Under the pieces are notes generated by a model. That model was not told where the DNA came from. It did no database searches and worked only from the letters and a program-made list of their open reading frames with translations. 64,000 nucleotides of DNA from Gymnogyps californianus (taxonomy: Eukaryota; Chordata; Aves; Accipitriformes; Cathartidae): the NCBI RefSeq assembly GCF_018139145.2, contig NC_059481.1, forward strand, positions 3,956,368 to 4,020,367, read 5' to 3'. The stretch's first letter is position 1. Each line of letters opens with the position of its first letter. This document shows, one piece after another, positions 1 to 64,000 of the stretch. The position numbers and the translations under genes were made by a program.

Positions 1-909
1 GCAAATTTACGTACATAAAAGATACATGCAGAATGTAATTATTGAATGAAGTGCTTTCCGTTTTCTATAATGCAATAAATTCCTTAAGAAAACTTAGCAG
101 AATAAGTGCAAAATAGAAGAGAAATGAAGATTAGTTTAGCTTCAGCCTATCTATTTTTGACTCAATATGAATTACTAAGCCATTAATTTTATTTATTTTT
201 AATAAAATATCATACCATTTTACCATGGTAAAATACCATGTTCATTTTAATCCTTTCTTCAGAAGTTTTCAGAAACTCAATACATAAAATAAGCATAGTA
301 GAGAAGACGTTTAGCTAGGTTTCTCCAACAGAGGGTCATTCACCAAGCATGTAACATGTTCTGGCATGAACTATTACACTGCATAAACTACTTCTGCAAT
401 TTAAGGTGTACTGTATCTCAATGAATTCCCATTTCCTTGATCTACTTAGCTGACAGTACTAGCTCTTCAACAAAGCAAGCTAGAAAGTTACATGAAAGGA
501 GGAAAAGAAAGCATGACTACTGTGTGAGAACCAGTGGGATGACACAGTTAACACTAAAGAGGGGGATTTAATTAATTAAATCTGCCAGTGGAGGAGGCAG
601 ATTTAACTGCGAAGTACACCATTGTGAAGTATATTGCTAAGCCAATGAATGTATTAAGAAAGATATGGTTTAATGTATAAAAGCAGTATGGATCAGAATA
701 TAAACTTGATGCCCAACATGCCCAATTCCCTTTGTTCCAGAAATACGAGGTGAGTAGAAATTCCATAAGAAAACTTGCTGTGAAGCAAATATAAACCTTG
801 AATTATGCCATAACAAGTTCTCTCCCCACTTAAGACCAAAAGAAGCCTTTGTGCTTTTCATATTAGATGACAAGTTACCATCTAATCCAAATAAATCTTG
901 GTTTCCCAG
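1..909 (+). other. NRG4: NRG4 intron (partial)
   Basis: AT-rich non-coding sequence upstream of the acceptor at 909. The preceding EGF exon (expected residues around CLNGGLCY) is not present, so the window begins inside the intron. A small perfect palindrome lies at 217-234. Confidence 0.75.
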
Positions 910-1059
910 GTGTATTGAGAATTACACAGGAGCCCGTTGTGAGGAAGTCTTGCTGCCCAGCATCAAGTCCCAAACAAAAGGTGACCTGTTTGCAGCTTTC
1001 TTGGCTTCACTTCTTCTTCTAGGAGTTCTTGTAATTGGAGCATTCTACTTCCTTTGCAG
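910..1059 (+). CDS. NRG4: NRG4 exon: EGF C-terminal half and transmembrane segment
   Basis: The 150-bp exon has acceptor TTTCCCAG at 902-909 and donor GTAAAAG at 1060. The first base completes an Arg codon, followed by CIENYTGARCEEV with the last two EGF cysteines. A juxtamembrane stretch (LLPSIKSQTKGDLF) is the likely shedding region. A helix of about 20 hydrophobic residues follows, ending FYFLCR. The close match to human NRG4 on both sides of the helix makes this exon the anchor for the gene call. Confidence 0.93.
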
Positions 1060-4000
1060 GTAAAAGTACTTCAGAGTGCTGAAGCTATTTAATCAAGTAG
1101 AAATTTCTTCTGGTAATCATGTACTAATTATTTGAATGTAAAAGTATGTAATGAATTATCCATAAGGTTTGTATGGTTATTCAGCATAATTAATGTGGAT
1201 GTCTCACTTGTTGCTTGTAATATTTTACTTCCTGGCTTGTAGTTTTCTCAGTGTCTTTTCTAAGCTATTACTCATAGTTGCTTTGTAAAAAATACATGTA
1301 GTACACCCATTTCTGAGAGATTTTACAGTCTACCTAGAGTGAGCGCTAACATTTTAAAATATTAGTCAACCCTTATGTTGTCAAAGATGGAGAAGTAGAA
1401 GCAAATTACCAAAGTGCTTAGGGATCAGAAACTGTTCCACTGCATTGAATTGGCAGCCAAACCAACTGGTGCCATTAGCTCCCAATTCCTTTACAGCTCC
1501 TGGTTTAAAAAGGAAAACTAAGGAAAGAATCAAATTCAAGAATAATCCCAGGCAGATGTTTATTAACTAACATCTAGAACAAATCGGAGGGCTAACTCAT
1601 GTATCCAGGATGATCCATGTTTGAGTAGCGTGAAAATGTCAGCGCCAGACAGCAAGTACTGCAGGTTTGGTTTTAGTAGCATTTAAGGCATATTAGGACT
1701 TCGAATGAAAACACGTAAGCAGTTACTGGGATTAAGTCAACTACTTGATGCTGTACGTGTATCAGTACCCTTACACCAAACCCAAACAAACTTACTGTCT
1801 TCACTTACTCTCTGCATTTATGTACGCAAGTCAACCTCCTATGTCCCCTCTTGTTTTTAGAGTACAGCACTTTTTGTAAGAGCTCATTTTGTCATACACT
1901 GTTAATATGTATTTATGCCTTTATGAGGGAACTTACTAGCCCCTGTAATTCTTAGCCATCACAGACTTGCAGCCTCTTCCTCTTTCTCCTATGCTGCATT
2001 TCTCCTTGGTTATGACAACCTAAGTTTCTTGCAATTCTGTTCTTTGCTCTCCCATAATCACATTGCCAAATCAACCTCTCTGATCAGTGCCTTTCAATGA
2101 GTGACCTTTGGAATAGCTGGTCTAGTTTTACCTCAGCTGCTGTCATGGAAACCCACTGAATGCCAATTTTTCCCATAGCTGAATATCTTTAGAAAAGACA
2201 GAGAGCATTTGACAAAACAGAGTTTGTATAAAAAAGAATTTGTTGTAGAGGATATCCCCCACCTTAGTCAGTTAAATTAATCCTGTCTTAGCAGTGGAAT
2301 GCTACAGCAGTTGTTCGCTAAAGAACATTTGCAGATTACTATAAAGTTATTAGAATAGAATACAGCTTTAACTGACTAAAGAAAAATTCATTCAAGTCTC
2401 ATAGAGGTACGGAGAGTATTTCTTTAGAAGTAAAGCTTGTCTCTGAGAACAGAAAAAAAGTCTTCAGAGAGTAATCTGTTAAAAGATCCCCTTCCTCTTG
2501 CATACCGTAAAATTAGGGGAAGGCTGGAGACACAATCTACTGAGTTTTATGGTCAAAGAGCCTTGCATTGCAAAGTACAGAAGTTTAGAATAACAGCACT
2601 GACAGGTCTGTGCAAGTCTTTTATTAGACAGTTGGAAGATGAACCTCAACTACTCTGTTTCTTTATAGGAAATCAATTTACTCAAGCTTTACCTAACTGG
2701 CAGAACAAGTAGTAGGGCATCTTTATTAGAAAAATAACAGGGGCAGCAACTCAACCTTAACATAGTTGCCCTTGAACCTATCTTACATACCAGACTAGCT
2801 TGGGAAATCTCATAAAATCATGATCAACTTCTTTAGTATAAAGAAAAGAACGTAACTGGCTAAAAATTGTCTTACCTTTACACTTCAGAGGCTGATGTAG
2901 CACAATCATCTTCTGCTAGAGAACTCATCTATAAAAGAAACACTTTACATCTAAAAGTCCTTATCTCTTGACTGAAGTGACCAACATATAAGAGGAGTCT
3001 CAAGTGGGTACTTTAATCTACTCCCCTCTTTTCAGCTGTATAAACAAGAATTATTGCTAGCAGCTGTCATTAATATTATTATTATGTTTTTTTCCCAAAT
3101 TTGATCTGCCACCTGTATCATAACATTGTGGAAGAGGTTGGAACCAGGGCTTGTAAGGGTTAGCTGAGAGTTTGCGTCATCCTTGACTTGTCCTCTTGAC
3201 AGGATATATTAAATTTAAAATGTTAAGAGAAATATTGTGCTATCAAGTTTCCACTATTACACTTTATTAACAAATATGTTTGATCCAGAATCAGAAGGCA
3301 GAGAGTTTTTCCCCCCCCCCAGTGTGTTAGTAGCATTTCTGTGGCTCTTTCAGCAGAGGATTCTAGTGCGGTTTTAGTATAAACAGTAATGCAATCTGGA
3401 GGGATGCAGAAGAGGAGATATTAATTGCAATTTAGGATACAGAAACTGAATCCCTAAATATTATACATCAAATCTTTTAGAATTTAGGAAATCAGTGGTC
3501 TGTTTTCTTGTCCCTGTCATCACTTGTTCCCCCCTTCCTTTCCAAGTTTTCTTTCTCTCAGGCTGCTTGGGGCAGATTTCAGGACCAGGCATGTGCAAGC
3601 GCATATAATGCTCCCTACAAACAAATCCATTCAGCATACAATGGCAGAGAGAAAGGATTTCATTGCTCTGCTTATAAAAACAAATCATAAGTAACAGTGG
3701 AAGTAACCCCTAAAAGAAAAGGGCTGCATATGAAAAGCTGTGGGTGAACAGTGGGAAATAATTCTCCTTTTATATTTAGCTGAGTCATCACATTTTTATC
3801 AGCCGAGGATTTATTTTTTCCAATCTGCCATCAGTCTTCTGTTAAGCTGATTTCATGCTGTATTTGATTATTTACTAGGATTCATCAAGATGGTATGGTT
3901 TGGGAAAGCAAACCTACAAGGAGAAGGAGGAGAGAGAATCAAAGATAATGAAGAAACACAGTATTTGAAATGGCTAGAGGGTGAGAATGATGGAAAGTAG

Positions 4001-6772
4001 AACAGAATAGAGGAGAGGAACTGAAGGTCTGAGTGGAAGGAGCAGCAGAGTATGGAGGGAGGGAAGAGGGCGAAGTGGTCAAGGACTGGTGATGAGAAAA
4101 GGCAGCTTAAAACTGGAAAAGATAAACAGTAGTCTAGGGTTAAACCTCCCACTTGCTGGAACCTGCTGAAGGAAAGGTTACTGTAGAGCTATCTTAGTGA
4201 GTCCCAGGTTGATAGAATATAATTATTTAGGTAGTAAAGTGAGTAGCTTTAATTTACTTTGTGAAAAAATGATGAGAATGTTGTTGCAAAGAAAAGACTA
4301 TGCTTTTATGTCTCCTCAAAGATGAGTCTTGTAAAACAATTTTATATCATGTTGTAAGAACTCATAAGAACAGTACAGTCCACACCCAAAATTAATGTGA
4401 AAACCAGTTCAGTACATTAGCTTCCTATATCAAGTTTTCTCCAGGAATGTGTTGTTTCATAGGCAATAAACGTCACTTCTCTGTCAAAGGGGGAATCCCA
4501 ATCTTTAAAGGGCATGCTCAGTTCTGTTTGCTACATTCCTGTAAAAGCTCAGCACATAAAACTATTGCTATTTCTAGCTATTGGGATTCACTAGAAGATA
4601 TGGCATCATGCCAACAATTGTACGTTAGCAAAGATAGTCAAATATTTACATTGTGAATGTAAAACTTATCTTTTTTTTTTTTTTTTTTTTTTAAATCAGA
4701 ACTGGTTTTATGAGAGTGACTTGCTATTTAACACAGAAAAGATGTCTTGGATTGGACTAGGCTTCTCTGCAGCTTTAGGCCCAGGAGCTGCATAACCTGT
4801 TAGCAGAGCAGAGCGTATGGAGGTAGAGCAAATCCAGATCTAGCCGCTCTCTGTCTTGAAACAAACACATACCCTGCCAACAAATGGTACTGATAAAGCC
4901 TATCGTTTTGACCTGGGGAAAACAGGAAAGTATGCAAAAATCCTTGCTATCACATTGTTACTGAGGTAACAAATGGCATATTTTGCTACAAGCAGTTCAC
5001 CTATCAGTACAGGTCCATCTGGCCTTCTTTCTCCAGAAACATATTGTACAAGGGTTACTGGAAGAAGAATAAGAAAGGCAGCTGATTAGTATAGATTCCA
5101 CATAAGTCAGCTTTTATTTAAAAACAATAGAGGCCTGAATGCCACATACACAGCTTAGAGGAATAGAGAAAACCCTAGGGAAAACTAAAATAAATCTGCA
5201 ATCCATTTCTATATTATAAGTCCATGTTGAAATGCCAAATTACCTGTAAGGTAAGTGTATAGTGATGAACAGGAACTCAGCCAGCCAAAACAACAGGGTC
5301 TAGGAATAAAGCCATTTAAGCTGTCCAAGACAACAGACTTTGTGGAGGAGTTATCACCACAGGACACAAACTGGACAGAAAGGAGAATAGCTCATGACTC
5401 TTCTCAAGAGAGCAGATGTCTAATTACTATTAAAAGAGACAGCAAGAGATCAGCTCTATTTAAAAGATCTGTTTCTCCTCAAGGAAGTGTGGAAAATATC
5501 ACATTATTGATATTTCACTTCCAAATGCTAAGAGAGTTAATGATAAATTAAATAATTTTGTGATATCCACTAATTGCTTACATAAAGATCTGAGAAATCA
5601 GACAAACAGGAACATTAACTTCAGGAGAGAAGCCATGTAGTTCTGAGTGCTGTTCCTGCCTCTGATCTCTGTTCTTCCTCAAATACGTGCCTCTCAAAAA
5701 TGTTGAGTATTAATTAGAAAGTAATTGCAGAAGATCTGTGTCACTTTTTTCAGGGGAAGCATCATTCAATTAATTTGTCTCTTCTCTGATAACTTTTTTC
5801 ACTGATAAATTTTTTCACTGTGTGTGTGTGTTTTTTTTTTTTCTCCCTGTTGTCTGTTTTTGTTTCTTATGGTCAGGAAAGCTTCCATTCCAAGGACGAG
5901 TTCTTCAGAGTGTGGTGCCAACCTGGTTGAAACTACAAGCAGCAATGGCTGCAACAGTGAGTACATTTAAAGTTAAATGATTGGAGTCCATAAGGAAGGC
6001 AGGGGAGGAAGTTTTCTTTAATGAAAAGCATGTGTTTTGTTTATTTTTCAGAAATAATAACAGAGTAAAGCATTAGAGTGGAAGAATGGTGGAAAAACAA
6101 CATGCAGAGCAACCCTAAGAATACAATAGTTGTAGAGGATGATGTGGTAAGCAAGATGAGAGAAGAAAGTAGACTGAAATAGGAGGCTTACTTATGTGTT
6201 GGAGAAGACTGCAACTAAGACATAAAGAGAAACAGTTGCACTTATTAGAGTTTCTATGTATTTTTAAAGGTGTATCAAATTATACAGAAATCACTATAAT
6301 CACTATAATTTATGTTTGAATTTTGTGAGATTTTTCAAGACAAGCTACTGTTTTCAATAATGCACAGGTAGAAGCATGAGATAATTTTGGGTTTTACTGC
6401 ATGGGAAATATGGAATAATCTTTTCACTGCACAGAGAATATGAGATAATCATAGGGTTTTTAACATCAGGTAATACTACGCATTTTTGATAGGATTGTCC
6501 TTTTTCACAGGATTGCCCCAGAGGAGTTGAGGACTGTCTTGATTCAATAGTTTCAAAATTTGTATCTGTGATACGTGCCCAGAATTTGGCTTGTTTCAGA
6601 TACACTTACCAGATGTAGGGGAAAAAAGTACCTTTCTCCAGCTAATACTAACTTTTTTTTTTTTTTTTTTTTTTTTTTAATAGTAAGACAACATGAGCAT
6701 GAGGTACCACGGCTAGTGTATTGGCCAGCTTCCTGGCACAAGATTTTAATTCAAATTAAAAGAAAACATTAA
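910..6772 (+). CDS. NRG4: NRG4, neuregulin-4 (3' part of gene; 5' exons before the window)
   Basis: Neuregulin-4 is a membrane-anchored EGF-family growth factor that is shed and activates ErbB4. Three plus-strand exons are proposed: 910-1059, 5877-5956 and 6684-6772. The first carries the end of the EGF fold (ENYTGARCEEV, as I remember it in human) and the transmembrane helix (LLLLGVLVIGAFYFLCR). The second carries a short tail including NLVETTSS, close to human NLVETSSTS. Junction phases agree: AG at 1059 joins G at 5877 to give Arg, and A at 5956 joins TA at 6684-6685. The upstream exons with the start codon and first EGF cysteines are not in the window. The identity is secure; the last exon is inferred, and without the last splice the protein would stop at 5970. 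The gene converges on FBXO22. Confidence 0.88.
1060..5876 (+). other. NRG4: NRG4 intron
   Basis: A 4.8-kb intron between the transmembrane and tail exons. It holds a C-run near 3310-3320, a 22-T run at 4671-4692 and a TG/T tract at 5820-5842. Short open frames at 2437-2712, 3868-4152 and 5255-5551 show no recognisable protein. A combined NF-E2/AP-1 and GATA-like motif pair is at 3779-3801. Confidence 0.75.
4671..4692 (+). repeat. Poly(T) run, 22 nt
   Basis: A mononucleotide run in the NRG4 intron. It may be the tail of an old minus-strand retroposed copy whose body is not recognisable. Confidence 0.85.
5877..5956 (+). CDS. NRG4: NRG4 exon: cytoplasmic tail
   Basis: The acceptor is preceded by a TG repeat and T-rich tract (about 5820-5870) and ends GGTCAG at 5876. 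The frame reads KASIPRTSSSECGANLVETTSSNGCN. The core NLVETTSS corresponds to human NLVETSSTS. A strong donor (GTGAGTA) starts at 5957. If that donor is not used, translation continues as S-E-Y-I and stops at TAA 5968-5970. Both endings are possible from sequence alone. Confidence 0.85.
6653..6678 (+). repeat. Poly(T) run, 26 nt
   Basis: An uninterrupted T run directly before the AATAG acceptor at 6679-6683. It may serve as the polypyrimidine tract of the putative NRG4 last exon. It could equally be the poly(A) tail of a minus-strand retroposed fragment. Confidence 0.9.
6684..6772 (+). CDS. NRG4: Possible NRG4 terminal coding exon
   Basis: A run of 26 T (6653-6678) followed by AATAG gives a strong-looking acceptor at 6682-6683. 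Joining A5956 to this exon in phase gives IRQHEHEVPRLVYW and a further 15 residues, then TAA at 6770-6772. The RQHEHE motif loosely resembles the His/Glu-rich end of human NRG4 (HHSHEQH), but the extra residues after it are not in human. This is an inference from splice signals and phase only. Confidence 0.5.
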
Positions 6773-8584
6773 GAAAAGAGATTGATAATGGTTAAAAGAA
6801 GTGTACTAGGCAGAGTATTTACCCTTTGTTTGGTATATGTCCCTAATATTAAGCAAGACACCTTCCTTGATGGTTTTATTTTTGTCTTGCTTTGTTCTGA
6901 AAATCTCAGTACTGAGGGAGACTTAAACCTTACCTTAAATTTTCCAGTTGATATTTCAGATACTAGAAGTCAGGAATTTTATTCATCAGGTCCATTCCTG
7001 ACACTAAATATTATCCAAGCAGGTGTCTTGGCTGAACAAGTGCTGCCCTCTCTAAAGATTTATTTGTTTTATTCACATAACCATTTGTTGATCACACCAG
7101 TATATTATATATCACTATCTGGTTCCTTACAGCATTCTCTTACTCAGAAAAAGAGAGGCCAAATGACATGGTCCATCTCTGTTTCTGCCTTGACAACACA
7201 AAGAGACTGTCTCCTTAGTCAGAGGCATAGAAAATATGAACCGAACAATTTTCTTTTCAACTCATTTCTAGCACTGGAGGCTGAAACCAGCAAAAATCAG
7301 ATATGTTACCATAATGGCACATTACCTAGCAGCTCATTATATTGGATTTATAAGCTTGTATTGAAGAGAAAATTAATTGAGAAAACTTCAGGAATTGAAA
7401 GGGGAGAAAACGCAGAACGCAGATTTCTTATCTCTGAAATAAACAATCTGGAGGTGTATAAAAATACAGGTGCAAAGAAAATGTTGAATAAGCTTCTATT
7501 CCTAGGGTGTCTACTACATGCTCTAGTGTCAGAAAAAACAGTGTGTATTTTGTATCAATGTAGACACAAGTACAGCAAGACAGAGAAGAAAAGACATGCT
7601 GTTACGGTGTATAAGGTAAGAAGTCAAAGAGAAAACCGTATAATAATAGCTACTAGAAAACAAAACAGAAAAATACATTACCTTCTGAGGACTCATGTCA
7701 GAGAAGTTAGAGTCCAAGTTAAAGCTCAGCATCTGAAGGGAGAATCTGAGGGCACCAAATCAAGTAGAGGCCTTGATCCAGAGATTAAGTTACATAAAGC
7801 ACTAAAAGATCACTTTCTCCCCAATTTAACCGAACTTATATGTTATTTTCTGGACTTCAAACCTTTAGCAGATAGTCTGAAGGAAGCTGATAATATTGCT
7901 TTAAAGGCTAGGAAAGATAAAAGTGATTTTTCATCACATAGGGACATGCCACTGTTAAATACAGAGTTTAGGAGATTTGTAGCAGTACTGACAGCTACAT
8001 TAGAATCAGTATCACATAAAGTACTTTGCACAGCCTCAGTGAAAATTAGTCAGAGACAACTACTGTTGGATAACCTCCATATGTTATTGATCATGAGACA
8101 TTCAGACTTAATAATGTTAAAGTTTGGTATACTATTTTCATTGATGAAGGAAAAGGCTTGTGATCATCTTAAGTGGAAATTCAGGAAGGAAGTATTAATA
8201 GAAGATGTAACAAATAAATGGACTCAAGTTGTACTCTATAAACTCTTAGAACCCTCTCAGCTTTCTAGACAGACATGGAATAGTTACTCACTGTTACCAA
8301 TCTTGCTTGCATCGTTCAGGAAACAATTTGTACAAAAAGTGAGGCTGAATAAACCAAAACCATGTTTAAATGCAAACAAGTTGATTTATGAAACAATGTT
8401 ATCTTTGAAGGAACTCCTATTAGCGATTCAGACTACTTCAAACCCATTGCATTTGAGAACATTTCAGCTTCTAAAATTAATTATTTCAATTCACAAGCTT
8501 TGTGAATATGATGTTCAGGTCAAAATGAGATCAGGCTACAAATTCATTTTAAGGTGGTCAAATGCCACAGAAAGTACAGGGTAG
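6773..8584 (+). CDS. Unrecognised open frame of about 600 codons in the putative NRG4 last exon
   Basis: The frame is open from the codon after TAA 6770-6772 to TAG 8582-8584, in the same frame as the proposed NRG4 tail. The first ATG is at 6788, giving a product of about 598 residues; a TTG lies at 6782. I recognise no family: no signal peptide, no clear membrane protein, no reverse transcriptase, integrase or transposase motif. Counting from the TTG, residues about 261-318 are strongly basic (CRHKYSKTEKKRHAV...) and about 330-580 look helical, rich in Leu, Lys and Ile (LLLDNLHMLLIMRH; MLSLKELLLAIQTT). In such AT-rich DNA, 600 codons without a stop is very unlikely by chance. AATAAA lies 20 bp past the stop. 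It could be an independent gene, the long exon of an undetected gene, or a young pseudogene. Confidence 0.6.
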   Translation, partial: EKRLIMVKRSVLGRVFTLCLVYVPNIKQDTFLDGFIFVLLCSENLSTEGDLNLTLNFPVDISDTRSQEFYSSGPFLTLNIIQAGVLAEQVLPSLKIYLFYSHNHLLITPVYYISLSGSLQHSLTQKKRGQMTWSISVSALTTQRDCLLSQRHRKYEPNNFLFNSFLALEAETSKNQICYHNGTLPSSSLYWIYKLVLKRKLIEKTSGIERGENAERRFLISEINNLEVYKNTGAKKMLNKLLFLGCLLHALVSEKTVCILYQCRHKYSKTEKKRHAVTVYKVRSQRENRIIIATRKQNRKIHYLLRTHVREVRVQVKAQHLKGESEGTKSSRGLDPEIKLHKALKDHFLPNLTELICYFLDFKPLADSLKEADNIALKARKDKSDFSSHRDMPLLNTEFRRFVAVLTATLESVSHKVLCTASVKISQRQLLLDNLHMLLIMRHSDLIMLKFGILFSLMKEKACDHLKWKFRKEVLIEDVTNKWTQVVLYKLLEPSQLSRQTWNSYSLLPILLASFRKQFVQKVRLNKPKPCLNANKLIYETMLSLKELLLAIQTTSNPLHLRTFQLLKLIISIHKLCEYDVQVKMRSGYKFILRWSNATESTG

Positions 8585-8603
8585 CCAACATTACATATAA
8601 TTT

Positions 8604-8609
8604 AATAAA
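8604..8609 (+). terminator. Poly(A) signal AATAAA after the unknown frame
   Basis: AATAAA lies 20 bp downstream of the TAG at 8582-8584. It would end a transcript carrying the long frame, probably the NRG4 terminal exon, at about 8625. Confidence 0.5.
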
Positions 8610-8668
8610 ATAGTACAACACTCTCTAGCAATGCTTCCTTGCAAAATTAAGCAAGTAGTCCTGTGAGC

Positions 8669-8674
8669 AATAAA
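8669..8674 (+). terminator. Second poly(A) signal AATAAA
   Basis: This is a further canonical hexamer (GAGCAATAAAGC), 65 bp after the first on the same strand. Two closely spaced signals right after the frame support a genuine plus-strand 3' end here. Confidence 0.45.
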
Positions 8675-8690
8675 GCTAAGGAAACACCGG

Positions 8691-11600
8691 TTCCAATGGA
8701 TGAGATCTTGTGGTTGGAGTCACTGGAGTCTAAAAAAGTGTTATGTGTATATGCAGGGATGAGTAATAAGGTCTCTCTTCTCCACTTGCCTCCTGTTTTC
8801 ATGAAACATAAGATCTCATGTCTTTAAAATTACCTCTCCACCAGTTGAAAGGTTACGGAGGGAAGAAAAGCGGAGAAGACTAATTTCCGAGGAACCTCCA
8901 CTAATATGATTACACAATAATTTATTATAGTGTTATGGCAAAAATTCTTTTATATCTGAGGATCACGTTTTCCTTCCAGAATCTTGTAGTAAAGGTCTCT
9001 TCATAATGTGTTGCAAAAACCTTTTGATCACTTGCAGAATGAAATGCCAGCCATTAGCAGGAAATCTCTTTATAGGCCTAAGAAAGAGGTTGCTTATATG
9101 TTACTCGGTATATAATTTATTTTCATTAGTAGCCCAAACAAACACTGGGGCAAAGTACAATGAAAGAAGGAGAAATGGCTGTTTAAAGAAAACAAGAGGA
9201 TTTCTCTGTGCTGCATAGTATTTTGATTTATATTGTTAAATATTAAGCGGGAGGACCAACGGGAAGTCCGTTTGGTAGCACTTCCCATTTTAAAGGAACC
9301 TTCAACGTTGTGCGACCCCTTCACAATTTACTGCACTAAAAAAATTATTTTCTTCCTGGCCCTGCATTTTTAAAGAGCAGTAGAGGAGCTCTGATGGTAT
9401 GACTCAGTTATTTGAAAATGGAAAGCAGAGAAGAAATGGGGGAGAGAACTTACCACAATAGAAATGGTGTCTGTGCCATTGCTTTCTGTTGTGAGTGTTC
9501 TGACTAGGAGCTACCAAACTGACCAGACTCCAGGCAGAAAAGGAAAGCAGTGAGTTTACCTGAAGGGTTAAAAATTCCCGTTATGTGTTCAGCAAATTCT
9601 GTGTAAGGACATACGTACCTAGAAGGGACTGCCCAGGGAAAGGGAGAGCTTTAGCCAAAGGTGGTTATGGATTTAACATGGGACACCCAACTCTTCTACA
9701 TTAAAAAACAAAACAAAACAAACCAACCCCCTCAATTATGTTCCTTTGGTATTTAGCATCCTTTCAAATTTAAAGGACATCAAGCTATTTCCAGTAAAAA
9801 CTGAAAAGACTGTGGATTAGTTTGGATAAGAGTTTTCACTTGTACTATGACCATATTCAAACCCAGGGATATTAATGAAGACATATCTGTAAAAGTTTGG
9901 GAAAAAAACTAGAACTAAATTGTGTTATGATTCTCTGGCAATGTTATTTAGATTACCAGGATGCATATGCTCACTGTACCTCTCTCAATTATAATGCCTT
10001 TTGTTGACATCTATATACTTAAATGAAGAGATAGAATATTCCTGTATCTCAGATCATACGGAATAATCAAAAGAATCCAGACATAAATTATTTGCTTTTT
10101 GTGCTTAAGATTAGTAAAAAAAGTGCTTCTTTCAAGAAAGTACTGCAGTATTTCCTGCACTTTGGGGGAAAACGAGCAAACAAAAAAACCCCAAACGTGC
10201 ATGCCTGAAGATGTTTAAAAAAAACCAAAACGTTTTTCATTATTGTATGTAACGTTATCTGCTTGTGCTTATCCAAAGTGTGTTCTTGCTTTTCTTGTGA
10301 TTGTAACCTGTTCAACATAATCTGTATGTAATGCGAGAGATCAGTTTCTTGATAGCAAAGTACCAAATACAAATTTTGTGAAATACTGATAGGCAGGTTG
10401 CCACTCAGTTCCATGTTTGGGACTGATACTCCACAAAATCTTTCACCAGGAATTATTTCTGTCGCTAGCTAAGGGCGTGTAAGCAGAACCTGCAGCTGTA
10501 GAACCTGAAATAACAAGAAGATATTGTTGTTTTCATCCCCAAATTAAAACTACAACCAATTTCTAACACTTCTAAATGCACCTCTATGTCAGTTTGTGTA
10601 ACATTTGAATATTCTTTTTCAGTGTACATTAAAAGAGACTGTTTTCAAATTATCCTCTCCATGTAAGTAATGATATTTTGACTACAACTTTTGTACAGAG
10701 AAATGATGGGCTACGTAAAAACGTAGCTGAGCATCCACTGGTGGCATTTTTTAACAAGGCTTTGTAATTTGAATCTATGTTGTATGTTCTCCATCACAGA
10801 ATTTGCTGCTGTTTCAAGCTATTCAGTCATTTTCACCAGTTCTGGAGATTCTAGGAGAGTTCCTGGTTTGAGGGGATTAGTGTTTGCTCTCACTGTTACC
10901 ATACTGACAACTCAGCTAAGATGAGCTTATTTTAAAAAAGCTGTTTCTAACTCTTATAGCTGTGAAAATTTATCTTGAAAAGGTGACATGACTGCCACTG
11001 ATTCAGTGATGTGAATCGCTCTGAAACATTTGTTTTGAGAAGTTTGTGCTACCTGCTAATCTCAGTGAGGATCTAGCTGTGAAATGTAATGATGGCAATT
11101 TATAAAATGTTTTTTAAAAGCATTTAGAAGCACAAATCCCATTGATTTGGGAATAAAATTTTTGCTCCTAAATTATCAAAGCACTTTGAAAAAAATTCCA
11201 GTTAGCTATTTCTCTGCTAATAATTCTAACGTAAGTATCCAGGTAATATAATTTCCAAATAATCCAAACCTATCTTACGCCTTTCCTTTGAAAAAAAAAG
11301 TTTCGAGTTTTTCATTGTAGCTATACGTTTTCTGTTTAGAAAAATACCCTACGTTGTTATGAAGTGCTGGTAGGCATAAAATAATCACTACAAGGGTCCT
11401 ACAATGTTTGAATTCGTATTTGTTTGACCTGAACCTGTGGTACAGGACCAAGGCACACCACCACCACCACCACCAGAAGTGAGCTCAGTTTACCTTGCTG
11501 CACACCTTTGAGCCTGTAGTTCAGGAGACACATTCCTAGACAGAACACCCTCACGGCTAACCTGGAGCCCCTCCGAAACAGCCTCTTGTGGAGCCTGTGT

Positions 11601-14600
11601 CTGGCTGAGAAATGGGCTTAGGAACAGGAAAAATTTCAAGAAACAAACTCAATAATTAGTGTCTAAAGTTTATCTTACCTGCTTTTGTGTGCACAAAATA
11701 CAAGTGCTGTATTAAGATGGAATGTATTTTAGAGATCCACCACAGATTCATACAGTAAAAAAAATAATCTTCCCCACAATATAATCATGAAAAATAATCA
11801 GACAGTGGGGGAAATAATTATTTTCTTAATGTCTGCAGAGTGCTCAGAGATTATAATATAAAAGACCCTATAAAAGACCATTTAAATTTACATGTTTACT
11901 ATCTTTGTAACGTCTAACTACGCAAACTTCCAGACCTCAAATGTTATTTTCCTGTACCATTCCATTGAGTAAAATAGAAGTAGGCAATGGCAAATGTTTT
12001 TTAACTTGTTCTCTCATTTGGCCAGACACTAGGGGCTCAGAAAACTTAGGTCAATACCAAAGTTAGTGTCTTATATGAAAGCTAGTGAACACCACTACAG
12101 AGTTACTTCTAGTAGAAAGAAGTTCTCCATTTTTAGAAAGACAAAAACAAACTAAGAGGGGGTAATGACACTGAGTTTTGAGGTAGACTTTTAACTAGAA
12201 ATTAATTAAGAATTGTATGTAACCACTTGTTTTTTCAAAATTCAGTCTGAGGTTTAAGATATCAGCCTTCTCTGCTGCACGCTGAAAGTCAAAGTTTGGC
12301 TGCATCATTTACATATCTTGGTTTACTGTTCCCTGCCAAGGGGCCGTGATTCAGTATGACTCATTCATCTGTTAAAATAAGGCTTGTTCCAATATTAACT
12401 TGGGCCAACACAAATCTGACACAGAGAGTAACAAAACCCAAGTTCACTATCTTTGCAGTTTTCTGCAGTTTTTAACTGAAATTGCATTCTGGCAGTACAG
12501 TTGTGACAATGTAGCATACTTTGGCTCCTCTTTATCAAATTATTCTTGCTTTCTTATAACTGCACGTTATAGAAACATCCTATAATGAGGGGATTTTTTG
12601 ATCAGTAATTTTAAAATAAAAATTATAGTAATAGTTTTATGTTTGGTAATTGCTGCTTTGGTTGTACAAGTATGAGGTTATACATCACACCGCTTGCCTA
12701 TTATTTTTTGTACTTTTGAAACCTACAGTTCACTTAATTGAATGATGCATTAAGAACAAATGTGCAACGGAACAGTATTCATATTCAAAACGGGGAAAAA
12801 GAATGTCTTTTACCTTTAGTCAGCAAAACCATCACTCCTCCCTGCAGGTCTTGTGACTTTGAAAGTTTTCTTTTTTTCTTAACAAAACCAAAATCCAGTT
12901 GTGGTCACTTAGGCATTATATTGTCTTGCTGGAAACATATTACCATCAGCACTGGAACTGCAGATAATTATCTTTAGAGCAGTCCTCTATCCACATTTGG
13001 ATAGCAGAGGCTATCCACATTTGCCTCAATTGCTGAATATTCATTTAACTTTGTCCACTTTAAAACCTCATGGTTATTTTTTGAGTGACAGAGGTATAAA
13101 TTATTGCACTGCAAAACTTTCTATCAATTAACAACAAGCGCTGCCTTTTGGTACGTGCACCTTTTAAGCAAATATATTTTGGTTTTGCTCAGGAGTAGTT
13201 GTGGTTGAAGAGCAAATGACAGTGTGGAGGCAAAATGAATTTGGATAGTAAAACACTTTAATCACAATGTTGCAATTTTATCAGTTACACCACTTCCCTG
13301 TCACTTAGAAGACAGGAGGTGGTCTGGGAAGGACAGCGTAGCAGTTCCAGCCATACAGTGCGTGGTTCTGGGGCCCCCTGGGCTCATCCCCACTCCCTGC
13401 AGTTGGAGAGATTATCCTGGACTCTGGTGCAGGCTCTTGGGGTTCCCCCCCCAGCGTCCTTTCTGTACTATGTTTACCTCTTACGTGTCCTCAGCTACGG
13501 GACCGGGCAGCTACGGGACCTCGCTGATGATTAGTCCCTTCAAACCACATCTCATTTCCTGTTTTGCCGTGCCATTGTTGGAGCTCACCATCTGCTTCTC
13601 CGGACACTTCTGGACATCTCTGCACTGTTGTTCAGGACACGTGGTTGATCATACTTCATCTACTTCTACTACAGCAAAAAGGTAGTTAAAGCTCATGGGC
13701 TTATGCTAGTAGCGATGCTGACTAGCCCTAACTCATGCTAACAGCTACAGAAATCCTGTCTGTGTTACAGAAATGAAACATTTTCTTTGCCTCCTGTTAA
13801 ACACGTAGCTTATGCAGACAGAAAGGGCCAAACGTGACGTTCCGGTTATGCTGAAAAACCATGTATCCACCTCCCACTGAGAGGCTTCTCTTAAAATTCA
13901 AGCATACTCACTTTCCAAATACCTTTCCTTCTAAATGCAGTAACTAAACATTTTCCAAGTCACACCCACACTTATTAGTCTTCTATCGCTAGAAGGCCAC
14001 TGGGAGTTCACAGCTCATCCTGTCTTCTAGTTAAAAAAAAACCATCATCAACACAGCCATGGGCAAGTGCTGTCTGTGCTCAGCACCCACTGAAACCAAC
14101 AGTTAACTCTGAGATACGCCTCTACCTTAGCTCGTCAGGCCAAGGTCAGGAAAAGTTTTAACTAGACATGGGTAAACAGTTGCCAACTGTAGTCTTTGTT
14201 GGTACATTTAAAGCAAAATATCGTTATTCGTTGTACAACATACAGCGAAGTATTTTCTTTTTACTACACTGAAAATGGGCCAGCTGCCTGATTTGGCATT
14301 TAGAAGTGTGGTGAAATGGTGCAAAATTAATCTTATTTTCTTGTCATTCTATTACTAAGTGAAAATAAAAGGGAGGAAAGAATTTAAAAGGGAGCAAATA
14401 TATTATTAGCTATACTGAGACTATGCTGAATTTACTTATTTGAACTTTGCAATACTGCATTCCAGCTGCAGCAATCAAAACAGGTGGCTGATGTTAAAAG
14501 CATGGGAAAAACATGCACACGCACAAGTCTTGTTTAAAGGCTCTATATAAATAGAACATAGCCAGATCTTGCGTGGCCCACAATTTCAAATTAAAAAGAA

Positions 14601-14914
14601 AAAAAACTTTTTCAAGGAACTTAAAGGTACCAGGTAGTCTTAATTTTTAGCACTCTGGATTTAAAAGTTTATAATAGAGAGCATCATGCTACAAGAGAAT
14701 CTAAAAGAAAAGGTAACTGGTGCATTTTGATTGTGTAAACTTAAATACACAAAGACTGAAATTGCTGGTACACGCAAACTATCAGATATTATTCTAAACC
14801 AGGTATTTAAGACAACTGAAATTCAGTTCAAGATGGTGAAACAAGTTGAGCTTGTAACTGGACAACATCTCTTTAAAGCAGAGCTTCTTCTCTAAGAATA
14901 GAAGGCAAGGTATT
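8691..14914. other. Intergenic region between NRG4 and FBXO22 3' ends
   Basis: About 6.2 kb between convergent 3' ends. It is mostly AT-rich, with no open frame showing a known protein. Local features are a CAC repeat near 11457-11474, a small hairpin with a duplicated arm at 12984-13023, and a sharply GC-richer block at about 13319-13690. An extended NRG4 3' UTR could reach into it, but I see no evidence for one. Confidence 0.65.
11457..11474 (+). repeat. CAC trinucleotide repeat
   Basis: A short perfect run of CAC/ACC units (about six copies) in intergenic DNA. No coding context is visible. Confidence 0.8.
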
Positions 14915-15469
14915 TTTACGTATTTTCATCTTTATTTAATGAGCGCTTTGTTATTTTTCTCTAAAGATTTTCATTCATCTAGTAAAACCATTCAGTTCTG
15001 TAAATAGGACTCAAGTCTGGGCAGGCTGTGCATCTTTCTTGAAATAAAATCCAGGAAACGGTGGATTTTATGCATCGGTATTTCAGTATGCATCAGTAGT
15101 TTTTCTAGACTGTTTTACATACATAAATAGAGCACATCAAAGTACTGTTTCTTTCTACGTGTTGGTATTTGGACTCCAACTGCCATTTGTGCAAACCATT
15201 CTCATTTTGGAAGAAAGAGGCTTTCTTCAATTGCAGAATTCCATCAAATATCATTTACCTGCAATTCTGATGTGTACAGGGGATTACACAAAATGCAAAG
15301 CTTTCTCACAGCTATTATATTAAACTCTATTCCAACTACAAGATTCGATAATATTACCAAAATGATGTTAATGTTTTGGAAGGAGCTTTGACTGCAAGAT
15401 GTCCACTCTTCCAGACTTCTCAGCTTTCTGGAATGAAACAAACAGCTCAGTGAAGCACTAAAAACATAT
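14915..15469 (-). other. FBXO22: FBXO22 3' UTR (proposed)
   Basis: About 550 bp between the stop codon and the first canonical poly(A) signal on this strand. No other coding potential is seen. The boundary is an estimate, about 15 bp past the signal. Confidence 0.6.
14931..14936 (-). terminator. FBXO22: FBXO22 poly(A) signal
   Basis: TTTATT on the plus strand reads AATAAA on the FBXO22 strand, 534 bp past the stop codon. It is the first canonical hexamer I found downstream of the gene. Confidence 0.55.
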
Positions 15470-15899
15470 TTACGCTTGGTTTGCTTTAGTTGAACCAAGA
15501 TGAATAAGAGTCATAACGGTAGTGTAACCATGAAGAAGGTCATCCTTTATGTCATTACATTCTCTTAATACGAAATTCCCAGTAACTATTCGATCACATC
15601 CTATTTCCCCATGTCCAAAAAAGCCAAAGAGGGGAACATTTGGAAAAAACTTCCTAAATGCATCTGCTTCCATATTCCTTTTGGTTTTATAATGCCGGTA
15701 TCCTCTGCCAACACAGGCAAACATGAAGCCAATGGTGTTACGCTCAGGGATGTTTGCTGCTTTGAGACGCTGCATGGCGGCTTCTGCTGTCCTCTCATCA
15801 GCTACATCCTGGTCTAGCAAAACAGTGGCACTCTGGATCTGGGGACCGCTGAAAGCCAGCCCAACCACGCCGCAGGCATCGCCAGGCTGGGCATTGTTA
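15470..15899 (-). CDS. FBXO22: FBXO22 exon 7 (last coding exon)
   Basis: Acceptor GCCTTTCAG at 15907-15900. It encodes [39 protein letters not shown] and the FIST-C core [20 protein letters not shown]. It ends [10 protein letters not shown] with TAA at 15470-15472. The human protein ends HLGSSK, so this one has a few extra residues. Confidence 0.95.
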
Positions 15900-18800
15900 C
15901 TGAAAGGCAACAGGCACCGAGTTAGAGAACGTTCCAGGGAGACCACTTCCGACCTGAATAAACTCCTGCTGTGGCAGAAGTAGGTTGCCAAGCAGACCAA
16001 CATCCTAGTGATTCTGAAAGCCACCCATACTTAAAAAGGAAACCAAAGCCTTCAAATTTTAGCAACCTTTTTTTTTTTTTTTAGCAACCTTTCACAAGGA
16101 AAAACTTTCACATCCATTACCAGAGATTAAGCGTAAGCCTACCTTTCAAATACATGCCAAATTCAGCAGTTTGTGTATGTCACAGCTCTGTAATTCCAAC
16201 TAAACTATTAGTTAAACTTGAGACAAGATACTCAGCATTTACATATCAAACCAGGGCAGCAGTCCGTAATGGCTCCAGATTCATGCTGCTTTAAGTCTCC
16301 TTGGCTGGCCAGGACACATTGGTTTTAGTAGTTACCTACTTACGCTTTATTAGCAGTAATTTAATGTACGGTCAGCTCTCTTATCTGGAGTAATGGTGCA
16401 GCTGGCGTACATCAGATGCAAGAAAAATGTTGGTATTACTACGGAGTCCAGACCTATGCTGGCATCAGAGGAGCCTGTGGCAATGTCCGCGCTGCACACC
16501 CCAGCACAGGACGCTCCAGTGAGGATGCACCAGCACTCGCGAGTCAGACAGCACAAAGGGCTCTCCCTGTGCAGCAGAGCAGCTGGAGCAACTGGAGCCC
16601 GTATCTGCCCTGCAGGGATCCTGGCGGAGGGAAGGGGTTTAGGCTAGATGAGATCTCACTCCTATGCGTGCCATGTCCTTCAGCAGCGGCAGCATATTAG
16701 GTGTGCTCCTGAGGCACAGTCCTGTTTGCGTGTTCAGCTACTGCTCTGTAATGTGAACCAAACCGAGGCTGATATAGAAACAAAACGTTCACATAAATGG
16801 TCTCTGTCACAACGAGCGATAATTTATCTGCAAGCCAGAGAGTACACACAGACTGCAATAAACACACATAGGGTATCTGAAGCGGGAAATCTCCTTTGCG
16901 GTGGGTTTCTCCTAGCTGGGTTTCCAGAATCGAATTTGTGACAGAGTCATACAAAGCTTTCAGCTTTTCTGGCTAGATCACAGTGTAGCAGTTGGACTTT
17001 ATTCTCTTAAAAAAAAATTATCATTTTACTACTGTTAATGGACATTTCTAATATGACATAACTAAAAGGCTATGGTTTCTGCAGTGTTTCTCCCATTTTA
17101 AATCTTCTTCACAATTTACCTTGAAAAAGATACCTACTTCTCAGAGGTCAGTGATGTAAAGCTCTCCACTTGTCCCCCAGCCAGGATGATACTCTTCTCA
17201 TTCAAAGGATTGACTATTTGATGAAGAAATCGAGTAGCTCCAGACTTCCAGGAGTTGTAGCCAAACAGAAGAACCACCCGGAGATCTGGGTTATTCTTCA
17301 GACCTACAAAGAAAAATACAAATACCAATCCTCTTATTTTTAAATCCTGACCCCTGAAGTCCAACCATCCTAGCCTCTCCTCAAATAATACATCACACCT
17401 TTAGTAATGCCTTTCCATTGCTGCACCTGGGAAAACAAGACACAAGTTGCCCAGGCATTCAGGAGCTGGGCTGCGTTCCCCACAAAAGTGAGAATTTCTG
17501 AGAAGAACCTAGCAAGGAAAAGAAGACTGCATCTGCTTCCTCCAGCTTTCAACTTCTTTAGCAGAGCATTTGAGTTGTACCACAGCCTCTGAAGGCACAG
17601 CTCTTCAGTTTTACTTGGCAGCCTTAATCGTCCTTTTACAGTAAGAACTGAGCGTATAGGCTATTCAACAAGAACCACAACGCAGTAAATAGCTTTACCT
17701 GAAAATTAAATACATTACATGCATCAGCCCGTTGCTTATCCGAAAGCAGAAACTGCCAGGTTCCTAGAAGACTCAAGAAACCCTCATTATATTACTCTGC
17801 ACAGATGATCTACCCCGCTGAGGACACAACGTGAGGAATGTAAACTGTATTTATTGAAATATGCTGTCTTCTGTTCTACCTTTCCTTGCTACAACACCTG
17901 ACTTAGAATCTAAATGCAAAGGTATTTTGGAGAAGAAGAGAAGCAGCTCCTCCCCCCTCCTTTCTAAACTGTAGTGATGGGAATCATTCCCAATGGCACA
18001 AACTCATTTATCATTATTTTTAACCAATTAGAGGTTGCTCAAAACCTAACGGCTCCCTCTGAACGGCTCCGCTTGCAACCTAACTGAGGTAATCTGAGAT
18101 CAATACTCAGGATAACTTAATCTTGATGCTCCGGAGAATGGGAAGAACAAAGATGCATAATTACCAGCTGCAGCCCTAGAGAGCCACAGCGTGCTCTATG
18201 AATGCAGTTAGCACAGAAGCTGTTGCTTCCACGCTGGCGCCTAAAAGAGCAATACAACACTTCACAAAAGCCCAAATAAAGGGGAGAACAAGGACATACC
18301 TGCTTCAGCAAATTTACTTTCATCAAAGACCCTGTTCTTCAAGTCTTTTGAAAAATGGAAGGTATGAATTTTCACCCCATCGATTTTGGGAAACAACAGA
18401 GCAAACCCAGCTTCGCCCTCTTCAATTTCTTGAGGCTGATTGCTGCTTGAACCCATAGGGGTAACTACAAAGATACAAACCCAGACATCTTGCGTTCAAT
18501 GATTCTAATATTTTCGTCTACACTGTAACACAGATTAAAAGAGGCAGAACAGCTTAGACGATGTAAACATGATAGTTCATTTCCATAACAACATATCTAA
18601 TTGACAACTGGTATGATTTTTTGTTGATCTTTTGGTGAGATGAAGTGTGTAGGAGTCCTGCTGGCTATAGATCATGCTGAAGTCGCTTTGGACAAGGAGA
18701 CATGGATATATTTGGACATTTTCCCCCAGCCACACCAAATATAAATCAGTTGGAAAACAAGCACTGTGCAATACTGTGCAATGTCTCAAGCCTTCCTGCC

Positions 18801-20718
18801 AGCTTCTGCAGGTACGCAAACATACTCAGATTTTTAAGGACCACAAGTGAAACAGGGAAAGGTGTTATACGAGTGTGTGATGACAGTATAAAGCAAACTG
18901 ACGCAAATATTGGGAGTGTATTATTGAATTACACTGGTGACAACAATCAAATACCCCACTTATGCTGTGGGAAGAGAATTTAAGGCGAGAAACTAGGAAA
19001 AAAAACTTTCTAATGATAAAAAAAGTGAAACACTAGAGAAAGACTGCCAAGGGAGGCTGTGAATTTTCCATAGTTATTGCATATGCCCCCTGCTAGACCA
19101 TAACAAACAGGTACATACCAAGCATATCCTATACCATTAGCCACAATGTCACTCTGAAAAATATAGATAAATCCAAGAAATAGTCAATAACTACATTAAG
19201 GTGCCTGGAAAGACTGCAATAAGCTGCCTGCTCAATTATATCAACTCTTTTAATTATAACTGCATCACACAAAGTAAGAATTTAAGCTCCACGTGACTTA
19301 GCAGCGACATTGTGAACTCCTTAAAATTTAAGCTAGCGCTGAACAAGGTGGGGGAATATGGTAATCACTGTGAGAACTCTCCCATCAGTCTGCAGGACTA
19401 TGCTTTCAAAAACATATGAAACTGTGATAAACAGGAACCGGAACAGCTGTGCGACACGCTGGACACCTTCAAGCTGATCTCTCACAAAATCACACGTTTT
19501 CCTCCTACCTACAATCCCCGGGGTGACCAGTCCAAGAACCTGACATCGCTTTGGCAACAATTTTTCGAGCGCAATTGCTGTTTCTTTACTGTTTCTTTTC
19601 CTAGCTGTTAAAAAAAGAAGGGAAAAAAAAAAGCAGAGAGAAGTAAAAATTAGTTGTTCTGAACGGTACTGGGACAAACCCTGCAGTCAGTCCCGTCCTG
19701 TTTAACCAATGCTGCCCATCAGTGGCTGCCCTGTTAACAACATGGCAAATCTGTACGCATCAGTATGAGCACGGGACTACTGGCATGCAAACAGAATCAA
19801 CATCCTCCAGAGAACAGGAAAGGAACTCGTCTACGTAAAATAACATACATCTACGAGCTGCGTTTCATACCACAAACGTAAAACTATGCGGTGGCGTTTT
19901 TTGCAAAAGATTTACTTTCCCTTGAAATTCAAATTCCGAGAATTCCCTTTCAGCTGACTTTCCTCCACTACACGCTGTACTTACGTCCCACGCACTTCTT
20001 GAAGCGGGAGCGCGTTAGTTCAAGGTTTACCTTTCTTTTGCTCGTGACACTCCTCGTGCCCGCTGAATGTTTCTGCGTCAGCTATATAGAGCACGGTTTG
20101 CGGCAGCACGTGCACCTTCTGCAAAAAGACGGGAGAAGGACCGTGCTGCCGAGCCCCGTTCCACACGGCGGAGCGAGCCTGAAGCGGAGCGGGAGGAGAA
20201 ACCGCGGAAAACCGTCCCCCGCTCCGCTGGCGCGAGCCCCCCCCCCCCGAAGCGCGAAGGCCCCGACCCCCCGCCCGTCTCGCGAGGGACCGTCCCTCAC
20301 GCCAGCGCCGCCGGGGCGCGAGGCCCCGCGCGCACCCACCTCCAGCTCGCGGGCCAGCGCGCGCACCAGCGCGTGGCTCTCGGCGGGCCCCGGCTCCAGC
20401 GCCGACACCCAGGCGACGCGCTGCCGCGCCCGCAGGATCCGCCGGGCGCACTCCCTCCACAGCCGGCACACGCTGCAACACACGGCGGACACACCGCGTC
20501 GGCGGGGGCGCCCCGGGGCCGCCCCGCCCCGGCCCCCGGCCCCGCCGCCGCCGCTACCTCGGAACCGGAGCCAACCGCCACGGCGGCGCCCACCCCCGCG
20601 GCCCCGCCCCTTACCAGGCGGCGCGCAGCAGCGCCTTGGTGGGCAGGAAGCCGAGGACACGCTCCACCACCTCGGCCAGGTTGCCGAGGACGAAGCCGCC
20701 CTTGGCTGCGGCCTCCAT
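15470..20718 (-). CDS. FBXO22: FBXO22, F-box only protein 22 (complete)
   Basis: FBXO22 is the substrate receptor of an SCF ubiquitin ligase; the family is known for targets such as KDM4A/B and BACH1. Seven minus-strand coding exons join in phase: 20615-20718, 20340-20472, 20031-20118, 19509-19604, 18300-18464, 17138-17303 and 15470-15899. They total 1182 bp, or 393 residues against about 403 in human. The N-terminal F-box ([20 protein letters not shown], then VCRLWREC) spans about residues 11-50. The rest is the FIST-type sensory domain, including [30 protein letters not shown] and the conserved [20 protein letters not shown]. The start ATG has a near-ideal context (GCCATGG). The N-terminus is about 12 residues shorter than human. 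The 3' end faces NRG4; the 5' end abuts UBE2Q2. Confidence 0.96.
15900..17137 (-). other. FBXO22: FBXO22 intron 6
   Basis: A 1.24-kb intron. It contains a T-run flanked by direct repeats (16057-16092) and a GC-richer block at about 16390-16720 in which short open frames appear on both strands. No recognisable protein or RNA gene. Confidence 0.8.
17138..17303 (-). CDS. FBXO22: FBXO22 exon 6
   Basis: Acceptor CTTTGTAG; encodes [20 protein letters not shown], then [18 protein letters not shown] and TSLTSE. Ends in phase 2 at donor GTAGGT (17137). The human equivalent reads DNPELRVVLVFGYN and ILAGGQVDNLSSLTSE. Confidence 0.93.
17304..19508 (-). other. FBXO22: FBXO22 introns 5 and 4 (with exon 5 inside)
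   Basis: Intron sequence 17304-18299 and 18465-19508. I see no repeats of known family and no open frame with a recognisable product. Confidence 0.75.
18300..18464 (-). CDS. FBXO22: FBXO22 exon 5
   Basis: Acceptor CTTTGTAG; encodes [20 protein letters not shown], then [18 protein letters not shown] and a variable stretch to AEAG. Ends in phase 1 at donor GTATGT (18299). It is slightly shorter than the human counterpart in the last third. Confidence 0.93.
19509..19604 (-). CDS. FBXO22: FBXO22 exon 4
   Basis: Acceptor TTTAACAG; encodes [18 protein letters not shown] and [12 protein letters not shown], against human [23 protein letters not shown]. Ends in phase 1 at donor GTAGGA (19508). Confidence 0.93.
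20031..20118 (-). CDS. FBXO22: FBXO22 exon 3
   Basis: Acceptor TTTTTGCAG, then [18 protein letters not shown], matching human VRILPHTVLYMADSETF. It ends in phase 1 at donor GTAAAC (20030). This is the start of the sensory domain. Confidence 0.93.
20340..20472 (-). CDS. FBXO22: FBXO22 exon 2
   Basis: The acceptor is GTTGCAG and the first base completes a Cys codon. It encodes the second part of the F-box ([19 protein letters not shown]) and a linker ending ARELE, in phase 0. Donor GTGGGT is at 20339. The intron before it is only 142 bp and lies wholly inside the CpG island. Confidence 0.93.
20615..20718 (-). CDS. FBXO22: FBXO22 exon 1
   Basis: Starts at ATG (complement of 20716-20718) in the context GCCATGGAGG. 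It encodes [20 protein letters not shown] and the rest of the first F-box helices, to residue 34 plus two bases. Donor GTAAGG is at 20614-20609. The frame stays open about 80 codons upstream, but I find no ATG there. Confidence 0.93.
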
Positions 20719-20813
20719 GGCGCCGCCGCCGCCGCGCCGCCCCGCGCGGCCTCCCCCTTCCCCGCCGCGGCAACGGCGCTCTGCGTCACCGCGCGCCGAC
20801 GCTACCGGGACGG

Positions 20814-20822
20814 ACTTCCGGT
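20814..20822 (-). promoter_or_regulatory. ETS/GABP-like site
   Basis: ACTTCCGGT on the plus strand equals ACCGGAAGT on the gene strand, about 100 bp upstream of the FBXO22 ATG. A second related site lies at 20854-20863. Confidence 0.5.
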
Positions 20823-20972
20823 CACGCGGGTGCGGGGACACCAAGAGCAGCCACACTTCCGCCGCCTGGCGGCCGGGAGGACGCGCCCCGCTCTCGCGTT
20901 CCCCTCCCGCCTCACCCCCCCCCCGCCCCGCCGCGCCCCCAGCACGGACACAGCGCACTTCTTAAAATGGTT

Positions 20973-20978
20973 TTTATT
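20973..20978 (-). terminator. UBE2Q2: UBE2Q2 distal poly(A) signal
   Basis: AATAAA on the minus strand, followed by an A-rich then CpG-rich flank. It lies 255 bp upstream of the FBXO22 start codon, so the two genes almost touch if it is used. Confidence 0.55.
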
Positions 20979-21927
20979 CATAAACTTGATGCAAGTTTAC
21001 AAATTACTGTACATTGCCAAGTAACTCTGCAATGAGAAATGGGACCCAAACCGAAGCATGCGCCGAAGGTGCGGGGTGGGCCTGCGCCGCGCCGCGGGCG
21101 GGGGCGGGCGGGCGGGCGGCGGCGCGGCGCTCGCAGGCTGCGGCCGCGGAGAGCCGCCTTCACCCGCGCCGCGCCCGGCTGCCAGGGCTGGTACAAAGAC
21201 TGGTACAACCACGCAAGCAGAAAGGCTGGGAAGTCACCCACCGTACATCTGAAACAATACGTATTGGAAGTAGTGCCAAACCTCTCCAATCGTTTCTTTC
21301 GAGCTAAAAACTGGATCTAGAAGCAAACGCGCAAGGACCCGTGGGTGCCTGATAGAGAAAAGAGCACAAATTTGATAGTCAACTAAAAAAACGTAACAAA
21401 AACATGCTTCTGCGCTTCTAAAAAGTGCTTAGTCCACGGTACGCACCCTTAGCTCAGCCCCAGAGGGGTGCAAAGGCCTAATGACTAGTACTACAACCAA
21501 AATAGAATCCATGTAGGTAAGGCAATAAAATATAGTGTAATTACACAGACCCAGATTCATTTCCTAATAAAGAAAGAACAGTTCCCATTAGTCTTTCAAC
21601 AACAAAACCACCGTCAATGACCATGGCAACATTTCTTAAACCTCTGAATCAGATGACATGTTTTTGTACTTTATTGTAGCTTTTATATAAAAATTGTTCA
21701 TTCACGGACTTTCATCTCTATTTGTGCCAATCACTTTATAAGTTCATTAGTTTACAAATGATTGCAACAACCCGTTAATAAAATGGAACACCTAAAAAGG
21801 TTTTTAGTATTTTAAATAACTTCAAGCTTCATACTGCGGCTCTTCTTGTTAAGGAGGTTGAGCCAACAAGTAGCAGGAACAGCCCAGCAAGTTCTGATGC
21901 CCCAGTGGAAGTGACTAGTTACAAGGT

Positions 21928-21933
21928 TTTATT
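21928..21933 (-). terminator. UBE2Q2: UBE2Q2 proximal poly(A) signal
   Basis: AATAAAA on the minus strand about 750 bp after the stop codon. Use of this site would leave about 1.2 kb between UBE2Q2 and FBXO22. Confidence 0.4.
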
Positions 21934-22681
21934 GGCACAGCCTTGCTCTGCTTAAAAAAAAAAAAAAAAAAAACCAACAAAAAAAAACAAAAAAAGAAAA
22001 CAAAACACAAAAAAACCAAACCAAAACAAAAAATTAACATAATCTAAACAAAGAGCATCTTTTCCAAGAAATAGTTCATATTCTCATACAGCCATGAAAA
22101 ATGTTTAATGACTTAACATACATGTGTTTTTCCTATATCATTAATTTGGAAATACTACAAATGCTGTCATTTTTGACCAGAAAAACTACTGTGATTTGCA
22201 AGACCTGACATTTCCTAAAACAGTATTAAACAATGTATTAAACTTCTTGGCTTTAAATGAAACGATACAATGCAAGTCTCTGCAGTCTGCATTTTGCAAA
22301 AGGTAAGAAATACACAAAAGTGTGTGAACAACTCACTCCTATTGAATGATCTCCAGTAACTCGATAGCCTGCTGTAGGGAGCTTATGCGTTCAAATAAAA
22401 AAAGGGAGAAGGGAGGGCGTGGCCCAAATATGCTTAATCCATAAGAACAAATACGGTAAAGGCCCAAACTGCTCAGTCCAGATACCTAAGAAGAGCGGAA
22501 TGGTAAGGCTGTAACTTATACTTTACGTGTCAGTTGACAGATTATCCACTAACTTATCTAATAGCTAAAGTCTTCAGTACAGCTGTTATAGGGGCACTCA
22601 TAGCTTGAGTCTGTGTGTTGGAAAACATAAAAAAGAGCTTGTTTTGTTGACATTGGTCCAGGTATACAACAGTCCTCAATG

Positions 22682-22713
22682 TTAGCCATCTTCTTTCGGA
22701 GGAGTGTACCAGC
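22682..22713 (-). CDS. UBE2Q2: UBE2Q2 exon 13 (last coding exon)
   Basis: Acceptor CTCCATAG; completes Gly and encodes WYTPPKEDG, then TAA at 22682-22684. The C-terminus matches human exactly as remembered. The rest of this exon is the 3' UTR. Confidence 0.95.
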
Positions 22714-25700
22714 CTATGGAGAACAGAGAAATGCGTCAGGTACCGACACCGCTACGTCAAGACGATCTTACCATCTTACTCTCAATTTGTGGGAGATGGA
22801 AGCCTCATCTGGCTCCTTCCTTCCCTCTTAAAGCAGGCCAGCTCAGCGAGACCCCGTGCCCTAAACGCTAGTGGTCTGCAGTGGGAGATAAAGCGTGTGG
22901 CATATTCCAGAATCAGACCCAGTATTGGGGCGTGAAAATGAAATACTTGCAAGTTTGGGGGTTTTTGTGGCAGCAGCTATCCTGAGTTGGACAAGCTGGA
23001 CATCAACAGAGGAAGCTGTTGAAGGAGGAACATTGCTGTAACAAAACCAAATGGAATAGATGTAAAACCCCCAACTCTTCAAGCCACTTAATGCACAGAC
23101 GTACACTGGGATACTTATATGTAAATCCCCATCTTGCGTACTGAAGAGTTAGGCACGCGCAAGCATTTGAACGGTTTATCCTACTTCTGCAAATCTTGCT
23201 GTAGGAATAGGCTCAGAAATGTCAGTTGAATAACCTGTCTCCTGATAGGATTTGGCATGTTTAGCGGTTGAATCATACCTAATCGAGTGTGCATAGTTTT
23301 TTCTAGCCACCTCCAGATCTCCAATCTTAATTCTCCCAGCCACTACTGTAAAAATTCCCCTAACTTTTGGTACAGTGAATACAGGGCCTATTTATGTTGT
23401 CCCGGAGAACAGGTAGCAGCTGTAAGTTAAAGACACCTTTCGCAGCAGCGATAAATGCTGTGAATGCTTTGGGTACAGCTCCTGACGCAGCAGTAATCAC
23501 TGTAGTCAAGGCTAGCACATAGCTAGAAGTAAACAGACAGCCATGCTGGCTTTTGTAGCAAACTAAAAAAGCAAAAGACTCAGTTAATGGCAAGATCAAA
23601 ATATCATAAAATTGGAAAGCATTTTGAAGTCGTCATCTTTGATCTTCCTCCCAATAGTAGAGAAGGCATTATGTTCAATTTTAGAGGGAGGGAAACTGAG
23701 GTGCTCACTACAGTCAGGCTGAAATACGCTCTCATGTTCACAGCAACATGAATTCCCAGAGGACACTGTTTCCGACCTGGATCAAGGAACATCACGGAAG
23801 TGGTAACTGGGACTAACTCCTCCATCCTTTACATAAGCCACTTAAGCCTTTTAAAGCCTCAGGTCATTTGTTGTCTTCTCATACTGGCAACAATGAATTC
23901 AATTATACCTGAAGCACCTGAATACTTGGTTTATGCAGCTGAGAGACCATTAACTGGCTTTAAATAGGGTAACAAAATAAATAAATGTGTCTCCCATTTC
24001 TATGGCACAGTTTTCCAGCCAGCACATTTCACTTGGACTTTTTGTATTTTTTAGTCTCCGGTCTTTCTTTCCACTTTCTCTCTTCCTTAATGAGTACTAC
24101 TGCTAAGGTCTTGCCACATTGAAACAAAGCCTTTCAGGGAAAGAGGCAAACTTCCAGCAGGTACTTCACAAACAAATAAGACACTTTAAAAGCTACAGTA
24201 ACAATAAAGTTCCTAGATCAACTGGCCGAAATGAAATTGAACTACCTTTCAAAAGACAGTAGGAACACATGGAACATTCATGTAAGCTGGGAAAGTTGCA
24301 ATGATTGTTAGTCAAGTTACTTCAAGCACTATTGTCTTCCTAGTGCAAGATGAGAAAAAGGAAACACCATTCATGGTCTTCCCAAGCCAACATAAGACAC
24401 TCTGGCACTTCAAGTTTTACTGCGGCCAAATACCAATTCCCAGGTTGCTGTGCAGACAAGAGCAAAGTCTCAAGAATATACGTACCATTTTTCTCATGTA
24501 TTTGTACTAGTGACTTATAGGACTGCTGTGCTCTTGCTAGATTATATTGATTCTGAAAGGAGAAAAAAACGAACATAAAAAACCTGCATCTAGACATGCG
24601 AGACATAAAAACAGTTTTACGAAGAAACGCAACAGTGGCCTTACAAATAAACACCATGCACAATGTTACAACATTCCTGGCTTTAAAGTACAAGATTTTC
24701 AAGACAAATACCCTTATTTTCTCATTTCTCCTCTGTCGTAACGACAGTAATTTGTATACCCCTGCTGCTGGAAAGGCGCCTCTATCAGAAGGTTCAGAAC
24801 CTGAGGTAAGTCAGAAGTGTGTGCAACCGGAACGGCAGGCTTCAGGCAATCCCCACCGTAACTCGGTCTTGCTCAGCTGACCAGTTACCGGGTCAGACAG
24901 AATTGTGATCATAAACTTTTACATCTTACCTAGTTCACTATCCTTGAATCAGTACTTAAAAACTGGCATCCAAGTGACAATTTCATTGACTTAAATATTT
25001 GAACATCCTTTGAAAACAGCATTTGGTACTTCAAAGTCTTTTAAGTTATGGTCCATTACCAGCAAGCACACTTGAACTGAATTATGATTTCGATTAATGC
25101 TGAATGGCTAGCTCAGAGGTATTTGCATGGTATTATTTTTCACCCTCTCATGAAACTTTGCAGGTGTTTAGTCCAGCAAAAGGAGGAGAACTTCTTAACA
25201 TCAGTGTATGCAATCCTGGCAGTCAGGCCGTCATCTACAGCCCTTCTCAGAGCCAGAATTTCCAAATCCTCCCAATTCTGAATCCTCCTTCCCTCCCCTC
25301 CTTGCCAATACGGGGATAGTACAAGTCTAACTCCTTACACACCCTGCCCATCCCAAGGTTTTATCCTCCTCATACGTTCATCATTTCGTAACAAACTTAT
25401 AGTTAACTGCCAATAAAATACTCGTAAATGCACCAGACATCAAGATAAATCAAAAATGCAAATATATTTGCAATGACAATTCTGTCATTAAGCATCTTCT
25501 ATGCAAGTCAGCAAAGAAATGGAAGCCTAACAGTAATTTGTGTAATTGATATACACAGCGCATTTACCTTATTGGCTCCAAACTGTACTCTGGCTTTTCC
25601 TTTGACTAAAGTGGCATTGATCTGCATGATGACTGATTCTATTGAATAGGCACTGCTCCAGCCCTGGAGGAGGAAGGAAATATTTCTATATAACATGTAC

Positions 25701-28700
25701 TTGCTTCTTGTGCTCACCTTGCAAATCTATTTTGGAATGTGTGCTTTGGGATTTTTTTTTTTCCCCCTCTGCACTCCAGCTTTAGTTTTAACTACTTGTT
25801 TTCAGTTAACAACTTTTATTTTCCAGAGAAAACCCGGAAAGTGATATACAGTATTAGTACTAAGAACTTGTAGGAAAAATGAAAAGGCTGAATCACACAT
25901 TTCCAAAATACAGCAAGACAGAAACAAGAAGAGCTCCATTATTACAGCATTTACACATCTTCAGCAACATCACAACAGAAATTACAACTTCTCGTTGTAA
26001 GAAGCAGAAAAGACTGCTATCTAATGAAGCCATTGAGTGAGCTATGACAATTTTGCTCTCATGAAAATTACTGCTTGTCTCCGGCATTGCTTTACCTTCC
26101 AGGGTTCACACAAGTTTCTGCCAGAGCCTGCAAATAGTTACTTCATTCATTTACTTATTTTAAAGAGAAAACCAATCACTCTGTCTACACAAGAGTCACC
26201 TATGCCTAGAATCTTCTGCATTCCTCACTTCTCCAGAGCTGACTTCGTGCAGTAGCAGAGGCTTCTGGAAAAGAAAACAACGTGTCTTGTTCCTCACAAC
26301 TCACTCTTTACACTGGCTTCCTCCCAGAAATTCTGAGAATTCAAAGTTGATGTGCTCTCACTTCTTGCCTCTTCCTCAGACCTCTTGTAAGCCATCCAAG
26401 GCAGAAAAGAAGATCTCCCACAAGATCAGCAAGGCAAATCTTGTGGCACTGAGGTTTATTCCACCATGTTCCCTTTGGAGCATGTAACTTATTCCACTCA
26501 GGAATTCTTCAACTCAGGGGAAACACCTATTTTCCTTATTTTAAAGCATGCTTTGTTATTATCCAGATAACAGAGCCTGTGTTCACCTGTTTAGTAAGAA
26601 GTTCCATGCATAATGCACCTCCACCTAGGACATACCTAGAAACAAATGTGAAAGAAAATATATTTGACATCAGCAGTTAGTAAAAAGATGAAACTGTTCA
26701 CAGCACTTTAAGCTCTTGCAGGCTCGTTTGTTAAATTTTTTGTTCACATAAAGCTGCCCTTTAACCAGTAATATATTGTAACTAGTTAGCGATATTATAC
26801 TTATGCAAAGAAGATTAGCATTGAGATTAAAAAAAAAAAATCAGTGACTGAGCTAGTCTGCACAACTGCTTACACAACTGTACACAGACCATGAAAAAAG
26901 GAAGGTTGCTTTTTATGGCTACACTATGTATACCTAGTACTGACGTGTAGTTGTAAAAAACCCAAACAAATTCACTTCTGTAAAGAAATTTAACACAATT
27001 CCAAACAATGTAGGTGCACCTATAAATCTAAGATGTAGACAAATGAGATAAAACAGATCTTCATTTGCTCTTTTCCTGAAAACCACTTTCTAATTTCAGC
27101 AACACTTCATCATGCATTGTGCTGACTGGGACTCAGCAGTCAGAACGCCTCGTCATCACAAAACCTGGACCGAGGGAGCAGAATCTATCACTCCAAAGAT
27201 ATAGTCTCCCCTATGATCAAGACACTGAAACAGCGTAGATATGTACGACATTCATAGGGAAACCATCACTGAAAACCTTCTGGGCCATTCCTTCTTTCAT
27301 TCTACAAAGAAGTCAAGTACAACTAAACCAGAATCCAAATGAGTTTTCTGGTGTCTGGCACTGCTTGTTTACTTTTTTGGTAGCAGCAACCCTCATGAAC
27401 ACTATTTAACTGCACTAACCTTTTCTTGAATGCAAAAGAGACACACAGCAATTGAAATCAAATCAGAATCAGCACCAGTTATCACAGACTGCATTTTCAA
27501 ATGGACAGGTATAATTTCCTGTCAGCAGGAGATGCATAAAAGCCTTGGAAGGTGAATTTAATCTTCTCTCCATGGATATATACAAGTTTCTGTGCCACAG
27601 ACAGCACTTCAAACACGTTTTAGATGACTCTTGGGGCATGGTGTCGATTAAATTTAGTATTTTTGGATTAGCATTTGAGGAGTTTTTAGACAAAAACGTT
27701 ACGGCAGTGTTACCAGCAAGAGAGAGTCAGTTAAGACTGTACAGCAACTTTAAGACAACACAGGGATCAAGACCCCTTCAAAGCACCAACTCAAACCACC
27801 CTACAACAGGAGAAGTAACAGCAATGTTAACCATCCACAAAGGGGTCAGTTCTTAAACATTATGGCAGACACAGAGCCTTTCAAAGCTAGACACAAACTA
27901 AGCAATTCAAAGAGGAATTGCACCCGGCTGTTTGCCTACTATTAGTTCATCAAGCTTGAGAAGCAAGTCTCCATATCACACTTTGAGCTCTTCACCAAAC
28001 TCAAGGTCTACAGCAGCTCATGTATATATATTTAGGGGAAACTTCTTGAAGTCTACATGGTAGTCTCAAAATGTTCCCTGCAAACCCAATCAACCAATCT
28101 CAAGTTGTAACATTTTTACCACAAAGCAAAATTTCTGTAAGGCAACTCAAACCTACCCTCCTGTGAGCACAGGAGATACCACTCGCACAAAGGGAGGATC
28201 AAAAGGGAAGTTATCCTGAAAAGCATAACAAAAAACAGGTTAAGAAATATACTGTGACACTGTTTTCCTAACCAGGAAGTATTTCAATAGCCTTATTTGG
28301 CAAATCAGATTTAAAGCAGTAAAATTTTTCAGTTCTGTAAAAACCACTTTTCCACAGTACTGGCTAAAAAGCAATTTTTGGGAAGCTTCAGTGCCAAACT
28401 TAAAGCTGCAATTTTTTTTTTTTTTTTTTTTTTTAATGCTACAGCTCCATCTTTACGCAAGTAACAGCTGAGGGTCATTTCAGTCACTTTCTACAGTAAG
28501 CTACAAATTTAACCCCAGCGTTTCTTCCCATAGACACATACCTTAAAAGAGAAGTTGAGTAAAATGTATTCTACACCTTCTTTTTCTTTTAAGACCTGAA
28601 GATCACTATGCAGTGGGCTATCAGGATCAACCCTATAAAAGAAGCAGGGGGGAGATCCTAGATGAAATTAATATTTTCACTACCTGTAAATAGTAATTAC

Positions 28701-31700
28701 TCTCTTTAAGAGCTCCTTTATTTATTTGTAGTTTACAAACTGTAATTTAAGGTGAACTGTAGAAAACACTTGCTCCCTTTACAAATTAAACACTTTGCCA
28801 TGAGATCAGCATGAAAGCTTGCTGCAATGCACTACATTCCCAATGCTATCAAGTGTTATTTGAACATAGTTAGCACAAAATAACCTGTTTATTTGAGAAC
28901 AGCGATTTTAATTCTCTTCAGTTCACCAGAAATGTACGTTCCAAGGGGGGGGGGGGAAATGTTAACAGGAAGACTGTAGTGATCTAGTTTTCAGTACACA
29001 GTTAGTGAATCCTTTATGAAATATGTGATCGTAGTTCTGTATCAGCTGTTAAAAGTAATCTGCATCAGCAGAAGTACTAAAGCCAGCAGCTTCTGCTCAG
29101 CAGAATTTCAACAACTGTTGCAAAACGCTGGTGGTGAGCAGCGTAGCCATTAATTCAGACACTACTGGGTTAATCCCACCCAGGCTCTGACACCCCAGCA
29201 GCTTTTAAAAGAGACTAGTCAAAAAACGCCTGCAGCAAGCCAAAAGCACATGTTAAAAGGATTGATGGGCTATTAAATCCAATCCTCTGCTACAGGTGAA
29301 ACCACAAATTTATTAGATCCCTTTTCAGAATTACTTGGGCAGTTTGTCCCCATCCTACCAATGGGAAACTGCTTCAGAAGAAAATCTCCCAATGCTTAGA
29401 AAACTATCATTTCCAGTCATAGCTCGTTCTAGGCCAGTTCAGAGTCACTTATTCCAGTAACAATACTGTTCCTTAGTCAAACAGCCTCTTTTCTCTCTGA
29501 TGTTTACCCCCTCAACTAGTCTGCATACAGTTCATTTGTTTTCAGACACTTTTTGCTGGGATAAACAAACACAATACTTCTTATCTTCTCTTAGTCATTC
29601 TGGAAGGCATTTACTGCATGCACTCCATTTTCTCTTTCTTGAAGGCAGAAAATCAGACCTGTTCACAGCACTTGAAAAGAGGTTTCAAATCACTGCACAG
29701 TGGTTTGAGCACTTTGTTATAGAAGTGCTCGATAGACAAGGCCTCCTGTAATATGGCACAGATTTTTCCGACATACGTCATTCCTGCAGTTTTCAGCTTC
29801 AAAACGTTCACATGCCTATGATTACACTAAGAAGGAAACAAAACTGTGTTTCAGCAGCTGGTGACATAGTCGTAAAAGTCTTACCACTAGGACAGGGCAA
29901 CAATTCCTACGGGCAGGTCAACTACTGCGCTGAAACAGCTTGTGTCCTTATACCTATTCACCATGACATATCTGAACTGATAGAAGTTCTCTCATCCATT
30001 GCCACCTTTGGCAGCCACCCAGCCTAGTTTGGATAGGCTTTTCCTTCCTACAGGTTATCTTGTAGGATGATGGCAGATGATCGCATTACCAGGAATAATT
30101 TCAATATAATACCGCTAGAATTAAAGTTATTGGAACTATGGACGCAACAAGATGAGTTGTCATCTAGTACATACAGTGACAAGCAGTACATAAGAGAAGA
30201 CAGTCATAATTATGTTATACCTAAAAGTTCCAGTCCTATGTGTCTGCTCAACTGTAGAAATAAAGAACTAACAACACTAAGACAGTTCTGTTCCTTCTTA
30301 CATCTTGCATGAAACTAGAAGTTGCATTTTCTTGAAATTAAAAACAAACAAAACCCAAATAAAACCATCCAGACAAAAACTACAGACAAAAAAATTCATC
30401 ATTTAAGGTTTCATATTTTGGAGTAGTTTTGGAAAGAGATCCGAGCAGTAATGAAAGTTACGGTAATACACACTGTGTTGGCGGTGTAAAGAGGGTTTGG
30501 TTTTTTGCCAGCTCAATTACTACAGTTCAATCTTTGTATGCATTTCTGTATACCAGAATTGTAGCCACCACACAGTATTTTATATGCTCCAGCTAGAGAT
30601 TCTCGTTTATCAAAAATAAGAATCTCTGCAGCAATAATAAAACAGATTCTTCAGAACATGAAAACACTTTAATAACTTACTTCAGAAGCTTAACGTGCCA
30701 TTCATACAAGCTGTCATTTACCAGTTCCACTGAATATATCCCTGTAGAAATATTAGATAGAATTAATTATGCACTAAAAGTTTAACAAGGTAAAATTCAG
30801 CAAAAACATTCTTTGCTTTTAAGTACAAATACTGTCAGTAGATGTAAGCAATAGATAAGATACTGAGATACTGATACTCAGGCACATCCTTCCTCCAACA
30901 GCAGAAGCACTTCTGAGCAACTACAACGAAAAAAAGTTCTTTCACTTCTATAAAAAAAAAATTCTACATGAATCAAAATGTTTTCCTGACACCTAACCAT
31001 TTCCCCCCCCCCTAGTTCCCCTTCAAACCTTCCACAGCTACAACTCCAGCTTGCTTAGCACTCAGTATATTTTACACCCAGTACATGACCAACGCGCTTT
31101 TAAAACACTTAACACACAGTCTGAGTATGCAGCATTATATTTCACAGGTTCTCGTCCGTATTGGCAGACCAGGACAGGACACTGGACGGTGTATGGAGTA
31201 GAAACCCCAAAAAAGAAGATACTGCATTGGATGAAACACATTCCCAACAGCTGACCAAAGCAGCCAGAAAGATGCATCAAAAGAATACCCATCTCTGGAA
31301 GCCAGCTGGTGATTTTCAGCAGTCTATTTGTTTTAAGCATGTTAAACAAGAGTTATGCATTTCACTCGAAGGGAAGGATGAAAGGTTATCTGCCATTTTC
31401 TTGTATATTCAAGCTTCCTCTGTGCAGAAGTTCACAAGCAGCCCAGGAAAAGGCAATAAATCTTTAACCATCAGACAAGATTTAGAAAATGGTACCAGTG
31501 ATGTTCAAAAGTCTAATCTCTTCCCCCACAGACTATTCATGCATAAACGACACTAAACAACTATGATTAAACTTGTTACCTGGGCTAATATTTAACAGCA
31601 TATCTGTTGCTGACGTAATTATTTGGAAGACATATGCAAATCGGGAATCTGCCTAGGATTTCTGAAGGCTATACAACCAATAGACTGCAGTCACCACATT

Positions 31701-34700
31701 CTCTCCAAGGAATGACGGTATTCATTTCTGAGTTTTATTATTCTAGAACACATTATCTTGCAGTTGAAACTTCTAAGCATTAGCACTTGGAGTACGGATG
31801 ACATTTCAAGCTGTCCAGACACATTTATTTCTAAAGCATTCCAAAACTCAGTAAACAAGGTAAAGAAACCATGCTTGTTTCTCCTTACTGCAGTGCCACA
31901 AACAAGTGGGTACTGCAGCCAAGATCATGATTTCAGATTTTTCTAAGTCTAGGACAACAAAGTAGGTCTGAAAACTTACTGACTGTGCTCTCAATGTCCC
32001 TTCTAATGAGCAGCTAGTTCAGAGACACCACACATTTCTGTTCGAGGATGAAGAGACGGAGCTATTAAGGCCTTTTTCCAATTTCCCAGATCCAAGGACA
32101 CTATATTCTGAATTGCCCTTAGTATAAGTGGAAGTCACGAATTATAAGAATTTCAATTTGTACTGCTCTGATGTAACAACAAAAGAGTTGACATTCAGAA
32201 CTCTGCTCATGGTCAACTCCCGTTAATGATGAATCTATTCCACTGTTGCATCCAGAATATTTTCTTCCGCCTACATCCAAAAGGGAGTGAAGACTGGAAG
32301 CAGCAGCCTCTCAGTATTACGGCTTTGGCACCTAGCACGAGTATAAAATACTTGTTACAGACAACAGAACAAGTTACAGTAAGGATTCTGACAATATCCT
32401 AAACAATGGCAGATCACAAGAGAACTTCCATCAGCTTGTTTATTCACTAAGCCTCTAGCCCTATTCCTGCGTTCTTTCCATCACCCTAAAAGTCCTGCTC
32501 TTACCCAGAATTCATGCACCAGTCCTTCAGCTCCAAGGTCCACATGTTTGGCTAGCTTCCCCAAAGATATAACTTTTGCTGGTCTTAAGAGCTGTACTGT
32601 ACCTAAACCAGAAGTCGTAAAAGGGTTCTTCAGAGAGATGTGCACAGTTCAGGACTGACAAGAATGCGTCTCAACAGAACAGCAAGCTACTTAATCAACC
32701 TTTCAAGCACCCAAATTTTGAGCCGAATAGTATCTGTATGTCCTCATGAACAGAAGCAGCATCAGGGTTGCTCACTGTCTTGATACAGAAGCTTCTTAAC
32801 AACACCATCCAAAGTTGAGGGGGGTTTTGTTTGGTTTTTCTTTTTAATAGTCAAGCGGTGTTATTTGGAACCAGCTCATATGCTTTTTTTCTTAATTTAG
32901 GCAGTAAGAGGAAAAAAAATTACTGTCTAGAAGAATTTATCTGATTAGTACCAGTTTCTGAGAGGTCCTTAAGGTAGGGAAGGGAATCAAGGTAGGTTCC
33001 CCTCACTTAAACACAGGAGGTTTTTTGTTTTATTCCTCTAAGAGGCCACCCATGGAGGTGATGAAGTAAAAGCAAGCACACAGAACCATGAACCAAGCAA
33101 AAATTTAAGAGATTAAAAGGTAGGAAGAAAAACAACTCCTTCCAAAATAGAGGCCATGTCTTACTTATAGCAACTTTACTACAACTAGAAGTAAATCCCA
33201 TACTGTCTTTGGATAAAAGCAGTGAGTTGAAGTCACTATATATGAACAACACAGCCGCTAAAGATAGGAACAGAAAAGATTTCATTCAATATCTCCAAAG
33301 TCTTTGTTCCTCCCCCTCCCTACCTCCCCTCCCCAATTTATGTTAAGACCTTTGTGAATTCTTCCTTATGAACTAACCAAATCTCCAACTTCATATTTGG
33401 AAATGAGATCATCTTAGCTGGGAGGACTTGTGACTCCTATTATCAAAACAGGTTAATGAAACTCTATCTAATTTATAGCAGAATATTGTAATTTGCTGGA
33501 GTATTTTTTGCTTCTGCTCTTAAGAAAATGGTTTTCTGTTTGTTTTTAAGGGTAGTTCTTCACCTAGATTTTCCAGGTAGATAAGCAACTTTCCTGTTGA
33601 CAGCAAGCTTGTAGTCATCTTTTGCTTGAACTCCAACAGTAGTATTTCAATCACTAAAGGAACTTTAGTTCTAAAATGGATACTACCTTGAATATACACC
33701 CATAGTTAAAGTCCTGACAGTGTTTTTTAATGCTACTTTTTTATAAAACAGTTTAACAGAAATGAAAAAAATTTAAAGGATTATTACTACAAGTATTATC
33801 CACTTCAGAAGTCCCAGTGTTATCCTATTGTCAACCCTGAAAACATGTAACCTCACATACACTAAATGAAGTGATCCTTGTGCAACTAAAAGGCAGCCTT
33901 AGATTTTCTGGCTTATATTACAAAAAATGAAAACAGTGTTAAATTACCTTGCAACTGTTACCAGAACCTTTAAGTTTCACAACGGTTCCCTTTGTGTGTT
34001 AATAGTAAGAAATTAAATTAAGGGAAAAATGGACCATGGAGCAAGTACTCAGAACAAAGATCACATTAAAAAAAACCCAATTATCTACCATGCCCCTGCT
34101 CACATGGTGACAGTTATCTAATAACAAAAGACAGAACTAGGCTATAAAAGCAGGAGTTTTGTGCAAAGGAGAGGAACTGATATTTAAATTCACTCAAGTC
34201 CTAAGACTAAATGAAGCCATAAGGAATGAATCTAGGTAAGTTTTATAACAAACAGCATCATTTACTGGCAAAATTTAATAAATGTATCAGCAGAACAGTG
34301 TTTCAAAGCAGGATTGCCATCAGTTTTATAGTGTCAACCTCCACTTGACACTTTACTTCATTAACATGTTTTAGAGATCGACACAAGGCATCCAGTTGCA
34401 GTCTTTTTACATATTCCTGAGTCATAAGCTAATAATAAGTTATGATATTCACCCCTTAGTATCTCAACTTTCTTTACAGTTTAGCAAGATTTACTTTTCC
34501 TCATCATTTAGACTATGCTTTCCTACATCAGGAGTTCAGTCTTTTGCAACTAGTTAAGACCTGTTATTAATCTAAAGCCAAGAAATGGCATTATGTATCA
34601 ACCCAAATCCTCACCTCAAACTACACCTATTATAGGGGCTCCTGGTTGTGATTCCAGCAGTACCACTATGTGATTTAGCACCATACAGTTTTTATAGTCA

Positions 34701-37700
34701 AGTAGATTTGTTATACCCAATCTTTGTTCTAACCACAAAAACAAACCTTGAAGATCATAAATGGGCAGTAAAGTATCCCTCATGACTTAATACAGATCTA
34801 TTTCTAGGCTCTTCCTTAGACCCACTAATCCATTCTTTACCGGATAGATGGTGATTAGGGCATACTGGCAAGCACTCAGTTGCAATAAAGCCTAAAAGAA
34901 GTAGGCTACGTTAGATCAACACTAGGTTACCTAATCAAATTTATAGTTCAGACATTTTGCCACTGTCCACAGTACTTCAGCACATTAAACTATTTACCTA
35001 AAAGGTAAATATGGCAAATCAAAATAGGAGCCTATTGTCTCTTCAACTCTGTCCTTTTACACACGAATTAAAAGGCCATAGCCACCAAGTGACATTTAAG
35101 CCCACTAGAAATAAACTAGAGGAGAAGTTCAGAAAAGTAAAAGATAGAGGATTAAAGTTTAGACTGACTTTCTCATCAGGCATTCCTCCTGTTCCCATCC
35201 TGGCCTGCACCAGGTTCTCATACCTGGCTGCAGTGATAGAGTTGTCCACCCAGCTGACCTACAGGAATACAACTTGCCTGAAATCTATGTAATTTCTATT
35301 TCTTGTATGGTAACACTCAGACAACTCAATATACTGATTCCTTTGCTGAGCTAGTTTAAATACAGCCCTTGTATGGACCAAACAGAACAGCCAACCACCT
35401 ACCCTACCTAAAGATAATCAGTGTTTGTTATTCAAACAAATTTAAAAGACAAGCTTGTTTTCTATTGCCATTTGTATCCTTATTCCAAGGAATACAGGGA
35501 GCTCAGGATCAGATTAACATCATCACAAAATAATAAAAGGAACAGCAGTGTAATTAAGGTTAAATCCTATATAATAACAAAACCTTCTGCTGTTGAACAC
35601 AAATCCCTCTACAGCAAGCACATTCTTGTGAGCAGTACTACCCACTGGTAGTAGTCAAAGCTTTTGCCCTATATACCTGGAGAGCTGAATTTCAGGTAGT
35701 TCTGAAAACTCAAGAAGTCCCACAGGAGTAATCTTGAGTTGTTCTTTGTTGTCATCCACCCCAAGAGCACTCTCATAGTTACACCAGTCCTGTTAATTCT
35801 CGTATGAAGCTTTGCATAACAAAAAGGAAGAACGTTTTAGAGGATACGTATCCTGACTTCCTTTTTCTCCACAAATACACTATTTTATGTGATGAGATTA
35901 TATATAATGTATGTATCTATGTATTTTTATTTTTATGTGCACACATATATACACATACACACACATTTATACACATACATATGACAAAACACAGAAGGAT
36001 TAGCAGGAAGTATTTGCCGTGAGAATTCTTTTAAAGTGTATTTTAAGAAGAGAAATCTGAAGCATTTTACCTGTTTTATAACTCTGTGATCTATATATAT
36101 CCCTGAGTTCTTTCATAAGTCGATCTGAAGCCTGAACTGACCCAGAGACTGCACCCTGAAACAAACAAAAAAGATGCCAAATAAGTGAAAAGTAGTATTT
36201 ACATCAAACAGCTTTATTTCCATTACAAAGTTACACTAACTAGAAGGTATTAAGAATATATTAATTTCTGTATTAGGATTAGGTTTTTGAAAAGTTACAT
36301 ATTCTAGTGAGCAAAGACTACTCAAAAGAAACAAGACACTCTCTCTAAAGCAGCACATTAATATATACTCCTACATGGTACAGGTGATACAAACTTTTAA
36401 TCAAGGTGCAACAGACGTTTTTCTGTAAAGGAGTTTAATCTCTTTGGCATTTTGATTTCCAAGATGGATCCACAGTACATTTCTAATAGGGAAATATTTC
36501 CTTTTACCTTCTGCTCTTATGCACTGGAAGAAAGAGTAAGAGTAATCCCAAGAATAAGCTTCTGCACGTAAGGTTTTACTGTTTTCTCAGAAGTATATTT
36601 TATTTGGTTATGAAAAAAGGTACAGGAGTTGGGAATTATCCACTATAGAACAGCAGCTTCTGGATGAAGTAAGACCAATCAATATGCAGAAAATGCAGAA
36701 CAAAAGCAACACTATTATTTGCAAGAGAGTGAAGAAATCAACACCTACACAGAGGAAGACTAAGGTAAGTAAACCTTAAAATACCAAATATTTTGTTGTG
36801 ATTTGTCATAGTTCTTGTGGTTTATGCAACCAGGGCAGAAATCTCTTCTGTTCTTTTAGAGCTCAGTTCTGTATTACTCAGCTTCTCAAAGTGATAGAAA
36901 ACCTAGCATACAATTTCTGAACCTAATAGTTCAGCCTGAGATACAGTGCTAAAGGAAGGAGAAAAAAAAAAAAAAAAAAAAGGACCTTTAAGTGACATGC
37001 ATACAAAATATGACGGCTCTAAAAACCACCAGTATTGTGACAAACTAATGAACACACCAGTTAAGTAACTGATGTCTACTTATATCAACAACTGCTGCAC
37101 TGGATGTATTCTGCACACATCCCCAACACTGACAGTTCTGTGACCTTGGTATTAAATTTTGCCTCAATTTTCTGAGCTTTAAAGTGAGGACAGAACTTTT
37201 TCCTCTTACAAAATTAAAGTGCTTATTTAGAATAACATGATGACCAAAAGTACCTAGATTACTCTCTCCAATTCAACACCAAAGCTAGCAGGAAAGATTT
37301 TGATACTAAATCTTAGATGTTACATGATTACTCTGGTTATATATTCCACTTGAAATACCATTTTACGCAGAAGATTTTTGGAAAACAGAGAGCTAAAAAT
37401 TAGAGTTACAAGATTTAAAATATGGAAAAGGAATGAGGACTCCAAATGAGGAAGGTAGCTATCACCCCAAACCCCAATCCTGTGAAACTTTGGCTTTCAC
37501 CGGCAGTCAGTTTCCCAAAGGTAGATTATTTCATAAGACCCATGCAGTTCTCTGCTGCTGCCTGGACTTCAGTCACTCCCACTGAAATACAGGCCAATAC
37601 ATGTGGGCTCATAAGCGTGGGTTTGGGGCGGGGGGGAACCCCACCACCAAACACAAAAAAAAAGCCCCTACCTACAATAAAGTTAAGTTCAGCCTCTCTA

Positions 37701-40700
37701 TATGAAGTACTGAATGATTAGTTTATGGGTCTGTTTTTCTACTCCATCTAAAAATTTGAGGAGATTTGTTTCTTCACTTTCCTTTCAGGCACTATGAACA
37801 TCTACAAACAGATCCTTTTTGGACAGAAGGGTCAGAAAAGTATTTCTGGAGGAATCTGAAGCAGCTATGACCATTGTCTAATACCTGAAACATCATCCCT
37901 GTTTGCCTGAAGTCAACAGTGATATTATGTATTCCACGAAGTCTTAATTGTAGGATCAAATTATTTCTTATTAAGGATTAAATATCAGTAATAGTTACTT
38001 GATGCTAAAGCCTCCGCATACTCCTTCGTCTTCTCTGTTCCGTAGCATCGTATCGTATGTTTAGCTTCACATTATAATCTGTAGACTACTCTTAAGCTAT
38101 TCATTTGCATATTTCACTGGATTTAATTACGCAGATTACTGAAATTCCACTAGTTTTTCTTAACAGACTGGTATGAAGAATGAACTTTGTAATTAAATAT
38201 GCAAAGAAAATGCAACTTCTTTCATCTGATGAAACAAAAGCTACATAAAGACAGGGCTCCAGACAAGTCATTTCTCAGTTTACTGCAGCCCCTGTCTATA
38301 GAGCAGTATTGAACAAAGAAGGGACTTCTCTTCCTTTAACAGCAAGTGAATGAAGTTTTATGGGAACAACCTGGTTGTTTATATATGTTATTTGCAGATT
38401 ACTACTATTTATACCCACTATTTGGACATTAGCTGAAAGAGGAAGCATTACACTTAAGAAGTTAACACAACACAGTGTTAAACACCATTCTCTGTAAAAT
38501 TGCTGTGCTTTTTCAGACCTGTACTGTGAGTGTTAAGGTTGAGACTCACGAATGCATTGAGTCCGGAGGAAAGAAACTTCATAGAGAAGTGTCAAGATTT
38601 TGGCTATCTTCTGTGCAGAGCTGTGCAATATCCTTGCCTCATCTGCTGTATTTCTTACTGAAAGAAGGAATTTTCTTACATTTTTCACAGAATACCAACC
38701 TCTAATTACAGGCAATTTAAAAACAACTTAGATTCTCAAAGACATCCTGTGGAAAACTAGTTTCCTCATTGCATCTTTATTTCCATCAAATTAAGCTACT
38801 GAATTTCTGTACATAATGTTGGAAGCTCACCTTTGCATATGAAAACTTAAGCATCTTCTGTACTGTAGTAATTTAAAAACCAAAACTTAACACACCCACA
38901 TACTCCTGAGTGCCATTATAACTGCTGAGAAACTGAAATGGTATTTAAAAAAAAAAAAAAAAGGTTAGTTTTAGTCTGTGTAAGCTAGCGTCAGTAGACT
39001 TTGTCTATAACAGTGTTTTTCAACCTTTTTTCCTATGAGTTTCTAGTTGGGCTGCCCACTCCTTATACAGCAGTATTAAATATAGTTAGACTTGCTACTC
39101 TAAAGAATCAATAGACTGCAAACCAGTAATCTGTGATCAAGAGAAAGAGGCTAGCAAGCTTCACCTAAGACGTTCAGCACAGGAGCTTACTTTACATGCT
39201 CTGAACTACCCTTGGAGGAAGTTGAAGAGGAAGCCTGCAGAGGTTAACTGCTATACCTGATGGTAACCTTAATGCCAAATACCACTGCTTTGAAACACAA
39301 AGTCTTCATTCTGGTGTCACTTCTCCTTTTCATAACTACTGTTAAAGTGCAGTTTAGAAGAGAGTACTACTTGCATCACACCTTTGCGCGATATAGTAGA
39401 GCGGTGAGTTGAGTTTTGACTATAACGGTACTAAAATAAAAAATTTTAACTTTCAATAACTTGCTATATGCAAGTTATAATTTCAAAGGCTGAATTCAGA
39501 TATAAATAACTAAGTATCCTTCCGGAGAAGTGGGACTTATCACTCCAAAGGAGATAAAGGTCCCATTTCTCCAGTTGTGAGATCAAGACTTAGAGTCACA
39601 ACTGCCTTAGAAATAACTGGTCAATCATGGGATCTGACCGGTATCTGTCATGTGGGGTTGATGCCAAGAGCAGAAAGGCATAGCCATTTGATCTGTAAAC
39701 TGAAGAAGTTAATAGAGCTGCCAGACAAGCCCCAAGCGATTTTTTTCCTATTAAGTAATCAAATAGGCACAAAAAGTCTCATTTAATCATCCTCTCCTCT
39801 ACAAGCATACTTGTGGCGCTCCAGAACAATGAGCAGGTAAGCTGGAGAAATCCCTGCTACAGGAGGTAAACATCTATGTGGACAACATGCCAATTGCTGA
39901 GAGTTGCAAATAACAGAAACACCTGGTGCCGGAATTCCCAGAGCCAAAACTGTTGGACATGAAAAATATTCGTGAGATGCATCACTACAAGCTTGTCCTG
40001 TTCTCAAGCTCTTCCCCTTAAGGATGTGCTTCTGCCACTGTCAGAAATGTGAAACTTTGGTCCAAGTCAGTATGGGCATTATATTTTTCAGAAGGGTTTC
40101 TATCTTTGATTAGTATTTTAGTGTGAACGTATAAATTTGAGTAAAATACTTTATAGAACAGTCAAGCAACTTCTAAGAAAACTAGGACTTCAGAACTAAG
40201 CTTCTGCATTCACAAGTCAGTAGGGCACACCTAACTGTGCAGAAATCAGCACAGCACAAGCCACTGCCCTAGCTGTCTGCTGCACTAAGTCTCCAGAGAC
40301 ATAAGGTTTTGCAGCCTCAGCTTTTCTCCTTTGGACATTTTCTTTTCCCCTTCCATCCCTCAAAACACAACCACAGTCTGCTCCTTAAATGAGTTATCTG
40401 AGGTAGGAGGTGCAGTTCACTGCAGTTTTAAATCCAAAGACCAGATTGTCTGTTTTCTGTCTGATCAGAAAAATACTGTCACACATCAAAACAGTACAGT
40501 AAATGGCCTCACAACACATTTCAGATAATTCAGCCACAAGACCAAAAATTACCTGCTAAAACAAAACACAAAAAATAGAAACTCCTACAAGATAATAAAG
40601 TAAAATCTAAAGTGACCCAAAAAGAGCTAAAGAACACAAGTTTGCTCTATTGTCACTGAACTTTCTCAGTATTTGTGCAGAAGTACATTCATTCCTGCAA

Positions 40701-43700
40701 GTTAAAGTAGATTCATACTTACTTCAAGGATTAGACTGAAAATGGAAATGACACCTTAGACTTCATAAAATCCGAAGATGAAAGTGGAGACATGAGACTT
40801 CTAAAGGAAAGTGCATAAACTCCTCAGTAGGAAATGGAAAAAGCTAATAGCATTATCTAAATAAGAAAAGCATTAATCTCCAAAATTACTATGTGGGGAG
40901 AGACCTCTGAAAAGCAAGCAGCAGCAAGTTGTTAAATATTTGAAGTTAATGATTCCAGTTCAAAGACCTTTTTTCACTCCCAGTAAGCAAACAGTTCTTT
41001 AAAGTTATTACAATGTTAAGAGGAGGATTAATTCTTGCTCCAAGTTACATACTGTACCACAAGCCAAATTTATTTCCTGATGCCGGCAAGAACAGTAGGA
41101 TTAGGGATACTGCCAAGGAACAGAACTCATTTACAAAATTAGTAGATACGTATTCTTAACTTGTATAAAACACACAAACCCTAAAAACTCCTATGACAAA
41201 AGCCTTGAGCAGCAGAAAAATGTCTTTAACCTGTTAAGAATACCTGAGAACGGGACTGCATGTGCTCATTTCCTACAGAAAAACCTTTAGCATGATCCGT
41301 AACTTCAACCTGCATTTCAGCCAAGGGGAGAGAGGATGACCCATGGATTTGGGTGAAAGAACACAAAGAAAGTGAAAAGTCTTCTGGTTGCATTGGGCAC
41401 TAGTCAAAGCCCTACATTAGCCTTCATGTTCCCTCTTCCAACAACAAGCATGTAAATGGCATGGCTTTGTTTTATTTCCTCTGCTGAGGAAACAAAGTAT
41501 ACCAAAAGAGCTGTGTATTTTGTGTGAAAACCAGACTATGCCTAGCCACTACATTTAAGTTTGTGAAACTCATACTGTCCTTTAAGAAAACCTACTATGA
41601 AGGGCCGTACAGATTTAAATTTTGCTTTATGTTAGGATACTGACCAAATTCTGCTATCTTAGAGCATGTTTAACATTTTCTATTAAAAGTCCCATGGTTT
41701 AGCAGCATAAAGGGGCATTTAAGTGCTACTAGGTTAGTTCTTTCCTAGGTCAGCAGTGCAGCTATAGTTTCCAGTTCTCAAGCACTTAAGAGTAAACCCT
41801 CACAAGTGCTTTGAAAAAATTATTTAAGCAGCACAGCTACTTCTGGTGACCCACAAAAATATCATGGTTCCTCAGCAGCAGTTGAATACCCTGTTCCCTG
41901 TACTCAGCTGACCTTGTTTATGCACCAGCATCAACGAGAGTGTCTTGGCATGAGAAACAGCTATTATGTAAGTTGAATCTGCTGTTGTCAAACAAAAAAC
42001 CAGCAGTGTTCATTTCAGCTCCACTAGATGCACAGGGAAAAAGCAAAAGAAAAGGCAGTATTTGCCAAATGGGAAAGAACAGACAGCAAAAGAAAATCTG
42101 CAGTTTTAAGAGGCTTTCTACACCAAGGAAGAATGCTGACACTACAAAAACCTTTTTTCAGTTCTACCAAATTTTTAGATGACAGTAAAGCAGAAAATGC
42201 CTTTCAGGCTGCAAGAGGATTTATTTTCTTTAACAATTAAGAAGCCTTTACCATTAGGTCTGAGTTATAAATACAGAAATATACAGAATCTCAATAGGCA
42301 TCTTCTCAAACTCGGAACAAACATTTAAGTTTAAACAAAACCAGTAAGTGACCGTTGTGTTTATGGTTAGTCAAGTCTGTTTTAAGACTTGACTATACAG
42401 CAAAAGCAGTTTGGCACCTTATGTTTGCCTGCTTTTAAATACTGAAATGCTGATCAGGTTTGGGGTTTTTTTTTGTTTGGGTTTGGGGTTTTTTTTTGGT
42501 TGGTTGGTTTTGGTTTGGTTTTTTTTGAAGGGGTGATAATTACCGTACACTTCCCTTCAGACACCCTGATAGGTAACTACTGAACTCATACACAAATCAA
42601 AGAGCAGTTTCCTCTAGCCAGCTATCTCATGCTGCCTATTTCAGCAGAATGTAAGTCTAAGGTATTTTTGATAGGTTTGCACTGAAGTCGTATTAGAACA
42701 GCACTGGGACAGGAGCAGAAGACTTGTAGTTGAAGAACTCCAATAAAATAGAAATGCTTCTATTTCCTTTGCAAAGCAGATGGCTACAAACAAACTCTTT
42801 TCCATGTTAAAGTGTCAGTAACTAAGAGGAAGAAGGTTTTTTTCTAAACTAAAGTTATTTAGGGCCAGTAATTCATGACAAGAAATAGTCAAGATTCTGC
42901 TAACTAAAGGAGCCTTTTCCCTACATTCTTAGGATAACTAGATCTATCAGGAGTGCATCCAACATTAAAAGTGGATTGGCTTGGCTAGTGCTGAGCACTT
43001 TGAATGTATATAGTTCTCACTACAAATCAAAAGAGGTTTACAACAGTGATTCTCTTGAATCTAATAGAATTTTTAAGTGCAATTTAGCCTTTTTAGAAAA
43101 CATTCACTGGAAAAATCATCAAGTATAAGAACTAGAACAAAGCCGGTTCCTTGGGCAAAAATCCAGGTGTTCCCTACATACCAATCCTAAATCTTATTCC
43201 TTCCCTAAATACTTACGGGTCCCTCCCCTGTACCTAACTATTGTTCACATCCTCAACTCTCAGCTTAATGAGAAATAGCACATCTTGTGTCTGGACATGA
43301 TCTACATGTCTGCTGACCTGCCAAACAGCATATAAAAACTTACGAGCTCACACAGTGGCAGGCACCAGTTCAAGCATCTTCTTTCTGTACAGGTGACTTA
43401 TAAAAATTTTAGAACCCTTACCTTTGGCTGAAATTGGTCATGAACAGAAGCACTGAATTTCATGCATTACACATTTTAAGCCTCTGTGAAACAAGAGTTT
43501 TGATTTCTTTGGAAGCCAGGCTAAATAAAATTAAGGTTGTATGACATCATTATTCCCTCCTACATGCACCCTTGAGAAGCAGAAGCTTCTCTGGAACTTG
43601 GCACTTGTGACAAAACATTTCTAAGCCTCTGGAGAATAAACAGGTTTTTTACAACTGCCTGCTGGCAGGATCACTCAGAAAACTGTGATAATAAAGCTGC

Positions 43701-46700
43701 AGAGCTGCTGAAGGTCTCTTGCTTTATGTCTGGCAAAAAAAATCCCACCCTTCAGTAATTTCCACGCGGCGTAGATATTACTGAAAAACAAACTCACGCA
43801 TAAAGTAGATTTAAAGCACAAATTCCTGGGTTTACTAAGTATGTTAAGTCACGCATGACTTTTAATGCAGTCAGTTTTATATACCGCTTTATTTGTTACT
43901 TTAATAAGGGCTCAGCAACAAAAGTCATGCTTACAACCTAGACACTTTCTGCTGATTCTGCAAGGAGGACCACTGCTCGTAACAAAGGCATCAAGCAAGA
44001 GACAGAGGGACAACCAAATAGATACCTCTGGAAATTAGACGAGCAGTTAAATATCATTAACAAGTGTGAAACCTAGATTTACATGTAAGAGTTGACTCTA
44101 GTGAAAAGCTAAAAGATGCTCCTTCATCCAAAATGCCAAGAATACCCCAACCCAGTCTGACAAAATAAATTATGATAGCATTTCCCCAGGCTGAATGAGA
44201 GTGCTTTGAAGCAGTTTTTGTGCCTCTGTGGGATGTGGACTGACAACTAACTTCCTGTGCCAAAGATTTTGATGAAAGATGAGTCCATTTACTAAATGAC
44301 CTTGGAATGTTAGCCGGCCTATTCAAACTTCTCCAAAAAGAGCTATTTAGGTCCCATAACTTGAGACATTTGTCCTATAGCTGGACAGTCAGCTACAGGT
44401 TAATTTCTGTCTAGGTGCATAGCAGTAGGCTTTATTTGCTGAAAACCATTTCTGTTTTAAAGCCAGAAGTATGGCAAAGAAAAAACATAAATCATTAACT
44501 CACATTTAAGTGATCTTGCCTTTGATTTTTTCTGATTTTTTCTAAGATTGCAAGGTTCTCTTTTTCAATGCCTTCATCCTCAGATTTCTTCCCGTCAACT
44601 GGTTCCTCCTCCTTCATATCATAGTGATCCAGATCTTCAATGTCCTACAGGATAGAGGAAAATTCACTGTAAATAACTTAACTATGCTCTTCGTTCAACA
44701 AAACCCTCTCCAAGGGCATTTCGGGATACAGTCACATACTGCACAGCACTATGTATTAGTGATTGTTGGATGCCATTTCTATTTTGCTCTAACTTCACTC
44801 TCTCGGCCAACAGTATTCACTGGAAGTGTAGGGAGCCTTCACAATACAAATGAGACCCAAATTCACAACATGTTTCTGGTCACAGAAACAAGCACAATAA
44901 AACCTCTGCAAGAAGTTAAGACTGCAGTGAATTAGCCCATTAAAGTAGGTAGAAAACAGGAAGTTACGGCATTTTGAACAGGGCTTGAGAATCCAAAAGT
45001 ACCCAAAGTTAGGGTATCTCCAAGATGTTTCGAAAAGCAGACTCTTTTTTCAACTAGAATCCTAGCTATATTACACTTCTGGCCAACAATGATTAACATA
45101 TCTAGCAGGGATACAGCAACCCTTCAAGAAAGTTAAATATTAGAAAGCTACATGTACTTTATTCAAGGTGAACACTTCAGCTGAAGATTAGATGCAGCAA
45201 TTTTGGAATCAGAACTTAAGACAACTGCCTTAAGGTGATTCAAGTGCTATTTGTGGAGAGGAAGGGAAGGATGTAAATACCTTGAAATGAAAAAGGAAGC
45301 ACTACAGCAGCCACACCAGCAAGCTATGAGTACACAACTATCAGATATGCTCCAATATGCAGTGCTCCACCACACCTGTGGCTACTCTTTATGCACCATC
45401 TGTCTGCATGGCAGGAAAACCTGGCCATTAATGCAAATTCAAGGATGCTTACATAGTAGGAAACACACCTATTTGGTGCCTTTGACAACACTGTCTTCTC
45501 CAACTGTAACAGATTTTAGACTGAGTATTCTTCAAGATGCTCATGTTTCTCAAAATAATGATATAGCCCTAGGAACCGCAAGCTGCTTTTCAATTTAAAA
45601 ATCGGACTAGATTACAAGTTGAAGATATCAGTGCCACACACATTGCCACCTGACAGCTTATAAATAATGACAGACATGACAATTTTTTTGTCTGAAGTAA
45701 CCCAAACAGAGTGCAAAAGGCTACTTACAAGTCTGCAAGCAACAAGAGCCTTGTGGCAGCAGGATACGGGAGCATACATACTAACTTTACAGAAACTCTG
45801 GCTCCAACAAATGTGGTCTGGATCAGACTAAATATGATGTATGAAAGGCTGCTTCAAATTAATCCCAGAACATGGGTAACATTTAGATCTTTTCTAAAGG
45901 AAGACCTTTTATTCAGAGAATGAGTTGTTAATTCTTACTACACACCTTCATTAAAAATATAAATCTGAAGTAGTCAGAACAGTTCTCCTATAATAAGGCT
46001 ATTTATGGTGGTTTAAAAAGCAAGCATCTTGGAGCTATTCTAACATGTTGCAGAAGTAATTGAAAGGGGTGGTTCTCACACGGTAAAAAGCTCATTAAAA
46101 GGAGCACCGTGTTGCCAGTGACATAAACCCCTTAAAGTTTAGCATGTCTGTTTTGGATGTCCTTCCATTTCCTTCAATGTATTATAGTTAAAAACTAGCT
46201 CACCTGTTTAATGAATCAGCAAACTGATTTACTCTTAGCCAGTCTGCTTCAATTTGGGAGGCACTTTCAACTGTATCAGAGCCAGTTCATATGCTGCTTG
46301 AAATAGGAGTTAACAATGCAAACTTACTGATTTGGCACACAATGTTATGTATTGTTTGACTAAAGCACAAACAGATGTCCAGTTCTCTGTATCCAAGTAC
46401 CTCACAGCTGAGATCTAGGTTTAAGAAAAAAATTTCACTAGTTTTGTGGTTGAAGTGAAAGCTGATGTTAAGGTAAACATCCAAATTTTTTATTATCTTT
46501 TCTGTTGAACTCTAGGGAGATCACATTTTACAGTTTGGCTTAATTAGCCAGCCACTGCAGAGCAAAATGCCAGAATTCTACTAGATTAGGACAACAATCT
46601 TATATATACACATACTTCACCCATATCTTCTTCCTCCTCCTCCTCTGATGTAACTTCTTCTGTTGTTCCATTCTGCAATACAACAAGGAGGTTTCTGCAT

Positions 46701-49700
46701 AAATTGTGCATGTGTTCCTTTCTTTCAAAAACAGGAAGTCTACTATCAAAGAGAAAGCAGTATATACGAAAGTTACACTTATCAAGGTCTGCAAAGGACT
46801 GAAGTTTAATGTGAAAGATACACAAAGATGCTTTCCTGGATTATGACAGTGAAGAGATTTTTGCATGAAGCAAAGACAAACAGAATGTCACAACTAATTT
46901 CACATGAAGTTCTAAGCAGAAACTTAGGATTCAGATAAGGGTATCCTATTCTGAGACAGTGACAAATGCAATAAACAAGTCAAGTGGGTTATAACTCATG
47001 ATCTCTTAACCATGACATCAGATCACGGCTCTGAATCCATATACATGCTAGACCTCTAAAAAATAAAAAAAACCAACAAACTTTAGACCTCTAAAACTTA
47101 ATGGATTTTTGTCTCACTACCTAGAACTTCTATGCAACAACTACTATCATCACATAGCCATTGTTAGATTATTTGATAAAACACCAAAACAATACATTGA
47201 GGTCATTTTTCATGGCTTTCCATGTCAGGATACCACTTCAGGCTCAGGAAGTTTGAGCTGCAGAAATACTCAGGAGCATTCCGATATGCTTGTCCTCTGC
47301 TTACTCTTCCTCTGGCAAAGAAGGAATGCCACTGCTGTAGACAATGCAGGGGACTAGACGGATCTTTGGTCTGACTTACTAAGGCCACTCCTATTGAACT
47401 TGCAAATTATCTGACATTTCTGGCTAAGAAACCTTCCATGAGTTCGTTTTTGAGTTTCAGAGCATAAGCCAAGACTCTTCAAAGCAGCTACTTCCTAATA
47501 TTACAGGCCTATTGCCTTACAGTTGCACTGCTATGTGGGTGGCTGAGAGAAAAGACCTATAGGATTACAGTTTGGCACATGACCAAAATTAAGCAAGTTA
47601 TTTGTCATTACTATAGTACTGTCACCACAGGAAAACCATCTGTTACGCTACAGGAGTTTTTAGAAATCATGTCATCTTAACATGTATAAGCAAAAGAAGA
47701 TATCATAATCTTATTAAAAATACAAAAAAGAACAGTTACTGTCAGTTACCAGTTCTGTTTTCAGCACAATACAAAACGTTTTAGTTAACCAGAACATTTC
47801 ACAGCCCTTCACAACTTGTAATTTGTCAAGTGCACAAAAAGTAAACAAGGCACCTCAGATACTCCCTACCCAAAGTAGCATATGGTCTTGATATCCCATG
47901 TCTCTGCAAGGGATTGAAGAGGAAGGAAAACATCAATAGCAGTTCATCCAAGTGCACACTGTAAAACATATACTCTTCAAGGAAAAGCAAACAGTGTTTA
48001 ATCACATTTACATTTTGGAAAAAAGTAAATTTGGGAAGCACTAGGAATGCACAGTGATTGCCTTGAACAGTATTTAGGAGAGAATTAAACTGACAGCACT
48101 GGTATCACATATACACCTTCCAGTGACACAGAAACTCCGAAGTAAATTGTGTAATATTATCACAGCACTATTAAATGGATTCTGCAAACAAAATTCAGAC
48201 TGAGGACACCATCAAGCAACAGTGCTTCACATCTCAGTTCTGGCTTACACAAGGTTTAATTGTTCCCACCATCTTGTTTCTTAAGAGTTGAAAAAACAAC
48301 TCCTTCATTGCCATAAGGAGGTGTCCACAGCTTTTTAATTTACCTGTCCAGCTGGTAATGGCTGATCTAACATTTCAACATCTGGATGCTGAGGAAGATT
48401 ATATAACCTGCAGAGGTCACATATTAATCGCTTCAGCTGTTGAAGAAGCTACAAAAAAAGAAAACATGGAAACGTCTATTTAAACCAAAGCACAGAACAA
48501 TACATTTTGAATTTTCTTCACATGTTGGTACTGAACTTTCAGCAAGTGTACAACATTTAAATCTGCACGCACTGGAATAAAGTTTAAAGACCCCTCTTTT
48601 TCTCTGTAGTCATTGTAATAAAATCCCCACAATGGGAAATCAAGGACATGGCAAGTTAAAGATGGCTCCCGTTCATCTTCTCATGTCAAGTGAAGAAAGC
48701 CATGAGCAAAAGAACAATCTGCTCTGGAGGCTTCATCCATTCCAGGCATAGGTGTCTCAACCACAAGTCACTAGGGAATAATCAAATGGTCATATTCCAT
48801 GAGACAAGATGGTCCGTTCCAGTTTCCTAGGTTAAAGAACCATGCCTTCAAAAAACCAGGGAGGAACAGTCTGATTTTCCACATCCTGAATCCCTTTCTA
48901 GGGCACACCAGTGAGGCACTACAAGCAAGACAAACACTGTACAAGGCATAGAAACTAGCCAGCCTCTGAGCTAGGGCACAAGTAGTCTGCTTGCCGTATC
49001 TTGTATCAGGCTGAGGCACAATCTGTTACTATCACTGATTTCCGTTTCCAGCTTTCAGCATTACATTGACTGCGTTCTGTTAACTGCAAAATACGGAACA
49101 ACTTTCACACACTGTAATGCTATCCAGAAAATAAATTTAGTTCCGCAGAAACAGAGAAACATCAAGTTTGCTTCTTGATCACCATGCTAATTAAGTGGAT
49201 TTCCATAGCTGTTAACTTTCTCTAGGCAGCCTCAGATTCCTAGTTAAGGCCAAGACCATAAAAGACTGTACTACTGCATTTCCTAACTTTTCAAGGTCCT
49301 TGCAGAGCTATGTCAGAAAAACAAAGAAAGGACTGCATAATATGTTTGCAAAATGGTCAACACTTCATTATATGCAGAATAATACCCTTGATGAAACTTG
49401 CAGAAGTTATACATCCATTTATGGACTTTTCTTCCAGATGCCAAAGGGAGTTTGTCCTGCCACGTGCAGAAGGCAGTGTGCAAGACAGCCATTATCCTTC
49501 AGCACTACTAGTAGTTACGGTTAGAGCAGCAACCCCACTCCCCTTTCAGTATCTCTCCATAAAGGAGGGAGACTCAGGCAATGAGGCCTCAGCCAAGGTA
49601 CTGCATAGACTGTATTACCCTGAAAGAATGATAACTCTACAACACTATTTGGTGTTTGTGTACTGTATTTCTTAAAATATACAATAAATTAAGGTATCTA

Positions 49701-52700
49701 AGAAAAATCTAGTCACTCCAAAATACTCTACATGTTTAAAGCCTTGCTATTGGCCAGGTTAAATGCTCTTACCTTACCCTACTGTAAGTGAAAATTCAGC
49801 CTGTCCAGGGTTAAGAGCTCATTTCCAAGCCCAAATCACTAGCACTGATAAGCAAATGTTGCCCTTATGCTATCTGAAAGCTTCAGTGCTTTTCCCTTCT
49901 CCAGTAGGATTCAACATTCCTGTTTAATAGGAATGTTATTTATTCATCGGAAGCCACGAACTGACATATCAGCCTGCATTACAAGAATTATGACGTTCTC
50001 TCCTATCATACCACGTTTGCTGCTTCTGCATCATTCGTGACAGTCATCCTTAACTCAAAAATAAAGCAGATGACACCAAAAGAACTGGTATATCAGCAAC
50101 ACATTTCTTGTGAGTATATACATGAGATATGATAGTTTATGTTGCCAGAAGCTTTCTGTAACAATCACATTTCTCATCAGTCTTAAGACTCTACACCTCT
50201 TTGAAACTTCCTGGGTGTCTGAAACATCAGGAAATCTTTTAGCAGGCAGAAAGCAGGTTAATCAATCAAAAAGTTACTTGGTAGATAGAATCACAGGTCT
50301 TAGAACTATTGTTCTCAATATGTGTAAGATGCTTAAAGTTGCACTGCTACACATTTTGTTGAGAAAATTTTTCTCTGCACAAACAACACTGCTTCATGGA
50401 GAGCTGGAGCATAAACTATAAAATTTCAGGAACTGTAATTTTTCCTCACGTAGCTATGTAAAGCTAGGCAAGCCATTAATTTGTTTACATCTGTTGTGAA
50501 GCATACAAAAAAATCTAAATGGTGGGGGAAGAATACCATCACGGGCATTTGGCTGGTCCAAAGCCTGGAAAAGCAGACGAACGCAGTATTAGATGTGTCT
50601 CTACAGAAAGAGACAGTAAGGGCTGGGAAGACAGTTAAGAACTGCTTCCTGCCCTGCTTCCTTCACTCCCCATCCTCTTCATGAGAAGTCCTGTCACCTG
50701 AACTGAACTTCAGAAGGAATCTTTGCAGCCAGGACCTAACACATTGTAAGCTTCTCTCTCTTCCTTCTGAACACAGCACCACTGCGAGGTACACAAGCAC
50801 TCTCAAAGCAACGAACTGCTGGCACAACCTGGACCAAATTACACAGTGGCTGTGCCTCAAGAGGTGTCTCCCTGCCTCCAGCAGCACATTTTCACCTTCT
50901 CGTTTGCACTGGCACCAGAGATCACACAACAGCAGCTTACAAGTTTTGTGGCAGATCAACTCCTGATGTGCTTCACCACACAAGCACCAATTTCACCATA
51001 AAGGGGGAGGCAGGAACGTGCAGCTGAGAGCAGGGACCCCCTTCCTTGGCAGCAGTCTACACTTCAGGGTTAGCTTAATGCAACTGTCAAACTGCAGTTT
51101 CATTTTTATAGCCAAGTTGTTTTACTTGACACCAGTTTCTACAATCTGCAAAGGTGGTGGCAGAGCGAGAAGCTGATCCCTTCTCTACAAACCTTCTTCC
51201 TTACTGCTATGTTTTTCCTCCACAGGAATTCATTTCATACCTTTGATCCTTCCACCATGGATCACCATCACCCCTTATGCTCTGCTCATATCTATGAAAA
51301 ATCATAGGATAATTTGGAGGCACATCTGGAAGTCATCTGATCCAACCCCCTGCCCTAAGCAGGGCCCAGCATGATTTGGTATGTGTTAATGGTACATGAA
51401 TAGACTGTATGAAAAGAGATAGCAGATTTCTGCCATGTATTAATAATTCAAATGTATTTCCAGGCTAACTTCACATGCTTGGCTAATGTAGAATGAATGC
51501 TTAACACACACGCTTTGCTGCTACTGAAGAAAAGCGGGCTATCAGTATGCCAACAGTTTCCCTGGAATACAAACTGCCTAAAGCAGAAACTAAACGGCAA
51601 CTAGAATGCATAATCCACAGGGTATTAAAGGAGCAATGTAAATAGCCTGCATAAGGTAAATGCTCAAGTGACCAAATACAATGACAAATTTATAAATTAA
51701 TGATATTGATTATAATTAATATAAAAATAAAACAAAATATAAAAATATAACATATACATCTATAATAAAACTTTTAATGCTTCAGGAGTTCTGAGAAGTT
51801 GGTATTCTTATGGACACCATAATGCTGTTTTAGAACACAAAAACACCTCTTGGAATTTTTTTTCCTGTGTTAACATGTTACAAATCTGAAAACAGTTTAG
51901 AACAATTTTTCTGAAACCCATCCTACATTAGGCCTTTTTATGCATGAAGAGATCTTTCTAATGCAGTATGAAAGCATTAACAATTTTAGGATACCTTTAA
52001 TGATATTAATATACTGCTGGGTTCACTATGAAGCACCCTGTTTTCTGATTACCAAGACACATGGACTTAAGAAGTATGGTGTAAGTATACACATACTTAC
52101 TTTTCTACATGTATCTATCTATCTATAGATACACACATATGTATACATCTATCTACACATAGACACACACACTGTATCTATATAAAAATAAATGAATCAA
52201 TAAATCTACCACTGAAGGAAACTGCTGAAGAAGGATACAAGAGGAAACAGAGGGAAGAAATAACTGTCATTTGGAGTGTGACCACTAGCTATCAGGTAGC
52301 CTGTGACAGTAATCGGCCTCACGCACATTCAGCAGCCTTAGGCAGTTTCAGAAAGTAAAGCAAAGTTTCTTCCTGCATTTTGTCTCTATGACCCCCAATA
52401 CATAATTAGTTGCTGCCGCACTGGTAGTTTGCAAGAGCCAACATTGTTACCTGAAATGCCGTCATGTGAGACTAAATCTAAATTCTTAATACAGAAGCAG
52501 TGCGCTTAGGGACAGCATCTTATCCAAGTTGTACACCTACTTATGCCACGAATTCTATATTTCTGACATCTTCCATGCAAGTTTAAGCCCTCAAGGTTTG
52601 GAGAATGTGAGAATTAAAGCTTCCCATCTGAATTTAAGTCCATTTCACTATTGTCTTTAAAAAGCAAACTTCCAAATCATGTATAGTTATATTCAATAAC

Positions 52701-55616
52701 CCATGAAGTAAGGTTTGAGACTTTAGACTTGCAACTATAACTTCCATTATATTAAACAGAACAACGAAATTGAAGCAGGATTCATCTTTTGCATGGCACA
52801 ACCACTAGAAGGCAGCTGTCAGTTTCAGCTACCTACCAAGTCTAATGTAATGCTGATTTTCAGGATCTGAAAAGGAATTCAGGAGACATTAGGGGTCAGA
52901 GAGAATTCTGTAGTCGCTTCATCTGCTGACTGGAACTTGTTCAACACAAACAGTCAAGCAGCTAAAGCATCCAAACCTAATGCTATCTATGCTGATCATG
53001 TTCTTAACAACCTTTCAACATTTTTAGTGTTTTGACAAGTTTTCATAGCAAAAAGCATCATGCTGATGCCAAAGTAGCAGTTTCAGACCCACAGAAGATT
53101 TTCCAGGAAACGTGTGCGTGATTTTAAAATAGTAAAACAGTTTTCCTTTTACCATGTCAAATGACAAGGCTTCCATATACATAGCCCTGTTGAACTTTTA
53201 TGCCTGAAGAGCATGTTTGTCAGCTTCCCAAACAGCTGATACCTGTCAAAAGTTACAAAGCAAGTAGAAAGGGCAGAGTAATGCCAAAGAACGCTAAATC
53301 AGGGTACATGCACTAGCAGTGCTTTTAGCACATGTTTGCTGTGCTCAGTTGAGCTCCTGGAAGAGTCCAATGCAATTTCCCATTCAAAATTTGACTGTTC
53401 CAATGAGTTTAGAGCAACATGGCACAAACAATCCTTTAGCTGCAATAAATTGAATGAAAACTGGTTTGAAACATTCTAGAAGTCTAAATTGAACTAAGTG
53501 AGTTTTTAGGGGCTAGCATGATAAATCAGAAGCCTCTGGATTTCTACAGGTAGTTCCTTATCCCTTCCTACCCTACTCCAAGAAGTCTGTGTGCGAGTTG
53601 CTCCAACACCTTTGCAGGGGAGGGAGGGAGTTGCACGGGGAAAAGTCGTAGGGAGAAAAAACAAGCCCCAAACCCACAAAGCCAAGCCTTTTGAGCAAAA
53701 CAAAGAAGTCAGATTTTGTAGTATAAGTATTTGTCTCTTCAACCACTCCCATCTGTCTTCATCGTGGCTTAACATGATGTGGGGTGGATTCCTGAGAAAC
53801 CAATGGGCCATCCACAGGTGCCTATTACATCAACCCATCAGCTTTTACACGGGCAAGTACAATCTTGATATCAGAAGCTGTTTTCTTACAACGTACATAA
53901 GCAGTCTATATGCACATACAATTCAGCACAGCAAGTGCCATCCATGTTTGCGATAAAGCTTTCTACCCTATTGCAAGCAAACCTGTAGGTAGTTAAACAT
54001 AGGAAATATCTTGTTTAAAACATTTAGTTTGAAGCTACTAGCCACACCAGCTTCAAGATGGAGAACCTTCTGAAAAGCGTATTTAAGAAAAAAAGTTGAT
54101 TTGGCCACATTTTCTGCTACTCTACTGTTGTATGTCTTTCTAGGCAGAAGTCACAAAGACTAAGAGATCTATAACATTCTTCTAAATGTAGTTTAGTCTC
54201 AAGTTTAGGCTGTAAGAAGAAAATGCACAACTGATAGGTATGTCTCCTGTAATCAGATCCAACATAACACATTAAAACACTAATGTTCCTCTGCAATGCC
54301 CCTTTGGTTTTAATTATGCCAAGGCCCATGAAGACACTCACTTGCTTGTTAGTTTTCTAATTATTTCTGCTAGAAGTCAAATGCATCCTAAATATTCTTT
54401 AGAAAAAGGAATTTACACATCCTTATTTAAGGTCGAGTACGCTTGATTAACATTATCCCAGTAAACGTTACAGCTAAGGGATTTCATGAGAAAGAACATT
54501 CCCAGTTTTTCCAAAACCAGGCAAATACTAAGGCCAGCACATAATCCATGCAATAAGCAGTATTCTGCAGGCTGATTTATTTTGTATGCACCACGTGCAT
54601 GCATGTATTCCTGTACACAAAAATAAACAAAAGATGTTAAAATAATCTGTTCATAAAGATCATCCTTAAGGGCTATTTAATATCCATAAAGCTGAATCCG
54701 GAGAGGAAAAACACTACTTTTGATCACTGAATTTGTCAGTAGGCTGTAACACTGCTCTTTGTAGAACAAAGTACATTTGTACTGAAATTCATCTCCAAGC
54801 AATATTCAAGGACACTTACTTCCCTGCATAGAATGGGAAGTTAATTTTTATTTTTATATATATATATACACACACACAGCTCCTATCACTACATCAAAAG
54901 GGTACTCAATTAAGATACAATGCCTGATAGTTTTCTGAAATACAAAACTACCATTAGAATCTGTGCAAAGATTTTCTTTGAATAGCAATCGTTCAAAGTC
55001 ACAACACTGTTCAAACTTATCACTACCTAAGGAACATTCTGATGAACCAGAAGCTATCAGGTCAAGTCTTCTTGGAAGACCAGGAAATTCTTTGTATTAG
55101 TTACCATTATAGCCATGTTTTGGAGCATATACATTCTTAAGCACACAAAGCTTTTGCCTCCATAATTGATCTCTGTGCAAAGAAAACTCTAGAAGAGCTG
55201 TTTTATTCAGTAGTTTTAAGTTCTCATGCATTTCACTGTTTAATTATTTTCAGAAAACTTTAAACTGTGTAATTATTGGGGCTGAAACTTAACTACTTTT
55301 GAAGAGCAAGCATTTAAGTCATCTTTTCCTCCTTGCCCCAAACCTTTTGGATTATTTTTGCTTCATATGTTTTTGGAAGAGAAACTTATATTTACAAAAC
55401 CCCCCAAAATAAGCCCCAAACTGAACTAATTTAATTGCTTGTTAACATGACAAAGCTAAATAAACACCCAAAACCAAATAAACACCCAAAACAACCAAAA
55501 CACTTGCTCACCAGAGTATTGCTCTTCTTAATATCTTCTAAACGCTCTAAGACTGAAGTCAGGTTTGGGTCATCTGATTCTACAAACCATATTGGTGATG
55601 AAGAGGGGTAAGACTC
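22682..55616 (-). CDS. UBE2Q2: UBE2Q2, ubiquitin-conjugating enzyme E2 Q2 (lacks exon 1)
   Basis: UBE2Q2 is a ubiquitin E2 with an N-terminal extension and a C-terminal UBC fold; it takes ubiquitin from E1 as a thioester. Twelve minus-strand exons (55512-55616, 48344-48448, 46616-46672, 44504-44644, 36071-36155, 30681-30741, 28542-28632, 28157-28215, 26587-26635, 25568-25663, 24486-24552, 22682-22713) join in phase at every junction. They total 948 bp. With the 60-residue human exon 1, which would lie beyond 64000, the product would be 375 residues, the human length. The active-site Cys is in [10 protein letters not shown] (Cys304 in human numbering). An acidic run ([12 protein letters not shown]) separates the N-terminal domain from the UBC fold. 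The gene lies directly upstream of FBXO22 on the same strand. Confidence 0.97.
22714..24485 (-). other. UBE2Q2: UBE2Q2 intron 12
   Basis: A 1.8-kb intron. Short open frames (for example 23360-23599) have no recognisable product. Confidence 0.8.
24486..24552 (-). CDS. UBE2Q2: UBE2Q2 exon 12
   Basis: Encodes [20 protein letters not shown], then KN plus one base. Acceptor CTTTCAG, donor GTACGT (24485). Confidence 0.96.
25568..25663 (-). CDS. UBE2Q2: UBE2Q2 exon 11
   Basis: Encodes [20 protein letters not shown], then [12 protein letters not shown]. Phase 0 at both ends. Apparently identical to the human segment as remembered. Confidence 0.96.
26587..26635 (-). CDS. UBE2Q2: UBE2Q2 exon 10 (catalytic cysteine)
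   Basis: A 49-bp exon encoding [16 protein letters not shown]. The Cys in GALCMEL is the thioester-forming residue, Cys304 by human numbering. The short exon is precisely bounded by TTTCTAG and donor GTGAAC (26586). Confidence 0.96.
28157..28215 (-). CDS. UBE2Q2: UBE2Q2 exon 9
   Basis: Encodes [19 protein letters not shown] plus two bases, the conserved E2 strand with the PFDPP turn. The human segment is VVLPVLSG, so Ser and Thr replace Leu and Ser here. Acceptor TTTTCAG, donor GTAGGT (28156). Confidence 0.95.
28542..28632 (-). CDS. UBE2Q2: UBE2Q2 exon 8
   Basis: Encodes [19 protein letters not shown], then [11 protein letters not shown]. Phase 1 bases of a Lys codon join exon 7. Donor GTATGT at 28541. 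Confidence 0.95.
28633..30680 (-). other. UBE2Q2: UBE2Q2 intron 7
   Basis: A 2-kb intron with a G-run at about 28946-28956. Nothing else is recognisable. The small neighbouring intron 8 (28216-28541) contains a 23-T run at 28412-28434. Confidence 0.75.
30681..30741 (-). CDS. UBE2Q2: UBE2Q2 exon 7
   Basis: Encodes (G)[19 protein letters not shown](K). Acceptor TCTACAG, donor GTAAGT (30680). Human reads VELINDSLYDWHVKLQK, so the changes are conservative. Confidence 0.95.
30742..36070 (-). other. UBE2Q2: UBE2Q2 intron 6
   Basis: A 5.3-kb intron. It holds a C-run near 31003-31012 and a TA/CA-type tract at about 35930-35985. An open frame of 131 codons on the opposite strand (31161-31556) looks non-coding. 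A purine/pyrimidine-skewed stretch lies near 33305-33340. Confidence 0.75.
35930..35985. repeat. CA/TA-rich low-complexity tract
   Basis: Imperfect ACACAT and ATACAC units in UBE2Q2 intron 6, on the side near exon 6. Confidence 0.75.
36071..36155 (-). CDS. UBE2Q2: UBE2Q2 exon 6
   Basis: Residues 197-224 plus one base: [19 protein letters not shown], then IYRSQSYKT. Start of the UBC fold (first helix). Acceptor TTTCAG, donor GTAAAA (36070). Confidence 0.95.
36156..44503 (-). other. UBE2Q2: UBE2Q2 intron 5
   Basis: An 8.3-kb intron, AT-rich. Contains A-runs at 36962-36981 and about 38947-38962, and a G/T-only low-complexity tract at 42457-42526. No gene inside. Confidence 0.75.
42457..42526 (+). 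repeat. G/T low-complexity tract
   Basis: About 70 bases made almost only of G and T, with repeated GGTT and TTTGGGG-like units. On the UBE2Q2 transcript it reads as a CA-rich tract (CCAAAC, CCAACC). Confidence 0.85.
44504..44644 (-). CDS. UBE2Q2: UBE2Q2 exon 5
   Basis: Residues 150-196: [20 protein letters not shown], then [20 protein letters not shown] and QRQDHLN. Phase 0 at both ends; acceptor CCTGTAG, donor GTGAGT (44503). A charged linker with a likely coiled helix before the UBC fold. Confidence 0.95.
44645..48343 (-). other. UBE2Q2: UBE2Q2 introns 4 and 3 (exon 4 inside)
   Basis: Intron sequence 44645-46615 and 46673-48343. The open frame 45251-45598 on the opposite strand has no recognisable product. 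Confidence 0.75.
46616..46672 (-). CDS. UBE2Q2: UBE2Q2 exon 4 (acidic)
   Basis: The 57-bp, phase-0 exon encodes [19 protein letters not shown]. The Glu run is two residues shorter than in human as remembered. Coding GAG/GAA repeats make this exon prone to length change. Confidence 0.94.
48344..48448 (-). CDS. UBE2Q2: UBE2Q2 exon 3
   Basis: Residues 96-130: [19 protein letters not shown], then [16 protein letters not shown]. Phase 0 at both ends; acceptor TTTTGTAG, donor GTAAAT (48343). Confidence 0.95.
51296..51370 (-). mobile_element. CR1 LINE 3' tail fragment
   Basis: AATCATAGGATAATTTGGAG, followed by ...AGTCATCTGATCCAACCC and CCTGCCCTAAGCAGGGCC, matches the reverse complement of the CR1 3' end as I remember it (AATCATAGAAT...TTGGAAGGGACC...CCAACCCCCTGCC). 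It is short, diverged and non-coding. CR1 is abundant in birds and reptiles, so it helps place the organism. Confidence 0.75.
52100..52185. repeat. ATCT/ACAC microsatellite
   Basis: Interrupted ATCT, ATAC and ACAC units in UBE2Q2 intron 2. Confidence 0.75.
54846..54879. repeat. TA/CA dinucleotide tract
   Basis: A TATATA run passing directly into CACACA. Confidence 0.8.
55512..55616 (-). CDS. UBE2Q2: UBE2Q2 exon 2
   Basis: Residues 61-95 in human numbering: [20 protein letters not shown], then [15 protein letters not shown]. Phase 0 at both ends; acceptor TTAACAG, donor GTGAGC (55511). Part of the N-terminal RWD-like domain. The human protein differs at only a few positions, as remembered. 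Confidence 0.95.
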
Positions 55617-58600
55617 CTGTTAAAAAACACAACACAAAAGACCCAACAAATAAATAAACAGAAAAGCCATAAAGCTTTTTTAAAACTCATTCACCCCAAA
55701 AACTTCACAACACAGTATTAACATCACCTTTTATCTTACTCTAAGTCATGTAACATAGAAGCTTTTAACACAGCATTTTTAGGCAACGCAAAAGAAGTTG
55801 AAAGAAATCCAGCCAACTGGTTCTTCGAGTATTTCATCCTATTTTCATCTTGATCAGATGATGGACATACATAAGAAACGGTGCTGAAAAGTTTAAAGCC
55901 CTGGGGGCGGGTGGAGCAGGAGGAAGAAATTTAGAAATGCAGTACAGGGGATCATTACCAAAAAATGGAATCACAAGTAGTACACGTCAAAGAATAAAAC
56001 TATATTGATGCTGATTTTTCATAAAAATACAGATTCTTCCAAATAAAAGCTCTGAAAGCAACAAAACCTAGAGTCTTCAGATTTCCTCCTCAAACAGATT
56101 ATTCAAACTGTTCTAGCACTGGCCCTCAGACTGAAGCAATAAAGCTCAAATCTCCTGCCTCAGAGGAGAAGTTAATGGGCAGATCACGATACCAAAGATC
56201 TACAATTTTATCTTTGTACCATCAAAGCTCATAGAGGACTTTCCACTGTTGAAAGATTTCTCAAACAATATATTGCATACAACCCTATCAAGAAAGCTTA
56301 CAGAATAACTTTCTTCCATCAATAGAGTCCTACAGTTGTTACGCAGGTGCCAAAACACATCCTAGTGACAGCGAGATCAAATGGGTTCACAGGATTGGAA
56401 GTGTACTCGATTTTTCCACAACAAGCCATAGTTAGGGCACATACAACATATGGAACTGATGTGGCCCACAACCACTCATACAATCCATGACAAGTGATTT
56501 TTCTGTCACCAAGCTGCCACAGCATGCAGCCCTTCAAAAGGTGCTAGAAAGACCCTTGCTACAGAAAGGTAAACAGAAGTCCTTTGCCTCTCGTTTCAAG
56601 AAGCAATTCCAATTTTTTCCGAACACAGGTTTGGTAACATTGTGAGGATGGAGGAAACCACGTAGCTTCCAACTCAACAGCAAGTGTCCCTTCATATCAT
56701 TGACAAGTTTGGATTTTTTTGTTTTGTTTCAGTCACTTAAGGCATTCTCCACTTCTCACCCATTCAATTAAATTCTAGTAGCTGAGGACAAATTACTGAA
56801 CCTCAGTTTTATCACCCAGATATTATCTTCATATCCCCAGGTCTTACAAAATAATACAAGGGAATTTTCATTCATTTCCCTCACCGCAGTGTAAAAGGAA
56901 AAATTCCATATTTCTCATTCCAAAGACAACAAATCATGCTTCATTCTTCAACACTTAAGAGTAAAGGTTCCTACTGCTACACTAATAGGTTGCTCCAAAA
57001 TGTGCACTATGCTTACAAATTTACACTCTTTCTTGATTGTATTGTATATTTTTTCCTTTATAGTTTTCAAGACAGCAGTAGGAAGTTTCACAGAAGGAAG
57101 ACATCATACCTGCCTGTCAGTGTTACTGTCTGGTCTTTAGTGATTCCCAAGCAAAATTTGCCTTAGCAAGCTCTCGAATTGCAAGTCCCAAAAGAAAAAC
57201 CCAGACCCCTCTAACTTAAACTAGCTTCTGTCATTTCAAGGATACTGGGTTTATTAGAATGCAGAACACTATCCATTTGAAAACTGAAGAAAAATACAGG
57301 CATGTTAGAACTAGCTTTTAATAATATGAAGCTTACTTCCTAACTGACCTTCTAGCCAAAGTGCTGAACCTCATAAAAGAAACCATGTGATTAGATAAAG
57401 GACATCAGCTCTGGCAAAACAGACTATCACAGCAGAGTTCCCACCTGGCAGCATAGTCCAGGGAAGTTCTAGCTCCAGAGGTCTCAAATTCCCACCTGTA
57501 AACTGAAGCCTTTGCATAAGCTTATTTTTAAACAAGCTCAATTTGCCCCCCAAGTTTATATTTTTTTTTAAATCACAGCTAAAAATACCTTAGAAGAATA
57601 CACAATATTCCTAGTATCTTTATGAAAAGACAAACGGTTTACATCTTCCAGCTTCACTTCGAAGCATACCATACACAAAGCAGAGACCTTAGAATATCTA
57701 TTCTTGATTAACCAAGGCCTAACATCTCAAACGCCTGTCAAGAAAGTCCAGTGCTCAGCTTACCAAGATTTTAAGGCTAAGGCAGGCAAACAGATGGGCA
57801 GTTACATGTGGTTTAATCGCTTTCTTCCTTTACCAAATACAGTACCTAGGAAAAGTGTATTTTCTCCTCAGTTTCACTTAAGACACTCTTGAAAGACTAA
57901 CCACTATCACTGCTGGAGAAACAAGGTTGAATTCCCAGCTGCCACTGGGTTCCCAAGCTATTATTTTTAGAAGCTACGCTTCATTAAAGATATTCCAGGT
58001 TTTATACTGATAACATCTCACTCATTTTTAATAACATGTAACCTACCTGTAAAATCTTCTGCAATAGTGCAATATTCTTACCTCAAGACTTTCATACTGC
58101 ACACTGTATCTTTATGCACAGTGGGGAACATCAGAAGGGAGACTGCTAACCGTGGCCCTACTGCCTGAACACTTGTTTGAACCAGCTGTTTTTGAGACCT
58201 GAACTTCTCTGGCCAGCTCATTAAGTTAAGAGAAAAGCAATAGGGTAAACACTACTACTGTGACTTTAGATTACACCAACATTCCCATCAGAAAATACAA
58301 AGAACAAGCAAAATCCCTTCCAAGGTTCATTGCGCCATCTGCTTCTTAAAATCCTCAGACTCATTAGACTAAAAATATTCTCCAGATACACTCAACATTT
58401 GGACTGTGTATGCACATTCTCCTAACAGGTATTTTTAGTTTGGTTTTGGGTTTTTTATTTGTTAATTATGTTAATCCAGGTCTAAGCAAGTCTATTAATG
58501 GCAATGATTTATGGAAGATAAACATCTGTCAGTCCACTCTTCTAAACCATATCTGGAATCTGAAGACTGCTTACAGAATGAAGCTCAACTCTTCACTGGC

Positions 58601-61600
58601 TATATTCTTCTTTTCTGACAATTCTGTTTCTCCTTTCTCCACCAGAAGGATTTAATGAACAAACCCACAGTAGGATATTTGTTGGTTGCAATCAGCGTCC
58701 ATCCCAGTCTGGGGGGCCTATACAAAAATATCCTCCAAAAAACTTGCAGCAAATCCTTCGTCAGACAGGGACATGACTGATAGTGCAGATTTGATGATCA
58801 AGCAATCCCACTATGTGTTTAAAAACATTACAGTGGCTACTTGAATGTGCTGATGCCTTCTGCACTGAATGACAGTCCTTCCTCATTCTTTGCTCTCATT
58901 CCAACTCATTCCATTTTTTGCAATGAAAGCAAGTCCTGCTGTATGTGAGAAAACATACTAGGACTTGACACTGCCCTCATTATTAGTGTATAGCACATAT
59001 GAATTACTATACCCTAAAAATGATTAAATATTCAAATTTTTAGTCTGCTTTAGCTTTTGAAACATGAATGGGAACAATGCATTTACCAGAAAGGCTTTTC
59101 ATAAACACTGTGTGGGCATATTCACTCCTCCGTATCAGAAAAGATTTCAAATTTTAGACTTCTGGAATATGGATATTTAATTGCATATTCCAACTTTTTC
59201 ACAACAGATGCTTAATATTAAAATACAAGTTCAATCAAACTTCCAGTTTGTTGCAACACTTTTTAATTCTTCAGACTTACCAATAAATATGTTTAACTTA
59301 AAAACATAAATGGCACTAAGTCTCTCTAGATCTGTAAGCGATCCATATTTTTGGAACAGCCGAGTTTCACGAGGATATGAGTCACTATATTTCGAAATAC
59401 AGAATTCACACACAAAACTTCAAACATTCTGATCTTGAGATATAAACAAGCTCATGAGTTTGTAACACCATAGCATGCACTGAAAAACTAAGCTTGTGGT
59501 TTGTAAGGTCAAACAACTGAACTTCACACGAGCTAATTCTGCTGAGAGAATTAAGCCATCTTCTTCTTCCATATCTGCATCCTATAGAGAGAAGAGATGG
59601 ATTTCAGTCGTTATGTCATGTAAGGAACACAAGCTTCCCAAATATGGAGACAACAACATTTCATGAGAGGAATGCTAGAATAGCGGTTATTTTACTATTA
59701 ATTCTCAGTGGCTAAAAAAACCCATTATTTTGGACCTTTCACTACAGAGCTGACATACAGTGATTTTGTATAATCTAGCTTAGCTGCACAGCTATCACCC
59801 ATATTAAGTGTTTGAGATCTTTTATGTAACTGCTGTAACGTAACATTTTCCTACTCTCTACAAGTAAAAGCAAAAATTCATCACAGGAGGCAAAGGCTAC
59901 AATGCTTAGATTTGGGCAGCTTTCACAAGCTAATGCACGCTGTACAGCTTGGAAAGCTAATGCAATTGCTCAGTAAGACATGACATGCTGAGATGACATC
60001 ACACCTAGCATGTACTGAGGCCTGAGGACAAAGGCTGAATGTTTACAGCCAACCCAGATACAATTACAATTCATGGGATCACCACTTCTAGAGAGTCTTT
60101 GTATTAACATCAGGACAGATTGGGAGCTTTGTCAACACAAACACTTCTGTAGCTTCTGTAAGAGAACGCAGCAAAAGAATTTAGCCTACTAATAAACATA
60201 CAAAACACAAAGAGAATAAAGCCCCGCACTCCTGCCACTGGAACAATTTCAAAACCTATCAAATCATTTAGGAAAACTAGAGCATATTAGGATACACACA
60301 GGATCTCACTGTTCAGACATTCTGTTGCATCCTCTATAAAAGGGTCTACTTATATTTTACTAACAATTTTGCTTACCAAAAAAAAAAAAAGCGCAGCAAA
60401 AAGTGACAGAAGATACAAGGAACACATATATTAAGACAGCTTTTCCTGGATAGAGATCTGCCATCTAAGTATACCCTATCTAAGCTTTCTCATCCTTAAC
60501 AATAAGGCTGTTTTACTTGCAATGTTGTATAATCTTTATCCTGTTCTGTAAAGCAACACAATTTTCATGTTAAGAGACTTTTAAATGAGCTATTTCTAAA
60601 TTACTACAATACTGTTGAAATTGTGAAGTTGCTAAATTAAAACAACACATCTTGCTCACTTTCTTAAGATTAGAACAATCTGTACACACAGTTTGCTATG
60701 AGGTAATAGAGTAACCACATCTCCTTGTACACAACAGAGCCATTTTATCATGGCCAAATGGTAGGAAAACATGTTTAAACACATGTCTTCAGCATCATGA
60801 TTTAAAATCACAATTACATGCTAACAGTTCTTCATTTTCTTTAATTTCCAGATCATCTTAGATTGAAAAAGTATTTTTTTCTTTTAAAACTCCTTAGCAT
60901 ACTGGCTAAAATTCAACCAATTTTATTTTTTTTCTGTTTAAGTTTTTGCAAAATCTCCATCATTGACAGAACCTAGTTCTGTTCTTTTTACACCAGCTAC
61001 AACTAAAATTTAGCTGATTTTCCTAACAGCACTTCTATCTTCTCAGTCCCAAAATTTTTTATCCACCCCCCTTTACTCCCAAGCAACAGAATGTCAAACC
61101 CCCAGATCTTTTAAACAGCGTAATTGCTTTGAGAAGGCTAGCAAGAGACCATTCTAGCTCACGCAAATCTTGGTAATGAAGTAAGTAAATCCTAATGTAA
61201 CAAGACATTTCAGAGGGCTAATACAGTCTTTTCAAGGTGAATACATTTGCAGCTATAAACACGCATCAAGTAATTGAGCTCAAATCGTAGATGGCTTTCC
61301 CTCAGCAGACTCCTTGATGCTACCAAGTTTGTTCATTTGAATTAAATAGCAGAGTTAGAATTTTTTTTTTTTTAAATAAAATCACTTGCCATCCCATTCC
61401 TCATAATAATTAAAAAAAGAAGAAAGCATGAAGGGTCACTTCCAACTCAGGTTTTTTGAAACTTCATTGGAAGTAATCCAAATAAAACTATTTCCCAGAA
61501 ACCTCAAGTTACTAAAACCCCAAAAATGTGTATTTTCAAACATCCAGACATCACCATTTGCTCTGTAGTACAGACTGAATGAGTTATTGAACATATTACA

Positions 61601-64000
61601 ATATTATAACATTTAATTTCCAAGTTCAATTAAAAATTTGCACTTTTACATATGAAAGAATTGTCATTTCTTTAAGAATCTAACAGTTCAGTGATTCAGA
61701 GTTCTAAACGATAAGAAAAGTGTATGCAATGCGGGGGTTAAAAATAAAATTTAATATTGGGGGTAGGGAGGAAGCAAAGTGACTTTTACCCATCTCTGCT
61801 GAAGAAGGGGAAAACTTCAACATACTTTTCCTTTTGAATTTTAAGTTTGTATACAACATACTATAACTTGCTCAATGCATATAAACAGAAGGACATCTTT
61901 TATTCACTTGAGTTCAGTTAAACGGAGATCTTTAACTGTTTCTACACCACAGAAAGCAAGCTTTTATTAGCTTTAATTTTAATTAGCTTACACTCTTCCT
62001 GAAGTCAAAGCCTGACATGCTCAGTTCAGTGAGAATACTTGTTACAACTCATGCATTTGGTAAGGCACCAAGTTCAACTGACTAAAATACATGTATCTCT
62101 TTTAAACATAGAAAATTACTGCAATTCTACCCTCAAGTTTAATGACTGTCTTGACAGCTACAGCCTATACAAGACAATCCCAGATGAAGTGGCATGCTTT
62201 GGTTGGACCCCTGGAGATTGCAAGAGCTTAATCATCGTGCACCTTTACAGGAGGTAGGTGAAAGAAACCCATAATCCTGTTCTATGTAGGTTCTGCTAAT
62301 ATGCTCATCACTGCAGAACTGAATACCTTCAGGAGTGCATTAAAACAACACAACTAACAGGGTCATGGTTTTCCTCTCCCACACACTCTCCAGGGAATGA
62401 GGCAAGTGTAGCACAGTATCTTGTTTTAGAATTGTTTATGTTATTAAATACAACCATGTTAGAGAAGGCAGGGTCAAAGGCATGTGCCTCACTGAACAGA
62501 AAGACCGTAACAAACCACAACTCTATAGGTGCCTGTAAAATTTACTCTACAATCACAAATTGTCCCAAACAAAAAAATAAATACAGTTCTCTACAAACAA
62601 GTTCTACTGATTGCAGAAGGCTACCACAAAAGTAACCACAAGGAAATGTTTCTGTTAAAAGCGTACAGAACAGTTATGGACATTACTTTTGCCTTCACAA
62701 CAGACATCCTCTTGGGCAGAGCAAAGCAGTTCCCCTTCTGTCACATCAGGCTTTTACAGACACACATGCAATGGTCTGCCACTTTGCACCTTCTGCAGCC
62801 ACCTTCTGTACGAGTGCACATGGACTATAGCATGTTTTTAAATGAACTGAAAGCCTAGATTATGGAACACCTTTTGCAATATACAGATTCAGCAGCATCT
62901 GCAAGTGTGGATGGTGACCACAGCATAGCTAAGTAAGTATGAACAGGGACAGTATTTCAATAGCAATTAACTTGTGTAAAAATTATTCCAAAACCCAAGA
63001 AGCTTGTAATTTGCAGCTTCATCTGCACGAATTCATTTGTTCAACCCAGGCCCATAGAATTCTCTTGAAATTATTATGGAGTCTTTAACTTTTTTACTTT
63101 GGATACACCTAAGACAGAAAATAACACTTTGAGAAAAAAAACAAACTCCTGGAAAAGACTTAAGCAAATGCTGCTTTCAAACAGGCACATACAAGAGGCC
63201 AATTATTTCAAAGTTTGTGAAATAATCTAAGCCACTTCTGTGTTTTACTTCCATGTCTCTATCTAGGTACACGCATTTAAATCTCTCACTGCTTAAACAT
63301 CATTACCTTAGAAAAAGCCAACACACATACAACCAAAGTAGCAAAGGCACAGAACATCACTTCAAATGGTTACAAACATGAATGCAGATGTGGCATCATA
63401 GTTCTTACGCTTCTTATGGTCAAGTTCTTTTGGTCAAGTTTTTACAGCCAGTCATTCTTCAAACTATTTAATCTACACAAAATGTCCCAACTGCCGATTC
63501 TGATGTGTGAAATTGCACATTACCCTTGGAAAAACAGGTTTATCAGACTCTCTTATCAGTTGCCACAACTTCATCCGCTCCCCTTACCAAACAAAGGCAG
63601 CAGGCTACTTGTTGTCTAGTATAACATAACTACACAGAGATAAAATAAGAACTTTTAGCATAAAAGCAAAAAAGGCACTTTTCTGACAAAAACAGTTATT
63701 GATCGTCACTGTGAAGCAACATTTTATTCACCAGGTTATCATCACAATGCAGCATGCCATCTATCCATTCAAAGAAATTCACAGAGAAGACAAACACTCT
63801 TAATACTTTTGTATGGACCCAAAGTAAAATCCACCAAATGTTAACGTACTGCTGCTCAAACACAACTCTTAAGTTAACACTAAGCGTGATTTAGCTAACA
63901 GCATAGCAAGTGACAGTTGTTCAAGAGCAGTGTGCAGTCTCTGAAAATGAAAACTGTTGTTGAGGGCCAACCCAGTTAAGTGAGCTAAGGAACATTCCTT
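55617..64000 (-). other. UBE2Q2: UBE2Q2 intron 1 (partial)
   Basis: AT-rich intron running off the window end. Exon 1 and the promoter are not present; I found no MSVSGLKAEL-like frame. The only coding-like item is the 54-bp candidate exon at 59528-59581. Confidence 0.75.
59528..59581 (-). CDS. UBE2Q2: Possible 54-bp cassette exon in UBE2Q2 intron 1
   Basis: On the minus strand, acceptor CTCTCTATAG (polypyrimidine-rich) is followed by 18 open codons, DADMEEEDGLILSAELAR, then GTGAAG as a weak donor. The junction between human exons 1 and 2 is phase 0, so inclusion would keep the frame and insert an acidic stretch between residues 60 and 61. I know of no such exon in human UBE2Q2. It may be chance. 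Confidence 0.25.

What the first reader, a model, noticed from the sequence alone, without database searches (positions are those of the whole stretch)
6773..8584. 600-codon open frame of unknown family directly behind NRG4
The frame is open for about 604 codons in AT-rich DNA; with roughly 6-7% stop triplets expected, chance is negligible. It carries a basic block and a Leu/Lys-rich helical half and ends just before two AATAAA signals. It matches no family I can name and contains no transposon enzyme motif. It may be an undescribed or fast-evolving gene, or a recently inactivated exon.
Basis: partly seen in the sequence, partly recalled or inferred. Interest (0 to 1): 0.8.

Follow-up and report, generated by a model that had tools for sequence, protein, structure and literature searches.

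The report
Bird-only 600-codon frame behind NRG4
Just behind the growth-factor gene NRG4, birds carry a 600-codon reading frame of no known family that several lineages have kept open although its amino acids drift almost as freely as in unconstrained DNA, so it looks like an uncharacterised, loosely constrained bird gene.

Summary
The frame is real: 603 sense codons at 6773-8584 (+), ATG at 6788, far beyond chance, one place in this 1.24-Gb genome, no Pfam, NCBIfam or PDB family. It lies in the 3' part of the NRG4 locus, two AATAAA signals follow, FBXO22 is convergent. Of 43 profile hits 31 carry an organism name, all birds; nine clusters are near full length (582-602 aa), including a duck and two owls. 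On the tree of these ten frames the missense changes imply about 64 stop-creating changes under neutrality, none present: the frame has been selected to stay open. Yet residues behave almost as if free: replacements follow the mutational spectrum, with no confident fold. Five other relatives show true frameshifts, four of them in a clade with a passerine. Best reading: an undescribed, bird-restricted, weakly constrained protein gene in the NRG4 3' region, lost in some lineages. Transcription, translation and dN/dS could not be tested: no DNA of other birds was at hand. Rivals: product-indifferent translation, a dead relic, or an NRG4 tail.

The parts
6773..8584 (+). open frame, 603 sense codons plus TAG
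6788..8584 (+). presumed coding sequence, ATG with A at -3 and G at +4; P0001-P0009 and the kiwi protein P0013 start at the aligned Met
8604..8609 (+). AATAAA, first poly(A) signal after the stop
8669..8674 (+). AATAAA, second poly(A) signal
6646..6683 (+). candidate 3' splice site: TACTAAC, 26 T, AATAG; exon would start at 6684; rank 20 of 1482 plus-strand AG sites scored in the first 20 kb (NRG4 acceptor at 5877 ranks 13)
911..1060 (+). NRG4 exon (end of EGF part and membrane span); identity by recall of the family, no database match
5877..5976 (+). NRG4 exon coding the cytoplasmic tail; reads to a stop about 5968-5976 if not spliced
15473..16030 (-). FBXO22 last coding exon (FIST_C domain; gene name by recall), convergent to NRG4

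Best explanation
It is a real protein-coding frame of a bird-restricted orphan gene that occupies the 3' part of the NRG4 transcription unit, probably as one long terminal exon. Shown: the frame, its relatives in birds, and that stops have been kept out of it in ten diverged frames. Inferred: it is transcribed with or from the NRG4 locus, translated from the ATG at 6788, and gives a basic, Leu-rich, largely unstructured protein whose function tolerates almost any residue change but not truncation (perhaps mainly a short C-terminal segment matters); it is dispensable enough to have been lost in a passerine-like clade and in at least one relative of ducks.
For: Relatives of 582-602 aa in nine clusters, 72-86% identical over 98-99% of the query (only the 7999 candidates sharing most words were scored there and). 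43 proteins with the profile, all 31 with an organism name being birds. On the tree of the ten full-length frames about 822 missense changes imply 64 nonsense changes under neutrality; none present. None of the nine full-length relatives changes frame collinearly against the window, whereas five of the other 42 proteins do, so frameshifts are visible where they exist. Database models carry this CDS under the name pro-neuregulin-4 isoform X1 in Athene, Oxyura and Neopelma. Residues 541-600 reach pLDDT 59-72 in the second AlphaFold run; segment 531-603 has the shortest tree of seven (1.31 against 1.64-2.25) and is the one where a bias to similar residues is not disfavoured; in segment 431-530 Q.bird fits better than the mutation-only matrix by 7.1 log units.
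Against: Over the whole frame replacements show no preference for similar residues: Grantham 75.7 against 74.5 +- 2.9 expected (5 of 13 relatives pooled); a mutation-only matrix beats Q.bird by 38, JTT by 205, LG by 499 log units; best bias value on the grid 0, as in two neutral simulations, where three data sets simulated under protein models give 1; same in 25 named birds plus the window over the middle; within-class replacements 0.333 against 0.325 +- 0.019. No clustering of slow sites. No confident fold (mean pLDDT 26.9 and 36.6). Residue order looks random. No transcript, ribosome or peptide data. The full-length relatives were found as open frames, so the sample leans to intact ones, and compensated pairs of frameshifts would not show.
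Confidence: 0.58

Rival explanations
1. The frame is kept open because it is translated as a second or downstream cistron of NRG4 mRNA, and translation itself (or the length translated), not the product, is what matters.
For: Stops excluded while residues are nearly free is what this predicts. A published class of translated downstream ORFs in vertebrate 3' UTRs acts independently of the encoded peptide (PMC7459409: abstract, sections 7 and 10 seen).
Against: In that paper the effect depends on the number, not the length, of downstream ORFs, and they have under 100 codons, so it gives no reason to keep 600 codons open. Whether the frame is in NRG4 mRNA at all is not shown.
Confidence: 0.14
2. 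A non-functional relic: a frame that was open in the bird ancestor and is now drifting, seen intact only where it has survived by luck or because a protein search favours long frames.
For: Neutral-looking residue replacement, no confident fold, frameshifts in P0043, P0044, P0046, P0047 and P0049, short or shortened frames in further relatives.
Against: 64 nonsense changes expected on the tree of the ten intact frames, plus about 48-116 frameshifts under assumed indel ratios of 0.05-0.12 and an assumed 80% frameshifting share; ln P of no break about -112 to -180. For window to Oxyura alone 16.7 nonsense expected. I judge that choosing intact frames among thousands of genomes cannot repair such odds.
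Confidence: 0.18
3. It is an alternative long cytoplasmic tail or in-frame post-stop extension of NRG4 itself.
For: Splicing from the possible donor after 5957 to the candidate acceptor at 6684 would put NRG4 in the same frame, ending at TAA 6770-6772, the codon just before the open frame, 15 bases ahead of the ATG (read; sites scored).
Against: Same frame by chance has odds of one in three; the donor scores below my cut-off; an unspliced NRG4 tail exon reaches a stop of its own; the Athene, Oxyura and kiwi proteins start at the frame's Met, not in NRG4; no Pfam match at all.
Confidence: 0.1

Closest known systems
Taxonomically restricted (orphan) protein genes
   Same: long open frame kept in a clade, no relatives found outside it, no known fold, fast evolution, loss in some lineages
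   Different: replacement is close to what mutation alone gives over most of the 600 codons, while the frame is kept
Translated downstream ORFs in vertebrate 3' UTRs (PMC7459409)
   Same: position behind a main coding sequence; product sequence seems to matter little
   Different: 598 codons instead of under 100; a long frame kept over bird evolution; translation not shown here
NRG4 isoforms (database name pro-neuregulin-4 isoform X1)
   Same: same locus; databases file this CDS under NRG4 in three birds
   Different: no EGF domain found; the CDS does not include the NRG4 exons seen in the window; the name looks like a locus label (inference)

Membership tests
Orphan protein gene | no relatives outside one clade | tested here: met
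   31 of 43 profile hits carry organism names, all birds; 12 of those 43 and the 8 new hits are unnamed; one scan each of viral and of prokaryote contigs found none. Reptile genomes could not be searched.
Orphan protein gene | frame maintained by selection | tested here: met
   64 nonsense expected, 0 present in ten frames; no collinear frame change in the nine full-length relatives; rests on protein sequences and an intact-biased sample
Orphan protein gene | amino-acid level constraint | tested here: inconclusive
   absent over the whole frame; hints in 431-530 and 531-603, in Gly, Phe and Glu, and in rate variation above neutral simulation
Orphan protein gene | transcribed and translated | not testable with these tools
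   only database gene models
Translated downstream ORF | under 100 codons, in the 3' UTR of the same mRNA | tested here: not met
   598 codons; same-mRNA not testable
NRG4 isoform | EGF domain or shared NRG4 coding exons | tested here: not met
   no Pfam match; Athene, Oxyura and kiwi proteins start at the frame's own Met
Chance or dead frame | stops and frameshifts accumulate at the rate of other changes | tested here: not met
   not met in the window and nine relatives; met in part in other lineages: five proteins with frame changes
Transposon-derived gene | relatives elsewhere in the genome or an enzyme domain | tested here: not met
   one place by protein and by DNA in the own genome, best candidates only; no Pfam domain; an ancient, eroded element family is not excluded

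The most novel reading that the evidence does not exclude
A 600-codon frame that natural selection has kept free of stops across birds although nearly every residue is free to change: a gene whose translation or length, not its sequence, is the selected trait, sitting as a second cistron behind NRG4.
Probability: 0.14. Interest if true: 0.85.

Novelty: new member of a known kind. Interest (0 to 1): 0.56.

Why it matters
A large coding frame that databases file as an NRG4 isoform in some birds would be a gene missing from bird gene sets. If the contrast holds at the DNA level (no stops, hardly any residue constraint), it is a natural test of whether long frames can be selected for something other than their protein sequence, and of how weakly constrained genes die, since intact and shifted frames coexist among living birds.

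Tried and rejected

Other origins: transposon or duplicated gene (one place); structural RNA in 5000-9800 (two Rfam matches far below their gathering scores); viral or prokaryote source. Repeats in 5800-9500: none that matter. Coding on the minus strand: its three frames hold 29-60 stops over the same stretch.

Composition: C is depleted at third positions (z -3.4 to -4.8 against stop-free random models), but a stretch of neighbouring DNA, 6069-6650, has the same low C (0.134 against 0.130), so I do not count it as proof of coding.

dN/dS: not computed. The paper looked at for lineage rates gives no numbers in the passages seen (PMC4844689).

Literature: no paper on this frame was seen in the listings for NRG4, neuregulin 4, avian and open reading frame; pro-neuregulin-4 and bird genomes; de novo gene with birds; LOC106496530 and NRG4 isoform names; orphan genes with avian; NRG4 with chicken and UTR (in one search 10 of 403 were listed, 8 of 11, 17 of 18). 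The library lacks most subscription journals. Only PMC7459409 (abstract, sections 7 and 10) and PMC4844689 (passages) were opened; all others were seen as listings.

Choices that shape counts: one search used 25 of the 26 partial named-bird proteins (P0028 dropped for a deviant start) plus the window; one search's pooled test used 5 of 13 relatives; the tree and model tests used the 14 rows of A1; the neutral matrix used a kappa and the base frequencies of the frame; bias values were tried on a coarse grid; amino-acid property tables and splice-site weights were typed from general knowledge. Four neutral simulations gave larger margins over Q.bird (181-217) than the real data (38) and flatter rates (alpha 18.8 or more against 3.7), so the real data are not exactly neutral. 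A fast stretch near residues 380-460 is mildly significant (p 0.02-0.045).

Full report
What is there. The window (part of a 1.24-Gb genome in 542 contigs) holds a frame open for 603 sense codons at 6773-8584 on the plus strand, with its first ATG at 6788 and TAG at the end. It is the longest frame closed at both ends in the window. The other five frames over the same bases hold 29-60 stops; 60 simulated 64-kb sequences never gave more than 242 open codons. Protein and DNA each have one place in the genome (only the best candidates are scored there).

Where it is. NRG4 lies upstream on the same strand: an exon with the end of the EGF part and the membrane span at 911-1060 and a tail exon at 5877 (NRG4 recognised by recall, a PDB search with the 50-residue exon found nothing). 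FBXO22 lies downstream on the other strand; its last exon at 15473-16030 matches FIST_C (gene name by recall). AATAAA stands 20 and 85 bases behind the frame's stop. A good-looking 3' splice site with a TACTAAC box and 26 T precedes an exon start at 6684 (rank 20 of 1482 plus-strand AG sites in the first 20 kb; the NRG4 acceptor at 5877 ranks 13). How NRG4 ends in this bird cannot be settled from the sequence: unspliced, its tail exon runs into a stop; spliced from 5957 to 6684 it would run in the same frame as the long frame and stop at 6770-6772, 15 bases ahead of the ATG (read).

Relatives. A search of 5.8 billion proteins found 13 relatives, a profile search 43; in both only the 7999 best candidates were scored. 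All 31 hits with an organism name are birds; 12 have none. Nine clusters (P0001-P0009) are near full length, 582-602 aa, 72-86% identical; they include Bubo, Athene and the duck Oxyura. The kiwi (391 aa) and Neopelma (345 aa) proteins are shorter, and 26 named birds have partial proteins of 210-241 aa from the middle. Databases call the protein pro-neuregulin-4 isoform X1 in Athene, Oxyura and Neopelma, and uncharacterised in kiwi. A search with a 130-residue piece of the C-terminal half, made to find short frames, gave nine hits, eight of them new (68-154 aa). Compared with the window's DNA, five of all 51 proteins continue collinearly in another frame: P0043 (twice), P0044, P0046, P0047, P0049. 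None of P0001-P0009 does (P0004 and P0007 have one weak off-frame match each that is not collinear). In a tree, six of the eight new short hits group with Neopelma, a passerine (support 90), one joins next to them (84), and the eighth and P0043 group with the duck (95). Species of these hits are unknown; clade labels are my inference. Some short proteins may be short only because of contig ends or the gene caller's choice of start.

Is the frame selected? Yes, on this evidence. From the window's codons, nonsense changes should be 0.078 per missense change. The tree of the ten full-length frames has about 822 missense changes, so 64 stops would be expected; there are none. Between window and Oxyura alone 16.7 are expected. 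Gaps among the ten frames fall into 20 distinct intervals; in intact frames these are whole codons by construction, so they count only as a sign that indels did occur. With assumed indel ratios of 0.05-0.12 per substitution and 80% of indels shifting the frame, ln P of no break is -112 to -180. The sample favours open frames because they were found as proteins, but I judge that this cannot balance odds of that size. The shifted frames in other lineages show that breaks are seen when they exist.

Are the residues selected? Hardly. Replacements between the window and its five closest relatives have a mean Grantham distance of 75.7; random one-step missense changes give 74.5 +- 2.9. An exchange matrix made only from mutation fits better than Q.bird, JTT or LG (by 38, 205, 499 log units). 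When a bias against dissimilar residues is added, its best grid value is 0, as in two neutral simulations; three data sets simulated under Q.bird or JTT give 1. The same holds in 25 named birds plus the window over the middle region, where the margin over Q.bird is 78. By segment, six of seven prefer a bias of 0 or below; 531-603 allows a mild bias, and in 431-530 Q.bird beats the mutation-only matrix by 7.1. Within-class replacements are 0.333 of all, 0.325 +- 0.019 expected. Gly, Phe and Glu are somewhat better kept than neutral simulation predicts (z +2.5, +2.6, +2.1) and Thr less (-2.2), of 20 residues tested. Rate variation is small (alpha 3.6-3.7, 11% invariant sites) without clustering of slow sites. 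Against full neutrality: four simulated neutral data sets give alpha of 18.8 or more and a larger margin over Q.bird (181-217).

What the product looks like. Basic (net +22 to +45 in ten full-length frames), Leu-rich, no periodicity or clustering of hydrophobic residues, no confident fold with 14 or 44 rows (mean pLDDT 26.9, 36.6), except that residues 541-600 reach 59-72 in the second run. Fold searches gave nothing of weight.

Reading. The frame looks like a bird-restricted orphan gene whose product tolerates almost any change but whose truncation has been selected against, and which has been lost in some lineages. Which property is selected is inferred, not shown: a loosely built protein, perhaps with a functional C-terminal part, is the likeliest; translation for its own sake is the boldest alternative. 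The known effect of translated downstream ORFs does not depend on length (PMC7459409), so it does not by itself explain 600 kept codons.

Limits. No DNA of other birds was within reach, so dN/dS, synonymous change, splice sites and the NRG4 stop could not be compared. No expression data.

Noticed in passing
window 6052-6146: Candidate cassette exon of NRG4 (acceptor rank 29 of 1482, donor rank 7 among plus-strand GT sites scored in the first 20 kb); joined to the NRG4 tail exon it would bring a stop near 6066 (read) ahead of a further junction, the pattern of a decay-prone exon.
   Followed up: partly
window 7616: A near-perfect 5' splice site (AAG|GTAAGA) lies inside the long frame, rank 3 among plus-strand GT sites scored in the first 20 kb; use unknown.
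   Followed up: no
window 19882-21024: Plus-strand frame of 380 codons overlapping the GC-rich region of the FBXO22 start on the other strand, with several other long frames there; probably a by-product of GC-rich sequence.
   Followed up: no
window 24343-24810 (-): Minus-strand frame of 156 codons with no Pfam match.
   Followed up: partly
P0028 (Egretta), residues 1-12: This partial protein begins with residues that resemble a reading of about 6054-6089 in another frame, as if an upstream exon at 6052 were joined to the long frame (read by eye).
   Followed up: partly
tree, distances: Root-to-tip protein distances (midpoint root) differ 4.5-fold among named birds (penguin 0.068, hornbill and woodpecker 0.305), which may mean that constraint has eased in fast lineages.
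   Followed up: no
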